Source: Peredibacter starrii (lineage in GTDB: Bacteria > Bdellovibrionota > Bacteriovoracia > Bacteriovoracales > Bacteriovoracaceae). Taken from it: a stretch of 64,000 nucleotides of DNA. Both the position numbers and the translations under genes were made by a program. Location: the NCBI RefSeq assembly GCF_034259205.1, contig NZ_CP139487.1:2790001-2854000 (forward strand). Direction: 5' to 3'. The notes under the pieces are model-generated. The model saw only the letters and a list, made by a program, of their open reading frames with translations, was not told the origin of the DNA and ran no database searches. This document shows positions 1 through 64,000 of the stretch, one piece after another (position 1 is the first letter of the stretch; each line of letters begins with the position of its first letter).

Positions 1-180
1 AGCGACATCAAACTATTAACTAATAATCCTCAGAAAATTGAGGGTCTCTCTAAACTTGGCTTCTCAAAGATTCAACGTGTTCCTCTTGAGATCAATGCCA
101 ATCAAAAAAACGCTCAGTATCTTCTCACCAAGAAGACCAAGCTTGGGCATTTATTAAAACAAAACCTTTTAAATCAATAA
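1..180 (+). CDS. GTP cyclohydrolase II (RibA or RibBA), C-terminal 59 residues, cut by window edge
   Basis: Frame 1 is open from the first base and ends in TAA. The last 59 residues carry the RibA C-terminal signature: LLTNNPQKI, a later RVPLEIN, then [13 protein letters not shown], which is the end of the cyclohydrolase II domain. RibA opens the GTP imidazole ring as the first step of riboflavin synthesis. ribH begins 11 nt downstream in the same direction, which supports a rib operon. Whether the missing 5' part includes a RibB domain cannot be seen, so no symbol is assigned. Confidence 0.85.
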
Positions 181-191
181 GTGAGCTCTGT

Positions 192-659
192 ATGAAAATC
201 GAAGGATCATTAAACGCTTCAAAACTTAAAGTTGCTATCGTTGCTGCTCGTTTTAACGAGTTCATTGTTTCAAAACTAGTGGGTGGCGCTCATGACTGTC
301 TTAATCGTCACGACATTCAATCAAGCAATGTTGATGAGGTTTGGGTACCAGGTGCTTTCGAAATTCCAGTTGCCGCTTTAGCTCTTGCTGAATCTGGTAA
401 ATACGATGCGATCATTTGCCTTGGAGCAGTGATCCGCGGATCTACATCTCACTACGATTACGTTTGTTCTGAGACTGCTAAAGGCATCTCTCACGTAGGT
501 CTTAAAACGAAGGTTCCAACTATTTTCGGTGTGGTCACTACTGATACAATCGAGCAGGCCATTGAGCGTGCCGGTACAAAGGCCGGAAATAAGGGTTGGG
601 ACGCGGCCATGGCGGCGGTTGAGATGGCCAACCTCCTCCACAAGCTTCAAAGTAAGTAG
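192..659 (+). CDS. ribH: 6,7-dimethyl-8-ribityllumazine synthase
   Basis: Lumazine synthase condenses 5-amino-6-ribitylaminouracil with 3,4-dihydroxy-2-butanone 4-phosphate, the penultimate step of riboflavin synthesis, in the cytoplasm. The 155 residues match the family's usual length. Visible motifs are AARFNEF (18-24), VPGAFEIP (52-59), GAVIRG (78-83), the catalytic His87 in TSHYDYV, and GNKGWDAA near the C-terminus. It follows the riboflavin gene end by 11 nt. The ribosome-binding site is weak (GTGAG upstream of ATG), and close coupling to the upstream gene may compensate. A hairpin with a T-run overlaps its stop codon and ends the unit. Confidence 0.97.
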
Positions 660-670
660 AAGCTTTTTTT
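642..670 (+). terminator. Rho-independent terminator overlapping the ribH stop
   Basis: AAGCTTC (642-648) pairs with GAAGCTT (659-665), followed by a run of T. The stem includes the last ribH codons. Confidence 0.65.
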
Positions 671-697
671 GACACTGCCAGTCAATTAAAATTATCC
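669..697 (+). promoter_or_regulatory. Weak candidate promoter for rpsD
   Basis: A perfect TTGACA at 669-674 is followed 17 nt later by TTATCC, a poor -10. The following ~130-nt leader before rpsD can form short stems (CTCTC near 743 with GAGAG at 776-780). S4 genes are often autoregulated through a leader structure, but no known S4-binding fold is recognised here. Confidence 0.3.
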
Positions 698-824
698 CTT
701 TAAAATTTGCTATTTTGGTCCGTTTTCCTTATGATGCCCACTCTCTCTATTGCGTGAGGATGCAGGCTCCCTGTGGAGAGATTGATTATTATTGTTTCCT
801 GCTAAATGCCTAAAGGAGAAATTT

Positions 825-1457
825 ATGGCAAAAATCGACATGGGGCGCTCACGCTTCAAAATTCAACGTCGTCTAGGTGTTGAACTTCCAGGTCTTGGTA
901 AGGCCGGTGCTCTTGAAAGAAAACCATACGGTCCAGGTCAGCACGGTATGCAACGTAAGAAGCTATCGGACTATACTGTTCGTTTGATCGAGAAGCAAAA
1001 AGTTATGTTCAACTACGGTCTACGTGAGTCTCAACTTCGTAACTACGTAAAGAACGCTAAGAAAATTAAGACAGCTTCATGGGTTGATACAATGATCATC
1101 AATCTTGAATCACGTCTTGATAACGTTATCTTCCGTCTTAACTGGGCTCCGTCTACTCCAGCTGCTCGTCAGATGGTTACACACAAGCACATCAAAGTTA
1201 ACGGTAAGACTGTTAACGTTCCAGGCTACCAAGTTCAACCTAATGACGTGATCGAAATCACTGATAAAGGTGCTAAGTCTGGTAACTACCTTCAAGCTAA
1301 AGTACGCCCTCGTATCTCTTCAGTTCCAGCTTTCCTTTCTAAGGAAGCTTCTGGTGAGAAAGAGAAAGCAAAAATGGTTTCAAAACCACTTGCTGAAGAC
1401 ATCCCATTCGCTTTCGAAAAGCGTCTCGTGATTGAGTACTACTGGAAAGTTAAGTAA
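825..1457 (+). CDS. rpsD: 30S ribosomal protein S4
   Basis: S4 is a primary 16S rRNA-binding protein that nucleates assembly of the small subunit. The 210 residues begin MAKIDMGRSRFK. KRKPYGPGQHG-type sequence (ERKPYGPGQHG) and the S4 RNA-binding domain with LESRLDNVIFRLNWA and HKHIKVNGKTVNVP are all present. An upstream in-frame TTG at 792 would add 11 residues, but AAAGGAG at 813-819 is placed correctly for ATG 825, so that start is chosen. The gene stands alone here instead of in the alpha operon with rpsM, rpsK and rpoA, and has its own strong terminator. Confidence 0.97.
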   Translation: MAKIDMGRSRFKIQRRLGVELPGLGKAGALERKPYGPGQHGMQRKKLSDYTVRLIEKQKVMFNYGLRESQLRNYVKNAKKIKTASWVDTMIINLESRLDNVIFRLNWAPSTPAARQMVTHKHIKVNGKTVNVPGYQVQPNDVIEITDKGAKSGNYLQAKVRPRISSVPAFLSKEASGEKEKAKMVSKPLAEDIPFAFEKRLVIEYYWKVK

Positions 1458-1476
1458 TTCTGATTCTTCCAATGAG

Positions 1477-1505
1477 AAGGGCCGGGAAACCGGCCCTTTT
1501 TTTTT
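1477..1505 (+). terminator. Strong rho-independent terminator of rpsD
   Basis: GGGCCGG (1479-1485), loop GAAA, CCGGCCC (1490-1496), then nine T. The adjoining AA/TT extends the stem. On the opposite strand no T-run follows, so it serves rpsD only. Confidence 0.92.
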
Positions 1506-1507
1506 GG

Positions 1508-4500
1508 CTAATTTGTAGAATCAGAATTGGTCTCTACAGTTAAGGTAAGACCTTCGGTGATATCCGTTCCATTGGTTGAACAGACACGAACAGAATATAT
1601 TGTCTCTGGATCAAGACCACTCAACACATAGCTTGTCACATTTCCTACGTTAACTGCACCAGAACAATCAGCAGGTGGAGTGCTTCCAAGGGCCATCGCC
1701 ACAAGATAGCTAGTAGTCGTTGACCCAGTTTTCACCCATTCAAGTGTAATACTGTCTGTATCCGGAGTCGCAACAAGATCAGTCACATCAAAAAGTTTTA
1801 TGTTATTACGGTAAACGTACACGCCGCCGGCCGACATACATGAATTATCAGAACTAGATGTAGTGCCATTCGTGATAAAGTTCTGACAACTTGACTCATC
1901 AGAGGCACCAACCACGAGAGTGTCCCCCTTAAAGGACACAGACGCGCCAAATAGATCTCCGGGGAAATCCCCTCCCGCAAGCATAAGACCATCGTTATTG
2001 CTGGCCTTGATATAGGCACTCTGCTCCCAGTCAGTTCCTAATCGCTCATAAACATAAACAGCACCGCTATTTGTTAATGATGTATCACTGCTTGCAGAAC
2101 CTCCATTTGTGATGATCCGCTGATTACTGTCTTCACCTGGAGCTCCCACCGCCAGAAATCTTCCATTAAACGCAACTGAAGAACCAAAGCTTTGCGAGGC
2201 AAGGCTATTTACCGGTTTAATGTAGGCCTCTTGGGCCCAAGTTGTTCCTGTTCGTTTATAAACATAAACAGCACCCGCGTTGGGGTTAGAATTATCAGAG
2301 CTTGAAGTCGACCCATTGGTGATAGAAGTATCGGAACTTGCTTCCCATGGAGCACCTACCGCAAGATAATCACCTTCCAGCGATATGGCACTTCCGAAAC
2401 CATCACCTGCATCATTATTCGAAGCCTTTATATAGGCCTCTTGCTCCCAATTTTTGCCTGACTTTCTATAAACATAAACAGCTCCGGAGTAACCATTTGT
2501 GTTATCCAAACTACTGCCTGTCCCATTCGTGATAGTAGTCTCATTACTGCCTTCATTTGGAGTTCCAACAGCAAGAGTATCTCCATGTATTGATAGTCTT
2601 TCACCAAATTTATCACTTGCTCCGGCATTGCTTGCTTTAATAAAAGCAGTCATATCCCAACCGGTTGTGCGCTCATAAAGATAAACAGCTCCAGATTCAC
2701 TCAAAGTATTATTAGGGCTGGCAGTTGTTCCATTAGTAATGGTCGTCTCATTACTTGATTCCCCTGTGGCACTTACGGCCAGTATGCTTCCATGAAGAGA
2801 AACCTGACTTCCAAAGTTATCAAAGTTATCGGCATTGGCGGCCTTAATGTAGGCCTCTTGCTCCCAGGTTGTTCCCGTTCTCTTATAAACATAGACCGCA
2901 CCTGTGCTATAAGTACTTTCATCAGTTGAGGCGGTGTTACCATTTGTAATCGTGGTTTGATTGCTGCCTTCTCCAGTGGCCCCGACAGCTAAAAGATCAC
3001 CATGAAGGGAAACACTTTCTCCAAATAATATATAATCAGCATTATTGACAGCCTTGATAAAGGCCTGGAGCTCCCAAACTGAACCATTACGTTTATAAAC
3101 ATGGACAGCACCTGAACCACTACTGCCACTAGCTCCCGGAGTTGGTCCTGAAGTCGTAATCGTATTCTGATCAGTTTCATCCCGCGAGACACCTACAACA
3201 AGAGTATCTTCACTTAAAGAAAGGACCTCACCAAAACCGTAAATATCGGGCGCATTACTAACCTTGATATAGGCCTCTTGGTTCCAGCCGTACTCAATAT
3301 AGCTGATTGAATTATCAGTTGAAGTAGAGGCCAGGTTAGTCACACCATTTGGTCTGGCCACTTTACCTGCACCGATTGTAGGAATGATTGTCCCTTGCCC
3401 GGATACTGTTACAGCAGTTATTTTGAAGTTTCTGTCGTCACCACAATTATCAATTTGCCATGTCAGATTCGCACCGCCACTTCCAGCATTACTGATATCA
3501 GCTGCAGTGAATGTGGCAGGGTTAATCACGGATGAGAAAGTCACTTTATAAGAAAAGCCGGCAGCAGTGACTGGCTCACTCACAGGAGTGAAAACACAGC
3601 TTCCTACTGTTTCAGAAACTGATTGCTCAACGGTCACGGTTGGCTTCACAACATCAGAAGGAGTGGCACTGAAAGTCACACCACTTGTCACAGTTGAACC
3701 ATTCGTAGCACATAATCTAAACGAGTATGTTGTTCCGGTAGTTAGTCCATTCACAACATAATGATTCACATCACCTGCAGAGATGATTGTTCCAACCGAA
3801 CAACTTGCAGGGGCCACACTTCCAGCTTGATAAGAAATAATATAATTATTGGCCGTAAGAAGTTTTGCCCAATCGATCGTGACTGAAGTTAATCCAATTG
3901 AGGATGTTACTCCGCCCAGCTCCAGTAACTCTCCATTGAAGCGATAAATGTAGACCGCGCCGGAGCTCTCACTTGCATAATTATAAGCAAAGCTAGAGCC
4001 ATTGATGACAGTATTTAAATCGTTTGAGTCTCCAGGCGCACTAATGGCCAGAGTATCCCCACTCAAAGAAACGGAGTACCCGCTTCCATACCAGACTTCA
4101 TTAATGGGAGACTTAATATAAGCAGTTTGTGCCCAGTTGGTACCCGTGCGCTTAAACACATACACGGCCCCAGAATTTTCAGTGGAGTTATCTGCACTCG
4201 CACCTGCGCCTTTCGTAATTGTATTTTGATTACTGTCTTCCTCAGGAACACCCACCACCAGGTAATCACCTTGAAGATCAAGAGCAAAACCAAATGAATC
4301 AAAGGCCTCGCTGTTAGAGGACTTAATGTAGGCCTCTTGTGCCCAATTACTTCCAGTTCGCTTATACACATAAACAGCTCCGGAATTCTCGGCCGAGATG
4401 TCTGAACTTGAGCCTGTGCCATTCGTTATTGAGGTCTGATTACTGCTTTCATAAAGTGAAGTCACAACAAGTGTGTCTTTGTCGAGAGCAATGACTTCAC

Positions 4501-6952
4501 CAAACTGATAATATTCAGTAGAATTTGAAGCTTTGATAAGGGCTTCTTGCTGCCAAAGACCCGCAACTCTGCGGTAAACATAAACAGCTCCGGAATCTTC
4601 ACGTATATCATTTGTCGGAGTGTCCGATCCGTTAGTGATGATTGTTTCAAAACTATCTTCCCAAGGTGATCCCACTGCAATCGTGTCATTACTCAGGGCC
4701 ACCGTGGTACCAAAATAATCATACTCGGAATTATTCCCTGCTTTGATATAGGCTTCTTGTTCCCAGTTCGATCCTGATCTGTAAAATACATATACTGCCC
4801 CCGAATCTTCCATCGAGTTATCAGTAGTGGCCGTTGGGCCATTCGTTATGGTGACTTGATCACTGTCTTCTTGATCAGCGCCTACGATAAGAGTATTGCC
4901 ATCAAGAGCAACGGAGTGGCCAAAATTATCATTATTCTGACTATTGCCTGCCTTGATATAGGCCTCTTGGGCCCATTCATTGCTTACTTTGCGAAAGACG
5001 TAAACTGCACCGACGTTGAATCCAGAATCATCCATACTGGCAGAAGATCCGTTTGTGATGACATTTTCGGGACTTCCTTCGCTGGCCATGCCAACTGCCA
5101 AGGTGTCACCGTCCAGGGAAATGACTTTACCAAACTGCTTCCAAACAGTTGCATTCGGGGCCTTAATATAGGCCTCTTGGGCCCAGTTCACACCCGAGCG
5201 CTTATAAATATGAACAGCACCAGAATTTTCAAGATCATTATTAGATGTAAAAGTAGGACCGTTGGTGATGATATTTTGGTTGTTATCATCGTATTCACCT
5301 CCGACCGCCAATGTGTCCCCACTAAGTGAAACACTCATTCCGAAGGAATCATATGATTCATTATCCAACGCCTTGATATACGCCTCTTGCGACCAACCAA
5401 TTTGCGCAAACAGAACCACGTTATCAGTTGCAGTAGAAGCAGAGTTAGAGTTCCCTACTAAGTCCTGAACGCTTCCAGCAGCGATATTTGGAATGATCGT
5501 TCCGTACCCATCAATTGCGGTCGTCTTCAACATAAAGACCGTGTTTTCATGACAGTTCGTGAGTGTCCAGTTGAGAGTAGTTGCGCCACCTGTACCTGAA
5601 TTGGTGATATCAGAGAGATCAAAGGTGCCGTCGTTAATGGGTTTAGAGAAAGTGATTTTGTATTCAAATCCAACCACATCAGTAGGATCAGTAGTGGCAT
5701 TGAAAGTACAACTTCCAATTGTTTCCGCCACGGCCTGATTAATAGTCACACCCGGACCACTGATTGAGAACGTGATCGAGTTATCGACTGATGTGGATAG
5801 TGAGTTTCCGTTTCCAGCACGATCTGTAAAAGCATTTGCCGGCAGATTTGGAACGATTGTCCCATCTCCCATCACGGCGATAGATGACAGCATGAAGTTT
5901 TGATTATCTCCGCAACTCGTGACCGACCATTGCAGAGTAATATTCCCTCCAGTTCCAGCATTCACAAAATCAGAAGGAGTCAGAGTGCTGGCAATGATGG
6001 GTTCAGAGACCTGAACTCTGTATTGCAAGTTAGAAGTATTCGTTGGATCCGAAGCAGCAGTAAATGTACAAGCGCCGACAGTTTGATTGATGGACTGCTC
6101 GATTGTCACTGTTGGAGCGACGGTATCATAATTAATTGTATTATCTGTAGAAGTAGATGCTGTATTGAGGTTTCCTGCGAGATCTTCCACTACATTGGCA
6201 TTGATAGACGGAATAATCGTTCCATCTCCGGAAACACTCGCAGCACTTAAGCGAAAATTTCTTCCGTCTCCACAACTGGTGATTGTCCAACCAAGAGTAG
6301 AACCGCCTGAACCACTATTTGTGATATCGGCATTGGTGAAAGTAGACGAATTAATTCTCTCCGAAAAAGTCACTCGATAAGAAAAGCCAGAAGCTCCCGC
6401 ATAACCATTCGCAGTCGTAAAAACACAACTTCCAACAGTTTGATTACTGGCCAGATTCAGAGTTACTGAGGGCGACAAAGTATCCACCGTCACTACGTTA
6501 TCCGTAGTGGTAGAAGGTTTATTCCCATAATTGGTGAGTGATAAAGCAGAATCGCGAGCAAGAGTCGGAACAACGGTTCCATCAACTCCCACCGCAGTCA
6601 CGGCAAGTTTGAAGTTCTGATCATCACCACAATTCGTAAGATTCCAGACAACACCACTACCCGTTCCGCTATTATTAAAATCGCTCACATCTAAAGTAAG
6701 TGGATCAATAACTTCGGAGAAAGTGACTCGGTATTCGAAATTCGCGTTTTGAGTAAAGGCCGGAGCAGCAGTAAAAGAACAAGATCCAACTGATTCAGAA
6801 ACGGCCTTATTGATCGTAACCAATGGTCCAGGCGTGCTGATGAATGAATCTTTGATTGCAATGTTGATCTCGTTACAGCCCGCTAAGAGCATAAACAACA
6901 ACACATATATAGGCCAAATCACTAATGACATGGCAGATGTATCGGCATTCAT
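1508..6952 (-). CDS. Giant lipoprotein: five Ig-like repeats, two seven-bladed FG-GAP-like propellers, two FN3-like domains
   Basis: The 1814-residue product has a lipoprotein signal with lipobox LLAG-C26, so it is expected to be anchored in the outer membrane. Four ~117-residue Ig-like repeats fill 43-515. Each has GSC and SCGD/NCGD cysteines that could form a disulphide, plus YRVTFSE-type strands. Seven ~70-residue blades (W-QEAYIKA, FG-S, GDTLAVG, ITNG, SGAVYVYKR) run from W520 to ~1008. An FN3-like domain, a fifth Ig-like repeat (~1103-1225), seven more blades (from W1223 to ~1718) and a second FN3-like domain end the chain. Seven blades each time suggests two closed propellers. The blades resemble FG-GAP/integrin-alpha-type repeats; the ligand is unknown. 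Adhesion or prey/surface recognition is an inference. Met8 is an alternative start that keeps the lipobox. Confidence 0.85.
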   Translation of the reverse strand: MNADTSAMSLVIWPIYVLLFMLLAGCNEINIAIKDSFISTPGPLVTINKAVSESVGSCSFTAAPAFTQNANFEYRVTFSEVIDPLTLDVSDFNNSGTGSGVVWNLTNCGDDQNFKLAVTAVGVDGTVVPTLARDSALSLTNYGNKPSTTTDNVVTVDTLSPSVTLNLASNQTVGSCVFTTANGYAGASGFSYRVTFSERINSSTFTNADITNSGSGGSTLGWTITSCGDGRNFRLSAASVSGDGTIIPSINANVVEDLAGNLNTASTSTDNTINYDTVAPTVTIEQSINQTVGACTFTAASDPTNTSNLQYRVQVSEPIIASTLTPSDFVNAGTGGNITLQWSVTSCGDNQNFMLSSIAVMGDGTIVPNLPANAFTDRAGNGNSLSTSVDNSITFSISGPGVTINQAVAETIGSCTFNATTDPTDVVGFEYKITFSKPINDGTFDLSDITNSGTGGATTLNWTLTNCHENTVFMLKTTAIDGYGTIIPNIAAGSVQDLVGNSNSASTATDNVVLFAQIGWSQEAYIKALDNESYDSFGMSVSLSGDTLAVGGEYDDNNQNIITNGPTFTSNNDLENSGAVHIYKRSGVNWAQEAYIKAPNATVWKQFGKVISLDGDTLAVGMASEGSPENVITNGSSASMDDSGFNVGAVYVFRKVSNEWAQEAYIKAGNSQNNDNFGHSVALDGNTLIVGADQEDSDQVTITNGPTATTDNSMEDSGAVYVFYRSGSNWEQEAYIKAGNNSEYDYFGTTVALSNDTIAVGSPWEDSFETIITNGSDTPTNDIREDSGAVYVYRRVAGLWQQEALIKASNSTEYYQFGEVIALDKDTLVVTSLYESSNQTSITNGTGSSSDISAENSGAVYVYKRTGSNWAQEAYIKSSNSEAFDSFGFALDLQGDYLVVGVPEEDSNQNTITKGAGASADNSTENSGAVYVFKRTGTNWAQTAYIKSPINEVWYGSGYSVSLSGDTLAISAPGDSNDLNTVINGSSFAYNYASESSGAVYIYRFNGELLELGGVTSSIGLTSVTIDWAKLLTANNYIISYQAGSVAPASCSVGTIISAGDVNHYVVNGLTTGTTYSFRLCATNGSTVTSGVTFSATPSDVVKPTVTVEQSVSETVGSCVFTPVSEPVTAAGFSYKVTFSSVINPATFTAADISNAGSGGANLTWQIDNCGDDRNFKITAVTVSGQGTIIPTIGAGKVARPNGVTNLASTSTDNSISYIEYGWNQEAYIKVSNAPDIYGFGEVLSLSEDTLVVGVSRDETDQNTITTSGPTPGASGSSGSGAVHVYKRNGSVWELQAFIKAVNNADYILFGESVSLHGDLLAVGATGEGSNQTTITNGNTASTDESTYSTGAVYVYKRTGTTWEQEAYIKAANADNFDNFGSQVSLHGSILAVSATGESSNETTITNGTTASPNNTLSESGAVYLYERTTGWDMTAFIKASNAGASDKFGERLSIHGDTLAVGTPNEGSNETTITNGTGSSLDNTNGYSGAVYVYRKSGKNWEQEAYIKASNNDAGDGFGSAISLEGDYLAVGAPWEASSDTSITNGSTSSSDNSNPNAGAVYVYKRTGTTWAQEAYIKPVNSLASQSFGSSVAFNGRFLAVGAPGEDSNQRIITNGGSASSDTSLTNSGAVYVYERLGTDWEQSAYIKASNNDGLMLAGGDFPGDLFGASVSFKGDTLVVGASDESSCQNFITNGTTSSSDNSCMSAGGVYVYRNNIKLFDVTDLVATPDTDSITLEWVKTGSTTTSYLVAMALGSTPPADCSGAVNVGNVTSYVLSGLDPETIYSVRVCSTNGTDITEGLTLTVETNSDSTN
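1800..3286 (-). repeat. Tandem ~210-bp coding repeat, 7 units (second propeller)
   Basis: Seven consecutive units inside the giant lipoprotein gene each encode about 70 residues with the pattern W-x-QEAYIK ... FG ... GDTLAVG ... ITNG ... GAVYVYKR. The last unit carries an ~8-residue insertion before FGAS. The nucleotide similarity between units makes recombination or copy-number change plausible. Confidence 0.85.
3930..5395 (-). repeat. Tandem ~210-bp coding repeat, 7 units (first propeller)
   Basis: Seven further units of the same blade, N-terminal to the first FN3-like domain. The seventh unit is the most divergent (GSGYSVSLSGDTLAISAPGD) and lacks the usual FG. Confidence 0.85.
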
Positions 6953-7008
6953 TCCAACTATATTAATAAGAACTTAAATAATAAATCTTAAGATTAACTT
7001 TTGTGCCT

Positions 7009-7512
7009 TTATTTAACAGGAAAGAGCTTTGGTGGACGGCTTTTTGCTTCTCGAGCTCGGGCCTCTTTTTGAGCGGTTTCTTCAGTTTTAAAGGCCAAGA
7101 CATGTGAAATATTACGGTTAATTCCCATTGGAGGTGGAGCTAAATAGTATGATTCGAGCTTCTGAGAAACGCAGCCTTCGAGTTTCGGATCTTGAAATTC
7201 ATTCTTTGTGATTTTGGCCGATGAGATTTTCCCATCCTCTTCTACTTTGATTAAAACAGTCAGACTTCCTTCCGTTACCTTCGGCTTGGAATCTAAAAGA
7301 GCAAAATAACACTGCTGCAGATCCTTAGCGTTCTCACGTATTGTTTTAACTAAAACCTGCTCTTTGTATTCCTTAGCGAGCTTCCCATCAATCGCAGTTG
7401 TGGTCGCAGGAAGAGCAATCTCGTTGTTCTTTCTACCGACAATAAAACCAGTAAGAATCCCAATGACTCCCACCAGAACAATAATGACAGTGATTTTGAA
7501 GTCTAGCTTCAT
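7009..7512 (-). CDS. Membrane-anchored TonB/AgmX-PglI C-terminal-like protein
   Basis: 167 residues. An N-terminal membrane helix (~6-25) is followed by a periplasmic domain with QQCYFALLDSKPKVTEGSL, VEEDGKISSAKI, LEGCVSQKL and YYLAPPP. This pattern is that of the AgmX/PglI C-terminal domain, a TonB-C-like fold found in Myxococcota and Bdellovibrionota proteins linked to gliding or envelope energy transduction. Its start overlaps the upstream 79-residue gene by 4 nt (ATGA), so the two are translationally coupled. Its exact role here is not known. Confidence 0.65.
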   Translation of the reverse strand: MKLDFKITVIIVLVGVIGILTGFIVGRKNNEIALPATTTAIDGKLAKEYKEQVLVKTIRENAKDLQQCYFALLDSKPKVTEGSLTVLIKVEEDGKISSAKITKNEFQDPKLEGCVSQKLESYYLAPPPMGINRNISHVLAFKTEETAQKEARAREAKSRPPKLFPVK

Positions 7513-7748
7513 TGATTATCTTGGGCCTTCTGAGCGTTGATTTGAGAGTGAACATGCTCTCTCATAGCGCGAAGAGTATGGACTGATTTTTTGATATACT
7601 CATCGGCCTTCTTGAGACGAGTAATCTCTTCTGCAAGTTCCGGATGATTACGAGTGAGCATGGTAAGAGCACGAGAAACCGACGCATCGATAATCGAAAA
7701 CGTGTTGGCTAGATCATGGATGTATTTGCGTGTTTCGTCGTGATTCAT
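7509..7748 (-). CDS. Small helical protein with a histidine-kinase DHp-like segment
   Basis: 79 residues, no signal peptide, predicted all-helical. The segment IHDLANTFSIIDASVSRAL (residues 10-28) resembles the H-box helix of histidine kinases (H-D-L-x-N), but no ATPase domain follows. It could be an HPt-like or degenerate DHp protein, or an unrelated helical bundle. AAAGG lies 8 nt before the ATG. It overlaps the AgmX-like gene by 4 nt. Confidence 0.5.
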   Translation of the reverse strand: MNHDETRKYIHDLANTFSIIDASVSRALTMLTRNHPELAEEITRLKKADEYIKKSVHTLRAMREHVHSQINAQKAQDNQ

Positions 7749-7765
7749 GAAAGACCTTTATGGTT

Positions 7766-7787
7766 AAGGGACCCAAATGGGTCCCTT
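7766..7787 (-). terminator. Hairpin after the cytochrome oxidase operon
   Basis: AAGGGACCC / GGGTCCCTT with a four-base loop is a perfect 9-bp stem directly after the subunit IV gene. The T-tract is short, so termination may be partial, with read-through into the two small genes downstream. Confidence 0.5.
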
Positions 7788-7798
7788 ACTATATGATC

Positions 7799-8116
7799 TT
7801 AGAACGGTTTGTAGATTGCTTCAAGACAAAGAACAGTAGCATAGATACCCGCAGTAATAGGTACTGCTGCGATGAACTTAAGCCACTTAGTCTCTTCTTT
7901 TAAGTGCATGTAGTAATAAGCAACGATGAACGCCTTACCTACTGCAAGAAAAGTTAGCGCTGAGCCTTTGCCGAACTTAGAAAGACCAGGGATCTCTGCT
8001 ACCCAGATTTCAATTACAGTAAGAACAGTAAGAAGCACGAAGATGAAAAGATATTCTTTCTTGTGGCTCTTATGCTCATGAGCGTGAGCTGGGGCATGGC
8101 CGTGGTTATCTGACAT
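7799..8116 (-). CDS. Cytochrome c oxidase subunit IV (prokaryotic type)
   Basis: 105 residues. A His-rich N-terminus (HGHAPAHAHEHKSHKK) precedes three membrane helices: ~22-42, ~52-70 with the AVGKAFIVAYYYMHL signature, and ~79-99. This is the COX4/CtaF-like small subunit that stabilises haem-copper oxidases in the inner membrane. It is last in the oxidase gene order, 3 nt after the SCO gene. The His-rich tail could bind copper, but that is speculation. Confidence 0.85.
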   Translation of the reverse strand: MSDNHGHAPAHAHEHKSHKKEYLFIFVLLTVLTVIEIWVAEIPGLSKFGKGSALTFLAVGKAFIVAYYYMHLKEETKWLKFIAAVPITAGIYATVLCLEAIYKPF

Positions 8117-8119
8117 GGA

Positions 8120-8785
8120 TTACTCCTTAGTTGAAGGACGATTAATTAAAAGTCCAACATCAATCATTAATTGGTTTACACTGTTTTCATCAAAGGCATA
8201 GTAGCCACGAATGCGGTTCTCACCATCAACCAGAACGATCTTCTCCGTGTGGGCGATCTCCATAATGTTCTGAACATTATTTTCTACGCCTACTTTGAAG
8301 CCATCACGGTAAAGCTTGAACATTCCCTCTTTGTCGCTTCCAGTTAGGAAGGTCCATGTATAAGGATTGGCATCGTGCTTACGGGCCAAATCAAATAGAA
8401 CTTTTTCATTATCGTATTCAGGATCAACCGTGAAAGTAACAATTGCCACCTTCTGGCCGGTACCACGAACACGCTTCTGAATCTTTTCAAGGTCACCCAG
8501 CATTTTTGGACATACTGAAGGACAACGAGAAAAGATAAAATTCGCGAGATAAACTTTTCCTTTAAGGTCCTTTGAACCGAAACGTTGACCGTTTTCTGAG
8601 ATAAGCTCAAACTCCGGAACCTGAGCAATCACCGGAAGTTCAGGTGGAAGCGTACGGTTCATCGAGCGGTAAATCGGATAAGAAAAACCGAACAACAGGA
8701 ACAGTACCCAGAAGATTTTAGAACGAACGAGGTTTTCCACCACGTTCGTTTTACGAATATATTCAGGATTAGCTGTTGTGCTCAT
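8120..8785 (-). CDS. SCO1/SenC/PrrC family copper chaperone
   Basis: 221 residues with an N-terminal membrane anchor (~23-38) and a periplasmic thioredoxin-like domain. Copper-ligand residues are visible: C88-P-S-V-C92 (SRCPSVCPKM) and His179 in EIAHTEK, with TFTVDPEYD between them. SCO proteins deliver copper to, or reduce, the CuA centre of oxidase subunit II, whose gene is in the same run. It is spaced 3 nt from the cytochrome c gene and 3 nt from subunit IV. Confidence 0.93.
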   Translation of the reverse strand: MSTTANPEYIRKTNVVENLVRSKIFWVLFLLFGFSYPIYRSMNRTLPPELPVIAQVPEFELISENGQRFGSKDLKGKVYLANFIFSRCPSVCPKMLGDLEKIQKRVRGTGQKVAIVTFTVDPEYDNEKVLFDLARKHDANPYTWTFLTGSDKEGMFKLYRDGFKVGVENNVQNIMEIAHTEKIVLVDGENRIRGYYAFDENSVNQLMIDVGLLINRPSTKE

Positions 8786-8788
8786 AGT

Positions 8789-9673
8789 TTACTGCTTATT
8801 AACTTTATCCATTAGAGCATTACGCTTGGCCTGGTCAGCACCTGTATCACGTAGGTCCTGAACATAGTAAGCAAGTGCCCATAGTTCTTCATCAGTCACT
8901 ACGTCTTTCCAACCTGGCATACCTGAACCAGTTACACCGTACATAAGACGTTGAACGATTGAAGGTACGTCCGTGATAGAACGAAGTGAGTGATAAGTGA
9001 AATCTGGTGGAAGAACTTTGTAGTTATACTCACCGTCTTGAACTTTAACCTGATAAATGTCAGAGCCAAGCTCGATCGTTGTACCCATTTCTTTCGCCCA
9101 ACCGTTGATCTCTTCTTTCGTAGCGTAACCACGGTGACACTGAGTACAAGCTGCAGTTACGTGATAAACCTTACGACCTTTTTCGATCGCCTGATGACGA
9201 TAAACTTCGCCGAATGGATCAGCAGGAAGCTCGATTTTAGTTCCAAGAACTTTATCTTTACCTTCCCAAACTGCTGGAGCGAAAGTCTTGATGTACTGGA
9301 TAACAGCATCTAGACGCTCATCCGAGATGTCCCAAGGAAGCATTGCTGTCCCTTTAAGACCGTGACGAATGATACGAGCGAAATCTTCATCATGCGGAAG
9401 TTCGCCGTAAGCAGTCCAAGGGAATTTATAAAGCCCTTGAGTGAAGTCACGTGGAGGTGGAAGAAGACCTTTAGAAGCAGGACCATCACCTTTACCCGAA
9501 GCTCCGTGACACTGAATACAGTATTCAACGTAAGTCGTGTAACCAAGGTTAAGAGTCGAAGCTTTTACCTCTTTGCCGGCAAGAATTTTGCTTTCCTTGA
9601 ACGGCGCTTTCTCTACCACGCACGCAGTAGATAAGAGAGCTACAATTGAAAGTACGATTAGTTTCATCGTCAT
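8789..9673 (-). CDS. Dihaem cytochrome c lipoprotein
   Basis: 294 residues with lipobox LLSTA-C18. The first haem site is C52-I-Q-C55-H56 followed by GASGKGDGPAS, with a probable Met ligand in GTAMLPW. The second is C176-T-Q-C179-H180, with a probable ligand in GSGMPGW. Two class I cytochrome c domains on a membrane-tethered protein fit an electron carrier between a quinol-oxidising complex and the adjacent aa3-type oxidase. Subunit II here lacks a fused haem c domain, so this protein may supply that function. Confidence 0.88.
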   Translation of the reverse strand: MTMKLIVLSIVALLSTACVVEKAPFKESKILAGKEVKASTLNLGYTTYVEYCIQCHGASGKGDGPASKGLLPPPRDFTQGLYKFPWTAYGELPHDEDFARIIRHGLKGTAMLPWDISDERLDAVIQYIKTFAPAVWEGKDKVLGTKIELPADPFGEVYRHQAIEKGRKVYHVTAACTQCHRGYATKEEINGWAKEMGTTIELGSDIYQVKVQDGEYNYKVLPPDFTYHSLRSITDVPSIVQRLMYGVTGSGMPGWKDVVTDEELWALAYYVQDLRDTGADQAKRNALMDKVNKQ

Positions 9674-9679
9674 ATTCCT

Positions 9680-10237
9680 TTATAAAACAAATAACATTAA
9701 ATACATCAGTAACCAGATGACGCCGAGGAAGTGCCAGAACTTACCCACGTTAACGAGCTTTGCTTCTGTTAGTTCTTCAGGCCTTCTGAAAATATAGCGC
9801 CCAAGATATAGAAGAGTCATAAGAGCTACCACGATGTGACCAGCGTGAAGCCATGTGAAACCGTAAACCATCGATGGAACTTGTCCGTTAGAAACCAGGA
9901 TTCCAGATGCAGCAAGTGCGTTCCAAAGAACGTACTGAAGAACCAGGAACAAAATCCCTAAACCGAAAGTCGCCCACCAAAAAGTCTTACGCTTCTCTTC
10001 TTCCTTCTCCATTTTAAAGTATGTGTATGAGCTCAAGGCCATTACTAAAGTACTTAAGAAAGGAAGGAGCTTTGGCATGTTCTCAATCTCGACCGGTGGC
10101 CAAGTTGGAGCATTAAAGCGCGCAAGGAAGTAACCCAGGAACAGAGTTCCAAACAACATACCGAAAGTGATGAGGGTAACCGTCATCGCCACTGTATTTT
10201 GAAAACGTTTGTATTCGTTCGCTGGGTTCTTCATCAT
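9680..10237 (-). CDS. Haem-copper oxidase subunit III (copy next to subunit I)
   Basis: 185 residues with about five membrane helices. GMLFGTLFLGYFLARF, WLHAGHIVVALMTL and the C-terminal VGKFWHFLGVIWLLMYLMLF are subunit III hallmarks. The gene starts 3 nt after the subunit I stop; two adjacent ATG codons are both possible starts. A second, different subunit III gene lies at the head of the locus (15241-15870). Subunit III maintains oxygen and proton uptake in subunit I. Confidence 0.85.
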   Translation of the reverse strand: MMKNPANEYKRFQNTVAMTVTLITFGMLFGTLFLGYFLARFNAPTWPPVEIENMPKLLPFLSTLVMALSSYTYFKMEKEEEKRKTFWWATFGLGILFLVLQYVLWNALAASGILVSNGQVPSMVYGFTWLHAGHIVVALMTLLYLGRYIFRRPEELTEAKLVNVGKFWHFLGVIWLLMYLMLFVL

Positions 10238-10240
10238 AAA

Positions 10241-11977
10241 TTACGCCTTAACTAGTTCCTCAGTCTGATATTGGAAATCACGACCGTCTGGAAGATTTGG
10301 GTTACCAAGCTCGTGCGGTCCACACTTCACATGAGGGATCTCAAGGAAGTTATAGTGAGGCGCTGGAGATGGAATTTGCCATTCAAGTGTTCCTACATTC
10401 CAAGGGTTTGCCGGGGCAGCAGGATAGTTCTTGCTGAACACAGTCTTGAAAAGGTTATAAAGGAAGATGAACTGAGCAAGGCCCATAGCTACTGCTGAGA
10501 AAGTAATGAACTGGTTCACAGGAATTAGCTTGTGCATGAATTCATAAATGAACGGGTTGTAAAGACGACGGTGCATACCGGCCCATCCAACCATCATCAT
10601 ACCCATGAAGATCCCGTTAAGTGGAAGCATTGTTGCCCAGAAGTGAATCTTAGCAAGACGCTCATCCATCATTCTCCCGAACATCTTAGGGAACCAGAAA
10701 TATGTTCCTGCGAAACCACCAAGAAGAACTGAAGCGGCCATTGTGTAGTGGAAGTGACCAACTACGAAGTATGTATCGTGTAAGTAAAGGTCGATTGAAG
10801 TCGAAGCAAGGTATAGACCTGTAAGACCACCAAGACCGAATACGAATACTACGCCAAGGGCGAAAAGCATTGGAGAATCAAAACGGATCGATCCTTTCCA
10901 AAGAGTTCCAAGCCAGTTAGCGAAGAAGATCGCGGACGGGATTGAAATTAACATGGTCAAGGTCATGAATGACTGAGTCAGAAGTGGAGACATCTGAGTC
11001 GTGTACATGTGGTGACCGTAAACCACTGTTGAAAGAATAGTGATCGCTGAAAGAGAAAGAGCTGTCATTTTGTAACCGAAAGCTGGCTTTCTAGAGAAGA
11101 AAGCAAGGATATCAGAAACAAGACCCCAAGCTGGAAGAATCAGAATGTACACTTCAGGGTGACCGAAGATCCAGAACACGTGTTGGAAAAGGATCGGATC
11201 GCCCTTACCAGATGTAGCAGCTGCACCGGCAAGGAAGAAAGTTGTACCGAATACACGGTCAAAAGTAAGAAGAAGAAGACCAGCACCTAGAACCGGAACG
11301 AAGATTGCGTTCAGGATAGCTGTTAGCCAAAGACCCCAGATTGTAAGAGGCATTTTGAAGTAGCCCATACCAGGAGCACGAAGTGTGATTACAGTTGTGA
11401 TGTAGTTCACAGCACCCATAGTAGAAGAAACACCAAATAAGAAGAGAGACAATAACCACAATGTCTGACCAACGCCTGGCTGACCAAGGTTAGTAGATAG
11501 AGTTGGGTAAGATGTCCAACCACCCGCTGCAGCTCCTAGAGGTAAGCAAAGTGAGCCAAGAAGGAGAACCCCAGAGGCCATAGCAAACCAGAAAGAAAGC
11601 ATGTTCAGAGTTGGGAAAATCATATCTCGCGCACCAATCAGGAGCGGGATACAGAAGTTACCAAGGAATCCGGTCAGGATCGGTGTAATCGCGAAGAAGA
11701 TCATGATCGTACCGTGCATTGTGAAAAGCATCGCGTACGTATCAGGAGGAACGACTCCGTTAGTATGAGGGAAAAGAAGGTTACCAATAACTGGGAATGG
11801 TACACCCGGGTAAGCAAGAGTCCAACGGATGAGAAGGGCCATAAGACCACCCACCATCAGGAAGAAGATACCGTACCAAAGGAATTGTTTACCAATTACT
11901 TTATGGTCATAAGATACAATGTACTTTGACCAGAACGACGTTGGAGCGTCGTGAATGTGTTGTTCAACGAAAGCCAT
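10241..11977 (-). CDS. ctaD: Cytochrome c oxidase subunit I
   Basis: 578 residues, about twelve membrane helices. The CuB-His and cross-linked Tyr motif GHPEVYILILP is present with its Glu, as in type A oxidases. HHMYT gives the other two CuB His, and HDTYFVVGHFHYTM carries the haem a3 and haem a ligands. MHGTIMIFF in helix II carries the first haem a His. This is the catalytic subunit of an aa3-type oxidase in the inner membrane. Its ATG overlaps the subunit II stop by 1 nt (TAATG). Confidence 0.97.
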   Translation of the reverse strand: MAFVEQHIHDAPTSFWSKYIVSYDHKVIGKQFLWYGIFFLMVGGLMALLIRWTLAYPGVPFPVIGNLLFPHTNGVVPPDTYAMLFTMHGTIMIFFAITPILTGFLGNFCIPLLIGARDMIFPTLNMLSFWFAMASGVLLLGSLCLPLGAAAGGWTSYPTLSTNLGQPGVGQTLWLLSLFLFGVSSTMGAVNYITTVITLRAPGMGYFKMPLTIWGLWLTAILNAIFVPVLGAGLLLLTFDRVFGTTFFLAGAAATSGKGDPILFQHVFWIFGHPEVYILILPAWGLVSDILAFFSRKPAFGYKMTALSLSAITILSTVVYGHHMYTTQMSPLLTQSFMTLTMLISIPSAIFFANWLGTLWKGSIRFDSPMLFALGVVFVFGLGGLTGLYLASTSIDLYLHDTYFVVGHFHYTMAASVLLGGFAGTYFWFPKMFGRMMDERLAKIHFWATMLPLNGIFMGMMMVGWAGMHRRLYNPFIYEFMHKLIPVNQFITFSAVAMGLAQFIFLYNLFKTVFSKNYPAAPANPWNVGTLEWQIPSPAPHYNFLEIPHVKCGPHELGNPNLPDGRDFQYQTEELVKA

Positions 11978-12810
11978 TATTTACTCCCCCACTGCCAACC
12001 CCAACGAAGATCCATGTTCTCCGTATCGTTAGTAGCGATTGCACGTTCTTGAGATTCATTTGTCCAGCGCTCGTAGTCTTCAGCCGAAAGAACAGTTAGC
12101 TGAGCTTTCATCAGATAGTGGTGGTTACCGCACATCTCTGCACAAGCGATTTCGAATTTACCTGTTTTGTTTGTATCAAACCAAAGCTTCGCGAAACGAC
12201 CAGGGATCGCATCGGCCTTGATTCTTGCGTTCGGAAGGTAGAAAGCATGGATCACATCTTTCGATGTCATCTGGATCATTACTTTTTTACCAACTGGAAC
12301 AACTAGGTTGTTAAGTTCAACAACGTCATCCGCTGTATTGAACTCGCCATCCTTACCAGCATGACGGAAGTTCCATGCCCATTGCTGGGCCAGTACTTGA
12401 ACCTTGATTGTATCAGGATCATTTTCTGGGAAGTTCCAGAACACTTCTTTTAAGTCACGAGTAGAAACTTTCGTGATCACCATATCTACTGAAAGGAATA
12501 CTCCTAGACCGATAGCGGCCGTAAGTAGAAGGTGCTTCTTTTCATTACCGTGAGTGTAAAGCGGTTTTGCGTGACGCTTTTTCGAGTAAAGAAAAGAGAA
12601 ACCGAAAATACCAAAACACACGAGAGCGAACCAAAAAATGTTCACGTACGTAGTGTAGAAGAATAGCCACTCAATTAAGTGACCCGTACTAGAGATGTCT
12701 TCCGGTGGACTGATACGCTGCCAGAAACCCATAGACTCTTCGGCTTTAACGATGAGTTCGGTCCCTGTTGCGATCATACCGATCAGACGTTCAGAAAATG
12801 AAATGTCCAT
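11977..12810 (-). CDS. ctaC: Cytochrome c oxidase subunit II
   Basis: 277 residues with two membrane helices (~50-75 and ~95-113) and a periplasmic cupredoxin domain. The CuA ligands are visible as H188 (DVIHAFYLP), C223, E225, C227, H231 and M234 (CAEMCGNHHYLM). There is no C-terminal CxxCH, so it is not a caa3-type fused subunit. It accepts electrons from cytochrome c. A 100-nt gap separates it from the CtaA-CtaB gene upstream, long enough for a secondary promoter, though none is convincing. Confidence 0.97.
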   Translation of the reverse strand: MDISFSERLIGMIATGTELIVKAEESMGFWQRISPPEDISSTGHLIEWLFFYTTYVNIFWFALVCFGIFGFSFLYSKKRHAKPLYTHGNEKKHLLLTAAIGLGVFLSVDMVITKVSTRDLKEVFWNFPENDPDTIKVQVLAQQWAWNFRHAGKDGEFNTADDVVELNNLVVPVGKKVMIQMTSKDVIHAFYLPNARIKADAIPGRFAKLWFDTNKTGKFEIACAEMCGNHHYLMKAQLTVLSAEDYERWTNESQERAIATNDTENMDLRWGWQWGSK

Positions 12811-12910
12811 CTCACAACATCCTGAGAAAAGATTAATAAAAGAAATAGAGTTTAACGTGTTGAATTGTAACTTAATTTGTAGGGTTCATCTACCCTTAAA
12901 ACCATAAAAA

Positions 12911-14626
12911 TTAGCGAAGGATAAGAAGGACTCCGAGGAGTAGTGGTAGATGGAAAAGTGTTGCGAAAAAGTAGCTTCTCGCCCACTCGTTAAAGCTTTG
13001 TTCATCTTTGGCTTTCCATCCGGTGATGGCGAATCCTAAAAGTATGATCCCGATCATTAATGCGGCCCAAAAATAACTTTGCCCACGCCAATCACTGAAG
13101 GCAGGGATCATTCCGTAGAGCATAAGGATCAAGCTATAAATAAAAATGTTCGTTCGTAAAAATTCTTTCGAATGAGTCTGGGCAAAGGTCAGGAAGTGAG
13201 CATTTCCGTATTCATTCTTCCGATAGAGACTGATCGCCATGAAATGCGGAATTTGCCACAGAAACAAAAGTCCAAATAAGTAGAGACCAGGCCCACTGAC
13301 TGAATTTGTCACAGTGGTCCAACCCATTAAAGTTGGAAGAGCTCCAGGTACAGCACCAACATAAAGCGCGTACGGAGTTTTGGTTTTCATTGGCGTATAG
13401 ATATAGATGTATGACAAGGCCGAAAATAGGCCTAAAAAAGCCGTTAATGGATTAGCGCTCCATATTAAAACCAGAGTTCCAAAAACGATTAATCCCCAAC
13501 CCCAGTAAAGGGCCACTGCGGGCGAAAGTCGGCCGGCCGGAAGAGGCCTGTCTTTGGTTCTTTCCATCAAAGCATCCAGATCTTTTTCGAGATAGCAGTT
13601 GATCGATAAACTTCCTGCGGCCTGAAGCCAGATACTAATCAAAGAAATGAAAAGAAGAATGAGATTCATCTGAATCGGAGCAAGAAACACCCCTACTAAG
13701 AGAGTCACCACCACTAGAACTGTGAGTTTTGGTTTAAAGAGATCCATTAAATCATTCAGATAAGTCGGAACAGCTTTTCCAAAAAAATGAAATTCATAAC
13801 GACGAAGACGAACAATTAAAAAGAGCAAAACACAGAATGAAAAAAGGGCCGTGGTAAAATGATACACAATCATTTCCCGACTGGCAGAGCGACCCATTTG
13901 AAGTCCCAATAGTAATTGAGTGACCATCAAACCAAGTCCCACGATGGCAGACCATTTCCACTTTGGAAGATTTTTAATCAGATAACTAAAAACAAAAAGT
14001 CCGGTGATGGTAGTCACGACTCCGAGAACCCGATGCATGATCGAAAGGCTTCCGGCATAAGGAATAGTGGACTGAAGTTTCCAGCACTCCCAAAATTCCA
14101 TCGTCGACTCACACTGAGCTAATAGAGATGATTTTCTGAGAATTCCACCCAGGAAAAATTGCACGACCAATAAGAAGAGAAAGAAGCCCACTACATCTTT
14201 GATTTTTGGGTTCCACTTGCTCTTTAAACTTTCGTCGTATTCGAGATGGTGAGTACCTTCGAGCGAAGATAAGAATAGAAGAGAGAAAACCAAGTGAAGG
14301 ATCGTCGTGATCGTTGGCAGTTTATAAGCGAAAGTCGCCCAACCAAGAAGTGACTGAAGAATAATCAGAAATAAAGGTAGAAGTGCCTTCACTTTTAATT
14401 CTTTAAAACGAACAAAGGCCCACACGATACTTCCGATTCCCATAATTCCCGCCAGAAAACGGTGAAGGGATTCATAGAAGGCCGGACTCATCATTTGGGG
14501 GAGAAATTCTCCATAACAGAGAGGCCAATCAGGGCAAACCAGAGCAGTTTTTAAGACCTGTAATTGAGCACCAACTAAAAGAAGACAGATCGTTCCGAGA
14601 TAAAGGACGTAATAGAGAATGTTCAT
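12911..14626 (-). CDS. Fused haem A synthase (CtaA/COX15) and haem O synthase (CtaB/CyoE)
   Basis: 571 residues from ATG 14626, which overlaps the DUF420 stop by 4 nt (ATGA). A longer reading from 14686 would overlap that gene by 64 nt and is rejected. The N-terminal ~280 residues are CtaA-like: C-x5-C in CPDWPLC, E-x-x-H-R in ESLHRFLAG, and three further membrane His (ILHLVF, IMHRVLG, VYHFTTALF). The C-terminal ~290 residues are protoheme farnesyltransferase: FKPKLTVLVV, then NCYLEKDLDALMERTKDRP with the Asp-rich prenyl-diphosphate site, then IPHFMAISL. Such a fusion would make haem O and hydroxylate it to haem A in one polypeptide beside the oxidase genes. Confidence 0.92.
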   Translation of the reverse strand: MNILYYVLYLGTICLLLVGAQLQVLKTALVCPDWPLCYGEFLPQMMSPAFYESLHRFLAGIMGIGSIVWAFVRFKELKVKALLPLFLIILQSLLGWATFAYKLPTITTILHLVFSLLFLSSLEGTHHLEYDESLKSKWNPKIKDVVGFFLFLLVVQFFLGGILRKSSLLAQCESTMEFWECWKLQSTIPYAGSLSIMHRVLGVVTTITGLFVFSYLIKNLPKWKWSAIVGLGLMVTQLLLGLQMGRSASREMIVYHFTTALFSFCVLLFLIVRLRRYEFHFFGKAVPTYLNDLMDLFKPKLTVLVVVTLLVGVFLAPIQMNLILLFISLISIWLQAAGSLSINCYLEKDLDALMERTKDRPLPAGRLSPAVALYWGWGLIVFGTLVLIWSANPLTAFLGLFSALSYIYIYTPMKTKTPYALYVGAVPGALPTLMGWTTVTNSVSGPGLYLFGLLFLWQIPHFMAISLYRKNEYGNAHFLTFAQTHSKEFLRTNIFIYSLILMLYGMIPAFSDWRGQSYFWAALMIGIILLGFAITGWKAKDEQSFNEWARSYFFATLFHLPLLLGVLLILR

Positions 14627-15042
14627 GCGAACCAGTGATAGAGCATGAAATAAACTATCACTCCAGTCACTGAAACATACATCCAAATGGGAAATGTAAT
14701 TTTGGCGATCTTTTTATGACTCTCCCACTCCTCTCTGAAAGCGTGCCAGAAAGTTTTAAGAATCATCGGCACCATGACGGCCGCGAGGATAATGTGTGGG
14801 AAAAGGATCAGGAAATAAACCGTCTTAATCCAACCAAGGTCCGGGAACTTTTTCGACGGAACATGATAGTGATAGATCAGGTAGCTTGTTAGGAAAGCGG
14901 CCGAAACAACCAGGGCCGAAAACATCAACTTCTTATGCAGTTCTCTCTTACCTTGTTTGATTGCAATGTAACCAATTAAGAGAAGAACACCTGCGATGGT
15001 GTTTAGAAAGGCATTAAGGCTGGGCAGATCCTGAACTGTCAT
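14623..15042 (-). CDS. DUF420 membrane protein (YozB/CtaM-like)
   Basis: 139 residues with four membrane helices. Conserved histidines typical of DUF420 are present in LIYHYHVPSK and LFPHIILA. DUF420 members occur in oxidase loci, and the staphylococcal member CtaM is needed for aa3 oxidase activity. The gene overlaps the upstream small CPYC gene by 29 nt and the CtaA-CtaB gene by 4 nt, so all three are coupled in translation. Confidence 0.82.
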   Translation of the reverse strand: MTVQDLPSLNAFLNTIAGVLLLIGYIAIKQGKRELHKKLMFSALVVSAAFLTSYLIYHYHVPSKKFPDLGWIKTVYFLILFPHIILAAVMVPMILKTFWHAFREEWESHKKIAKITFPIWMYVSVTGVIVYFMLYHWFA

Positions 15043-15241
15043 GAGCTTCTTTCAAAGCGCGCTGCTTTTTAATCAAACGGTAGATAATAAAGTAAGGAAT
15101 ATAGATCGCGAGAATGAATAAGGCCAGAATCAGTGTCGTATTTGAGTCCTTCCCGCCTTGCGTACTGCCAGCGCAGTACGGACAAGCGAGAAGGTCTGAA
15201 ACGAAGAAAAGGCTAAAGAAAAATACGAGTGTTTTATTCAT
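15014..15241 (-). CDS. Small exported CPYC-motif membrane protein in the oxidase locus
   Basis: 75 residues: a signal peptide ending near ...SDLLA, immediately followed by CPYCAGSTQGG, then a single membrane helix (~36-57) and a basic tail. The C-P-Y-C motif right after the predicted cleavage site would face the periplasm. It has no family that I recognise. Its position between subunit III and DUF420 suggests a role in copper handling or disulphide chemistry during oxidase assembly; that is inference. Its start overlaps the subunit III stop by 1 nt. Confidence 0.75.
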   Translation of the reverse strand: MNKTLVFFFSLFFVSDLLACPYCAGSTQGGKDSNTTLILALFILAIYIPYFIIYRLIKKQRALKEAHDSSGSAQP

Positions 15242-15870
15242 TATAAAAGGTAAACGAAAGTGAACACTAGAATCCAGACTAGATCTACGAAGTGCCAGAA
15301 CAAGCCTAGGATCTCAAGACGGTTGTAATCACCGTTGTCGTAGTTACCCTTACGAGCATTTAAGTATTCACAGATTAAGTAACCAACACCTGTTGCCACG
15401 TGAAGACCGTGGAAACCTGTGATGAGATAGAATGTAGAACCAAATAATGAAGTACCGTGCTTGAAGCTGTTAAGAGTAATGCCCTGGTGAACCAAGTGAG
15501 TGTACTCATAGGCCTGGATACCAAGGAAGATTGCTCCACCACAGATAGTAACTAGTAGCCAGTTTAGCATTGCTTGACGGTTACGTGCTTTACAAGCGTC
15601 AATGGCAAGAACCATAGAAACTGATGAACAGATTAGAAGGAACGTAGCGATACCTGAAAGGAAGATACCAAGGTGTTCAGCAGGATTCGGCCACTCTAGT
15701 TTAGAACGAAGAACTGCGTAAGCAATTAGGAAACCAGAGAACGACATACCGTCGGTCACTAGGAAAATCCACATTCCAAGTTTACCAGGAGTCGCTTTTC
15801 CGAATTGAGGATCAACGCCACCGATTAGAGGGTTAGAAGGATGATGAGCATCATGTGCATGACCGGCCAT
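15241..15870 (-). CDS. ctaE: Cytochrome c oxidase subunit III (first gene of the locus)
   Basis: 209 residues with about five membrane helices. LGMWIFLVTDGMSFSGFLIAY, ITGFHGLHVATGVGYLI and LFWHFVDLVWILVFTFVYLL are subunit III signatures. A His-rich N-terminus (GHAHDAHHP) precedes the first helix. A GGAGTG ribosome-binding site lies 7-8 nt before the ATG, and a good promoter lies ~45 nt upstream. It differs clearly from the second subunit III gene at 9680-10237, so these are ancient paralogues, not a recent duplication. Confidence 0.93.
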   Translation of the reverse strand: MAGHAHDAHHPSNPLIGGVDPQFGKATPGKLGMWIFLVTDGMSFSGFLIAYAVLRSKLEWPNPAEHLGIFLSGIATFLLICSSVSMVLAIDACKARNRQAMLNWLLVTICGGAIFLGIQAYEYTHLVHQGITLNSFKHGTSLFGSTFYLITGFHGLHVATGVGYLICEYLNARKGNYDNGDYNRLEILGLFWHFVDLVWILVFTFVYLL

Positions 15871-15915
15871 AAGCGAACACTCCGAGAAATAAAAAAAGAT
15901 AATAAATTTGTCGTC

Positions 15916-15944
15916 ATTGTACCGAAGTCAGTTACGAACCGCAA
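15916..15944 (-). promoter_or_regulatory. Promoter of the oxidase locus
   Basis: TTGCGG, a 17-nt spacer and TACAAT (5/6 of the -10 consensus) read towards ctaE. The predicted start of transcription is about 40 nt before the ATG. Confidence 0.55.
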
Positions 15945-16042
15945 CCTTAAGACCAAAGAAGAATTTGAAATTATTCACGAACGACTAATTGCGACAAGTA
16001 ATTTGCGAGCTGGGCCAAACAAAAACTGCTCTTAATCATCTT

Positions 16043-16072
16043 TCTAAAAAACAAATGGCCCTGAAAAGGGCC
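16043..16072 (-). terminator. Terminator of the RRM gene
   Basis: On the minus strand GGCCCT-TTTC-AGGGCC is followed by ATTTGTTTTTT. It lies 9 nt past the stop of the RRM protein. Confidence 0.75.
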
Positions 16073-16080
16073 CTTTATCA

Positions 16081-16416
16081 TTACTCGCGATTAAAATTTC
16101 TTCCGCCACCGCGTGAAAAGCCGCCTTCACGGTTTCCACCGAAACGATTACCGCCGGCCGGTCTTTCCGGACGAGGGTTGGCCTCAGTCACGCGTAAAGC
16201 ACGTCCACCTACTTCTTGACCGTTTAAGGCCTCGATAGCAGCTGTTCCAAGTTCATCAGTGGCCATTTCAACAAAAGCGAAACCTTTAGAGCGGCCAGTC
16301 TCTTGATCCATGATGACTTTTGCAGACACCACTTCTCCGACTTTTCTGAAAACTTCTTCTAATTCCTGTGATCTTAGAGAATACGAGAGATTACCAACAT
16401 AGAGTCTTTTACCCAT
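16081..16416 (-). CDS. Glycine-rich RRM-family RNA-binding protein
   Basis: 111 residues. One RRM occupies 1-78, with RNP2 LYVGNL (5-10) and RNP1 KGFAFVEM (44-51). The tail from ~82 is rich in Gly, Arg and Asn (GGNRFGGNREGG). Bacterial single-RRM proteins of this type bind single-stranded RNA; some are cold-induced. It has a strong ribosome-binding site (AGGAGG), its own terminator, and no operon partner. Confidence 0.95.
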   Translation of the reverse strand: MGKRLYVGNLSYSLRSQELEEVFRKVGEVVSAKVIMDQETGRSKGFAFVEMATDELGTAAIEALNGQEVGGRALRVTEANPRPERPAGGNRFGGNREGGFSRGGGRNFNRE

Positions 16417-16606
16417 AAAAACGTCCTCCTTCAGAACGCAAAGCTAAACAATGCATACATTCATGCCAGAGAGTTCTTGTGAAGGGTGGAGCAAAAGACA
16501 AAACCTTAACTTGTGACTCACGGTGAAAGTAGGCCAAAGTAACTGTCTTATTATATATTCCCCACAGACTGATTTCTACTGGAAATGAAATATAGCGGAG
16601 TGTCGA

Positions 16607-18364
16607 ATGACTAAAACTATGATTCTGGGAAAAGATGCGGCCTTAGAAGATACTATTTCTCGTCTGAAAGGACTCCTTTTAGACTGGGGCTTCGATGTTG
16701 AAGAGGCATCCTGGTTAAATCCAGTCCCCAATGTCTGGTCAGTTCATATTCGCGATCGTTATTGTCCTTATCTCTTCACCAATGGAAAAGGCACAAGCAA
16801 AGAAGCGGCCCTCGCCAGTGCTCTAGGTGAATTCTTTGAGCGCTTAAACTGTAACTACTTTTTTGCTGACTATTATCTTGGTGAACAAGTCGCTAATTCT
16901 GAGTTCGTTCATTATCCGCAAGAGAAATGGTTCCCCTTCACGGAGTCTATGCCAAAAGGCCTCATGAATGAATCACTGTGGAAGTTCTATGATTCAGATA
17001 ATGATCTGAGGCCCGTTGATTTAGTTGATACCAACTCTGGAAATATCGAACGCGGCATCTGCGCTCTTCCCTACACTCAGGTTGCTGATGGAAAAACTTA
17101 TTACATCCCCATGAATATTGTGGGGAATTTGTATGTGTCCAATGGCATGTCGGCCGGTAATACAAAAACAGAAGCGCGGGTTCAGGCCTTGTCTGAAATC
17201 TTTGAACGCTCGATCAAGCATCAAATTCTGTCTGAGGGAATTTCACTTCCAAATATTCCGGAGGAAGTCTTAAATCGTTATCCCAAAGTTGTGGAAGCAA
17301 TCAGAGAACTCGAGACCCATGGATTTCCGATTATCTGCAAAGATGCATCGATGGGTGGAAAATATCCCGTGATAAGTGTCACCCTATTAAATCCTAAAGA
17401 AGGAACCGCATTCGCTTCATTTGGTGCTCATCCAAAATTTGAAGTGGCACTTGAGAGAACCTTGACGGAACTTCTTCAAGGTCGCCGACTTGATCAACTT
17501 AACGTTTTCTCTCCTCCGAGTTTTGAACTTGATGATGTAAAAGATCATTTAAATATTGAGGCCCATTTTATTGATTCAAGCGGACTCATTCATTGGAACT
17601 TTTTTAAAGAAACTCCCGACTTTCCATTCTCGGACTGGAACTTTGGTGGAGCGACAACAGAATCCGAGTATCAGGCACTGATTGGGATTTTCCATGAGAT
17701 GGAAAAAGACGTCTACATCATGGACTTTGAACACCTGAAAGTTTACGGATGTCGCATTCATGTACCGGGTGTTTCGGAAATTTATCCCGCCATTGATCTC
17801 ACGTGGGACAATAACAATTCATGTAACAGCATTCGTGAGAAAATTCTGAGTTGTCATGAACTCTCGCAGGATGAATTGATTGAACTTCATAATGAAATCG
17901 AAAATAAGGGGCTCGAGGACATGCTTCTCGTGAGTCATGCCATTGGAGTGATTCCTGATGCTGATACAGTGTGGGCCGATCTTCGTTTTGGAGAATTTAA
18001 AGCGATGCTCGCCTTGGCAGCAAAAGACCATGAACTTTCCAAAGCAGGAATTGATTGGAGCCTTCACTTTGCTCCTTTAAAACAAGAGAGACGTCTCCTT
18101 TATATGTGCCTTCAGACTCTCCTTCAAATGGAGATGGATGATACGCTTAATACGAATGAATATCTCCCGACAGTGGAGAAGATCTATGGTAAAGAGATGG
18201 TCGATCGAGCTCAGAAACTTATCGATGGTTTTGAGAAGTTTGACGGACTTCACGAATCAGACCTAAGCTTGAAGGGCTTTGATATGCACCAGAAGCTCAT
18301 TACTTCTTATGAGAAGCTACAAAGAGCAAAGAGAATCTGGGCGGAGAACAACAGAACGAAATGA
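16607..18364 (+). CDS. ycaO: YcaO-family protein, full-length YcaO type
   Basis: 585 residues, nearly the length of E. coli YcaO (586). YcaO proteins use ATP to activate peptide amide bonds; E. coli YcaO is linked to RimO-dependent beta-methylthiolation of ribosomal protein S12. Nucleotide-site motifs are visible: SKEAALASALGEFFERL (64-80) and TKTEARVQALSEIFERS (187-202), both of the A-x2-E-x3-R type, plus RIHVPGVSEIYP later. The C-terminal ~150 residues are the helical extension of the non-TOMM group, and no proline-rich PxPxP end is present. It overlaps the next gene, a GNAT, by 4 nt. No precursor peptide or azoline dehydrogenase lies nearby, which argues against a natural-product cluster. 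Confidence 0.9.
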   Translation: MTKTMILGKDAALEDTISRLKGLLLDWGFDVEEASWLNPVPNVWSVHIRDRYCPYLFTNGKGTSKEAALASALGEFFERLNCNYFFADYYLGEQVANSEFVHYPQEKWFPFTESMPKGLMNESLWKFYDSDNDLRPVDLVDTNSGNIERGICALPYTQVADGKTYYIPMNIVGNLYVSNGMSAGNTKTEARVQALSEIFERSIKHQILSEGISLPNIPEEVLNRYPKVVEAIRELETHGFPIICKDASMGGKYPVISVTLLNPKEGTAFASFGAHPKFEVALERTLTELLQGRRLDQLNVFSPPSFELDDVKDHLNIEAHFIDSSGLIHWNFFKETPDFPFSDWNFGGATTESEYQALIGIFHEMEKDVYIMDFEHLKVYGCRIHVPGVSEIYPAIDLTWDNNNSCNSIREKILSCHELSQDELIELHNEIENKGLEDMLLVSHAIGVIPDADTVWADLRFGEFKAMLALAAKDHELSKAGIDWSLHFAPLKQERRLLYMCLQTLLQMEMDDTLNTNEYLPTVEKIYGKEMVDRAQKLIDGFEKFDGLHESDLSLKGFDMHQKLITSYEKLQRAKRIWAENNRTK

Positions 18365-18966
18365 AGCCACTTTTTTTTAGTCCCGAATTTTCCATGAACT
18401 TTGTCTGGCGTGAACGTTTTCATCTCAGAGCAGGCTCAGTTCGCCCTCATAATAAAAAACAAATCTCTGAAGGACTTCGGAACATGTCTCCGGAGTCCAT
18501 TCGAAATCGCTTCCTTGGCTCTAAAAGAGAATTCTCAGATCAAGAACTTAAATATCTCACAAGCCTCGATGGCTGGAACCACTATGCCATTGGTATTGAG
18601 GAACAAGATGGCCAGAAACGAGGAATAGCAATTGTTCGGATGGTGCGCGCATCTCATGACATTCATGAGGCAGAAGTGGCCGTGACCATCATTGACGACT
18701 TTCAAAGAAAGGGTCTTGGTAGTTTTCTTCTGAATTTAATTATTCTGGCCGCGATGGAACGAGACATTCACACTCTATCATTCACCTTTCTTCCATCAAA
18801 TGATGGAATCGTGAAGATCATTCATAAGGTGGGCGTACCTTACCCTGGCCCGCATAATTCGGACTACGTTCAATTGTTCTTAGACGTTAAGAAATACGAT
18901 GTGAATGAAGTTAAAGGCAGACTCGCAAAGACCCTTCCGGAAATTTTAAATTTCAATTTCCCCTGA
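18361..18966 (+). CDS. GNAT-family acetyltransferase coupled to YcaO
   Basis: 201 residues. The acetyl-CoA pyrophosphate loop is visible as DDFQRKGLGSFLL (111-123), the Q/R-x-x-G-x-G/A motif, after the beta strand AEVAVTII. The N-terminal segment (LRAGSVRPHNKKQISEGLRNMSPESIRNRF) resembles the GNAT domain of Pat/AcuA-like lysine acetyltransferases. Its ATG lies inside the last YcaO codons (ATGA overlap), so production is coupled. The substrate is unknown; a ribosomal or YcaO-associated target is inference only. Its end overlaps the converging gene by 21 nt. Confidence 0.85.
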   Translation: MKPLFFSPEFSMNFVWRERFHLRAGSVRPHNKKQISEGLRNMSPESIRNRFLGSKREFSDQELKYLTSLDGWNHYAIGIEEQDGQKRGIAIVRMVRASHDIHEAEVAVTIIDDFQRKGLGSFLLNLIILAAMERDIHTLSFTFLPSNDGIVKIIHKVGVPYPGPHNSDYVQLFLDVKKYDVNEVKGRLAKTLPEILNFNFP

Positions 18967-20451
18967 ACCTTCCAGCGACTGATACTTCTCACTTAGGAAT
19001 TTGAAGTAAGCTTCTTTCTCAAGCTTCAATGTTTTTACGATTGAATGAAAAAGGGCCGGCTCTTTCATAAGAAGAAGACCGAACTCACCTCTTAGTTTTG
19101 ACCATGGTTTAGAGAGGGCCTTTTTAAAATCGGCCAGGAGGCCAAGTCTTACTGGATCGCGAAGACAAGAAAGGCTTTCAGCAATACATTTCGCTTCTAG
19201 GACTTCACTAAATTCTTCCATGTCCATTTTTTTAATTTCTTCTACTTCTTCCTGAGAAAGGTTCACACCGATCTGAGAAACCACTGATCCAAACTTCGTC
19301 GTATCAGGAATCTCACGATTAAAACCTTTAATTCCTAATACACGACCTTTTGAGAAGAAAGTTTTTTCCATCGTACGGGCCGTTACTCTGTTCATCTCAC
19401 TCGCCCACACCATGATGATGTGTTTATCTGTTTGGTAAACATATTGGTCGTGGTTACGAAGCGGAGTCAGAAAACCTTTAGTGCTTGAACCACGAATATC
19501 AAGGGCAGAATCTGTACCGTCTTCATTAAGGTCGTAGTGACCTCTCATTCTTGTTTTACCGGCAACCATTGGGATACCGTAATAGAATGAACGGTCATAT
19601 CCTTCCCAAGAAAGCTTCTGAGCACGGGCCGGAAGTTTTGTTTGAAGAAGTTCAAGATTTCCCATCAGACCTTGTTTGAAAAGCTCGTGGTGAGAAGAAT
19701 CTTCCGGATTAAGGACGAAGTGAAAAGTTGCGCGCTTGCCTTTGAATTGAGCACCTGTAACATCAGTAATAAATGGCCCAAGAACCAGCTGACGACGCTT
19801 AAGATTTTCTTCTGATATTGAAAATAAAACTTCAGTAGGAGAGATTTTTTTAACCTCTACGATAAATTGGTTTTGAAGTCCCATTGAAACAACTGCTAGG
19901 TCGATTACAGAAACACCAACACTTGCCTGGAACTGAATACCACCGTACATCTGGTAGCTACCAAAGTCCCCTTCGTTCCAACGAAGCACATCATTCAATG
20001 TTTCCGGCATCTCAAAAGGCAGAGCTTTTTGTTCTTTTGAATTTCTGAAACGAACCATGGTCTTCATGGCGCCTTTATAGGGAGTAAGACCAACTGAAAC
20101 TACACTCTTAGCAAGGGCCGAAACACCAAGGCCACCTTCGATACTCTGACGATTTACTTCAATCCAACCCAGGTCTTTTTGAATTGGGTAGAAGTTAAAA
20201 CGATCCATCATGATCGGAGCTGAGTATTGAATATTGATTCTTGAATAAGCAATTTGAACCAGAGGATTGAAGGCGAAGATGTCTGTGCCGTTCTTACCAA
20301 AGGCGCTGAATTCACCACTTGTATTGACCGAGAAAGGCAGGGCGAAGGGGTTGGCCTTTGTTCTTTGGGTCTGAAGGAAACGAATATCCAGAGTCTCGTC
20401 AGCTTGAACGAATCCTACCCAAAGGCTCAATAAAAGAATGAAGTATTTCAT
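18946..20451 (-). CDS. Exported protein of unknown function (501 aa)
   Basis: A signal peptide ends near FVQA-DE. The body is beta-rich in the first ~400 residues and helical at the end (EEVEEIKKMDMEEFSEVLEAKC onward). DLNEDGTDSALDIRG (near 307-321) looks like a calcium-binding DxNxDG loop. I recognise no family. The start lies 150 nt after the M1-like peptidase gene, with a terminator-like hairpin between them, so it may be a separate transcript. Confidence 0.7.
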   Translation of the reverse strand: MKYFILLLSLWVGFVQADETLDIRFLQTQRTKANPFALPFSVNTSGEFSAFGKNGTDIFAFNPLVQIAYSRINIQYSAPIMMDRFNFYPIQKDLGWIEVNRQSIEGGLGVSALAKSVVSVGLTPYKGAMKTMVRFRNSKEQKALPFEMPETLNDVLRWNEGDFGSYQMYGGIQFQASVGVSVIDLAVVSMGLQNQFIVEVKKISPTEVLFSISEENLKRRQLVLGPFITDVTGAQFKGKRATFHFVLNPEDSSHHELFKQGLMGNLELLQTKLPARAQKLSWEGYDRSFYYGIPMVAGKTRMRGHYDLNEDGTDSALDIRGSSTKGFLTPLRNHDQYVYQTDKHIIMVWASEMNRVTARTMEKTFFSKGRVLGIKGFNREIPDTTKFGSVVSQIGVNLSQEEVEEIKKMDMEEFSEVLEAKCIAESLSCLRDPVRLGLLADFKKALSKPWSKLRGEFGLLLMKEPALFHSIVKTLKLEKEAYFKFLSEKYQSLEGSGEIEI

Positions 20452-20518
20452 GGAGAAATGGTAAGGCGGGCGGGGATTTTACGGGGGAAAATGGAGGTAA
20501 GTTGGTAATTTTTATCTG

Positions 20519-20548
20519 CCAAAATAAAGAGGAGGCCAAGGCCCCCTC
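20519..20548 (-). terminator. Bidirectional terminator-like hairpin
   Basis: GAGGAGGCC / GGCCCCCTC (20529-20548, one mismatch) is followed on the minus strand by TTTATTTT and on the plus strand by TTTT. It would end the peptidase transcript. Confidence 0.6.
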
Positions 20549-20601
20549 TTTTATAAGTCCCTCAAAGTTGGCAGGAAATGTTGTCTCTGCCGAAATCGGG
20601 G

Positions 20602-21951
20602 TTAAAGCATTTCTCGTACTTGAGCGTCTGTCAGCTCCACGTGATTGGGGTTATGTTCCACAACACTCTCCCCACCTTCTGGATTTTTGCCCCAGATATA
20701 AGTTTCAAATTCATGAGACAGATCCAGTCCGCTGAAGAACTCAAGGTTGTTCTTGAAGTGTTCAGTGGTGATAACTGTGTGTTTATAGGCCGCAAAGTAT
20801 CCACGAAGGAAGGCCTTCAAACCACCCATATCCTGAAGACGGTAATCCAGGTAAGACATAAATTTGTTACCTAGATCGTAAGCTCTTTTATCTGTATTGC
20901 GTTGGTAAACAGAATGAGCACCTAAGTTACTGCCTGGAAATGCAACAGTCGGTACCCTCTGATAACCTTTATCTCTCCAACTCGCGATGGCCTCATCGAT
21001 CCAACCAGAGTTTCCATTCGCAGGCATCACACCTTTTGCGAAATACGAGTGAAGCATTTCATGATCTAACGCCGGTAGCGAAGTCTGTGTCGCACCTGCA
21101 TGTTCCATGCCACCAGTACCCGGAAGTGTTTCATAAGCTACAAGTGAATCATGACCCCATGGTCCATAATCTGCTTCAAGCTCTTTCATGACCTTGATTG
21201 ATTCAGCTTGGAAGCGTGCTGGACGTGACCACCACGGACCGTAAACAGTAATAGGAATTTCTCTGCCGCTAATTGATGTGTAAGAGAAATCAATGCGCTT
21301 CATTCTGCCTTTCGGAGTTGTGTGGAAGTACGGGCAAGAAACTGTGTAGTACTCAGGGTAAACAATCTGGTACGAGTTTGGAGAAGTTTGAGTCACTTTT
21401 CCATTCGTGTAGATGTCCTGACGAGCAGTCGCTACTCCATCAAACTTCACATTCATCGTCATCTGGTACTGATCGAATTCAAAGTTTGAAGGAATGTATT
21501 GCTCCATGAACTTGCGGTATTTCAAATCCCGAATCCAGAATGCTGAAGAAACCTGACGAGTTAAAAAACTATAACGAACGTTTTCTCTAAATGAACTTTC
21601 CATTACCAGTGTGTGTTCACCTGGTTCAACAACCGCGTCTACCTGACGAAGCTTAGAACCATCTGGTGCCGTTGTTTCGATGATACGAACCGGTTCACCG
21701 TCCAGAGTTGCGTTCTTAGGATCTGGAATAAGATCGAACAACGGCTTTCCTGTTTTTTCAGCATTAAACACGATGGTACTCTTAACACTCGTTCTCTTCC
21801 AGAACACGTTGTAGTTCACATCGTACTGAGCAGTTTTAAAATCCACGAATACCGCACGGCCAATTGATGATTCAAAATCAGGCGGAGCCAGATGGAGATT
21901 CGCGAAAGCAGAGGTCGATAGCATTGCACTTAACAGAAGAACTTTTTTCAT
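20602..21951 (-). CDS. Exported M1-like (gluzincin) zinc metallopeptidase
   Basis: 449 residues with a signal peptide (cleavage near SAFA-N). GGMEHAG (280-286) stands where M1 enzymes have the substrate-binding GAMEN. The zinc site is H297-E-M-L-H301, with the third ligand E320 exactly 18 residues later (HExxH-x18-E). The N-terminal ~200 residues would be the beta-rich M1 domain. It is shorter than classical aminopeptidases and lacks their C-terminal helical domain. It overlaps the upstream amidotransferase gene by 4 nt (ATGA). It probably degrades peptides in the periplasm or outside the cell; endo- or exo-specificity cannot be told. Confidence 0.82.
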   Translation of the reverse strand: MKKVLLLSAMLSTSAFANLHLAPPDFESSIGRAVFVDFKTAQYDVNYNVFWKRTSVKSTIVFNAEKTGKPLFDLIPDPKNATLDGEPVRIIETTAPDGSKLRQVDAVVEPGEHTLVMESSFRENVRYSFLTRQVSSAFWIRDLKYRKFMEQYIPSNFEFDQYQMTMNVKFDGVATARQDIYTNGKVTQTSPNSYQIVYPEYYTVSCPYFHTTPKGRMKRIDFSYTSISGREIPITVYGPWWSRPARFQAESIKVMKELEADYGPWGHDSLVAYETLPGTGGMEHAGATQTSLPALDHEMLHSYFAKGVMPANGNSGWIDEAIASWRDKGYQRVPTVAFPGSNLGAHSVYQRNTDKRAYDLGNKFMSYLDYRLQDMGGLKAFLRGYFAAYKHTVITTEHFKNNLEFFSGLDLSHEFETYIWGKNPEGGESVVEHNPNHVELTDAQVREML

Positions 21952-22772
21952 ATTTTTTCCTTCCTGGAATTTTTATATTCGCAAGCCTTAGTCAGAAACC
22001 ATTTAAAGATGGGAGTGCTGGCACCAGAGAATGAACGTTCTGGATGATACTGAACACCGAGTGCCGGTCGATCGGTATATTCAATTGCCTCTGCGATTTT
22101 ATTGTCATGTGAAAACGCTGTAAGTTTCACATTTGGATACTGAGATTCATTCTCAGTGAAGTAAGGAACGCGGATGCCCTGATGATGAATTTTAAACCCC
22201 TTCACGTCTTCCGAGTAGATCTTACTCATTAAAGATGAGGGTCTTCTTTCAATTTTATCAAACTGATTCATGCGATTTGAAATGCCAGCTTCAGTTGCGA
22301 GATCAAGGTACAGGGGAATTCCCTTTGCCACCGCCATCATCTGAAGACCACGGCAGATTCCAAGCATGGGAAGCTCTTTATATTTTTCGTCCGAAGAATA
22401 AAGCTTCACAAGCTCATGCTCAAAGCCATCACGCTTCTTGCCTTCTTCTGTGAATTTTACAAGCGATCGATTGTTCTCAATGTAAGCCTTCAAGGCCGGA
22501 ACTGAATAGTAATCAGGATTAATATCGGCCCCACCCGGAACAAGGACCGCATCTGTCTTCGTTAGCGCGGCTTCTGGTGTATGAATTGAAAGGTCGATGA
22601 TCTCTGTTGAGTAGCCCAAGCTCCAGGCATTCATTGTAAGACGAGCACGATAAAAAAAGTCGCAATTGTATGTGCAACCAATAGTGAGAACCTCACCACG
22701 AGGGAGTTCACAGGCAGGGAGCGAAATTGGGACCAGGCTCACTAGTCCCAAAAGGAGAACTTTTTTAATCAT
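21948..22772 (-). CDS. Exported class I glutamine amidotransferase / C26 gamma-glutamyl hydrolase-like protein
   Basis: 274 residues. The catalytic nucleophile C140 lies in LGICRGLQM, and His243 and Glu245 in QYHPE complete the triad. VLVPGGADINPDYY is typical of the PuuD/C26 group. Family members usually work in the cytoplasm, but this one begins with a clear signal peptide (MIKKVLLLGLVSLVPISLPA-C). The Cys21 after it could be a lipidation site, although Pro in the lipobox is unusual. Its stop overlaps the M1-like peptidase start, so the pair may act in succession on exported gamma-glutamyl peptides (inference). Confidence 0.82.
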   Translation of the reverse strand: MIKKVLLLGLVSLVPISLPACELPRGEVLTIGCTYNCDFFYRARLTMNAWSLGYSTEIIDLSIHTPEAALTKTDAVLVPGGADINPDYYSVPALKAYIENNRSLVKFTEEGKKRDGFEHELVKLYSSDEKYKELPMLGICRGLQMMAVAKGIPLYLDLATEAGISNRMNQFDKIERRPSSLMSKIYSEDVKGFKIHHQGIRVPYFTENESQYPNVKLTAFSHDNKIAEAIEYTDRPALGVQYHPERSFSGASTPIFKWFLTKACEYKNSRKEKI

Positions 22773-22830
22773 TCATTAGATTTTAAAACAGTCTGCTATT
22801 CACTCAAGACATGTGTCTTAAGGGCAAAAT

Positions 22831-23931
22831 CTACTCTTTGCGGAATTTAATGATCCCTATTCCGATTAATGTACTCGGGAAGTCTGGGTCGGTGAGAGTA
22901 GCTTGCTGAACAACACTGCCTCGTTCATCAATTCCAGGAGAGCCATAGAAAAGGGCATTCTGGTCTTTATAGTGAACACGGGCCGGACCTTTGTCCGTAT
23001 GAACGATATCTCCCTGAGTCAGGAGTGGTCGGAAACCTTGCTCATCGTAAACGTAAAGAACTTTGCGCTTCTGGAAGTCTTCACCACGAACCGCGATTGT
23101 TCCACCACGCATTTTCGGCGTGAAGTAATCAAAACGAGAAAGTTCTTTCCCTGCACGGGCCAGGACTCTAACATTCCCATTTTCAATCAGAAGAAGCGCC
23201 TCACCTTTTCCATCATCGGCCAGGGCAACGACTCGATTGCCTTCAACTGCCAACTGGTGACGTATGGTTTTCCAAGGAGAACTTGGGTTGGCCTCTTTAT
23301 CTTCAAGAATGACTTTCCAAGAGCCGGTATATTGCCAAAGACGATCAGGGGAAGTTTCGTTGTAATCACCATCACGAGTCTTGAAAGCGATTTCACCACG
23401 AGGGCCCACTTGCGGAGTGTAGATATAGGCCGCACTTGGATTGAAAAATGGAGTCACTTCCCCATTTTTCCAGATCATGATTTCTGGCGCGTCACCTTTC
23501 ACTCGGAAGAACCAGCTGTCACCAGAGATTGGATAGAAACTATCCTTTGATTCAGATCGAGGTCCGAGAGTATTAAGTTCAATTTTTTTAAGAGCACCAG
23601 TGAACTCATACGAGCGCACGATGTCCATTTCATTGAACTCGTACCAGGTCACCTTTCCAAACGAGGCCTGAGGCAATGAATTCATATTGTCTGGCTCAGC
23701 TCGCGAGATCATTTTAAAGCCCTTACCAAACTGGCCCATGAAATAACCATCGACATCGAAACAGCTCAAATAGACTTGATCATTTAAAATCGCCGGCTCA
23801 GAGGTAAAGCACCAAGTATTATCTGGCGCATTCCAGGCCTGGACGTCACTGAGTCTTGCTAAAAGCTCCGGTTTAGAGAAAGCTGCCAGAGCGGTATGAG
23901 AGAACAACATGAGTGGGATTAAGTATTTCAT
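22831..23931 (-). CDS. Exported protein of unknown function, probable beta-propeller (366 aa)
   Basis: The start is taken at the ATG giving MKYLIPLMLFSHTALA, a good signal peptide; an upstream in-frame ATG at 23958 would bury it behind nine polar residues. The mature protein is beta-rich with recurring turns such as ISGDSWFFRV, QVGPRGEIAFKTRDGDYN and VEGNRVVALADDGKGEALL, as in NHL/TolB-like propellers. No catalytic motif is seen. It precedes the exported amidotransferase gene by 58 nt and may head that operon. Confidence 0.7.
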   Translation of the reverse strand: MKYLIPLMLFSHTALAAFSKPELLARLSDVQAWNAPDNTWCFTSEPAILNDQVYLSCFDVDGYFMGQFGKGFKMISRAEPDNMNSLPQASFGKVTWYEFNEMDIVRSYEFTGALKKIELNTLGPRSESKDSFYPISGDSWFFRVKGDAPEIMIWKNGEVTPFFNPSAAYIYTPQVGPRGEIAFKTRDGDYNETSPDRLWQYTGSWKVILEDKEANPSSPWKTIRHQLAVEGNRVVALADDGKGEALLLIENGNVRVLARAGKELSRFDYFTPKMRGGTIAVRGEDFQKRKVLYVYDEQGFRPLLTQGDIVHTDKGPARVHYKDQNALFYGSPGIDERGSVVQQATLTDPDFPSTLIGIGIIKFRKE

Positions 23932-23994
23932 TTTTTGAGTATACCTAAGAGAAGACATCTGTAGTTCTGACCTTTTCTTACCGATGAAGAGTTT

Positions 23995-25185
23995 ATGGAT
24001 AAGAAATTAGTAAAAGACCTTTCTACTCAATTAAAGGATCTCGCAAAGGATCTGAGTTTCCTTGGGCATCCTCGCTATCCCATTAAGGATCTGCTTCTTC
24101 TTTTCCCTCAGCACAAAACATTCATTGGCGAGTTGGAAGATATCAGTGTTCCCTTTCCGGTAAATGTCAGCATGAAGCGTAAGGCGATGGATAATTTTCT
24201 CATGGAACTCGCCAAAGCTGATGTGCCATTTTCTTTGAAGCGCATCTTCACTCAGAGAGTTCAGGACTATCACCTTCTGCTCTCGATGATGGAAAACTTC
24301 GATAATATTTTTTTCTATGATCACTGCACCGAGCTTTATGGCACAAGTCATAAGCTTGCTAAGAACAATGCGTTTCTTTATTTCCTCGAGAAAATTCCTG
24401 AATACTGTATGCCGGACACCAGTGAGGTGAAACTTCAGGGTGAAGAGGCGAGAAATTATCTTCGCACAAGGATGCTTGAAACATTCGACGCCAAAGATTT
24501 TGAAGTAAAGCCTTCGACTTCCCTTCTCTCAGATTCATCCGCGGGACGTCGAACTTTAAAACTTAATCCTTATAAGACCTACACCACCGGACACTTGGAT
24601 ATCTTCCTCGTTCACGAAGGTTGGGTCCACTTAGGGACTTCGATTAATGGCTCATTTCAAGAAGACAATCCTTGGCTATCAACCTGGGCCCCAAGAACGA
24701 CATTTCTTCAAGAGGGTCTTGCAATCATCACTGAGCTTATCACCGGCTGTATGACGTTAGAGCGTTGGAACAAAGTGGTGCTAAGGCATCTGGCGACCTC
24801 AATGGCAGAACGCGGTTCTTCAATTACGGATGTCTACGAATACCTTCGCCATCATGACATGCAAGATCTCGATGCGTTTAAACTGGCACTTCGAGTTTTT
24901 AGAGGAGTTCCTTTAGAAGGCGGTATGGCCTTCACTAAAGAGCTTCTTTATCTTCATGGTATGATCGAGCTACTCTACCATTTACATTTCTTTAAGACTG
25001 ATCTTCGCTCATTATGGGTGGGGAAAATTTCTTTTGAAGAACACATTATGCTAATGGATCACTGGGAACTGATGAGTCCGAAGGTGAAATACTTCCCGGC
25101 CTTGCTTGAGACCCCGGAAGTTCAGGCCCGACTTCAAAAACTAAAAGAGCTCTCTTTTAGCCTCTTTAATCACGGGTTCCTTTAA
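23995..25185 (+). CDS. DUF1704 family zinc metallopeptidase (QEGLA-motif, MATCAP-related)
   Basis: 396 residues, cytoplasmic (no signal). The H207-E-G-W-V-H212 motif is the HExxxH zinc site of DUF1704, and FLQEGLAIITE (237-247) is the QEGLA signature supplying the third zinc ligand. Eukaryotic members (MATCAP) are carboxypeptidases that remove the tubulin C-terminal tyrosine. Bacterial members carry the database label 'flavohemoglobin expression-modulating QEGLA motif protein'. The bacterial substrate is unknown. The gene converges on, and overlaps by 20 nt, a truncated haemoglobin gene. Confidence 0.88.
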   Translation: MDKKLVKDLSTQLKDLAKDLSFLGHPRYPIKDLLLLFPQHKTFIGELEDISVPFPVNVSMKRKAMDNFLMELAKADVPFSLKRIFTQRVQDYHLLLSMMENFDNIFFYDHCTELYGTSHKLAKNNAFLYFLEKIPEYCMPDTSEVKLQGEEARNYLRTRMLETFDAKDFEVKPSTSLLSDSSAGRRTLKLNPYKTYTTGHLDIFLVHEGWVHLGTSINGSFQEDNPWLSTWAPRTTFLQEGLAIITELITGCMTLERWNKVVLRHLATSMAERGSSITDVYEYLRHHDMQDLDAFKLALRVFRGVPLEGGMAFTKELLYLHGMIELLYHLHFFKTDLRSLWVGKISFEEHIMLMDHWELMSPKVKYFPALLETPEVQARLQKLKELSFSLFNHGFL

Positions 25186-25546
25186 GCATCTCTGTTACCT
25201 GTTCAAATGACTGCATCAACTGTTCCTGAATTCCAGGATGAATGGGAGAATTGGCCAGGGCCTTCCTCATACAATAAAGCCACTGATCAGCTTCTTTTAC
25301 TCCAATGGTGAAGGGAAAATGGCGCATTCTGAGTCGCGGGTGTCCATACTTTTCCATATAGAGCTGCGGACCACCGGTCCAGCCAGAAAGGAAGAATTTC
25401 AATTTCTCAGCGGACTCGCGGATGTCTCGTCCCGAGTGAGTGGCCATACAATCCTGGGCATAGGGATCAGTACTCATAATCGAGTAAAAATCATCTACCA
25501 GTTTATCAATGACCTCAAAACCACCAATTTGTTCGTACATATTCAA
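25166..25546 (-). CDS. Group II truncated haemoglobin
   Basis: 126 residues, the size of a 2-on-2 globin. The proximal His is H76 in RMRHFPFTIG, with W89 at the G8 position, and FLSGWTGGPQLYMEKYGHP matches the group II (TrHbO) E-F region. These proteins bind oxygen or nitric oxide in the cytoplasm. Its 3' end overlaps the 3' end of the DUF1704 peptidase gene by 20 nt. Confidence 0.92.
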   Translation of the reverse strand: MNMYEQIGGFEVIDKLVDDFYSIMSTDPYAQDCMATHSGRDIRESAEKLKFFLSGWTGGPQLYMEKYGHPRLRMRHFPFTIGVKEADQWLYCMRKALANSPIHPGIQEQLMQSFEQVTEMLKGTRD

Positions 25547-25627
25547 TTCCTGACAGGCCCAATCGGAAGGGCATATTATCTACTCTCATAATCTCTGAAA
25601 AACCCGATGAGGTAAAGTCTGATTAGA

Positions 25628-25657
25628 TTGAGTCTTAGCACTTAAGTACCATATAAT
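25628..25657 (+). promoter_or_regulatory. Promoter of the cysteine-rich lipoprotein gene
   Basis: TTGAGT, an 18-nt spacer and a perfect TATAAT. The start codon at 25685 follows by 27 nt, with AAGGA in between. Confidence 0.65.
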
Positions 25658-25684
25658 GGTTAAAACACTACCGAAGGATCCTAA

Positions 25685-25915
25685 ATGAAAGTTCTATCGT
25701 TCCTAACTCTGTCTCTTATGCTTTCTATCTCAGCTTGTTCTCACCACCATAAGAAAGACTGTTGCGGTGGCCACAAAGAAAAAATGTCATGTACGAAAGA
25801 AGACTGTAAGAAAAAATGTTGCGATAACAAAGAAAAGAAATGTGCTGACGGTTCATGCACGAAAGAAGAAAAGAAATCTTGTTGCTCTGGTGATTCTTGT
25901 CAGAAAAAATCTTAA
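25685..25915 (+). CDS. Small cysteine/lysine-rich lipoprotein
   Basis: 76 residues with lipobox SISA-C18. The mature 59-residue chain holds eleven further cysteines in CC and Cx(2-5)C spacings (DCC, SCTKEDC, KCC, CADGSC, SCC, SC), plus HHH and many lysines. The composition is like a metallothionein, so metal binding or thiol-redox buffering in the envelope is likely but unproven. The next gene begins 14 nt after its stop and also encodes a cysteine-rich exported protein. Confidence 0.85.
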   Translation: MKVLSFLTLSLMLSISACSHHHKKDCCGGHKEKMSCTKEDCKKKCCDNKEKKCADGSCTKEEKKSCCSGDSCQKKS

Positions 25916-25929
25916 CCAAGAGATCAACC

Positions 25930-26850
25930 ATGAAACTACTTGCAGCAGCAGTACTGCTTTTTGCATTTAAAGTTAATGCCTCCCCTTGCGATCAGGACGC
26001 TAAAAAGTTCTGCCAAGGTACCGATCCGGGTAAAGGTCAACTTGCTCGCTGTTTATCAGATTACGAAAATCAACTCTCACGCGCTTGTGCGGTCGAGCTA
26101 AAGAACTTCAAACAAGAAACTGGTAAGAAGAATCCTTGTTTCGAGGACCTTGCTGAGTACTGCTCTGATGTTCCGACTGACCCTGAGTATATTGAGTACT
26201 GCCTTCTTAAAAATGAGAACCGTCTTGGTACAAAGTGTTCAGCAGATTTCAAGACCAAGAAAGGTGGGATTTTAGTTCGTAACGTATGTGCCCAAGATGT
26301 GGCCAACAACTGTTACGGCGAAATCAATCAACCTGAAGGTGCGATTAACCGCTGTTTAATTAAGAACAAGGCGAAGCTTTCAACTTTCTGTAAAAACAAA
26401 GTTGATAAAAAGATCGCTGATCTTAAAAAGAACAATCCTTGTTTTGAAGACACGGAAAAATTCTGCCCTACTCAAGTTCGTTTCGTAGACATCCAGGATT
26501 GTTTATCTAAAAAAGGTCCGGCATTGAATCCAAGCTGTAAAAAGCTTGTGGACAACGAGGACGCAAAGTTAAAGGCCAACCCTTGTTACCGTGATCTTAT
26601 CACTCACTGTAAAATGGGAATCAGTCCTGCGGATCAACAACGCTGCTTAACTGTGAATGAAAACGAATTAAGTAACTCTTGTCGCCAGTTCCGCGCCACT
26701 CAAGAAAAGAAAGTGGATCAAATGGTTGAACTGTGTGAACAAGACCGTTTAAAGCTCTGTCCAAAGGCCCCTTTCAAAGATGGCAAAGTTCTAAAATGCC
26801 TTCGAGAGAACAAGGCCAAGGTCTCGGCCTCTTGCCAAAAACTTCTTTAA
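25930..26850 (+). CDS. Exported protein with six GLG1-type cysteine-rich repeats
   Basis: 306 residues from ATG 25930, which directly gives signal peptide MKLLAAAVLLFAFKVNA; an in-frame ATG at 25897 lies inside the preceding gene. Six repeats follow with the pattern C-x3-D-x3-x-C-x(10-14)-C-L-x(10-11)-C: 'CDQDAKKFC', 'CFEDLAEYC', 'CAQDVANNC', 'CFEDTEKFC', 'CYRDLITHC' and 'CEQDRLKLC'. That gives 24 cysteines, probably two disulphides per repeat. This is the cysteine-rich repeat of eukaryotic Golgi protein GLG1 (PF00839), also seen in some bacteria. The function is unknown; co-transcription with the Cys-rich lipoprotein suggests a shared role. Confidence 0.85.
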   Translation: MKLLAAAVLLFAFKVNASPCDQDAKKFCQGTDPGKGQLARCLSDYENQLSRACAVELKNFKQETGKKNPCFEDLAEYCSDVPTDPEYIEYCLLKNENRLGTKCSADFKTKKGGILVRNVCAQDVANNCYGEINQPEGAINRCLIKNKAKLSTFCKNKVDKKIADLKKNNPCFEDTEKFCPTQVRFVDIQDCLSKKGPALNPSCKKLVDNEDAKLKANPCYRDLITHCKMGISPADQQRCLTVNENELSNSCRQFRATQEKKVDQMVELCEQDRLKLCPKAPFKDGKVLKCLRENKAKVSASCQKLL

Positions 26851-26856
26851 GCCTCT

Positions 26857-26888
26857 AGGCCTCGCACTCGCGGGGCCTTTTCTTTTCT
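26857..26888 (+). terminator. Rho-independent terminator
   Basis: AGGCCTCG / CGGGGCCT-type stem (857-864 with 871-878, one G-T pair) followed by TTTTCTTTTCT, right after the GLG1-repeat gene. Confidence 0.85.
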
Positions 26889-26971
26889 GCACTATCCACT
26901 TCTCTTTCCTTTCTTGGACTTTCCTATACTTCCTAGGCGTTTTACATATGCCCCTTTCAAAAGGAGCATAC

Positions 26972-27616
26972 ATGGGACAATTAAAACTGAATCTTGATAA
27001 GGGCAGATATGGAGGTCGTAGAAGAGGCTCTGGAAGAAAACGCGTTCACTCCAAAGGTGTTGCTCATCGGGAGCGAGAGAAGGTCAGCCATAAGACTCCC
27101 CTGCATATTAATTTCAAGTACCGAACCAACATCAAAAATAAGACCACTCTTCGTCTCTTGAAAAGGGCAATAATCAATTCCAGGTCACACGGGCTTAGAA
27201 TCCTGCACTATTCGATGCAAAGTAATCATATTCATCTCATTGTTGAAGCGGTGTCGAATGAAATTCTCACAAGAGGAATGAGGTCTCTTACGATTACTTT
27301 TGCGAAAGGTCTGAAACTCGGGAAGGTTCAAACTGAGAGATATCATCTGCATGTCCTTAAAACATTGAAGGAAACGAGAAATACCATTCAATATGTCCTC
27401 TTTAATCAGCAGAAACATGAAAAAGGCACATATTCCAGGATGGATGATTATAGCTCACTGATGCAATTGAAGAATGCCTTGGAACTCATTAAGTGCTTTT
27501 CGAAGAAGAACTGGATCACCATTGAAGTAGGAAGACTCGAAGTAAGATGGCTGGATGAACCGATGAGCTATTTAGGAAGAAACTGGCCCACATCCAAAGA
27601 CATGGGCCAGAGATAA
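26972..27616 (+). CDS. Y1 HUH transposase-like protein (REP-associated, TnpA_REP)
   Basis: 214 residues from ATG 26972; AAAGGAG lies 5 nt upstream of it, whereas the in-frame ATG at 26948 has none. The HUH motif is H86-I-H88 in SNHIHLIVE and the candidate catalytic tyrosine is Y141 in IQYVLFNQ. The N-terminal region is very basic (GRYGGRRRGSGRKR). Such proteins process REP-type hairpins as single-strand nucleases. No flanking inverted repeats or IS200-like ends are visible, so it looks like a resident single-copy RAYT and not a complete insertion sequence. Its stop codon directly abuts that of the converging GMC gene. Confidence 0.85.
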   Translation: MGQLKLNLDKGRYGGRRRGSGRKRVHSKGVAHREREKVSHKTPLHINFKYRTNIKNKTTLRLLKRAIINSRSHGLRILHYSMQSNHIHLIVEAVSNEILTRGMRSLTITFAKGLKLGKVQTERYHLHVLKTLKETRNTIQYVLFNQQKHEKGTYSRMDDYSSLMQLKNALELIKCFSKKNWITIEVGRLEVRWLDEPMSYLGRNWPTSKDMGQR

Positions 27617-29443
27617 TTAAATTCCGAGAGTGTGATCAGCGATGATGTGATCCGCAATTCTTTCAGCGAGAGCTGAAACTGTTAGAAGCGGAGTCGCGCC
27701 AAGTGAGCGCGGAAGGATAGAAGCATCAACCACGAAGAAACCTTTATGGATCTTGCCGTCTTCTGTGAACACGCGACCGTTGTGATCTACCACACCTGTC
27801 TGAGCATCATCACCCATTGGACAACCACCTAACGGGTGAGTCGCCATCATACGGTGACCGAATACTGTCATACGAGGATTTGGTACATAGATCCCTCCAT
27901 GAGCTTTAGCATACTTGGCCATCTCACGGTTAATCGTTTGGAAACCTTTTTCATTAATCACGTTCGGCCAAACTACGTGAACGCGATCTTCATAATCATC
28001 CAGACGGTAACGACCATTTGATGAATCGTGTCCGCAAGCAAAGAAGATGAGTGAATTATTAATCGCACCATCAACATCCGGCTCGGCCGTATCAAAAAGA
28101 TCCTTTCGAACTTTCTTCATCTGCTCGTCAGAGAACTTGCTTGAGTTAGCGAGTGCCCAGGCAGCGAAGGCCTTAGAAACCATTGGTCCCAAAGCACTTG
28201 GAACTGTACCGTCCAAAAGAAGGTAGCGCTCCATTAGATCAACATTTTTTGGATCGTAGTTGTCTTTGCGGTAATCAGCATAAACCATGATGGCCTGCCC
28301 ACTGGTTGAACCAGCACGCTTATTCAGACCGTGACCAAGGATATCAGTTTGAGTCAGCCCGTTGTAGCTGAAACCCATGATGTCACCGTTTGCTGAGAAA
28401 CGAGAGCCAAGAGCTTCAGAAAGACGAAGTCCCTTGAAGCGAGATCTCATCATGATTTGAGTCGTACCCATTGAGCCCGCGGCCATGATAAGAACGTCAG
28501 CTGTAATCACGCCTTCAATTTCTTTATTTTCTTTATTCACATAGTGAATAACGTATTTACCTTCTTTCGTTTTCTCAACGTAACTCACGTCCATCATAGT
28601 GTAGATTTCTGCGCCTTGAGAACGAGCAAGCGGAAGGTAGTTCACAGTTAGAACGTTCTTTGAACCGACGTTACAACCCGAGCAGCAGTCACCACACATG
28701 GTACAAGCATTCTGAACCACTCCGTAATCATTTTTCTGCTTATCAAAAGTATGATTAACGTTAAGAAGTAGTTCTTTTACCGGAACACCAAGTTCCTCAC
28801 CCATTTGCTTATGAAGCTGGGTCTTTCTTACTTTCATCGCATCCGGATGATGAGTTGAAGCAAGAACTCTCTGGGCCTTGTTCATATAGTTCGTGATCTT
28901 ACCGTTAGCGAAGTCTTCACGAATTTCTTTCGGCCAGTCTTTTTGTTGCCACACCAGAGCTTCTGGTCGAGAAGCGATGGCAGCATTTAATAGTGACGTA
29001 CCACCAAGACCCGAAGCACAGATGATATCCACATTACTTTTTTTATGAATGTTTGAATCAACCAGACCTTTTGGATTCATCTTATTGAAAGCAACTTTCG
29101 AAAGATCCCCACCGTCTTTTGGAAACATGCCCGGATGCCACTCACGTCCGCGTTCAAGAACACAAACCTGCTTTCCCTGCGCCGATAAACGGGCCGCAAG
29201 TACCGAACCACCGTAACCAGAACCAATGATGACTACTGGATAGTGTTTTTTAAGTTGTTTGAAATTATTGGCGATGTTTCTTGGATCTGGACCACGCGGA
29301 GATGATGCAGGTTCACGACCTGGATCTTCCTGCTTACCATCTTGTCCGTTCTGGAGAACACCGAAGAAGCCTGCACCTGCGAGTGCACCTGCTCCTGCAG
29401 AAATAAAATCACGTCGGTTAACTTTCTTTTTGTCGTCTTCCAT
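27617..29443 (-). CDS. Tat-exported GMC-family FAD oxidoreductase (cholesterol oxidase-like)
   Basis: 608 residues. A twin-arginine signal is visible: R10-R11-D-F-I-S followed by an Ala/Gly-rich helix. The FAD Rossmann fold is VVIIGSGYGGSVLAARL (70-86), and GLGGTSLLNAAI is a GMC motif. A Cys cluster C247-x2-C250-x2-C253-C254-x2-C257 resembles the one in some cholesterol/alcohol oxidase-like GMC proteins. MMATHPLGGCPMG and the C-terminal VVDASILPRSLGATPLLT complete the active-site half. Export with bound FAD through Tat is expected. It lies 6 nt after a catalase-like lipoprotein gene, so peroxide is a likely product (inference). Confidence 0.88.
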   Translation of the reverse strand: MEDDKKKVNRRDFISAGAGALAGAGFFGVLQNGQDGKQEDPGREPASSPRGPDPRNIANNFKQLKKHYPVVIIGSGYGGSVLAARLSAQGKQVCVLERGREWHPGMFPKDGGDLSKVAFNKMNPKGLVDSNIHKKSNVDIICASGLGGTSLLNAAIASRPEALVWQQKDWPKEIREDFANGKITNYMNKAQRVLASTHHPDAMKVRKTQLHKQMGEELGVPVKELLLNVNHTFDKQKNDYGVVQNACTMCGDCCSGCNVGSKNVLTVNYLPLARSQGAEIYTMMDVSYVEKTKEGKYVIHYVNKENKEIEGVITADVLIMAAGSMGTTQIMMRSRFKGLRLSEALGSRFSANGDIMGFSYNGLTQTDILGHGLNKRAGSTSGQAIMVYADYRKDNYDPKNVDLMERYLLLDGTVPSALGPMVSKAFAAWALANSSKFSDEQMKKVRKDLFDTAEPDVDGAINNSLIFFACGHDSSNGRYRLDDYEDRVHVVWPNVINEKGFQTINREMAKYAKAHGGIYVPNPRMTVFGHRMMATHPLGGCPMGDDAQTGVVDHNGRVFTEDGKIHKGFFVVDASILPRSLGATPLLTVSALAERIADHIIADHTLGI

Positions 29444-29449
29444 GATTCC

Positions 29450-30601
29450 TCACTCGTATGATTCATTCGCCTGCGGTTCAGAGCGGCGTTGGTTATTTAG
29501 ATCGTGACGAAAATGCTGACTGTGTTCATAAACAAGTTTACGAACGCGGTTAAGTCCACCAATCGGACGGTGGGCCTCAATTGAGTGCCAAGGATTAAAC
29601 GCGAGGTGCTCGCAGAAATCCTGACGTTTTTCAGAGCTGAAAGACTGCTTTGGAATAATAAGTTGAGCAACTGGAACGAAAGGAGAAAGGGCCGGGTCCC
29701 AAGCTACAGTAGCGTCTTCAATTGGCATTTTCTCTGCATCAGTTTGTAACTGGATCGCAACTTCCACACAGGCGTCACTCGATGCCAGGTGTTCAGTCAT
29801 GATCATATTAAGATAGTCTTTTTTCATCTGATCTTTTAATCCCGCCTCTGGTCCATTTTTAGGAGGACAAGGATAGGCCTTCATTTTCATTGCTTGATGA
29901 GAACCAAGTCTTTGCGGAAGAGCGCTGAAGTATTCAGCAGTCAGAGGATTTTTAATATGGTCAGCTGATCCGGTCGCAAGAATCTGAATTCCCTTACGAT
30001 CTTTTGGATCCATAAGGTTCGTTGATTTGATTAAATCACCAACTCCACCTGCTCCGCCTTTGGCCGTGAATTTCATAAATTTCACATAGGCCTGAACATC
30101 TGAAGCAAAGAAAACCGGCTTACTTTGGAAAAGAAGATCTTGTGTTCCCTTCTCATCAGCGAGCTTGGCACCTTTTACTTCCATGAGCTTAATCGCAAGT
30201 CCGCGAGCATCTGGCATACTATCGTGTTGTTTTTTACCTGAACCGTTCGATAGACGTGCCCAAGCTGGGAACGTTGAACCTGGTTCAGCAAAAACACCGA
30301 AGCGATATTTTTCAGGAATATCAGAATTAATTTTGAATTCACCACGAACACATCCGTGCTGCTTTCCATGAATGATACGAAGAGCGTAGCTGTTACCTGG
30401 TTGAGGCTTATTATAAGATGCCTTTACAAGAGCAAGGACCTCTTTTGTCGCAGCTTCTTCAGTTGGAGGAACGACCTCTACACCAAGCTTTTTGCCGTTA
30501 CTGTCTACCGACGCAACCTCACGTTTATTGACGTGACTACAGCTAACAAGAACCGCCAGAGTCGATAGTGACCCTACAGCTAAGACTAATTTTTTATTCA
30601 T
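29450..30601 (-). CDS. Catalase-like haem lipoprotein
   Basis: 383 residues with lipobox VLVS-C21. The catalase-superfamily pattern is visible: ALRIIHGKQHGCVRGEF with distal His78, FPAWARLSNGSG, MPDARGLAIKLM, FFASDVQAYVKF, and FNPWHSIEAHRPIGGLNRVR near the end. It is shorter than typical catalases and belongs to the small catalase-like group often found beside oxidases. Periplasmic, membrane-anchored removal or use of peroxide made by the adjacent GMC enzyme fits. GGGGGG lies 5 nt before the ATG. Confidence 0.85.
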   Translation of the reverse strand: MNKKLVLAVGSLSTLAVLVSCSHVNKREVASVDSNGKKLGVEVVPPTEEAATKEVLALVKASYNKPQPGNSYALRIIHGKQHGCVRGEFKINSDIPEKYRFGVFAEPGSTFPAWARLSNGSGKKQHDSMPDARGLAIKLMEVKGAKLADEKGTQDLLFQSKPVFFASDVQAYVKFMKFTAKGGAGGVGDLIKSTNLMDPKDRKGIQILATGSADHIKNPLTAEYFSALPQRLGSHQAMKMKAYPCPPKNGPEAGLKDQMKKDYLNMIMTEHLASSDACVEVAIQLQTDAEKMPIEDATVAWDPALSPFVPVAQLIIPKQSFSSEKRQDFCEHLAFNPWHSIEAHRPIGGLNRVRKLVYEHSQHFRHDLNNQRRSEPQANESYE

Positions 30602-30623
30602 GGATTCCCCCCATTCTCCTAAT

Positions 30624-30651
30624 AGGATAATTGGGCCAGGAATGGGGTCAA
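30624..30651 (-). promoter_or_regulatory. Promoter of the catalase-GMC operon
   Basis: TTGACC, a 16-nt spacer and TATCCT; the start codon follows 22 nt after the -10. Confidence 0.5.
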
Positions 30652-30687
30652 CTTTGCAGAAAATGCCGAAATACCGGAGTGGTTTTA

Positions 30688-30726
30688 TTGGAAAAGGACC
30701 CAGAAGCTTGTACTTCCAGGTCCTTT
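30688..30726 (-). terminator. Terminator of the GY-repeat lipoprotein operon
   Basis: AAAGGACC (minus strand) pairs with GGTCCTTT, with an inner GAAG/CTTC stem, then TTCC. It starts 7 nt after the stop. Confidence 0.7.
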
Positions 30727-30732
30727 GAGGAA

Positions 30733-31848
30733 TTAGATAAAGAACTTAGTAATAAGGAGCGTGATATTTTCCGGAGAAGTTCCGTTCTTTTCGGCCGCTT
30801 TTTCCATGACGCTTGAAAATTTAGATAGGTCACCATGGCGGGCCTCATCCACTGCCTTCTCAATCGCACGGAAGTCACTACCGATGATTTCAGAGGCGTA
30901 AGCATTCGTATCTTCAGAAGTAAGAGCACGTTTCGCTGAGTACTTTCTAAAATGGTTAGCGGCCTTGGCAATTTTCAAAGAACGATCCGCCGAAAGCCCA
31001 AACTTTCCCTTAACTTGTTTTGCCATCTCCATCACGAGATACTGTTCAGCAACGGCCTGTCTCTTCATCGTATCTTTATTTGTTAATGAAGACTCTGAGA
31101 AAAGAATTTTACCATCTGCCACGAGACCCTTACGAGTTGATTTAGGCATTTTAATTTTTGTGTAATCGATAATATCGTTGTGGGCCATTGAGATCAGGTT
31201 TGCATAGCCTTTAAGCTTTTTCGATTTTCCGATAGAAAACGCATCCCACTCACCGTCTCCATAACCAACATCGTAACCGTCATCGTATCCATCAGTGTAG
31301 CCAATGTCATAACCATCGTACTCACCATCAGAATAACCTTCTTCATAGCCATCAGTCTTACCATCAGAATAGCCACGGTTATAATAAGTGTACTGACTCG
31401 TGTTTACGCCTGAGCTGTAACCACGATTGTATTCAGCAGTATAACGAGCGTCTTCCCCATCATCATACCCACTATCATAACCTCGGTCATAACCGTCAGC
31501 ATCGCCGTCAATTTTACCTTGGGAGTAACCAGTACTGTAAGCAGTCGGTTGTGTTTCCTTATAACCTACGTTGTAACCACTCGTATAACCTTGTGAATAA
31601 CCAACTTTGCCTCCGTCGATTTTTCCTTCGTCATAACCAGCAGATTCAAAATAAGCTTTTGCGCGTTCATATCCAGCAGTGTCTCCAGCTGCCTGACCTT
31701 CGTCATAACCAACTTCATATCCTTCGGTCTTACCTTGAGCGCGACCTTCTTCAAAACCTTTGTTGTATTTATTTTCCGGACTTTCTCCGCAAGCAACCAT
31801 CAGAACCAAGAGTGAGAGCGGTAGTAGTTGAGTGATTAGTTTTTTCAT
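30733..31848 (-). CDS. GY/DG-repeat lipoprotein, second of a tandem pair
   Basis: 371 residues with lipobox LMVA-C20. Residues ~25-205 are built of four-residue steps of the type G-Y-x-x-G-Y-x-D-G (GYDRGYDSGYDDG, GYDIGYTDGYDDG), with Gly every fourth residue and Tyr/Asp between. The C-terminal ~165 residues form a helical domain (KLKGYANLISMAHNDIIDYTKI ... AKAANHFRKYS) shared with the neighbouring paralogue. The repeat resembles the Yae1-N-type G-x3-G pattern and may fold as a helical or fibrous stalk. The function is unknown; surface display is inferred from the lipobox. Confidence 0.8.
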   Translation of the reverse strand: MKKLITQLLPLSLLVLMVACGESPENKYNKGFEEGRAQGKTEGYEVGYDEGQAAGDTAGYERAKAYFESAGYDEGKIDGGKVGYSQGYTSGYNVGYKETQPTAYSTGYSQGKIDGDADGYDRGYDSGYDDGEDARYTAEYNRGYSSGVNTSQYTYYNRGYSDGKTDGYEEGYSDGEYDGYDIGYTDGYDDGYDVGYGDGEWDAFSIGKSKKLKGYANLISMAHNDIIDYTKIKMPKSTRKGLVADGKILFSESSLTNKDTMKRQAVAEQYLVMEMAKQVKGKFGLSADRSLKIAKAANHFRKYSAKRALTSEDTNAYASEIIGSDFRAIEKAVDEARHGDLSKFSSVMEKAAEKNGTSPENITLLITKFFI

Positions 31849-31859
31849 TTTGTTGGCCC

Positions 31860-31886
31860 AAAAAAAAGGCCGCCCGAAGGCGCCCC
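31860..31886 (-). terminator. Intra-operon terminator between the GY-repeat genes
   Basis: An imperfect GC-rich stem around TTCG (CGCC/GGCG core) is followed by eight T on the minus strand. It lies 14 nt after the stop of the first GY-repeat gene, so the second gene may be expressed at a lower level by read-through. Confidence 0.7.
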
Positions 31887-31900
31887 ATGTTTAGTTGTTA

Positions 31901-33028
31901 TTAGATGAAGAGCTTAGTTACGATTTCCGCCATTTTTTCTGGAGAAGTTTCGTTCTTCGCAGCTGCTTTCTCCATGACCGAGTTGAAGCTGCTAAGGTCA
32001 CCCTTCATACCACTCTCGTAGGCCTTAGTGATCTGAGCGAAGTTAGAACCCATGATCTCTGTAGCGTAAGCGTTAGTATCTTCAGCAGTTAGCGCACGGT
32101 TAGAAGAATACTTTCTGAAGTGGTTAGCAGCTTTTGCAACTTTCAAAGAACGCTCAGCTGATAGACCAAATTTACCTTTAACTTGTTTTGCCATCTCTAC
32201 TACAAGGTACTGCTCAACAGCTGCAGCACGCTTTAAAGTATCTTTGTTCGTCACTGAAGTTTCAGAGAACAACAGTTTTCCGTTAGCTACAAGACCACGC
32301 TTCGTTTGTTTAGGAGCAGAGATCTTTGAGTAGTCGATAAGGTCGTTGTGGAACATCGAAAGAACGTTGGCATAACCTTTTAGCTTCTTCGTTTTACCAA
32401 CAGATAGTCCGTAGTATCCATCATCGTAACCAACGTCCCAGCCATCGTCCCAACCAGCATCGTAGCCAACATCGTATCCATCGGCCGCACCGTCGTCGTA
32501 GCCTAACTCATATCCATCGGCATTACCGTCAGCATACCCATTGTTATAAGCAGTTGTTTGAGCAGAAGCTTGTCCGGCAGCATAACCAGAGTTATAAGCA
32601 CCTGTTCCAGTGTTTGCATCGTATCCATCATCGTAACCGTGGTCATAACCACGATCGTATCCATCAGCATCACCGTCAGAGTACCCAACATTGTATCCAG
32701 TGTTGTATCCTTCAGTTTTACCGTCTTGCTTACCTACGTTGTAACCTTGAGCATAGCCAAGATTTGTTCCTTCAACTTTACCGTCAGCGAAACCTTTTAA
32801 GTAATCAGCTGAAGCGAAGTATGTTTTTGCACGCTCATAACCAGCGGCGTCCCCGTCAGCATAACCATCGTCATAACCAACGTCATATCCTTCTTTATAT
32901 CCTTGGGCCTTACCATCAGTCAGACCTTGAGCATATTTATCATCACCATCTCCGCTGTCATTACAAGCAACAGAGAGTCCTAGAAGCGAGAGAGTTGCAA
33001 GAGTAGCTAATCCCTTCTGTAGTTTCAT
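31901..33028 (-). CDS. GY/DG-repeat lipoprotein, first of a tandem pair
   Basis: 375 residues from the ATG at 33028, chosen because GGGGAAGAG precedes it and it directly begins a lipoprotein signal with lipobox LSVA-C22; an upstream in-frame ATG at 33088 would add 20 residues before the signal. Residues ~30-215 consist of the G-Y-x-x-G-Y-x-D-G repeat (GYKEGYDVGYDDGYADG). The C-terminal helical domain is nearly the same as in the next gene (KLKGYANVLSMFHNDLIDYSKI, FGLSAERSLKVAKAANHFRKYS). Tandem duplication is evident. A candidate sigma-54 promoter lies ~100 nt upstream. Confidence 0.82.
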   Translation of the reverse strand: MKLQKGLATLATLSLLGLSVACNDSGDGDDKYAQGLTDGKAQGYKEGYDVGYDDGYADGDAAGYERAKTYFASADYLKGFADGKVEGTNLGYAQGYNVGKQDGKTEGYNTGYNVGYSDGDADGYDRGYDHGYDDGYDANTGTGAYNSGYAAGQASAQTTAYNNGYADGNADGYELGYDDGAADGYDVGYDAGWDDGWDVGYDDGYYGLSVGKTKKLKGYANVLSMFHNDLIDYSKISAPKQTKRGLVANGKLLFSETSVTNKDTLKRAAAVEQYLVVEMAKQVKGKFGLSAERSLKVAKAANHFRKYSSNRALTAEDTNAYATEIMGSNFAQITKAYESGMKGDLSSFNSVMEKAAAKNETSPEKMAEIVTKLFI

Positions 33029-33129
33029 TTTCTCTTCCCCTTTTAAAAAATGCGATAAAGCGCACCTATGTTTAAGAAACTTAAACATCTCGATGAGCTT
33101 CCTGCTTATGAGTGTATGGAAAATACAAA

Positions 33130-33145
33130 AGCAAAATGCTTGCCA
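33130..33145 (-). promoter_or_regulatory. Candidate sigma-54 (RpoN) promoter of the GY-repeat operon
   Basis: TGGCAAGCATTTTGCT on the minus strand matches the -24/-12 consensus TGGCACRNNNNTTGCW with one mismatch, keeping the invariant GG and GC at the right spacing. It would give a leader of about 90 nt. Confidence 0.5.
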
Positions 33146-33255
33146 ACTTTTTTGGGATCAGTATGACTCTAAAACCATATTATTAACGCCACGCAAGATG
33201 CGCTCTGGCCCCTCTGAAAGAGACACCTTGGCACTGATGTTTGAGACTGTCAGAA

Positions 33256-33283
33256 ATGAAGAGGCCACTCAGACAGAGTGGCC
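33256..33283 (-). terminator. Terminator-like hairpin after the subtilase gene
   Basis: GGCCACTC / GAGTGGCC, a perfect 8-bp stem with a 5-nt loop, then TCTTCATTTCT on the minus strand. The tail is weak. Confidence 0.55.
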
Positions 33284-33314
33284 CCAGAAGAATTGTTATC
33301 TCTCTATATAATGA

Positions 33315-36206
33315 TCAATTCATTTCGTAGTTTCTAATCACCCAGGCGTTGTCTTCCAAACAAAGGAATACAAACTCATGGGTTCCACTATGTGCGGAAT
33401 AAACCGGGTTTAAGGCCTTACAGTTTGAAGGAACAACGATTGAGTTTCTGACACTCGCCACCAACTCTCCATTCTGTTCTTCAAAAAGATAAATCCTGTT
33501 CCCAGTCATCGCAGTTGAGTCCACATAAAGGGCCGGACTCAAAGTTCCATTTCTCTTATAAGTCACCGGAAAATACATTTCCGATAAAAACTTCTGAGAC
33601 AAGAAACTGTAACGAAGTTTTGGTCGTGTCGTGCGTTTTGAGATATTCCCAGTGGTCACAGCAATAAGCTCTTCACGGCTTTGGAAAACGGTAAAACGAT
33701 TCTGACCTTTCTCAAAGCTCGCGATGTGACCTGCGATAAGATCTGACTCAGTTTCGTGCTTGAAGATAAATTCATTCACCTGAGACTCTCCACGAGTCGC
33801 CACTAGTTTGGCCCTTGTGCGGTCATAGATATTAAAGAACACTTCACCATTAACCGAAAGACCATTAGCATCCACGGTTAAAAGCGGATCTACTGATTCT
33901 GGTTCAAGGACCAGTTGTGGAAGTTTAGCTCCATGAGTATTTGATCCCACAACAAATGAGTGAATGAAGAGCTGACGTTTTGTTCCAAGACCTACCGATA
34001 CTAACGCTCTAATTTGACCTTTTTCAGCATCAGTTTTAGATGTCGGCATGATTTGTTCAACTTCAACTGTATCAAACCACTTACTCTTAAGTTCAGTTTT
34101 GAGTGCTTCTTCCCAAACTTTTGTCGTAAGAGAGCGGACTCTTAAAGTCGAATCACTCATTGGTTCAAGATAATAAAGACGGTTCTTACGAGTCATATCT
34201 TGTTTGTCCCAAGAAGTCAGAACCTGATCAACTAATGGTAATTGTCCTTCAGTGAAGAAGGCCGGAACCAGGATTTTACCAAGGGTCCCGTGATTTAACT
34301 TAATGAATGAAAGATCATTCATACTCGCGAGGAAAAGGTCCAGGTTAAGTTTTACATCTTGAAATGACGGCCAAAGAGGTTTTAGTTCTTCATTATAGAA
34401 TGAAAACACAAAAAAGCGTTTTCCATCTTTCTCAGCAAGCGTGTGAACGAGATAGTCTTCCTTACCATCAAGGTTTAAATCTACACGGATAAAGTTCACT
34501 AGGTTCAGAGCATCGTTCACCAAAATAAGATTTGGGGCCTGAACATATTTATCACCCTTGCGACTAAAGAGAGTCAGCTCAAGCTTCTTTGTATCACCAG
34601 AGAGAATACGACGCATGAAGAACTCATGCTTGTCTGATTGAATAACAGATTCAACAGTTGAGAGAAGAGAATTGATCTCTCCATTTCGAATTGCACCAAC
34701 CGGAAGTGGTTTATCCAGGAAAGCAAATGTGCTCTTCTTAAACTTCGCTTCTTGAGTTACGTCACGAGCAACAGGGATCTCATTTAGAAACGAGCGCTTC
34801 TCTCCATTGGTTTCAATCGTGATCTTAATGTCCACACTACTCTCTAGTGAGAAGTCATTAAGCTTCACATTGAAAAGAAGATCTTTAAACTCACCCTGGC
34901 GAAGACTTGGAATCGTTTGAGTTTCTGAATCAATTGAAATTGATTTTGAAAGACTCTCAACTCTCACAATGACTTCATTACTAAGCACACCAAAATTACG
35001 AACCGGAATTGCGACCTTCGTATCAGAACTTCCCACGCGGAAAGTAATCTGACGAATTCTTTTTAAAATCGGACGAACCACTGAAGAAGTCACTTCTTGA
35101 TTAACAATGTCCCAAGTGATGTCACCACCGGCGGTATACTTTTTCTTATCCGGGTTCGGCTCGGCCTGATAGATACGTGCGAAGACTTCATCAATCTTGA
35201 TCTCTTTATTGCGCGCCTTCAACGCTGCCACAAGACCTGCGACAAACGGGGCCGCCTGAGAAGTTCCTGAACGAAGTTCATAGCCAGGAACCGCGAAAAA
35301 ATCTGGCTCTAAGAACAGAGGATTAAGTCCTAAGATACTCTCCCCTGGGGCCACACCATCAACGTGACCACCGTAGTTTGAGAAACCGGCATAATCACCA
35401 TTAATCGTTGAGGCCGCAATACAAACAACACCATCATAAGCACACGGGAAAAGTGGTTCTGCGGAATTGTTATTTCCTGCCGCTGCTACGATCACCACTC
35501 CTTGGGAAAGAGCATAGTTAACGGCATCACGAAGGGTCTTCGTTTCCATCGAACGTGGCCATCCAAGACTCATGTTGATGACGTCCGCGCCGTTATCAAC
35601 AGCGTAGATGATCCCTCTGGCAAAAGATTCAGCACTCGAGACCTGAGAGTCTGAGTCAGAGTCCTTCATGACCTTCACTGGCATAATCAGAGCATTCGGA
35701 ACCACCCCAACCATACCGAGACCATTGTTAGCGGCAGCGATGATCCCGGCAATGTGTGTGCCGTGTCCATCAATGTCACTTGGGTCCTTGGCCTCATCAG
35801 AGTCCATGGCCTCAGTAAAGTTCCATCCGTGGCAGTCACCCGCTAGCTTGTTACCATCGTTATCTACCTTTGGATCCTTTCCGCATTCTGCTTCGTTCTT
35901 CCAAAGATTCCCTTGAAGTTCCGGATGGGTGAGATCCACGCCTGAGTCCAGAACGGCAACGATTGGTCGATTGCTGAATTTATTATTAATCAGCGATCGA
36001 TAGCCAATGTCCTTATTGGCCACGCCTTGCATCGGTAAATTATGAATATCGTCTTTCTCACGAATCAGGGTCTGTCCCTGGTTCACAAGGCCCCATTGAT
36101 AGGCAAAGAGTTCGTCTTCAACCAGACGCTCTGATTTATCCACTGGGATGATCACCGCTTGCGCAGCAAATGATGTGAGGAGGAAGGCGTATAATAATTT
36201 TTTCAT
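33315..36206 (-). CDS. Exported subtilisin-family (S8) serine protease with large C-terminal region
   Basis: 963 residues with a signal peptide (cleavage near AAQA-V). The catalytic triad is complete: D87 in VAVLDSGVDLTHPE, H148 in DGHGTHIAG and S316 in SGTSQAAP; the oxyanion Asn lies in AAAGNNNS. The protease domain spans ~60-360. The remaining ~600 residues are beta-rich and include RVDLNLDGKEDYLVH, a VCBS/FG-GAP-like calcium loop. It starts 1 nt after the stop of a 1021-residue exported protein, so the two form one operon. A predatory or scavenging protease is plausible. Confidence 0.92.
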   Translation of the reverse strand: MKKLLYAFLLTSFAAQAVIIPVDKSERLVEDELFAYQWGLVNQGQTLIREKDDIHNLPMQGVANKDIGYRSLINNKFSNRPIVAVLDSGVDLTHPELQGNLWKNEAECGKDPKVDNDGNKLAGDCHGWNFTEAMDSDEAKDPSDIDGHGTHIAGIIAAANNGLGMVGVVPNALIMPVKVMKDSDSDSQVSSAESFARGIIYAVDNGADVINMSLGWPRSMETKTLRDAVNYALSQGVVIVAAAGNNNSAEPLFPCAYDGVVCIAASTINGDYAGFSNYGGHVDGVAPGESILGLNPLFLEPDFFAVPGYELRSGTSQAAPFVAGLVAALKARNKEIKIDEVFARIYQAEPNPDKKKYTAGGDITWDIVNQEVTSSVVRPILKRIRQITFRVGSSDTKVAIPVRNFGVLSNEVIVRVESLSKSISIDSETQTIPSLRQGEFKDLLFNVKLNDFSLESSVDIKITIETNGEKRSFLNEIPVARDVTQEAKFKKSTFAFLDKPLPVGAIRNGEINSLLSTVESVIQSDKHEFFMRRILSGDTKKLELTLFSRKGDKYVQAPNLILVNDALNLVNFIRVDLNLDGKEDYLVHTLAEKDGKRFFVFSFYNEELKPLWPSFQDVKLNLDLFLASMNDLSFIKLNHGTLGKILVPAFFTEGQLPLVDQVLTSWDKQDMTRKNRLYYLEPMSDSTLRVRSLTTKVWEEALKTELKSKWFDTVEVEQIMPTSKTDAEKGQIRALVSVGLGTKRQLFIHSFVVGSNTHGAKLPQLVLEPESVDPLLTVDANGLSVNGEVFFNIYDRTRAKLVATRGESQVNEFIFKHETESDLIAGHIASFEKGQNRFTVFQSREELIAVTTGNISKRTTRPKLRYSFLSQKFLSEMYFPVTYKRNGTLSPALYVDSTAMTGNRIYLFEEQNGELVASVRNSIVVPSNCKALNPVYSAHSGTHEFVFLCLEDNAWVIRNYEMN

Positions 36207-36207
36207 A

Positions 36208-39200
36208 TTAGATCAACCTCGTCATCATCCAGTAGATGAAGAATTCACCTTCAATCATCTCAGACTGGCGTTGTACCTGAACCACTGGGCCCAGAATATT
36301 TGAAGAACCAAATTCACCTAGAGAGTTCGATACAATGGCCTTATCACCATCTTCATCACCCTCCCGGAATCCATCAATTCTTGAATTCATATAAATGTTT
36401 TCTTCCCCACCCATGAGAGCAATCATGCCCTTGAGGTTTACTTTCAGTTCCGCTTGAGACAGGGCCTTCAAGAGATATTTATTGGCCTTAACTGAATCAC
36501 CCTTCTCTTCATACTTTCTAAAACGGGTCAGGAAGCGGATAAACTTATCAACACCTGTATCCGCATCTTCAACCGTCGCAGGATTAATCATGAGATTCTT
36601 CTGCTGCATATTCTCGCGGAAGATCTGCTTAATCTGATCATCCTTCATTGAAAGAAGCGTCTCGATACCGTTCTTATAGAAGAAGATATTAAGCGAGATG
36701 TTGTACATAAAGATGCGACGAGTATCGTTCAACACCGGAGCATTGAAAAAGTCGAATCGGTAACGCTGTTTCATATCATCAAGAATCTTCTCGGCCTTCT
36801 TACGGTCAATACTCCAACCGTTGTAGATGCGAGAGAGCTTAACGAATGGCTCAATCTTCTTACCAGTTTGGGTCAGCTCTTCATCAAGAGTCAGGTATCT
36901 TGTTTCCCCAGAACCTTTATAAGAGTAACCAGGGTTACTACCACCCTCTGATAATCCCGCCTTTCTTTCAAAAATCAGATTTACCCAGTGAGAGATCAAC
37001 TGATTCACATAAGACTGATAGTTTTTCCCTTTCGTAATACCGTGGTACTGACGACGGAAGAATCGCTCATCACCCTTTGGATTCGTGACTGAAATATTGG
37101 TTGAAGAATTCAACCACTGCCACTGCCAGAAAAAGAGCTTCATCTGAGGAGACTGCTCTTTAAAGTTGTGCTTTAAGATGAAAGGCTTGCCCTTTTCATC
37201 TTCTTCAATGTCACGAGTTGATGAAGACACGATTGCACGACGAAGAAGTGAAGCGTTTTTAATCACATCCGGATTTTTAGCGTTCAGATTTAACTGGTAG
37301 AATTTCACACGAGCGTGACCCGCCGATTTCTTATAGCTCACATCCAGAACTGGAATAAGTGAATCAAGCGTGAAGCTCAGACCAAACGAACCAACATTTC
37401 CTAGATCGCGGTAGATTTGGAAAGTATCGGCCGTTTTTCTATGAACATGGAAGCGTGAAACAACCTGATGCCCTGGAGAAAGAGCCACCGAAGCGGTGAT
37501 GAACTTCTCATAACCCGCGCCAACTTTAGCACCGGCATAGGTCGCAAGTGAGTCAGTGATAAGGATCGACTCCCCCACATCCATTGAATCTTTAAATGGC
37601 TTCAGGGCCTCTTCGATCTTGGCCACACGAGTTTCTTCAGAGGCATTTGGGTCAAGAGCAATCGTGGCAGCACTGTGAAGTTTCTGGCCATAATCACGCT
37701 GAACCAGCGGAATCATGATGTTCTTAAATGGGTATTTGAGCGACTTCTGAATACTCGTTACCGGACGAAGGTGAGCATAAGTTCTCATCATGAGAGCTTC
37801 ACCACTGGCGTAAGCATTAAGCGGAGTCGGAAGACCCATAACACCCACGAAAGCACCGGCACCAACGGCAACACCGACAGTGTCCACCAGTTGAACCAGG
37901 TTATCAGTACCAAGATAAGTACCAGTTACGAGATTTCGCGAAAGAATCAACTGGCCACGGAAAGTTGGGAATATCCAACTTTTAAGTGGAAGCTCTTCAG
38001 GAAGCTGCTTTCCGACTGAATCGGCGATGACTTTATTGACTTGTTCCTGGAACTTTTCGTTATTAATTTTTTGAATGTCTGTGCCTAGGAATGGAAGTTG
38101 GTTAATCTGAGCAACTACCAGGTCCAGAAGTGTTGAAATCCCACGGGACTTCAAAAACGAGCGCATTTCAGAATCAGCAAGTGGAGAATCAGGGTCACCA
38201 TATGCAAAACGGCTGGCGTATCCTGGCCAGTTTTGTTGAGTGAGTTTTCCGTTCACCAGCTCCACACCATTAGAGATATTTGAATCAACTTTAAGTTCAT
38301 CTGCGTCCACTTTAAAAAGCTTCATCGCCGAGTTACGGCGAGAGATAAGCTTCTCTACCAGAATCATCTGAACCGCTTTAGGAATATGAGTTGAATCAAC
38401 GATCTCTTTCCAATCTTCGCGAGTAAGTTTTTCGATACGACGAGAAATCCAACGAGCGTCGTCCCAAGTACACTGGAACTCTGGAAGTTGATCATGGAAA
38501 AGCGCAATCCCGTTACCGTCTTTTACCCCTACGTTCCAACGAAGCATATTCACACTTTCAGTCAGGTTAACAATCGAAAGCGGAACCGCCAGAGATGATA
38601 AGAGACGACGGCTTTGAATCATGTCTGACGTCACACCAACCGCGAGGTTATAGATAGTGTGGTTTGAATCCATGATCACCAGATCTTGAAGAAGAAGTTT
38701 ATTGTCTTCTAACTCTTCAATCACCCAGTTTTTAGCAGCACCAGCAAAGGCCACGTTTTCTAAGTAAGAAGTGAAGCCTTTCTTATCTGCCTCATTCTTA
38801 AACTTAATGATGACTCTTGGAAGGTATTTAATGTCCGGAATCTGATAACCAATTTTACGAAGTAAACTCTTCGCAAGAAGTACCGAGTGCACGTTCTTAG
38901 AAAGCATCATCGTATAGAGCTTTCCGTCTCCCCCATTCGTAATGTTGAATCGGAAAATACCTGATGGTGAAAGCACTGGTGAGTGATAGCTCACTTCATC
39001 CATATCAATCACAGGGTTCTTATCTAGCGGAAGCGATTTTACAAAAGTATCTTTCCAGAGATCAGAACTCTCCTCTGGATTTAATGTAGAAATATCAAAG
39101 CGACCTTTGGAGTCTTCACGAAGCTTATGGACCTCGTCTGGCATCAGGAGTTTTCCATGGCGAGTGAGATCCACTGCCGGATCGTTCATGTATCGATCAG

Positions 39201-39273
39201 GAATGGTTCCCTTGTCCTGAGCAAAGACCCAGGCCGACCATAAGAGAACTAAGAGCAGCGCCAAACGCTTCAT
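36208..39273 (-). CDS. Exported protein of unknown function (1021 aa), operon partner of the subtilase
   Basis: The signal peptide is MKRLALLLVLLWSAWVFA. The mature part is mixed alpha/beta with no cysteine-rich, repeat or catalytic motif that I recognise. A Gly/Ala-rich hydrophobic stretch (LVDTVGVAVGAGAFVGVMGLPTP, near 460) could insert into a membrane or pack a helical hairpin. Its stop lies 1 nt before the subtilase ATG. It could be a substrate, chaperone or outer-membrane partner of the protease; nothing in the sequence decides this. Confidence 0.7.
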   Translation of the reverse strand: MKRLALLLVLLWSAWVFAQDKGTIPDRYMNDPAVDLTRHGKLLMPDEVHKLREDSKGRFDISTLNPEESSDLWKDTFVKSLPLDKNPVIDMDEVSYHSPVLSPSGIFRFNITNGGDGKLYTMMLSKNVHSVLLAKSLLRKIGYQIPDIKYLPRVIIKFKNEADKKGFTSYLENVAFAGAAKNWVIEELEDNKLLLQDLVIMDSNHTIYNLAVGVTSDMIQSRRLLSSLAVPLSIVNLTESVNMLRWNVGVKDGNGIALFHDQLPEFQCTWDDARWISRRIEKLTREDWKEIVDSTHIPKAVQMILVEKLISRRNSAMKLFKVDADELKVDSNISNGVELVNGKLTQQNWPGYASRFAYGDPDSPLADSEMRSFLKSRGISTLLDLVVAQINQLPFLGTDIQKINNEKFQEQVNKVIADSVGKQLPEELPLKSWIFPTFRGQLILSRNLVTGTYLGTDNLVQLVDTVGVAVGAGAFVGVMGLPTPLNAYASGEALMMRTYAHLRPVTSIQKSLKYPFKNIMIPLVQRDYGQKLHSAATIALDPNASEETRVAKIEEALKPFKDSMDVGESILITDSLATYAGAKVGAGYEKFITASVALSPGHQVVSRFHVHRKTADTFQIYRDLGNVGSFGLSFTLDSLIPVLDVSYKKSAGHARVKFYQLNLNAKNPDVIKNASLLRRAIVSSSTRDIEEDEKGKPFILKHNFKEQSPQMKLFFWQWQWLNSSTNISVTNPKGDERFFRRQYHGITKGKNYQSYVNQLISHWVNLIFERKAGLSEGGSNPGYSYKGSGETRYLTLDEELTQTGKKIEPFVKLSRIYNGWSIDRKKAEKILDDMKQRYRFDFFNAPVLNDTRRIFMYNISLNIFFYKNGIETLLSMKDDQIKQIFRENMQQKNLMINPATVEDADTGVDKFIRFLTRFRKYEEKGDSVKANKYLLKALSQAELKVNLKGMIALMGGEENIYMNSRIDGFREGDEDGDKAIVSNSLGEFGSSNILGPVVQVQRQSEMIEGEFFIYWMMTRLI

Positions 39274-39418
39274 AAGCTATCCTTTAATAAGATTATGAGC
39301 AGTATAGGTGTTGGCCTAACTCCGCAGAAGGTTGCGTGTAAGAAGGTTACTGGCCGTCAAAAGTTTAGACAGTGGCCTTGCATTCAAGTTTTTTTCTTGA
39401 GTACCCGACAAGGAGACT

Positions 39419-41632
39419 ATGAAAAACTCAATTATCCTGTTGTTTTTAATGCTTCTCCCGACGCTGACTTTTGCTGGTCTCATCGATGATCCCTTGTTGA
39501 AGAACTGGAATGTGGTCATGAAGGGCTCAAAAGGTGGGAATACTATTGAGAGCTTTGAGCGCAAAATCTACACCCCTTACTCTCGTTATACCGTTGCTCA
39601 GATTACAAATACTGAACTTCATTTTGAAGGACCCAAGACTCCGGATGCAGTTCGTGAGTTCCTTTCAAAAGAATTTAAGCTCGTGGGTCTTCAAGAAAAG
39701 AGCATTGAAGGTGCCCATCGTTTTGAAGGATATCGCCAGGACATCAACCGTCAGGTGGTAGTGTTTGTGTCTTTCAATAAATCAAAGATCAAAGTTTCAT
39801 CGGGCTTCTTCCGTCCAACTTATGGCCGTGTAGTGGCCCTGGAAGTGGAACTCCTTCACCGAAAATATCATAAGCTCACGGGATCAGTGTCTCACTCCCC
39901 TGTCTTTAAACTTCTAAATCCTTTTATTAATGAGGCCTACGCCCAAACCGATTGTACCAAGTGCGCAGGGAATCCAATGTGTCTTCTTCTCTGTCGTTCA
40001 GGTAATACTGGCACAGGAGGAAACTCTGGTCTTCTTTCTGGTCTGGATTTAAGTGGAATTCAAAACGAGCTCAGTAACGCCAACACTCAACTCACGGCCA
40101 TTAACGCTAACGTCGGTGCAGTTAATACAAATCTCTCTGGAGTAAACGCCAACTGGGGCAATACCAACATTCAAATTGGTAATGCTAATACCAATTGGGC
40201 CAACACCAATACGCAAATCGGAAACCTAAACGGCACGATCAATACTCAGATCGGTAACTTTAATAACAATCACGCAGACACCAATACTCAACTGGCCGAG
40301 GCCAATAAAAATATCGCCAATCTCACCAATGTCGCTGACAAGCGAGCCGGTGAGGCCCTGCAGGAATCACAGGCCTGGAGAGCAATGACGGAAAAAGAAT
40401 CTCAGGAATGGCGAGCTCTCGCAAAAGAGCAAACTGACCGAGGTCTGGCAGTCGCCGAGAAGATGGCCGATCCAAACCACCTTTTCAAAATGGCCACGTA
40501 CAGTGCGGCCGGTGCTGTTCTGGGTGCCAGTGTCGCCAACCTTGCAATTAGTGGTGTGACCACTGCCGTTTCCTTTCTTTATAAATGGGCAACTGGTGAG
40601 TTAAAAGAAATGAAACAGAACGAACTCTTACGCGAGTTTTCTTTGGCGATGAAAGTTTATGAAGACAGTTCAAAAATTTCAAAAGGCCTGGAGTTAAGTA
40701 TTGATTCGGCCTTGGCGAACATGGCCCTTCATAAAAAGTTCCAACTTGAGAACTCCGAAGTGCTCGCGAATATTCAAAAGTATATTCTCGAAACAGAATT
40801 TCAAATTGAAGACGCAAAGAAGAACCGCTGTGTGGAAGAACTTATTCCTCTTAACCAGAAGCTCGTTGAATTTCACAGTTTGGCGAAGATCCTGGACATG
40901 GCCGATCCACAGAAGAAAATGTGTCTCGACTTAAAAGAGTTGTTCAGAAAACTCGCCCAGGTGGAAGGTGTGCTACAAAACGCTCGCCCTAACCTTCTAA
41001 AAGCAGAAGAGGCCCTAAACTGGCAAATTGCCCGCGACCAAAACGATGGCGCTGAGATTCTGGAAGACATTCGTAAGGGCAAACTTTCAAAAGAAGTTAA
41101 GAATACCCAAGACAAACAACGTGAAGAGCTTTACGAGCGTAACAAAAAAGACACCGAGGAACTCACTAAAGATGTCGTGGAAGATTGCCGCGATTCATTC
41201 CGCGTGTTTGATCATGACATTAAGAAAGCAGATCTTAAAAAGTATTGTGAATCGCTTCTAACTGATAAGGCCGCACCGACTCCAGAAGGTCTGGTCAAGG
41301 CCCTGCCTCAGCTGAACGATAAGCAGAGACAACAAATCATGCGTGAGTTTAAGAAGAAGTATGTTCAGTTAGGAATTGATAAAGTCGCTGCTTACGAAAA
41401 ACAGCGTAAGGAATTGTTCTCTGATTTTGAAAAAGAATCTGCCCGTCACCACGAAGAAATCTCAAATTTAAAAGACCGTGTTCAGATGGATCCAAGAATC
41501 GCCCTGAATGAAATGAAGGCCATTAATGAGTTCGTTGAAAAACTCATGAAAGAGCAGGCCTACATTTATTCAGATGGAATGCGTGTGAAGAAGGCCCAGT
41601 TTGAAGAGGCCTGTCAGTCCCTATCGGAATGA
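39419..41632 (+). CDS. Exported protein with Asn/Thr heptad-repeat rod, glycine-zipper hydrophobic segment and coiled coils
   Basis: 737 residues; the signal peptide ends near LTFA-G and ACAAGGAGACT precedes the ATG. Residues ~25-150 form a beta-rich N-domain, then four Cys (TDCTKCAGNPMCLLLC, 177-192). From ~211 to ~305 there is a strict seven-residue pattern in which a large hydrophobic residue (L, V, W, I, F) recurs every seventh position among N and T (NTNWAN, TNTQIGN). A hydrophobic Gly/Ala-rich segment follows (YSAAGAVLGASVANLAISGV, 361-380), and the last ~330 residues are Lys/Glu-rich coiled coil. The design recalls trimeric stalks or membrane-inserting rods. No family is recognised. 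Confidence 0.75.
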   Translation: MKNSIILLFLMLLPTLTFAGLIDDPLLKNWNVVMKGSKGGNTIESFERKIYTPYSRYTVAQITNTELHFEGPKTPDAVREFLSKEFKLVGLQEKSIEGAHRFEGYRQDINRQVVVFVSFNKSKIKVSSGFFRPTYGRVVALEVELLHRKYHKLTGSVSHSPVFKLLNPFINEAYAQTDCTKCAGNPMCLLLCRSGNTGTGGNSGLLSGLDLSGIQNELSNANTQLTAINANVGAVNTNLSGVNANWGNTNIQIGNANTNWANTNTQIGNLNGTINTQIGNFNNNHADTNTQLAEANKNIANLTNVADKRAGEALQESQAWRAMTEKESQEWRALAKEQTDRGLAVAEKMADPNHLFKMATYSAAGAVLGASVANLAISGVTTAVSFLYKWATGELKEMKQNELLREFSLAMKVYEDSSKISKGLELSIDSALANMALHKKFQLENSEVLANIQKYILETEFQIEDAKKNRCVEELIPLNQKLVEFHSLAKILDMADPQKKMCLDLKELFRKLAQVEGVLQNARPNLLKAEEALNWQIARDQNDGAEILEDIRKGKLSKEVKNTQDKQREELYERNKKDTEELTKDVVEDCRDSFRVFDHDIKKADLKKYCESLLTDKAAPTPEGLVKALPQLNDKQRQQIMREFKKKYVQLGIDKVAAYEKQRKELFSDFEKESARHHEEISNLKDRVQMDPRIALNEMKAINEFVEKLMKEQAYIYSDGMRVKKAQFEEACQSLSE

Positions 41633-41749
41633 TATGGACTGACCGTCAAAGACAATCGGTTCTTGCTTATCTGTATTAACTGATTTGTGTGAATAACTAG
41701 CGCAAGAAACAAGTGAAAGAGACATCAATAACACCATAAAATAAGACAT
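41621..41749 (-). CDS. 42-residue micro-lipoprotein under a manganese riboswitch
   Basis: ATG at 41749 is preceded by a strong GAGGAGG at an ideal distance. The product begins MSYFMVLLMSLSLVSC, a lipoprotein signal with lipobox LVS-C16, leaving a 27-residue mature peptide (ending DGQSISFR) with mixed charge. The end overlaps the end of the converging heptad-repeat gene by 12 nt. A yybP-ykoY riboswitch closes 23 nt upstream of the ATG. I know of no family. Expression would be expected to respond to manganese. Confidence 0.72.
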   Translation of the reverse strand: MSYFMVLLMSLSLVSCASYSHKSVNTDKQEPIVFDGQSISFR

Positions 41750-41772
41750 AGAATCCTCCTCGTCTTAGTTTG

Positions 41773-41858
41773 TATGGTCTTGCTCGTTATTTTCCGGCCG
41801 GGGTTACCCCGTGCTGACGACCTAGAAAACTTCGTTCTGAAGTGAGCTACTCCCCATA
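41773..41858 (-). ncRNA. yybP-ykoY manganese riboswitch
   Basis: On the minus strand the element is closed by P1 TATGG (41858-41854) with CCATA (41777-41773). Inside it are the family's conserved blocks in the right order: GGGGAGTAGC, hairpin ACTTC/GAAGT, GTCGTCA, hairpin GGGG-TAA-CCCC followed by GGCC, and AGCAAGACC before the closing strand. This agrees with the known yybP-ykoY aptamer, in which GGGGAGUAGC, GUCGUCA and GCAAGACC frame the Mn2+ site. Members usually control mntP, TerC-like exporters or P-type ATPases. Here the 42-residue lipoprotein is immediately downstream. Confidence 0.85.
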
Positions 41859-41870
41859 TTAAGAAAGACG

Positions 41871-41899
41871 ATTATGGACTGAAATCTGTGACGAATAAA
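41871..41899 (-). promoter_or_regulatory. Promoter of the riboswitch transcript
   Basis: TTTATT, a 17-nt spacer and CATAAT (5/6). Transcription would start about 5-6 nt before the riboswitch P1 stem, as expected for a riboswitch leader. Confidence 0.5.
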
Positions 41900-41915
41900 A
41901 TTGAAAATTTCGATA

Positions 41916-41940
41916 GGGATATAAAGAAAATCTATATCCC
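41916..41940 (-). terminator. Hairpin after ilvA
   Basis: GGGATATA / TATATCCC, a perfect 8-bp stem with a 9-nt loop 25 nt after the ilvA stop. The tail (TATCGAAATTTTC) is only moderately T-rich. Confidence 0.45.
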
Positions 41941-41965
41941 CCATCAAATTACGGCTATTTAGTCT

Positions 41966-43186
41966 TTAAATGATCTGGCACTGAGGGAAATCTTTCTTCA
42001 TTTCTTTCAGAAGTTGTTCCAGATGCTCCTTCCCTTTGGTCTCAAGAGTGAAAATCACGTTAGTTCCCGAAATCCCGGTATTCACCGAATCTCGGTCATG
42101 GACCACTTGAAGCACGTTCGCTCCCACATTTTTGATAATGCCGGTAAGCTGGTGCAGAAGTCCCGGTCTGTCTGCAATCGGAACTGCAATTCGAACCTTA
42201 CGATTTGATTCAATCAGACCCCGATCAATAATTCTCTCAAGAAGATTCACATCGATATTACCGCCGCAAATAACGAGCACCACTTTTTTGTTTTTAAATT
42301 TCTTCGGATCTTTTTTATGAAGCTGATCAAAGAGCGCCAGAGGAAGCGCCCCTGCGCCTTCTGCAATCACTCGTGCCTTCTCCATTAATTGAAGAATCGC
42401 CCACGCTAGCTTCTCATCATCAACTGAGTGAGTAGAAGTAACAACTTCTTTTAAAAGTTTATACATGTCCGGTGAAACTCTCTTCACGCGAATGCCATCT
42501 GCGAAGGTTTCGGCCTTATCGATCTGCTTAATTTTTCCCGAATTAAGTGAGTCCACCATAGCGCTACAACCAGTTGCCTGGCCTGCGATCACTTTCGTTT
42601 TCGACTTACTGCCTTTAAGTACCTGCCCCATGCCTGAAACCAGACCACCGCCACCAATTGACGAGAAAATATAATCCATATCAGGAATTTGCTCTAAAAG
42701 TTCAAAGGCCACAGTTCCCTGGCCCGCAATTACTTTTGGATCCTCATATGGGTGAACAAAGGCCATGGGAGTCTTCTTCATCAGCTCCTGAGCGTAAGCA
42801 AAAGAGTCCTCAATACTTGCTCCGGCAAGAATCACTTTCGCACCAAGAGTTTCCGTGTTTCTGATTTTTGTCAGAGGAGACCCTTCCGGCATAATGATTG
42901 TTGCTTTCACACCAAACCGAGCTGCGGCCCATGCCACACCTTGAGCGTGGTTACCTGCACTCACTGCCAGCACACCTTGCTTTTTTTCTTTAGCAGTCAG
43001 AGAAGAAATTTTATTTGTCGCTCCTCTCATCTTGAAAGAACCGATGGGAAGCATGTTCTCAAGCTTTAAGAAGATCTCGCAACCGTATTGCTTTGAAAGC
43101 CACTCGTTATAGATCAACGGTGTTGGATGAATGATTTTACCCAACGTTTTATAAGCTTCTTTAAACTCTTTAAAGTCAATCTTCAT
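41966..43186 (-). CDS. ilvA: Threonine ammonia-lyase with C-terminal ACT domain
   Basis: 406 residues, the length of the shorter TdcB/IlvA form. PLP-binding K52 lies in GSFKMRGA, SAGNHAQGVA binds the substrate carboxylate, and SSIGGGGLVSG is the phosphate loop. One ACT domain ends the protein (RIAVPIADRPGLLHQLTGII). The enzyme deaminates threonine to 2-oxobutanoate, leading to isoleucine or to threonine breakdown. It overlaps mntP by 1 nt (TAATG), an odd metabolic pairing. The hairpin and riboswitch lie just downstream. Confidence 0.94.
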   Translation of the reverse strand: MKIDFKEFKEAYKTLGKIIHPTPLIYNEWLSKQYGCEIFLKLENMLPIGSFKMRGATNKISSLTAKEKKQGVLAVSAGNHAQGVAWAAARFGVKATIIMPEGSPLTKIRNTETLGAKVILAGASIEDSFAYAQELMKKTPMAFVHPYEDPKVIAGQGTVAFELLEQIPDMDYIFSSIGGGGLVSGMGQVLKGSKSKTKVIAGQATGCSAMVDSLNSGKIKQIDKAETFADGIRVKRVSPDMYKLLKEVVTSTHSVDDEKLAWAILQLMEKARVIAEGAGALPLALFDQLHKKDPKKFKNKKVVLVICGGNIDVNLLERIIDRGLIESNRKVRIAVPIADRPGLLHQLTGIIKNVGANVLQVVHDRDSVNTGISGTNVIFTLETKGKEHLEQLLKEMKKDFPQCQII

Positions 43187-43755
43187 TAGGCCCTCTTATA
43201 GAAAATCGCCAGAACGATTTCCACTCCTAGAATAATAAAAATAAGTCCTGCAAAACGGAGTAACCATTTGTCCGGAATTTTTTGAAAAAATTGTGAGATT
43301 AGATAAAACAATCCACACACAAGAAAAGTCACAATTCCAACTGTGAGTGCGGCCATGTATGGATGCGGAAGTGTTCCGAAACTAACTCCAGAAACCAGAG
43401 CATCAATTGAAGTTGCAAAACCTAAAAGAATAATGGGCATGAGGCCCCACTCTAATTCGCGGTCCTCTTCGTTCAAACTCTCCTGAACAAATTTAAAAGC
43501 GATCAGGAAGAAGATCGTCGCAACGACAAATTGGAAAAGATAACCATAACTTGAAAAGGTGAACAGATAGCCCGCAAAACTGCCGGCCCAAAGCATGAGG
43601 AACTGAAAAATGCCAAAGGCCGCGGTCACTAAAAGTCCGCGTTTTAGTCTCTCTGGTTTTGAATGATGAACCTGCAGAAGACCAATGGCAAAGGTCACCA
43701 CCGCAGCATCAATTGCCAAAGCCAGCCCCAGGAGCAGTATCTCAAGTGTAATCAT
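43186..43755 (-). CDS. mntP: Manganese efflux pump
   Basis: 189 residues with six membrane helices, the length of E. coli MntP (188). The two repeated acidic motifs of the family are present: LALAIDAAVVTFAIGL (D16) and FATSIDALVSGVSFG (D118). The first motif departs from the common AMDAFAVS form. MntP exports Mn2+ across the inner membrane. AAAGGA lies upstream of the ATG. Its 78-nt upstream gap is too short to hold a yybP-ykoY aptamer, and instead carries two overlapping inverted repeats; the Mn riboswitch sits two genes downstream. Confidence 0.88.
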   Translation of the reverse strand: MITLEILLLGLALAIDAAVVTFAIGLLQVHHSKPERLKRGLLVTAAFGIFQFLMLWAGSFAGYLFTFSSYGYLFQFVVATIFFLIAFKFVQESLNEEDRELEWGLMPIILLGFATSIDALVSGVSFGTLPHPYMAALTVGIVTFLVCGLFYLISQFFQKIPDKWLLRFAGLIFIILGVEIVLAIFYKRA

Positions 43756-43772
43756 TCGTAAAAATCCTTTAA

Positions 43773-43804
43773 ATCACTAATATTTCATCATCTTAGTGAT
43801 GAAA
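43773..43804. promoter_or_regulatory. Two overlapping inverted repeats between mntP and ctaA
   Basis: ATCACTAA (43773-43780) pairs with TTAGTGAT (43793-43800), and TTTCATCA (43783-43790) pairs with TGATGAAA (43797-43804). The stems exclude each other. In the mntP leader the first stem ends next to the AAAGGA ribosome-binding site. An operator for a dimeric regulator or an RNA switch are both possible. Confidence 0.5.
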
Positions 43805-43833
43805 AAGCAAAATCAACGTGCTATGGTGGCCCT

Positions 43834-44781
43834 ATGAAAGGCTTTCAACGACTCATCTTTTTTTCCATCCTTGGAACGTACCTAGTTATTCTCGCCGGCG
43901 CGGTCGTCCGCGGCACCGGTTCTGGCCTAGGCTGCCCTGACTGGCCTCATTGTTTTGGACAATGGGTTCCGCCAATGGATATTTCTGAACTGCCTGCTAA
44001 TTATAAAGAAGTTTACAAAATTGCGGGAAAAACCATCGCAGATTTTGATCCGTTCAAGACCTGGACCGAATATATCAACCGTTTACTCGGTGTTATTCTC
44101 GGCATTTTGATCGTTGCCCTGTTTGGCCAATCCTTCCGAGTTAAAAATTACGAAAGGAATTTACCATGGTTCTGCGGTGGACTTCTGCTGCTTATCTTGG
44201 TTCAAGGTGGCGTGGGTGCTTTAGTGGTTTCAACTCACTTAAAGCCATTTATCATTACGATCCATATGTTCCTGGCCTTGGTCCTTCTTTTTGGACTTCT
44301 CTACCTTAGAAAGTATTGTGAGGATCTTCAAAATACGGCCATTGTTCAAAAGATCGATCGTCGCGCTTTATTCATCACGCGTATTCTCGTTGCTTCGACA
44401 TTTGTCCAAGTCCTCATGGGAACCCAGGTGCGCCAGCAAGTGGATCACTTCATGCGTGATACGATGGAAGCTTCAGCTGAAACCATCATCAATTTCCTTG
44501 GGCCAACGTTTTATATTCACAGAACGTTTTCTCTCGTGATCATTGGGCTATTCATTTATCTCTTGGCCTATTTCCAAAGACAGCGCTTCCAACGTGGGGC
44601 CTTCTTTTTGACTCTGATGGCATTCTTCTGTGTACTCGGAAACGTGTTCACAGGTGTGGCGCTGAACTACTTTGGCTTTCCGGCCAATGCTCAGCCACCT
44701 CATTTGTTTTTTGGGGTAATGTCTCTAGGGTTACTTTACAGTCTGTCCCTCAATCTTAGAGGGACCCTTCTGGACGACTAA
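43834..44781 (+). CDS. ctaA: Stand-alone CtaA/COX15-family haem A synthase
   Basis: 315 residues with eight membrane helices. C34-P-D-W-P-H-C40 in the first external loop is the paired-Cys motif. Haem-binding His are seen in ITIHMFLAL, YIHRTFSLV and PPHLFFGVM. The motif that is E-x-x-H-R in most CtaA proteins reads EYINRLLG here, with Asn in place of the first His. It is divergent from mntP and far from the oxidase genes. The window also has a fused CtaA-CtaB, so this may be a redundant or specialised synthase. Confidence 0.88.
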   Translation: MKGFQRLIFFSILGTYLVILAGAVVRGTGSGLGCPDWPHCFGQWVPPMDISELPANYKEVYKIAGKTIADFDPFKTWTEYINRLLGVILGILIVALFGQSFRVKNYERNLPWFCGGLLLLILVQGGVGALVVSTHLKPFIITIHMFLALVLLFGLLYLRKYCEDLQNTAIVQKIDRRALFITRILVASTFVQVLMGTQVRQQVDHFMRDTMEASAETIINFLGPTFYIHRTFSLVIIGLFIYLLAYFQRQRFQRGAFFLTLMAFFCVLGNVFTGVALNYFGFPANAQPPHLFFGVMSLGLLYSLSLNLRGTLLDD

Positions 44782-45298
44782 AGTTTCGGCTGCGAGCGTA
44801 TTCATACATCACAACTGATGCTGCCACTGAAACGTTGAGGCTTTCAACAAGTCCAAATTGCGGAATTTTAATTGGCTGAATCGCCGGATAATTTTCTTTC
44901 TTAAAAGTAAAACCAAATCCCTCGTGACCTAAAATGAAGGCCGATTTATCAGGCAATGTGATCTCGTGAAGAGACTTCGGAGCGTCTACATCAAAACCAA
45001 AAAATGTATAACCTTGAGCGGCCCAGTGTTCATAACTTTCATGGAAGGTTTTTCGCATGTTCCATGGCACACGTTTCATGCAACCTTTGGCGGGCATAGG
45101 GTCAAAAAATGAAGTCCCTACCACATCGACCGCATGGGCTCCAAATGCCTCAGCAGAACGGATGATTTTCCCAATGTTAAAATCCACTTTTAGATGGTCC
45201 AGAATTAAAACATAGGGAAAGGGTCCTGGCTTTGCCATGACTCTATTCAAAAGACGCTGACGCTCGAAACTTTTTTGCATGTACTGACGCTTATTCAT
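44756..45298 (-). CDS. SpoU/TrmH-family RNA 2'-O-methyltransferase
   Basis: 180 residues. The three SPOUT motifs are present: NIGKIIRSAEAFG (motif 1 with N-x-G-x-x-x-R), FILGHEGFGF (motif 2) and ESLNVSVAASVVMYEY (motif 3). The size and the lack of an N-terminal substrate-binding domain fit minimal SpoU enzymes. The target nucleotide, tRNA or rRNA, cannot be read from the sequence. Its end overlaps the ctaA end by 26 nt in a convergent arrangement. Confidence 0.9.
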   Translation of the reverse strand: MNKRQYMQKSFERQRLLNRVMAKPGPFPYVLILDHLKVDFNIGKIIRSAEAFGAHAVDVVGTSFFDPMPAKGCMKRVPWNMRKTFHESYEHWAAQGYTFFGFDVDAPKSLHEITLPDKSAFILGHEGFGFTFKKENYPAIQPIKIPQFGLVESLNVSVAASVVMYEYARSRNFSRPEGSL

Positions 45299-45337
45299 AC
45301 GATAATCTTATACAAACGGATTTAAAAAGGCGACGAC

Positions 45338-46420
45338 ATGTTAGGACTTCTGGCCCTGGGGCTGACGGTAGTCATGATTTACACTTTGGTGAAGAATGCT
45401 TTGGTTGGCACTCAATTGAGCGCTGATGATCGCTATGCCGGCTCAATGGAACTCATCATCCCGATTACATCTCGTTCGGAATTTTATCTTGAACCGTGGT
45501 TAAAAAATCTCACTGATTTCCATTCACTTAATGGTCAGCTTAAAATTCACATTCTGATTGATGGCCATCATCCGGCCGTAAATGCCTGGCAGGAACTTCA
45601 TCAAAAACTTCCTTACGTGGAACTTCATAGTTTCCTTATGCGCCCAATTGGCCGCGAGTCTGTGCCTTGGATGATCGAACAGATTGCTCCAAAAATCCGC
45701 GGACAAGTAGTGATCATTGGAGATGCGGAACTTGTTCCAACTGAACACGCTTTCATTTCTTTGAGTCGTCTGGTTTCAGAAAAGCAGAAGGCATACTTTG
45801 CTCTCCCACAGACAGCGAAACTCTCAGTACTCGGCGAGGCAGTTGCTTCGGTATCACCGACACTTGCCCTGGCCTCTATCTTTGGTTTCAGAAAAATCCG
45901 TCGCAATATTTCTCATCCTCTGATTTCTCTATCTCAGGGTTGGATGGGTATGCCGCTTTCGTTTTTCCAGGAAATGGATTTCAGCAAGATTAATCTTCCA
46001 TCCTGGAAAGAAGCTCTGGCCAAAAAATGGGACCTTGAAAATCGCACTTACATCCTGGCCTTCGCAGAAAGACATCTTTTACGCTACTACCCTGAAGACA
46101 TTCAGGTTCAGACGGCCCAAATCCGTATTTACTGGGAAGAGCTATGGCTTAAAGGCGACCGCACGGGCCTTTGGCTTTATCTTGTTTCATTGTTTATTTG
46201 GTCTTTTCCCATTTTCTGCATCTTCACTCACCCATTCTGGTCGATGGCGAGCATTGTATTGCTGGTCCTTTTCCGCTTTTTCACAAAAATCGTCTTTCAG
46301 GAAAGATGGGGAGCAGCGATGCTGCATCCTGTGGCCTGTATCGTGTGGATCGGAACCTTCCTTTGGTGGGGAATTACCGGCCTAAAAACTAAATACGGCA
46401 GCAAAAGACCTGCAGTATAG
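45338..46420 (+). CDS. Membrane-bound glycosyltransferase-like protein
   Basis: 360 residues. One N-terminal helix (~1-22), a GT-A-like domain (~35-270) and two or three C-terminal helices (~280-350) follow the plan of ceramide or carotenoid glycosyltransferase-like GT2 proteins. MELIIPITSRSEFYLEPWLKNL is the first Rossmann strand, and VVIIGDAELVPTEHAF stands where a D-x-D metal motif would be, but reads D-A-E. HPLISLSQGWMGMPLSFFQ resembles the acceptor loop. Activity is therefore uncertain. Confidence 0.55.
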   Translation: MLGLLALGLTVVMIYTLVKNALVGTQLSADDRYAGSMELIIPITSRSEFYLEPWLKNLTDFHSLNGQLKIHILIDGHHPAVNAWQELHQKLPYVELHSFLMRPIGRESVPWMIEQIAPKIRGQVVIIGDAELVPTEHAFISLSRLVSEKQKAYFALPQTAKLSVLGEAVASVSPTLALASIFGFRKIRRNISHPLISLSQGWMGMPLSFFQEMDFSKINLPSWKEALAKKWDLENRTYILAFAERHLLRYYPEDIQVQTAQIRIYWEELWLKGDRTGLWLYLVSLFIWSFPIFCIFTHPFWSMASIVLLVLFRFFTKIVFQERWGAAMLHPVACIVWIGTFLWWGITGLKTKYGSKRPAV

Positions 46421-46422
46421 TC

Positions 46423-46451
46423 TTTACAATAAAAACTCCATTAACAATAAT
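46423..46451 (+). promoter_or_regulatory. Promoter of the 38-residue basic protein gene
   Basis: TTTACA, a 17-nt spacer and AATAAT (each 5/6 of consensus). A CCATTA-acaa-TAATGG dyad overlaps the -10. Confidence 0.6.
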
Positions 46452-46488
46452 GGATGGCAATCAAAGAACTTTTTAGAAGGATGGAATT

Positions 46489-46605
46489 ATGGGTTTCGGA
46501 CGTAAAAGCAAAGCTGTAAAAATGCTACGCCGTAAAGGTCAAGCTAAGAAAAAAGCGAAAATTCAAGAGAAGATCGCTGCTGGTAAACTAGCTAAGAAAA
46601 AATAA
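46489..46605 (+). CDS. 38-residue highly basic protein
   Basis: MGFGRKSKAVKMLRRKGQ begins a 38-residue chain with 16 Lys/Arg and a single Glu, ending AKKK. GAAGGA lies 8 nt upstream of the ATG and a good promoter lies ~40 nt upstream, so it is a real transcription unit. The middle (residues 18-37) is probably a basic helix. Binding of nucleic acid or ribosomes is likely from composition alone; no family is recognised. The stop abuts the stop of the converging Lon-N gene. Confidence 0.72.
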   Translation: MGFGRKSKAVKMLRRKGQAKKKAKIQEKIAAGKLAKKK

Positions 46606-47220
46606 TTAGAATCTTAGAATAGGCATGAAAGGCCCAAGGGAAATTTCTTTTGGGCCGATCACCTGCAAGAGAACTCTGATCTTCTCTTTTAAATCATCCG
46701 CCTCCATCACTAGCTTCTTCACATTCCAGTCATCAACCAGAAATACAGCACAGTAATTAACGAGCAGCTCGGGATCTTCCAACGTATTTGAGAAGCTTTC
46801 TCTTTGTACCGGATCCGGCAAGAAATGAATTGCCCAACGTTCAAGAAGAGTTCTTAAACTTTCGAGCTCGATATCAAAGGTATCATCAATCGAGATGTCC
46901 TCTTCCATGATTTTGTAATAGTAAATCTTGTAAGGGTCTTCCGCTTCAAAGTCAGTTAATCGGCACTTCACTGAACCTGTGATGTAGATGTCCATTCGGC
47001 CATCCGGATAGGTAGAAAGAATATGCGGTAATCCCGCGACGCAAATTTCCCCACGGTATTGATTCGAAGGATGAAACGGCACAATTGCGATTGGGATTTG
47101 CATGGCCAGCGAGTCTTTAATCATCTGGCGGTAGCGAGGCTCAAAGATATGATATGGAAGAGTAACCTTCTTAAACAGTACGGAATTCGTGAGTGGGAAG
47201 AGAAAAACTTTGTTGTCCAT
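46606..47220 (-). CDS. Lon N-terminal (substrate-binding) domain protein
   Basis: 204 residues. FLFPLTNSVLFKKVTLPYHIFEPRYRQMI is the diagnostic start of the LON substrate-binding domain, followed by GEICVAGLPHIL and a C-terminal helical half. It has no ATPase or protease part. Stand-alone Lon-N proteins are widespread, and their role is not well defined. Confidence 0.88.
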   Translation of the reverse strand: MDNKVFLFPLTNSVLFKKVTLPYHIFEPRYRQMIKDSLAMQIPIAIVPFHPSNQYRGEICVAGLPHILSTYPDGRMDIYITGSVKCRLTDFEAEDPYKIYYYKIMEEDISIDDTFDIELESLRTLLERWAIHFLPDPVQRESFSNTLEDPELLVNYCAVFLVDDWNVKKLVMEADDLKEKIRVLLQVIGPKEISLGPFMPILRF

Positions 47221-47327
47221 AAATTATATTTATCCCTATTATGTACACAACCTAAAGATACACTTGAAATACCAATCTTCAAGGGCGAGCTCATCAATCT
47301 CAAGAGTGGGTTACCGATAACCATTGC

Positions 47328-48983
47328 ATGCAGGCGCAATCTTTAAGGAAAATCATCAAAATCAGACTTTGGAACGAAGTCGCTATCCGTAATCGAATAA
47401 CACCGATTACGCACATTATTTTGTGCGTCCTTAGTTATTTCATCTGTCACCAAATGCATGCGGCCAATAAGCTTACTGCTCTTCCCTATTTATTGATCAC
47501 TGTTTCCTGGGCATTGCGTGCACTCGCATTCAAAAAATTTCCTCCTGATGATGTGCCTTCAGATGAAGCACGACTCGCTTACTACCTTTGTTCAATGGGA
47601 ATTGGTCTTGGATGGGGTTTGATGTTCGTCTGCGTTCATCACTTTTATGGGCTTCTGTCCGTTCACTCATTATTTCTTCTTATGCAGCTTGCAGGACAGT
47701 GCTCAGGTGGAGTCGCAACATTTTCTGCTTCACCCAAGGGTTACATTTTCTTTTTATTTCCTATCACCCTTACCCCTGTGATTGATTTTTTTTTCTTCAG
47801 TGAGGGAGAGGCCTTAATTCTTGGTGCGCTCTTTGTTTTTTTTACGATTTTCTATCTCTATCAAATCAAAATTTCTCATCAGTATTTGAAAGACTCCATC
47901 TCCAATGAAATTTCGAATGCTCTTGAGAGAGATAAATTCAAAGGCCTCATCAATGCAGTCCCTGGATTTGTAAGTTTCATTGATAAAAATCTCGTCTATC
48001 AGGCAATCAACGACTTCGGAAAAAACTTTTATCAGGAAGGAAGTATCGTCGGAAAAACGGTGGGCTTTCTTCATCCAGAATCAGAGTTTGTGCGTTTTGT
48101 TCAGTCATTCATGCTGAGTTCAAAAGAGACCGCCATCTCGGAACTTAAAATTGAATTCAACGGCGAACCAAAGACTTTTGTCGTGAGTATTAAAAAGATT
48201 CTGGAGCCCATCGGTGGGGCCGTCATTGTTTCGGTACCAATGGATGAACTTGTTGAAGCGAGAAAAAATCTTCGTGCTCAAGAAGCGCAATCTCACTATA
48301 CGGCAAAACTTGTCTCCCTTGGAGAAATGGCCGCAGGTATCGCTCACGAAATCAATAATCCACTCGCTATCATTCAGGGGTCTTCTGATCAGATCGAAAA
48401 GATTGCCTCTCGTTCAGAGACCGAGGTCACTCGCCTCCTTGAATATAACAGCAAGATTCAAAAAACCGTGGGCCGCATTTCTCGCATTATTAAAAGTCTC
48501 AAGGGACTTGCAAGAAATGGAGAGAACGATCCATTTCTCCCATTCGAATTTCAACACATCCTCGAGCCATGTATTGAAATCTCAAGACAACGTTTTCGTG
48601 ATGAGAATGTTGAACTTGAAATTGTCCCTTATGATTCATCTATCAGAATCGTGGGCCAGGAAATTCAGCTCTCACAGGTTCTGATGAATCTTATGAACAA
48701 TGCTTTTGATGCTGCTCTTGCGGGTCCAAATCGCCGCTGGGTGAAAATTGAACTGACCCAGAACGAAGAATACTTCGACATCAAAGTGCAGGATTCCGGA
48801 AATGGGGTTCCTCGAGAGATTCGCGACAAAATCATGGAACCATTTTTCACCACCAAGCCCATTAATAAAGGGACCGGTCTGGGCCTTAGCATTTCTAAAA
48901 ACATCATGATCCAACATCAAGGAACCCTTCTTCTGGATGAGAACTCTCCTTTCACGACCTTCGTCATGCGCATAAAACGCTAA
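47328..48983 (+). CDS. PAS-domain sensor histidine kinase
   Basis: 551 residues. About five or six N-terminal membrane helices (~25-180) are followed by a PAS-like domain (~203-305), a HisKA domain with phospho-acceptor H340 in GIAHEINNP, and an HATPase domain with the N box [10 protein letters not shown]1 DSGNGVP and G2 GTGLGLSI. No receiver domain is fused, and no response regulator gene is adjacent, so its partner is elsewhere. No clear ribosome-binding site precedes ATG 47328, so the start is uncertain. Confidence 0.9.
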
Positions 48984-49043
48984 TTACTTGACCCTTCCCT
49001 GCAGAAAAGATTCAATTATAGAATCAACTTAAATACCGGGGGG

Positions 49044-50300
49044 ATGATGGCCTCAATGAAATCCACGTCAAAACTGACGTATAAAATTTTAATTGGCATG
49101 ATTCTAGGGATCGCCCTGGGAAGCGTGATCAACTACTTCTCTTTCACAGGATGGATCCAAGAATTCTTTATTGGTGGAGTCATTGAAATCGGAGGAAGAA
49201 TCTTCCTCGCATCTTTGAAGCTTCTGGTAGTACCTATGGTTTTTGTTTCCCTGGTGACCGGCGCGGGATCTATGGATGACATCAAAAAACTTGGTCGCCT
49301 GGGTTCAAGGACCTTTTTCCTTTATGTCGCTACTACTGCCCTCGCTATTTCTTTGGCCTTGCTCTGCGCTTATTTAGTAGGACCAGGAGAGGGTTTTGTG
49401 ATTTCCTCACCAGTGGACTTTGCCTCAAAAGAATCACCTCCTCTCATAGATGTGATCTCAAATATTTTTCCTTCAAATCCCATCCAGTCCATGGCCAATG
49501 GGGACATGTTACAGATTATTGTTTTCGCCCTTCTTTTCGGTCTAGGGACTTCCCTTTCGGGAGCGTCAGGAAAAAGAGTCCTCTCAATCTTCACCGATTT
49601 GAATGAAATCATTATGAAGATGGTGATGCTCCTGATTGAACTCGCCCCATATGGTGTTTTCTGTCTATTAACCAAGGTCTTTGCGTCCCAGGGTTTCGGG
49701 GCCATTCTTCCAATGGCAAAATACTTTTTTGTCGTGCTTTTTGTTCTCATCCTTCATTTGACAGTCGTTTATGGATCTATCTTGAAAATACTAGGAAAGT
49801 TAAATCCTCTTAAGTTCTTTAAGAAGTTTAGTGAGGTGATGATTTTCGCTTTTTCAACAGCAAGTTCTAATGCCACCATTCCAGTGAACTTGGAAGTGAC
49901 TGAGAAAAAACTTGGGGTTCATAACTCTGTCGCTTCATTCACAGTTCCGTTGGGTGCAACCATCAATATGGATGGAACGGCCATCATGCAAGGTGTGGCA
50001 ACGGTATTCGTGGCACAGGTTTACAATATCGATTTAGGCTTTCAGCAATATATGATGGTCATTCTTACAGCGACTCTAGCATCAATTGGAACTGCCGGTG
50101 TACCAGGTGTTGGCCTTGTCATGCTCGCCATGGTGTTTAAGCAGGTCGGTCTTCCTGTAGAAGGAATCGGACTTATCATTGGGGTAGATCGTTTACTAGA
50201 TATGGTAAGGACGGCGGTGAATGTGACTGGTGATGCGGTCGTTAGTTGTGTCGTTGCGAAGGCCGAGAATCAGTTAGATGAGGAAGTGTACTATTCTTAA
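49044..50300 (+). CDS. Dicarboxylate/amino acid:cation symporter (DAACS, GltP/DctA type)
   Basis: 418 residues with eight membrane helices and two re-entrant loops. STASSNATIPV (HP1), GATINMDGTAIMQG (helix 7, with the NMDGT cation motif) and GTAGVPGVG (HP2) are all present. It imports C4-dicarboxylates or acidic amino acids with Na+ or H+. Three in-frame ATGs (49044, 49047, 49056) follow GGGGGG; the third has the more usual spacing. Followed by a terminator. Confidence 0.93.
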   Translation: MMASMKSTSKLTYKILIGMILGIALGSVINYFSFTGWIQEFFIGGVIEIGGRIFLASLKLLVVPMVFVSLVTGAGSMDDIKKLGRLGSRTFFLYVATTALAISLALLCAYLVGPGEGFVISSPVDFASKESPPLIDVISNIFPSNPIQSMANGDMLQIIVFALLFGLGTSLSGASGKRVLSIFTDLNEIIMKMVMLLIELAPYGVFCLLTKVFASQGFGAILPMAKYFFVVLFVLILHLTVVYGSILKILGKLNPLKFFKKFSEVMIFAFSTASSNATIPVNLEVTEKKLGVHNSVASFTVPLGATINMDGTAIMQGVATVFVAQVYNIDLGFQQYMMVILTATLASIGTAGVPGVGLVMLAMVFKQVGLPVEGIGLIIGVDRLLDMVRTAVNVTGDAVVSCVVAKAENQLDEEVYYS

Positions 50301-50303
50301 GAT

Positions 50304-50328
50304 GGGGGCAAAGCCCCCTATTCTGTTT
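50304..50328 (+). terminator. Terminator of the DAACS gene
   Basis: GGGGGC-AAA-GCCCCC followed by TATTCTGTTT. Confidence 0.75.
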
Positions 50329-50337
50329 GAAAACAAT

Positions 50338-53139
50338 CTAAGCACCCACCATTAAAAGTTTCAGCAGATCTTCTGATTGATTTCTTTCTACAGGGGCCAC
50401 TTTCTCTAGATTGTTAATAATCACTTCCTGCATTTTCAAAAGACGAGGCATACTTTCCGAATAGATAATCTTCCCTTCTTTTAACGCATCAGGAGTTGGA
50501 AGTTTAATGGCCATCTTTTTCTTATTTTTATCCAGAACATTGATGATCAGGTCCATTGAAATGCCATCACGAGACTTCAGGGCCTCAACTCTCTCCATTA
50601 CCACTCCAGCGTTTAGAAGTTTTGCCAGCACCACTCGATCTGAGCCATCATAAGCTGCTTTGTATTTCTCCATAAAACCTTCAGTAAACTGGGCTTCTGA
50701 GTGAAGAGCAAACATGACAAGGTTCTTCATCAATAGTCTGTTACCACGAACAGAACACAGGAAGTTTGATTCAGGCACATCGTCACGCTTAATTTGGTCA
50801 CACTCTTTATCAGACATAATGTCTTTCATATATCGAGCATGGATCTGATGAAGGACGGGCTCACCGGCCAGCAAGGCTTCTTGAGCAATCGCTGATTGAG
50901 TTAACTTCAAAGCATTGGCCAGGAAGAAATGGCTTCTGATGTTCTGATTTGAGCCAAAGTTCGAAGAATCTAAGTAAGCCGAGATAATGTCTTCATATGA
51001 CTTTTGCCAAATATTCTTATCTACTTCCATTAACGGTAGAAGAACAATTAGATGACTAAGATATCGCTCAAGGTTCTTAACTGAAAGCAGCTGGTCCAAG
51101 TCATAAATCTCACTTGAAGAAGACTCTGAACGAGCATTATCAATATGTGGAATTTTAAACTTTAAACCTGTAAATTCTCGTGTCGGTAAATGCAGCGGCA
51201 TACTGTCAAAATTTGAAGTCCCAGTAAAATATTCGAGCGATGAAAGCAGGGGCGCATAGGTCTCACGCTGGAACTGATGAAGATTATACTGATCATCAGA
51301 AGCGTAGATTGAGCGAATTGGATTTTCGATATAATCATTAGACCCAAAAGCCTCGGCAAGACCACTCTGACAATTTTTAAAGCCATCTTCCTCAACCGAA
51401 TTCACAATTCGGCGGATGTCATGAAGACCGGTAATACTTTGAGTAAATCGAAGTTTCAAAATTTCCAAATTATGAATGCTATAGAAGGCATCACGACCGA
51501 AGTCCATATTCTTCCAAACTGAACTGAGTTGAAAGTTAATCATGCGTTCACAGCTTCTAATGTCTTTATTGAGTAAAGCTTTGCTAATTTCCAAGTTTGT
51601 TAGTTGATAATCTCTAAGTTCAGCAATCGCTGCCATTTCCTGCTGATGATAAATGTCGACCATAATGGCGAGATCTTTCAGCATGTTCATGGTCTCAAGC
51701 TGCATTTTCATCATTTCTTGCTGGTTCTTGATTACGATGTCTAGTTTCTTACTGATCTCGGCCAGCTTCGCTGAATCCTTTGATCCTCCTCCTAAAAGTG
51801 ACATCATAGGACCTGAACTCAACGCCCCCATCGCTCCAATAAAACCACCGGCCGCAAACCCTGTCACAGCTGATTGAACACCTTGGATAACTGCATTTAC
51901 CTTTTGAGCTTTCTCTAGAACCTTAATTAGATCATTTGAAGGTCTCATTTTGAAAATGGCCGCGAAAGAGTTAGCGGTATTAATGATATTATTCAGACTA
52001 TTTGTGAGATTTGCCGCAGAGTGAATGGTTTTTTCAAAGTTTTCATTAAGAGAATTCTGCTTTGATAAGACACTTGAATTTGAGCCATCAGGCTTTGTCA
52101 CTTCACCCTTGATCACTCTTTTATAAAGGAAATCGACAATACGTTTCGAACTAACGTCGCTTGGACCTTGCTCATTGGCCTTGACTCTATCAAATAGATC
52201 TCTAGCATCGTCACGTACTCCGGCAATTCCATCTTGAAGGTTTCTGAAGTCTTTCTTTGTCTGCTCAAGGTGACACTTCATCGTATTAACTAATACTGAA
52301 AACTCTTTCGCCTTAGCCTCGAAAGCCTTGATGTCACGAGCAATTCTTTGCCCCTGAATTACCAAATTTCTAAACCCGCTATTATCCTTCACCTGCGTAT
52401 AGATGGCACCAGCAATAAGACCACCTAAGAGAGTTACATACTGCTCGTTCTCATTTAACTCTGAAGTTTTAAAATACTGATCGATCTTTTTTGCAACTGG
52501 CATGGTCTTACGAATCATTTCAATTACTTTTTCACGATTTTCACCCATCTCATTCTCAATTTGACGGGCAGTTTCCGGATGCTTTGTTCCGATCTCAAAC
52601 GCGATATCTTGGGCAAGTTCGATAGCAAGCTTTTCTGATCGAACATTATAGGCAGATAGAATATCATCCAAGGCTTTGCTCTTAAGATAAGATATGGTTG
52701 AAATCTTTAATTGAGTCTCTAGAGAAAACGGATGATCCTGAAGGGATTTTGAGTCCAGAATAAGTGAAGTTTCAAGCTTCTTCCCATTATAGTATTTCTG
52801 GCCGTGATAGAGATAATTCTCACGAATTGTATCATTTGCTTCATTAATACTCTTAATGATTTGCTGAGCTTCCTCTGCTGATAGCTCGGTAATCATCGCT
52901 CTCAGCTCATCTCTGTGTTCTTTTACAACTGACTTGGCCAGAAGTTCTGCAAGAGCAAGGTTTGGGGCCTTAGAATTCAATAATTCTCTCAAAGCACTGA
53001 CATCTTTTGCGGGTTCAGGTCGAGTTTGAGTTACTGGCCCAATCGAAGATTTCTCCTGAACATGAGTTACTTCTTTAACTGTTTTTGAACACGCACTAGC
53101 TAGAAGCGCCGTAGTTAAAATGATTGATGTCTTTTTCAT
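50338..53139 (-). CDS. Large lipoprotein with coiled coils and a glycine-rich hydrophobic hairpin
   Basis: 933 residues with lipobox LLASA-C17. The first ~400 residues are helical. A Gly/Ala-rich hydrophobic segment (near 412-450, VTGFAAGGFIGAMGALSSG) lies in the middle. A Met/Gln-rich coiled coil (KNQQEMMKMQLETMNMLKDL) and further helices follow. This order (helical, glycine-rich hairpin, coiled coil) resembles that of the heptad-repeat protein at 39419 in outline only. It follows the collagen-like lipoprotein gene by 12 nt. No family is recognised; an envelope or membrane-inserting role is inference. Confidence 0.72.
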   Translation of the reverse strand: MKKTSIILTTALLASACSKTVKEVTHVQEKSSIGPVTQTRPEPAKDVSALRELLNSKAPNLALAELLAKSVVKEHRDELRAMITELSAEEAQQIIKSINEANDTIRENYLYHGQKYYNGKKLETSLILDSKSLQDHPFSLETQLKISTISYLKSKALDDILSAYNVRSEKLAIELAQDIAFEIGTKHPETARQIENEMGENREKVIEMIRKTMPVAKKIDQYFKTSELNENEQYVTLLGGLIAGAIYTQVKDNSGFRNLVIQGQRIARDIKAFEAKAKEFSVLVNTMKCHLEQTKKDFRNLQDGIAGVRDDARDLFDRVKANEQGPSDVSSKRIVDFLYKRVIKGEVTKPDGSNSSVLSKQNSLNENFEKTIHSAANLTNSLNNIINTANSFAAIFKMRPSNDLIKVLEKAQKVNAVIQGVQSAVTGFAAGGFIGAMGALSSGPMMSLLGGGSKDSAKLAEISKKLDIVIKNQQEMMKMQLETMNMLKDLAIMVDIYHQQEMAAIAELRDYQLTNLEISKALLNKDIRSCERMINFQLSSVWKNMDFGRDAFYSIHNLEILKLRFTQSITGLHDIRRIVNSVEEDGFKNCQSGLAEAFGSNDYIENPIRSIYASDDQYNLHQFQRETYAPLLSSLEYFTGTSNFDSMPLHLPTREFTGLKFKIPHIDNARSESSSSEIYDLDQLLSVKNLERYLSHLIVLLPLMEVDKNIWQKSYEDIISAYLDSSNFGSNQNIRSHFFLANALKLTQSAIAQEALLAGEPVLHQIHARYMKDIMSDKECDQIKRDDVPESNFLCSVRGNRLLMKNLVMFALHSEAQFTEGFMEKYKAAYDGSDRVVLAKLLNAGVVMERVEALKSRDGISMDLIINVLDKNKKKMAIKLPTPDALKEGKIIYSESMPRLLKMQEVIINNLEKVAPVERNQSEDLLKLLMVGA

Positions 53140-53151
53140 ATATGTAATTCC

Positions 53152-54459
53152 TTAAAAGTTTTTCCAATTTTGATCTACAGTGAAGCTCATTTTCTCGTCT
53201 TGAAAGGTTACAGTTGATTCAGTGATCGCCCCGTCCTCACCTTGAAGTCCCATTGGACCGATGTCACCTTCAGGACCGATAGGGCCGTCTTGAAATTGGT
53301 GAGTGGCCCATGCACCTTGAATACTTTGAAGGGCACAAGTCGTAGAGCGACAGATATCATGTGGAGAAGGAACAAAGTATCGAATGAAGTTCCCTTTACC
53401 GCCTGGACCACCGGCGCCACCTTTTCCACCGTTACCGCCAACTGAACCTTTGCCTGGGAAGTGATGAATAGAAATATTTAAGTCCTGTTCTGCAATTGTT
53501 TTAAGTTTTAGAACTCCAGTATTACCACCCGACGTACCTTGAAAACCTTGAAGTCCACGAGCGCCTTTATCACCTGGTTTTCCCATGCAACGTGTATCGT
53601 TCTTTTTGTACTGTGATGAAGGATTACAAGTTCCATTATTTCTAGGGTTGAATTGAGTAATGGCCGGATTCTTTTCAGGAACTCTTGTTACTGCTCCACC
53701 ATTTAAACCTCTCATCTCGAAAGTAACCTCTCCAATCCCCTTATTGATTGTAAGATCGATTGATCCACCAGAAGCCCCTGGACGATTCTCATAAGTCTTA
53801 TTAACGGCGTCAGATGCATGAGTAACGATTTTACCTTCATTAGAAATGAGTTCAGCGACAGTGAGCTTGATATCGTCTCCATCAGTTGAAAGCTCAGCAC
53901 CTTTATCTAGAACGAGAGTTGAAATCTCAGTAGCATTAATGGCCGCTTGAAGAGTTTTTTGTCCACGAATTACATAGCTTTTAGGAATTTTGATTGTTGC
54001 TGAATCCAAGAGGAGTTCATTGTCAGTGGCCGAACACTTGTATTCAACGATATTGGGGTCATTTTCAAGGACCGTAATATCAAGAGTCGCTTCGGAAGCA
54101 TTATCTTTGAATCTACCAAGAACCTTCGAATCTGTTCGATCATAATTTAATTTTCTACATTCTAAAGTAGCATTAGAGAAATCACCCGACTTAACCTCAA
54201 AGACAACTTCATAACGATTAACGTTGTCTCGAAATTCTTCGAAGTTCGAGAAGTCCTCTTCAAGTTCAACTTTTCTTTTTGGAACAATTACTAATCGATC
54301 TGTTTCAACTGTATTTGCTGGTTTATCGCTGTCTGAAGTTACTTCGTCCTTTTTTGAGTTATCAATTGTCTCAGTTTGAGACGAAGATGAAGATCCTCCA
54401 TTGCCCGAATTACAGGCCGCAAGAGATAGCAGCATAAGTATTGAAATGAAATTGTTCAT
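53152..54459 (-). CDS. Collagen-like lipoprotein
   Basis: 435 residues with lipobox LSLAA-C16, then a Ser/Asp-rich linker. A beta-rich central part (~60-265) precedes interrupted Gly-x-y runs: GKPGDKGARGLQGFQG, GSVGGNGGKGGAGGPGGKG and GPIGPEGDIGPMGLQGEDG. Each run is short (5-7 triplets), separated by a beta stretch and a loop with two Cys. This could form small trimeric collagen-like clasps. It is first in the operon with the 933-residue lipoprotein. Confidence 0.8.
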   Translation of the reverse strand: MNNFISILMLLSLAACNSGNGGSSSSSQTETIDNSKKDEVTSDSDKPANTVETDRLVIVPKRKVELEEDFSNFEEFRDNVNRYEVVFEVKSGDFSNATLECRKLNYDRTDSKVLGRFKDNASEATLDITVLENDPNIVEYKCSATDNELLLDSATIKIPKSYVIRGQKTLQAAINATEISTLVLDKGAELSTDGDDIKLTVAELISNEGKIVTHASDAVNKTYENRPGASGGSIDLTINKGIGEVTFEMRGLNGGAVTRVPEKNPAITQFNPRNNGTCNPSSQYKKNDTRCMGKPGDKGARGLQGFQGTSGGNTGVLKLKTIAEQDLNISIHHFPGKGSVGGNGGKGGAGGPGGKGNFIRYFVPSPHDICRSTTCALQSIQGAWATHQFQDGPIGPEGDIGPMGLQGEDGAITESTVTFQDEKMSFTVDQNWKNF

Positions 54460-54757
54460 AAAAGTTCCTTTGTTAAAAGTACCGTTGTGGTGTGGATGGA
54501 ACTTAAACGAATCTCAAATTCGGGGACATGAAATTTTGTAGATCCGAACTGGAATGTTCAGAAGTGAAATAAGAAAACTTAGAGTCAGTCATTCCTACAA
54601 CCCTAATCGACTAAAAAACTCACCTTCTAGGGTTTTCCTTAAGGGAACTAGCCTAGGAAGCTGTTTTACTATGGGGAAATGGCCTCTTTGGGTGCTCAAG
54701 AAATGCCATAAATGGTCGATATGACATATGTAAATCTATTTTATTAGGGATCAGTGT
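54460..54757. other. 298-nt A+T-rich divergent intergenic region
   Basis: This separates the collagen-like operon (minus) from the secreted-protein operon (plus) and must hold both promoters. An ACCCTA ... TAGGGT dyad with a long loop lies near 54600-54635, and CTAGG/CCTAG further on. No open frame, tRNA or known riboswitch is seen. TATTTTATTAGGG just before 54758 may include a -10. Confidence 0.4.
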
Positions 54758-55357
54758 ATGAAATTTTGGGCCTTGACGTTTTTACTACTCTCATCGCAAT
54801 TAGCTTTTTCACAAGCAGAAGAAGATTGTGAAGAAGATGGTTCGTCGAAACTTGTTGCGGCGGTAATGAAGCAATCGAAGGCGGAGGAATCAGGAAACTG
54901 TCCTGATAAAAAGAAACTCATGAATATGTGTATGTTCATTGGGAGTAGAACCAAAGACCCAAAACCTGTTGGTGCGAGTGAATACATGTATTATCGAAGA
55001 ATTATGGAAGCTTCTTGTGTCGATTCAAAAAATGATTCTGAAGCTGAGACTCAAAATAAAATCAAAAAAATGTGGAATAAACTTGAAAATGAAATGGTCT
55101 GCAACAGCACAATTTTTGATATTTCTAACGGCAATTACATTAAATACGCAGTAAATACTAAGTTCGATGAATTCATAGAGAATGTAACGGAATGGAAGGT
55201 AAATCTTAATAAAGTTGATGCCTCAGATGGTAGAACTGTTTTGGACTATGTGAAATTTCACATGGAAAAGAACAAGGGTAATACAATCGAAAAGAAGATG
55301 AAGTATTACTATGATCTCTTAAGAGAGGCAGGGGCCAAACATAAGTCGGAATTATGA
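54758..55357 (+). CDS. Exported protein of unknown function (199 aa)
   Basis: A signal peptide (cleavage near LAFS-Q) is followed by AEEDCEEDGSSKL. Several cysteines are spaced through the first 110 residues. The last ~45 residues (DASDGRTVLDYVKFH ... LLREAGAKH) look like one ankyrin-type repeat. The gene overlaps the next by 4 nt (ATGA). The N-terminal EEDCE-D...NC pattern recurs in that next protein, so the pair may be distant relatives or share an export or processing signal. Confidence 0.65.
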   Translation: MKFWALTFLLLSSQLAFSQAEEDCEEDGSSKLVAAVMKQSKAEESGNCPDKKKLMNMCMFIGSRTKDPKPVGASEYMYYRRIMEASCVDSKNDSEAETQNKIKKMWNKLENEMVCNSTIFDISNGNYIKYAVNTKFDEFIENVTEWKVNLNKVDASDGRTVLDYVKFHMEKNKGNTIEKKMKYYYDLLREAGAKHKSEL

Positions 55358-57729
55358 TCAAAATTTTACTCATCGTTTTTTTATCTTTCTCACTCTGGGC
55401 TTCTGAAGAAGAAGACTGTGAAACAGATGTTTCTACCCCAGCTATAAAGATGGCAGAAGAACTTGCTGTACCCAACTGTATTACAAAAAACAATCTCTAC
55501 AAGGCAAAATCTGGATCATCTGAAGAACTATGCCAAAATTGTAAATCTAAGTTCGAAAAGAACAGCAATAAGAGCATTCCCTCCTTCTCGAAAACAAAAA
55601 AACAGGAAACATTTTTTAATTCTGCACTTGAAGAGTATAAAAAACTTGTAACAAACAATCTCATTTCAACGGCTCGTTTAAGAGCCCTGATGCCAACAGG
55701 TGCCAAATATGAAAACTCGCTAAAATCCTGCCAACCGAAAACATCTGAAGATTTTATAAAAGGGTGTCACTCAGAAACGGCGAAGAAACTTTTTAAAAAT
55801 TCTACCTTACTTCAAAGTCTCCAGAGAGAGACTTCTAACGAGTTGGCCAAGATTTTAAGCAAAGATGATTATCAAGCTCCTAGTACTTTGCTAAACAGGT
55901 CGAAAGCAAGCTGCTTTGTTCCTGAAAAAGACATACTGCTTATTGCTAGTTCCAATGTAGAAGAAGCCTTGACTCCAGACTTAATCGAATACTTCAAATC
56001 ACCTGCCATCGAAAAACTAGGATCGGTAGAGGAAATATTTTCGTCAGATGATTTTATCAGTAAATTTGGTGACAAATCTGAGCTTAGAGAATCAGTTGTT
56101 TCTCACCCACTTCTAGCTGAATATTTTAAATCTCCGAAATCCATTGCAACTTTCTTCAAAACTCTACCTCAAAACGCTTCCACGGCGGATTTAAGAAAAA
56201 CTCTTTATAGCAAGAACAGTGGAGAGCTATTCGACAAATCACTAGCGGAAAGTTGCGAGAAATCATTCAGAGCACTTCAAGAAAACATTTGTTCTAAAGA
56301 ATTTGAATCTGGCGATCTCACAATAGATCCATTTAACAATTACAATAAACTTTTCTCGGAAGATCTAAAGCCATCCAAGGATAAATTCGCGACGAGTGAA
56401 GATCTACTCCAAAAGAACTTTGAACTTCTAGGCTTGTGCGAATCATCCTCAATTAGCTCAAGAAATCTAACGACCTGTAATGAAGTTATTTCAAATTTTT
56501 TGCCTCAACGTTATAAAGAGCAGAACATAAATTCATTTAAAGATGATAAATTTGCAACTGAGATTGGTTCAATCAATGAATCTATTTGTTCAGTAGATGA
56601 CAATAAATGTCCGGCTGGATCCAAAGATATCTCCTGCAAGGCTTTCCTTAAATATAAAGAACTCAAAAATATAGATTCCCTCGAATCCAAACTCGCCAAC
56701 TCTTCAAACAAAGAAGTTAACGACCTCCTCCGCTCCATGATCGGAGACCCAAAAAACCTCGACCCAAAAACAAAAGAAATCCTCGTCCTCCAAGGTATCC
56801 TTCCTAAAGACGACGGAACCCTAGTCGCTCAAGCAGAAATCCCTGAGCGTCAACCAGGTTACTTCAACCAGGCCCCAGCTTCACAAACTCAGGCAAAAGT
56901 AACAACCCCAATCCAGCCGGCCGCCGCTTCCGCAAGAACCGCTTCATCTTCTCGCTCACAACAATCAGCGAGCAGCGATTCATCAAACTGGACCGGACAA
57001 CCAACAACCTCATCAATACCCGACCTCTCTGACTACTACAAAAATCAGAAAGAGATGGACGATATCGAAAGCGAAATCATGCGACGCCTATCTTCAATGC
57101 CGGAACAAAAACCAGCATCGAAGGCCGCCGCTAAAAAGATCGCGCGAGATGCCTATGCCAAAACCGGTCGCTCAATGCCAACAGCACTCGAAGACTATTA
57201 CGCCAACCGTATGATGGGTCAATATAATGCTCCATCAGTTTCTGGTTCATCAGACTTCGAAGACGCTGCCAACACAGGTTCAGGTCCACGCCGAGAAGCT
57301 TCGGTTTCAAACACTGACTCTGCCGCCGAAAAATGGAAGAAAGACGGTATGAATCGTGCCCTTGCTGATATGCACGGAGCAAAACAAGCAGCTGCTGCTG
57401 GTGCAGGTCGTAATCCGGCCTCAACTAACGATGATGCAAATGCTAAGGCACTCACAACTGTGGCCCTAAATATTGCCGAGGATCCAAAGGTCACCCTATC
57501 TCAATCACTTGCTGAGAAGATCAATAAGAACGATCCTGAGACCCAACTCCTCCAAGTGCTTGTAAAGAACAAGTCGAACTTCATTCTTCAGATGAAATCG
57601 GTGAATTTTAAAGTCATTTTCGACGACCAAAAGAAGCTTCGCCTTCTGGTGGATTCGGGTGACCCCAAAGAGGCCGAAAGACTCCGTCCGCAATTGGAGC
57701 TCTTTTTCAAGCGTCTGAGCGCTCTTTAA
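55354..57729 (+). CDS. Exported protein of unknown function (791 aa) with Ser/Ala/Pro-rich linker
   Basis: The signal peptide is MIKILLIVFLSFSLWA, followed by SEEEDCETD. Residues ~20-480 are helical and Lys/Ser/Glu-rich with scattered Cys. A low-complexity Ser/Ala/Gln/Pro region (~500-560) and a second Ala/Ser/Gly-rich region (~610-700) precede a compact C-terminal domain (~705-791). The base composition changes inside the gene: upstream of ~56680 codons are A/T-ending, downstream they become C-ending and G+C-richer. The gene may be a mosaic. No family is recognised. Confidence 0.65.
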   Translation: MIKILLIVFLSFSLWASEEEDCETDVSTPAIKMAEELAVPNCITKNNLYKAKSGSSEELCQNCKSKFEKNSNKSIPSFSKTKKQETFFNSALEEYKKLVTNNLISTARLRALMPTGAKYENSLKSCQPKTSEDFIKGCHSETAKKLFKNSTLLQSLQRETSNELAKILSKDDYQAPSTLLNRSKASCFVPEKDILLIASSNVEEALTPDLIEYFKSPAIEKLGSVEEIFSSDDFISKFGDKSELRESVVSHPLLAEYFKSPKSIATFFKTLPQNASTADLRKTLYSKNSGELFDKSLAESCEKSFRALQENICSKEFESGDLTIDPFNNYNKLFSEDLKPSKDKFATSEDLLQKNFELLGLCESSSISSRNLTTCNEVISNFLPQRYKEQNINSFKDDKFATEIGSINESICSVDDNKCPAGSKDISCKAFLKYKELKNIDSLESKLANSSNKEVNDLLRSMIGDPKNLDPKTKEILVLQGILPKDDGTLVAQAEIPERQPGYFNQAPASQTQAKVTTPIQPAAASARTASSSRSQQSASSDSSNWTGQPTTSSIPDLSDYYKNQKEMDDIESEIMRRLSSMPEQKPASKAAAKKIARDAYAKTGRSMPTALEDYYANRMMGQYNAPSVSGSSDFEDAANTGSGPRREASVSNTDSAAEKWKKDGMNRALADMHGAKQAAAAGAGRNPASTNDDANAKALTTVALNIAEDPKVTLSQSLAEKINKNDPETQLLQVLVKNKSNFILQMKSVNFKVIFDDQKKLRLLVDSGDPKEAERLRPQLELFFKRLSAL

Positions 57730-57758
57730 ACCATTCCATTCTTTTCAAAATGCCCCTA

Positions 57759-57789
57759 TTTGTGGTCAACTACGTAGGTTGACCACAAA
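57759..57789. promoter_or_regulatory. 12-bp perfect inverted repeat before the sugar transporter gene
   Basis: TTTGTGGTCAAC (57759-57770) and GTTGACCACAAA (57778-57789) flank a 7-nt centre (TACGTAG). The right arm touches the AAAGGA ribosome-binding site of the MFS gene. It could be an operator or an RNA hairpin that hides the ribosome-binding site. No T-run follows on either strand, so it is not a standard terminator. Confidence 0.65.
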
Positions 57790-57799
57790 AAGGACGCGC

Positions 57800-58957
57800 A
57801 TGCAAAAGAAGGCTTTGACCTCGCTTACTGTTCTATTTTTCATGATGGGATTCATCACTTGTTTAAATGACATCCTGGTTCCCTACCTGAAAGAAATCTT
57901 CGACCTCGATTACACACAAGCGGCGATGGTTCAGTTCTGTTTCTTCGGCGCCTACGGTCTCACTTCAATCCCGGCCAGTAAGATCATTGAAAAACTGGGT
58001 TATCAAACAGGAATGGTTCTTGGTTTTGCTGTCACCGCCATTGGTTGTCTTCTTTTCTACCCAGCGGTTTCTTATCATACTTACGAGTTGTTCCTGATTG
58101 CTCTATTCGTATTGGCCTCAGGAATTGTTCTTCTACAAGTTGCGGCCAACCCATACGTTTCAGTTATTGGGCCAAAAGAAACTGCATCATCTCGTCTGAC
58201 GATGGTTCAGGCCTTCAATTCATTCGGAACTTTCCTTGCTCCATTCTTTGGCGCTTATTTCATTCTTTCGAAAATCGAGAACACTTCGAACGCTGAAGGT
58301 GTTAAATACCCTTACCTCTTCATCGCTCTGGTTCTCGTTGTTATCGCTTTCCTTCTTTCACGTCTTCACCTTCCAAAAATCGATGAGGGTGAAAGTAATG
58401 GTGCGAAGTGGAGAAACGTACTTAAAGAACCTGGACTTATTCTTGGTGCGATCGGTATCTTCACTTATGTAGGTGCAGAAGTTGCGATCGGCTCATTCCT
58501 GGTAAACTACATCATGGACATGAGTAAGATGAATGAGGCCCAAGCTGCAAGCCTGGTTGCATACTACTGGGGTTGTGCGATGGTTGGCCGATTTATCGGA
58601 ATCTACACTCTGAAAAAGTTCTCTCCAGGAAAAGTTCTGAGCGTGCACTCAATGCTCGCGATTGCTTTTATCCTGATCTCAATTAACTCTCGCGGCAATG
58701 TTGCGATCTACAGCATGGTGCTTGTGGGACTTTGTAATTCGATTATGTTCCCGACCATCTTCACTCTTGGAATTAAGGGTCTGGGCCCGGGTGAAGAGCA
58801 CAAAGGTTCAGGTCTACTTGCTACGGCGATTTTAGGTGGAGCGATTATTCCGGTGGTAACAGGAATGATGGCGGATGAATTTGGCCTACGTATGGCGCTT
58901 ATTCTACCAGCACTTTGTTACGGTTATATTGCGATCCTGGGACTCAGAAACCGCTAA
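57800..58957 (+). CDS. MFS sugar transporter of the FucP/GluP (FHS) family
   Basis: 385 residues with twelve membrane helices. LTVLFFMMGFITCLNDILVPYLK at the start and QVAANPYVSVIGP followed by ASSRLTMVQAFNSFGTFLAP are signatures of the fucose/glucose-galactose:H+ symporter family. The ATG at 57800 is chosen because AAAGGA lies 8 nt upstream; a frame opening at 57779 would start inside the inverted repeat. Sugar specificity cannot be told. Confidence 0.9.
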   Translation: MQKKALTSLTVLFFMMGFITCLNDILVPYLKEIFDLDYTQAAMVQFCFFGAYGLTSIPASKIIEKLGYQTGMVLGFAVTAIGCLLFYPAVSYHTYELFLIALFVLASGIVLLQVAANPYVSVIGPKETASSRLTMVQAFNSFGTFLAPFFGAYFILSKIENTSNAEGVKYPYLFIALVLVVIAFLLSRLHLPKIDEGESNGAKWRNVLKEPGLILGAIGIFTYVGAEVAIGSFLVNYIMDMSKMNEAQAASLVAYYWGCAMVGRFIGIYTLKKFSPGKVLSVHSMLAIAFILISINSRGNVAIYSMVLVGLCNSIMFPTIFTLGIKGLGPGEEHKGSGLLATAILGGAIIPVVTGMMADEFGLRMALILPALCYGYIAILGLRNR

Positions 58958-58961
58958 TTTC

Positions 58962-59930
58962 TTAGAGGACATTCCACTGGAAACTCTTCACTGATTTGTT
59001 TCCAACAATATCCTCAACCATAACTTCCACTTCATGTTTGCCTGGAGCTAGCTTCATCGTTCCGCGAGGATTCGCTTTGGTGAAATTCAAATTGAAGTAA
59101 AACTTACGACAAGTATAGTTACCGCAAGTTCCATCCATATAAAAATCCGTTATGTAATCTGAATCATTCTTGCCAGAAGGGAGATTGATAAATTCCCAAA
59201 CCGTCACGGCATCCGCTTTATCTAAACTGTAACTAATCTTATAAGGCGGGAGAATAAACTTATCGTGAAGGGTCAGGTCACTCGCTTCCATAAAAAGAGC
59301 ATGCGGTCCTGAAACTTCAGCTCCTTCAATCGGACGGTGATTCTTCGCTAGACCTATACGATTAATCACAGGCGCTTTAGTATCTGCCAGCGGTTCCATC
59401 ATCAGAAATGGATTAATATACTGGCCATCTTTCGCCACGACTAACAAATGTAAGTGATGATACTTCTCACCAAAGGAAGTGATGTTCCATCTCACAACAT
59501 TCCCAATAAAAGTCCCTGAAGCAATTCGGCCTTTATTTCTGTAAGCGTCCTTTATCGTCTGCGGAATCGTACTTTGATCAACATGGTGATACTTCCACAC
59601 AAACCCTTCATCATCGAGAATCGCAATTTCCCAATAGAGCGGATTTCCCCTCTGATAATTCTCAATATTCACGACTTTCCCGCCAACAGCGGCGTGAATC
59701 GGTTGATCCACTTCAGAACGAATATCCAGCCCATCATGCCAATAAGGAGCTCCACCATAAAACTGGTAAGACTGCATATTGTGGCCAATGGAAAGAAGTG
59801 GAAACGGCCAGGCATGGTGGCGTTGCTCAGTGAATACACCGGTGGCCAGAAGATCTGCTTTCGTTTTTAGTTCCTTTTCGTGTGCCCAAGCTGTTGAGAG
59901 GCCAAGAAGCAGAACTAAAAAGAATCGCAT
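58962..59930 (-). CDS. Exported M23-type (LytM) peptidase-like protein
   Basis: 322 residues with a signal peptide (cleavage near STAWA-H). The zinc motif is present as H65-x3-D69 (YWHDGLDIR) and H159-L-H161 (YHHLHLLVVA), with IHAAVGGKVVNIE between them, the core of the M23 fold. The C-terminal ~140 residues form an extra beta domain (MEPLADTKAPVINRIGL ... KHEVEVMVEDIVGN), perhaps Ig-like. The DxNPFLMM-type ending of M23 (YINPFLMMEP) is seen. It probably acts on peptidoglycan cross-links, of its own wall or of prey. Confidence 0.85.
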   Translation of the reverse strand: MRFFLVLLLGLSTAWAHEKELKTKADLLATGVFTEQRHHAWPFPLLSIGHNMQSYQFYGGAPYWHDGLDIRSEVDQPIHAAVGGKVVNIENYQRGNPLYWEIAILDDEGFVWKYHHVDQSTIPQTIKDAYRNKGRIASGTFIGNVVRWNITSFGEKYHHLHLLVVAKDGQYINPFLMMEPLADTKAPVINRIGLAKNHRPIEGAEVSGPHALFMEASDLTLHDKFILPPYKISYSLDKADAVTVWEFINLPSGKNDSDYITDFYMDGTCGNYTCRKFYFNLNFTKANPRGTMKLAPGKHEVEVMVEDIVGNKSVKSFQWNVL

Positions 59931-59938
59931 ATAAATCC

Positions 59939-60643
59939 TTATTGGATAAATTTGTGGTAAATTTCCGGAGGAATCGAACCTGAAAGCTTAATCCCTACCT
60001 TCATTTCCTTTTGCTTACGAATTTGAAATTTCGCATCAACTTCATTGTTGATGTAAACCACTTCCGCAAGAATCGGATGTTGAAGTTGGATGTCCTGAAG
60101 ACGAGTCACCCAAAGAATACGGTTATTTTTTAAGAATGAACGATTGTGCTCAGAAACGATGAGTCCAAGCCCTGCCTCTGATACATCCATGACTCTCACT
60201 TGAAGTTCATGACTAGATTCTCGGTTCATCCCCGTCAGAGTTGGCTTGAGGCTCACAGCTCGGTCTTGATTCGGTTGAAATGAGTGGCGTGGGGTTCCAC
60301 GAAGCTCCATGGTCTTAATCAAGGCCGGAAACGTGAAGTACACTGCATCCAGTCCCACACGATAGTCCGTCACTTTAAATACGCTTGTGTGATAATCCAA
60401 CTTTACGTATAGGGGCAATTCATTATCCATCATATATTTCTGAGTATCAAAATAGATCACCACTTCGCGGGTCACAAAATCGATCTCAAAATGATGAATA
60501 GGAATAATAGACTTACCTATGGCATGAGATTGCCAAATGAAGTTGTCCTGCAACGAGGACGCTTTCTGAAGGATACGTAGTATTTCCCGGTAATCAGTGC
60601 TCGACCGGTAGCTATCGAGATTCAACATTATAATAGCTTGCAA
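59939..60643 (-). CDS. PilZ-domain-like protein
   Basis: 234 residues, cytoplasmic. The C-terminal half has R-G-T-P-R (ELRGTPRHSFQP) and DVSEAGLGLIVS (D-x-S-x-x-G), the two c-di-GMP-binding motifs of PilZ. The first half (~1-120) resembles a YcgR-type N-terminal beta domain. In the canonical PilZ motif the first is R-x-x-x-R, which this one keeps. The long reading begins with TTG at 60643; ATG 60628 (MLNLDSYRSS) is an equally likely start, with no strong ribosome-binding site for either. Confidence 0.75.
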   Translation of the reverse strand: MQAIIMLNLDSYRSSTDYREILRILQKASSLQDNFIWQSHAIGKSIIPIHHFEIDFVTREVVIYFDTQKYMMDNELPLYVKLDYHTSVFKVTDYRVGLDAVYFTFPALIKTMELRGTPRHSFQPNQDRAVSLKPTLTGMNRESSHELQVRVMDVSEAGLGLIVSEHNRSFLKNNRILWVTRLQDIQLQHPILAEVVYINNEVDAKFQIRKQKEMKVGIKLSGSIPPEIYHKFIQ

Positions 60644-60674
60644 AAATTGTCCGGCTTTGACAAATTTTTCATTT

Positions 60675-60701
60675 AAAGGCCGACTATACAGGACGGCCTT
60701 T
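60675..60701. promoter_or_regulatory. 8-bp inverted repeat in the PilZ/lipoprotein divergent region
   Basis: AAAGGCCG (60675-60682) and CGGCCTTT (60694-60701) flank an 11-nt centre. Neither side has a proper T-run. It may be an operator or a terminator remnant. Confidence 0.4.
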
Positions 60702-60748
60702 ACTCATGCGTTCATTACTTCCCGTCAAAGTGCTGGAAGAATAAATGC

Positions 60749-61522
60749 ATGAGAATCACTACCTTTCTCCTTATTGCTCTTATTGGTTATGGTTGTGCAG
60801 CTAAGAAACTGGCCGTGGATAATGCGGACACCCTTCTTGGCCATCAGGTAACTAAAAGGCTCCCTCTTTATACCGCACAAAAAAATGAACTCGGAGAAGA
60901 TATCGATCAGTTCCTGAACAAGCAAAAACCTGTGGCACAGGAAATTGTTCCGGTGATTGATGATATGAAACTCGAGAGTGAGGCCAAGCTAGAAGAGCAT
61001 TATAAAAAGCTCGAAGGCTTTTATCGAAAAATTGCCAAGGACTTTTCGGCCCTCATGGCCAAATACATGGCGAAACTTGATGATAAACAACAAAAAGATT
61101 TTTTCGATGAAGTAGAGAGTGAAAATCGCCAGATTGCTAAAAAGGACAAAGAGGAACGGGTTGAAGAAGTCCAGGAGCGCTTGGAAAAGTTTTTAGGCAC
61201 GATAAGTTCTGATCAAAAACAGGTCATCGCCCATTATGGGGACTACTTTATGGAGCAGACGAAAAAACGTGTTGAAAGACGTAGAGAACTCCATCAAAAA
61301 TTCAAATCCATCTATGCTCAGGACATTGCTCCAACTGCCCGCAAAGATTTGTTTCAAGAAGCATTCGTCAACTACCAAGAAGAGGGTCTGACCTCGAATA
61401 AGAATCTCGAAATCTTAAAGAAGCTTCTCCCTACGATCACAAAACTTCAAAGAGAACATTTCCGTCGTGAGACACAGGAAATAAAGGACATCCTGTCCTA
61501 CTACCTGCAAGTAAATTACTAG
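60749..61522 (+). CDS. DUF6279-like helical lipoprotein
   Basis: 257 residues with lipobox YGC-type (LIGYG-C16). The sequence after it, AAKKLAVDNADTLLGHQVTKRLPLYTAQKNEL, follows the pattern of DUF6279 lipoproteins (Gly-Cys, aromatic/leucine pairs, then a Q-x-x-L helix). The rest is almost entirely charged helix (EEHYKKLEGFYRKI, EVQERLEKFLG). Function unknown. Its stop overlaps that of the ligase gene by 4 nt. Confidence 0.65.
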   Translation: MRITTFLLIALIGYGCAAKKLAVDNADTLLGHQVTKRLPLYTAQKNELGEDIDQFLNKQKPVAQEIVPVIDDMKLESEAKLEEHYKKLEGFYRKIAKDFSALMAKYMAKLDDKQQKDFFDEVESENRQIAKKDKEERVEEVQERLEKFLGTISSDQKQVIAHYGDYFMEQTKKRVERRRELHQKFKSIYAQDIAPTARKDLFQEAFVNYQEEGLTSNKNLEILKKLLPTITKLQREHFRRETQEIKDILSYYLQVNY

Positions 61523-63309
61523 GCCGCCATTTTCTTTACCGGCGTCAGGATTGAAATCTTCTGTTTAAGTTTAAGCATCCCAGTCCAAGGATCTCGCTTA
61601 CGTGATTTGATCTTTTTTAACGCCTTATCAATCGTAAATTCCTGAGGACCTTTAATTCGTTTTAGTTCACTCCACTCCACTGGCAATGCAACAGCACTTA
61701 GGGGCTTCGCTCGGAGAGAATAAGGCACCACTGCGGTTGCTCCATAACCATTTCGTAAATAATCCACGAAGATCTTTTTATGCCTGATCTTCTTAGACAT
61801 ATTGGCCACATACTTTTTTGGATTGCGGGAAACAAGCTCCAAAGCAAGTGCTTCAGAAAAGGACTTAATTTGATCCCAATCATAAAGTGGTGCCACAGGA
61901 ATGTGTAGATGCAGACCTTTTCCTCCAGTAAGTTTTACAAATGATTCAAGGCCCAAATCTTCAAGCATCTCTTTAAGCTCAAAGGCCCCATCAACCACTT
62001 CTTTCCAGGTCACTCCCGGACCCGGATCCAAATCCATCACAATCTGATCGGGTCTCATATAGTTTTCCCAATGACTGTTCCATGCATGAATTTCAAAGGC
62101 ATTTAGCTGAACTAATTCTTCCAGACCTCGCTTTGAATCAATGGATAGATAGATGCCCGGGCCCTTCTCTTCTTTAATGGGAAAGGTATTGAAAGCATCC
62201 GGAACTTTTCCAGAGATATGTTTTTGGAAAAAGCACTGAGACTCACTTCCATTTGGACAACGAACAAGGGACAAAGGTCTGCCGGCCATATAAGGCAACA
62301 TGACTTTTGAAACCGTCCGATAAAAATCAAGCACCTGTTGTTTTGTAATTTTCTCTTTTTTGAATAGGATTTTATCAGGAGAAGAAATCTCCTTTGCTAT
62401 TTCTTTCACCACTTCCTGTGCCTCCTTGTCTACTCGCATTCCTTGAAACACGGGTGTGCGAAGAATGCCTTCATCCGTCCAATTCCCGAATGAAACTTCA
62501 CAAAGTCTGATCGGTTTCACCCAATGAATATCTTTACCCTTGGGTGAATTTACATCAAACGGCGATTCTTCTTCTTCAATTGAAGAAAGGTCTTTTTTCA
62601 TATCTCTTAAAGTCGCTGTATTAAAACCAGTTCCAACTCTTCCGACATAACGAAATTTCTTTTTCTCATACGTACCCAAAAGAAGAGCCCCGATCCCAGT
62701 TCTGCCACCTTTGGGTTCGGTCCATCCCCCAATAACAAATTCTTGTCTCAGACTGCATTTGGTTTTCGCCCAAAAATCATTTCTCCCAGAGATATAAGGA
62801 CTATCAGCGAGTTTTGAAACGATACCTTCAAGTCCTTCTTCACAGGAGATTTGATAAAAGTCTTCCCCGGCCCCATCAATATGTTCACTTAAATGAATAA
62901 GTGGCGGAGCATCCTTAAGCAGTTGCGCCAGCATCTCTTTTCTTTCAAGCAGAGGTAAGTCGCGCAAATCTTTTCCATCTAAAAATAAAAGATCAAAAAC
63001 AAAGTACTGAAGGCTTAGATCATTCTTACTCTTGAGTGAATTTTGAAGTTTTTGAAAGTTACTCTTCCCCTGTTCATCCAAGGCAACAATTTCGCCATCA
63101 AAGATGGCATTCTGTGCAGGAAGTTGTTCAAGTGCATAAAGGATGTGCGGAAAAGTGTTACTCCAGTCGAGACCATTTCTGGTATAGAGGGTGCCTACTC
63201 CGTTCTTCAAATGAGTCTGAATCCGATACCCATCCAGTTTCATCTCATGAACCCAATGGGAGTCGCCGGCCGGAACTTCAGTCACAAGACGCGGAAGTTG
63301 AGGGGCCAC
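61519..63309 (-). CDS. ligD: LigD ligase-polymerase part
   Basis: 596 residues from a GTG start. The ATP-dependent ligase domain has adenylation K24 in HEMKLDGYR, then IFDGEIVALD, EGIVSKLAD and WAKTKC, with an OB-fold to ~300. The polymerase domain (~315-570) has IVMDLDPGPG and LTGGKGLHLHIP. The same frame continues upstream of the GTG as ARKLGPDKWPGFVAPQ, the normal linker of a full LigD, back to a run of nine A inside the end of the phosphoesterase gene. The real product may therefore be a fused PE-Lig-Pol made by frameshifting, or this gene may be translated separately from GTG with a weak AGG. It repairs double-strand breaks with Ku. Confidence 0.9.
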   Translation of the reverse strand: MAPQLPRLVTEVPAGDSHWVHEMKLDGYRIQTHLKNGVGTLYTRNGLDWSNTFPHILYALEQLPAQNAIFDGEIVALDEQGKSNFQKLQNSLKSKNDLSLQYFVFDLLFLDGKDLRDLPLLERKEMLAQLLKDAPPLIHLSEHIDGAGEDFYQISCEEGLEGIVSKLADSPYISGRNDFWAKTKCSLRQEFVIGGWTEPKGGRTGIGALLLGTYEKKKFRYVGRVGTGFNTATLRDMKKDLSSIEEEESPFDVNSPKGKDIHWVKPIRLCEVSFGNWTDEGILRTPVFQGMRVDKEAQEVVKEIAKEISSPDKILFKKEKITKQQVLDFYRTVSKVMLPYMAGRPLSLVRCPNGSESQCFFQKHISGKVPDAFNTFPIKEEKGPGIYLSIDSKRGLEELVQLNAFEIHAWNSHWENYMRPDQIVMDLDPGPGVTWKEVVDGAFELKEMLEDLGLESFVKLTGGKGLHLHIPVAPLYDWDQIKSFSEALALELVSRNPKKYVANMSKKIRHKKIFVDYLRNGYGATAVVPYSLRAKPLSAVALPVEWSELKRIKGPQEFTIDKALKKIKSRKRDPWTGMLKLKQKISILTPVKKMAA

Positions 63310-63332
63310 AAAACCTGGCCACTTATCAGGGC

Positions 63333-63875
63333 CTAGCTTGCGGGCTTTTTTTTTGAGACCTTCTTTTTTGCCTTGGGAGCTTCTTCATATTCGTCGTGAT
63401 GTTTTATTAATAGCCAGTTCTTCTTGGTATCGTTTCGATAATGGGTTCGAACTAAAACAAATCCCCCATTGAGTTTATCGCCGTGGAGATGAAATTTTAA
63501 TTGCCCTTTCTCCAGGGCCTCATGGGGATCATCATCGTCACACTCCCAGGTTCCCTTGTCCCAAATGAAGACTTCTCCCGCGCCATATTCCCCTTCTGGA
63601 ATGGTTCCATGAAACTTGGCATACTCCATGGGATGATCTTCGGTTTGAACCGCAAGACGTTTATCTTGTGGATCAAGTGAAGGCCCCTTAGGAACTGCCC
63701 AGCTTTTTAGCACACCATCCATTTCGAGACGAAAATCATAATGAAGTCTTCGAGCATGATGTTCCTGAACCACAAATTTCAACTTCTTCCCCTTGGAAGC
63801 GGCTTTTTTCCCGGCCGGTTCCTTGGTCTTTTTAAAATCTCGTTTGGCATTATATTCTTTCAATGAACTCTTCAT
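63333..63875 (-). CDS. ligD: LigD 3'-phosphoesterase part
   Basis: 180 residues. VVQEHHARRLHYDFRLEMDG, LKSWAVPKGPS, EDHPMEYAKFHGTIPEGEYG and GFVLVR define the LigD phosphoesterase domain, with the metal/phosphate His in HHARRLHYD. It trims 3' phosphates and ribonucleotides at broken ends. It ends KKKVSKKKPAS just past an A9 run, out of frame (-1) with the ligase-polymerase part. The ATG lies 2 nt after the stop of the upstream Ku-like gene. Confidence 0.92.
   Translation of the reverse strand: MKSSLKEYNAKRDFKKTKEPAGKKAASKGKKLKFVVQEHHARRLHYDFRLEMDGVLKSWAVPKGPSLDPQDKRLAVQTEDHPMEYAKFHGTIPEGEYGAGEVFIWDKGTWECDDDDPHEALEKGQLKFHLHGDKLNGGFVLVRTHYRNDTKKNWLLIKHHDEYEEAPKAKKKVSKKKPAS
63346..63354 (-). 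promoter_or_regulatory. A9 tract with A_AAA_AAG slippery heptamer in ligD
   Basis: On the minus strand the phosphoesterase frame reads TCA AAA AAA AAG CCC. A -1 shift at A_AAA_AAG moves translation directly into the frame GCC CGC AAG CTA GGC, the LigD linker. AGAAGG, able to act as an internal Shine-Dalgarno stimulator, lies just upstream. Confidence 0.5.
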
Positions 63876-63877
63876 AT

Positions 63878-64000
63878 TTAACTCGCTCGTTTACGTGCGG
63901 TTTTCTTGGCGGTCTTTTTCTTTGATGCCGGTGCTGCCCTAGAAGAGGTAGACGACTTTGCCTTCTTCTTTTCTTCCAGCGATTTCTTCAATAGTGGCAT
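63878..64000 (-). CDS. C-terminal 40 residues of a probable Ku protein, cut by window edge
   Basis: The frame is open from the window end to TAA at 63878-63880. The residues begin MPLLKKSLEEKKKAK, like the end of bacterial Ku (the L-x-x-S-L-E helix), then a Lys/Ala/Ser-rich DNA-binding tail ending KKTARKRAS. The position directly before the LigD phosphoesterase, with a 2-nt gap, supports Ku. The first visible ATG may be internal; the true start lies outside the window. Confidence 0.65.
   Translation of the reverse strand: MPLLKKSLEEKKKAKSSTSSRAAPASKKKTAKKTARKRAS

Follow-up and report, generated by a model that had tools for sequence, protein, structure and literature searches.

A compact, P4-less yybP-ykoY-type aptamer and its probable translational control of a 42-residue lipoprotein in Peredibacter starrii

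The stretch of DNA analysed here, called the window, covers 64,000 nucleotides of the Peredibacter starrii genome (contig NZ_CP139487.1). On its minus strand, a short aptamer sequence lies behind ilvA and directly before a frame of 42 codons. The features of the locus, in window coordinates, are as follows.

43186..43755, minus strand: mntP (PF02659, Pfam E=1.6e-20), upstream neighbour without an aptamer, outside the switch
41966..43186, minus strand: ilvA, threonine ammonia-lyase (TIGR01127, 420 bits), upstream neighbour, outside the switch
41901..41916, minus strand: perhaps a degenerate dyad box TTATCTATTTGATCAA (10/16 match, weak)
41871..41876, minus strand: -10-like CATAAT, possible leader promoter (weak; read from the sequence only)
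41773..41858, minus strand: compact yybP-ykoY (Mn2+) aptamer of 86 nt (models R1 and R2, covariation over 30 sequences)
41858-41854/41777-41773, minus strand: closing helix P1, TATGG/CCATA
41855-41846, minus strand: aptamer element GGGGAGTAGC, with loop L1 being GGGGAGUAGC
41847-41844/41785-41782, minus strand: inner helix GCUC/GAGC
41843-41839/41833-41829, minus strand: hairpin P2
41829-41790, minus strand: P3 with the loop CGUCA and the terminal hairpin, followed by the aptamer element AGCAAGA
41821-41815, minus strand: aptamer element GTCGTCA
41815..41819, minus strand: CGUCA of loop L3 (columns 48-52 of alignment A1, invariant)
41784-41776, minus strand: aptamer element AGCAAGACC
41733..41778, minus strand: expression platform (fold z=-3.1; partner-swap tests; opening cost)
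41778-41773/41738-41733, minus strand: ACCAUA, which includes the P1 3' strand, pairing with UAUGGU of codons 4-6
41767-41762/41747-41742, minus strand: inner hairpin UAAGAC/GUCUUA, which holds the ribosome-binding site (RBS)
41755..41760, minus strand: Shine-Dalgarno AGGAGG (from the sequence; relatives have a GGAGG-type site in this position)
41621..41749, minus strand: micro-lipoprotein MSYFMVLLMSLSLVSC/ASYSHKSVNTDKQEPIVFDGQSISFR, 42 codons and 42 residues (lipobox Cys shared by 27 frames)

The preliminary description had read a yybP-ykoY aptamer from GGGGAGTAGC, GTCGTCA, AGCAAGACC and the closing TATGG/CCATA helix, and all of these elements were confirmed at the coordinates above. P4, one of the four helices described for the yybP-ykoY family (PMC9190785), is absent, and just a few unpaired nucleotides separate P3 from the inner helix. 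By analogy, A41815 may be the positional counterpart of A41 of L. lactis, the invariable adenosine that contacts the metal (PMC9190785). Of the promoter that had been placed just before the aptamer, the -10-like CATAAT was the only trace; a consensus scan found no sigma-70-type promoter there. In relatives, the dyad box TTATCTATTTGATCAA was observed ∼45-50 nt 5' of the aptamers (for example in L069, L070, L073 and L082), often with an NhaR-like LysR gene divergent from it or downstream of it, and the box is maybe the operator of this regulator.

The preliminary description had also named a covariance-model search with RF00080 as the check on the family assignment. It was found that this Rfam model of 177 positions gave no match in the window, either at the gathering threshold or at E≤10, and none in the window's own genome, probably because the model expects helices that are absent from the compact form. 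As for its controls, E. coli and B. subtilis were recognised, and its own gathering cut-off was passed in just 2 of 14 control genomes. Sub-threshold matches of RF00080 were obtained at sibling loci, the best in G013:C115 (29.9 bits, E=3e-6) and others in G002, G003 and G006. Compact members of yybP-ykoY may be under-annotated generally.

By using the core pattern GGGGAGTAGN{40,70}GCAAGACC, 15 sites were found in 10 of the 26 genus genomes, with 0 for the reversed control pattern; a small lipoprotein frame lies behind 13 of them and TerC behind 2. Model R1 was built from these 15 Bacteriovoracaceae sites, the window included, and its structure was drawn by hand, as the fold of the 15 sequences by MAFFT/RNAalifold put P2 and P3 wrongly. 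R1 scored 78.1 bits (E=1.5e-20) at the window aptamer, whose sequence is among its training set. The R2 score was 80.5 bits, and one aptamer was found by R2 in the window genome. R1 also recovered the E. coli mntP riboswitch, unseen in training, at the correct place and on the correct strand (19.6 bits, E=0.0028). In the family-wide search, 34 sites at E≤0.01 were examined.

In an alignment of 30 relatives, double compensatory changes were observed in 18 of the 22 base pairs, and all five helices contained pairs altered on both sides. Pairing cells amounted to 91.5% compared with 71% in shuffles, and double-changed cells to 152 compared with 48.5; when the partners were slid by one column, pairing cells dropped below 49%. 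Helix P1 occurs as AUGG/CCAU, UUCAG/CUGAA, CGUGG/CCACG and GGUAG/CUACC across loci. The structure is favoured by the fitting of the alignment to the model, yet such fitting cannot account for the result of the sliding control or for how many types of pair occur. L1 (GGGGAGUAG) and CGUCA of L3 with its invariable A were invariant in the 15 sequences and near-invariant in the 30. Because the junction varies in the family, to judge by the helices read in the Rheinheimera and Castellaniella copies (P4 and no P2), P4 was not treated as strictly defining, and the assignment rests on the core and the covariation.

A chance resemblance with no riboswitch behind it would agree with the lack of an RF00080 match in the window and with the folding energy of the aptamer alone, which is unremarkable (z=-0.9). 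The covariation already refutes this explanation, and the recurrence of the element and the independent match to E. coli mntP speak against it as well, so that its probability is negligible. The expected RF00080 match was missing, while the assignment itself stood: the clade-specific model, the sub-threshold sibling matches and the heavy covariation overturn the negative result. On this comparative evidence, we regard the window RNA as confirmed to be a real yybP-ykoY-type aptamer, a P4-less compact form of the known class.

The window RNA has in common with the E. coli mntP riboswitch (RF00080) the L1 sequence, the GUCAACA loop, G(G)C-AGACC and the order P1-P2-P3, and translational control would be shared by the two. 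In contrast to the E. coli RNA, with its P4, long P3 and exporter target, the window form has no P4, is 86 nt long and has a micro-lipoprotein as target. The L. lactis yoaB riboswitch resembles it in the core loops and in P1 as the switch helix; yoaB acts by transcription termination, whereas the window shows no terminator and has an RBS hairpin instead. Short forms were also seen outside the clade, before TerC/Alx-type genes in Rheinheimera and a betaproteobacterium and before a shorter TerC-type gene in Castellaniella (genes judged from translated sequences). As far as their helices can be read, P2 is absent and P4 is kept in all three, and a form with P2 but without P4 may be confined to the Bacteriovoracaceae clade.

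The spacer between aptamer and frame is 23 nt long and carries the AGGAGG. The strong RBS and the micro-lipoprotein gene just behind the aptamer, as previously described, were thus found, and the pair recurs in relatives. Conservation of the small frame in relatives, on which the preliminary description had made its proposal depend, was observed as well (27 frames). The frame has LVSC at residues 13-16 after a hydrophobic, signal-peptide-like stretch, in agreement with the lipobox pattern [LVI][ASTVI][GAS]C, and the lipobox cysteine, C16, is invariant in 27 of 27 frames, the window included. In the window copy and most MS-type members, the n-region lacks a positive charge, with no K or R ahead of C16; K/R is present there in the MF.R, MK and MR subgroups. 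This lack is a formal weakness, and lipidation at C16 is likely. A C-terminal SPGYxxxRQMDERSLRxGFxER is common to one subgroup of the lipoproteins. According to the +2 rule of E. coli, lipoproteins without D at +2 go to the outer membrane, and as the window lipoprotein has no D at +2, an outer-membrane location is predicted by this rule.

In close pairs of relatives, dN/dS was 0.04-0.24 and the changes were mostly at third codon positions, indicating that the protein is made and selected; the divergent window copy is in no close pair. A Pfam search with the 42-residue lipoprotein gave no match. As the preliminary description had proposed, it may serve as an Mn-responsive envelope factor, which is still the most reasonable guess. 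MntS of E. coli (42 aa) is a very small, Mn-linked protein, and the equal length is probably a coincidence. MntS is repressed by MntR and is not known to be a lipoprotein, whereas the window protein has a lipobox and a riboswitch of its own.

The window frame and a convergent gene of 737 codons (39419-41632) meet tail to tail, so that no gene other than that of the lipoprotein lies behind the switch. In L058, L059 and L062, too, the lipoprotein gene is followed by a convergent one, and in L068 and L081 an intrinsic terminator lies directly behind it. The arrangement in the window and in L068 and L081 shows that control can have the lipoprotein as its single target.

The nearby mntP had been described as having no aptamer in its own leader. 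This was borne out on reading the 78-nt leader, which holds no aptamer core; the aptamer lies behind ilvA, not in the mntP leader. It had further been suggested that the RNA might still serve the mntP-ilvA locus, as a regulatory RNA acting by antisense, in trans or through 3'-end control. What speaks for this is closeness only, the mntP start being ∼1.9 kb upstream on the same strand. mntP was found in 25 of the 26 genus genomes, but in every other genome with both, it was on a different contig from the aptamer or tens of kilobases away, and its adjacency is peculiar to the window. The expression platform, too, matches the lipoprotein start. By synteny, mntP-ilvA was rejected as the target of the aptamer, and a service to it in the manner suggested is highly improbable.

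Among named genome records, the carriers of the aptamer were Bacteriovoracaceae, including MAGs labelled Bacteriovorax stolpii and Halobacteriovorax. Of the 34 family aptamers, 27 are followed by a lipoprotein frame of 38-52 residues (in 21 genomes, 16 of the genus and 5 of a sister genus). The remaining sites precede TerC (3), the membrane subunit of an ABC-type exporter (2), a UPF0016 gene (1) or no frame (1, a weak site). The compact copies before TerC were L079, L080 and L086. P4-bearing family copies precede MntP and UPF0016 in sister genera, and the genes found behind copies in other parts of the phylum are one for a P-type ATPase and UPF0016 genes. The association with exporters is thus lacking in the window and present in relatives, for compact copies (TerC) and for family copies (UPF0016, MntP). 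No aptamer could be seen at the four TerC-type genes of the window genome. When P4-bearing forms were sought with a general core pattern, the reversed control equalled its matches and no further aptamer was found in the genus, and a plasmid search gave no match.

Several single loci were also noted. Two aptamer-lipoprotein units lie 2.3 kb apart in G013:C115 (L120:6838-6934 and 9139-9235), with Balon-like genes nearby. The weak aptamer-like site of L085 (G015:C76:15212-15298; 24 bits), with no frame behind, is perhaps a decayed copy or chance. The ABC-type exporter membrane subunit directly under the aptamer in L065 and L066, without a Pfam match, is a candidate metal exporter; it was also seen in the aptamer neighbourhood of L110, L112 and L122, and HlyD and outer-membrane-factor genes adjoin it. 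In L070, L083 and L082, a frame judged by sequence to be beta-carbonic anhydrase-like lies behind the lipoprotein.

Behind the lipoprotein, on the same strand, a Balon-like protein of ∼340 residues is encoded in 11 loci (L109, L110, L111, L112, L113, L116, L117, L120, L130, L132 and L134) at a distance of 0.7-2.1 kb. It matched the ribosome hibernation factor model NCBIfam NF052287 with a score under the cut-off, and its profile found PDB 8rd8 chain B (E=3e-4), which is deposited as a methyl-accepting chemotaxis protein and which we take to be the Balon entry. A protein of 119-131 residues with weak S30AE (RaiA-type) similarity is encoded beside the Balon-like gene in seven loci, in several of them between it and the lipoprotein, and 11 loci have linked NhaR-like LysR genes. 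An S30AE (RaiA)-like frame stands immediately behind the aptamer in one genome from another family of the phylum (L168 / L180:1626-2027). Balon genes most often adjoin RaiA, and a word search of the same paper found no mention of manganese (PMC10901736). The lipoprotein of the relatives precedes Balon-like and S30AE genes in this usual pairing. Unlike such stress operons, the window lipoprotein has no Balon/RaiA neighbour, and the Balon-like gene of the window genome lies far from the aptamer site; the linkage is a lead rather than a demonstrated role of the window gene.

It may be asked whether the small frame acts mainly as a leader whose translation controls the downstream operon of NhaR-like, RaiA-like and Balon-like genes, the peptide being dispensable. 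The Balon-like gene behind on the same strand in the 11 loci, and an NhaR-like gene that abuts or overlaps the lipoprotein stop in four, would fit such a role. It is nevertheless unlikely in view of the purifying selection on the small protein, the convergent next gene in the window, L058, L059 and L062, and the terminator directly behind in L068 and L081.

For the lipoprotein as the controlled gene, the expression platform was compared with versions having swapped partners. The native hairpin had a mean energy of -11.8 kcal/mol compared with -8.5 kcal/mol with swapped partners (0/5000), and the pairing probability between the P1 strand and the ORF was 0.81 compared with 0.57 (0/20000 permutations); as the loci are related, the permutation counts overstate independence. 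The alternative pairing covaries with P1, with matching P1 strands and codons such as CCAAAUA/UAUUUGG (L057), CACGCAUU/AAUGCGUG (L071), CGUAAAA/UUUUACG (L060) and, before the ABC exporter of L065, GACCAUAG/CUAUGGUC. The cost of opening the ribosome footprint in the window was 14.2 kcal/mol without P1 and 9.1 kcal/mol with P1. Over the loci, clearing the ribosome site cost 12.9 kcal/mol on average without P1 and 7.4 kcal/mol once P1 was closed, and the cost fell in 29 of 31 loci. This relief was only modestly specific, being 5.4 kcal/mol natively and 3.6 kcal/mol when the downstream parts were swapped (p=0.03); since part of it is generic, the argument for the mechanism rests on the swap tests. 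When P1 was enforced, equilibrium RBS pairing and accessibility changed little and the inner hairpin persisted. A mutually exclusive pairing of the P1 3' strand is well supported by these sequence comparisons, and a translational ON switch would fit them.

In known members, P1 is the switch helix that the ligand stabilises, from which the ON direction follows, and the L. lactis yoaB riboswitch is reported to work in this direction (PMC9190785). Without metal, the P1 3' strand ACCAUA would pair with UAUGGU of codons 4-6 and lengthen the hairpin that encloses the Shine-Dalgarno sequence and the start codon, giving low translation. Mn2+ would dock L1 with the CGUCA loop, so that P1 closes and the outer helix is lost; with the weaker inner hairpin alone left, ribosomes could initiate. 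The lipoprotein would then join the envelope in a response to excess manganese (possibly to alkaline stress), to which TerC, UPF0016 or ABC exporters and the linked Balon-/RaiA-like ribosome-hibernation factors would belong in relatives. We consider it probable that a compact, P4-less yybP-ykoY (Mn2+) riboswitch controls in this manner the translation of one gene, that of the 42-residue, probably outer-membrane lipoprotein. The sequence comparisons show the family of the aptamer, the covariation of the alternative pairing, a small protein that is conserved under selection and its position as a lone gene; Mn2+ as the ligand, the ON direction, the membrane location and the part played in metal stress are inferred from them.

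The ligand deserves separate consideration, because the pocket or the missing P4 might have shifted this fold to another divalent ion or to pH, with the lipoprotein answering that signal. Some of the known Mn riboswitches may be variants that have been retuned to other metals, and ligand-altered variants of the motif are expected (PMC7266159); alkaline pH is a further signal for the riboswitches of mntP and alx (PMC9603457). NhaR-like regulators beside many copies and the atypical target genes point in the same direction. However, L1, CGUCA and AGCAAGACC are unchanged, the same compact form stands before TerC/Alx-type proteins, and copies of relatives precede MntP and UPF0016. A shifted ligand therefore has a minor share of the probability, and Mn2+ remains the preferred ligand.

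The yybP-ykoY class is among the most abundant riboswitch classes and serves as a marker of metal exporters. In literature searches, no yybP-ykoY or Mn riboswitch was found described for Bacteriovorax or Bdellovibrio, and nothing relevant on an Mn riboswitch with a small lipoprotein. What is new here is a compact yybP-ykoY form, missed by the standard model and with non-exporter targets, in the predatory-type Bacteriovoracaceae. The finding extends the known control range of a widespread metal sensor, whose usual target is a metal exporter, to a very small lipoprotein kept by selection. With its P1 strand paired to coding sequence, the RNA also offers a clean comparative case in which a riboswitch constrains the first codons of its gene.

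The finding also raises the question of manganese control of an envelope lipoprotein and, in relatives, of ribosome hibernation. As a tentative idea, to which we give less than even chances, a compact Mn2+ (or Mn/alkaline-pH) riboswitch class may have been rewired in Bacteriovoracaceae, so that it governs a programme of dormancy and envelope change in place of metal export. It would turn on a fast-diverging micro-lipoprotein and, via shared operons or directly, Balon-/RaiA-type factors, the lipoprotein codons being retained as the antisense partner of P1. If this is true, metal excess would put the ribosomes of these bacteria to sleep.
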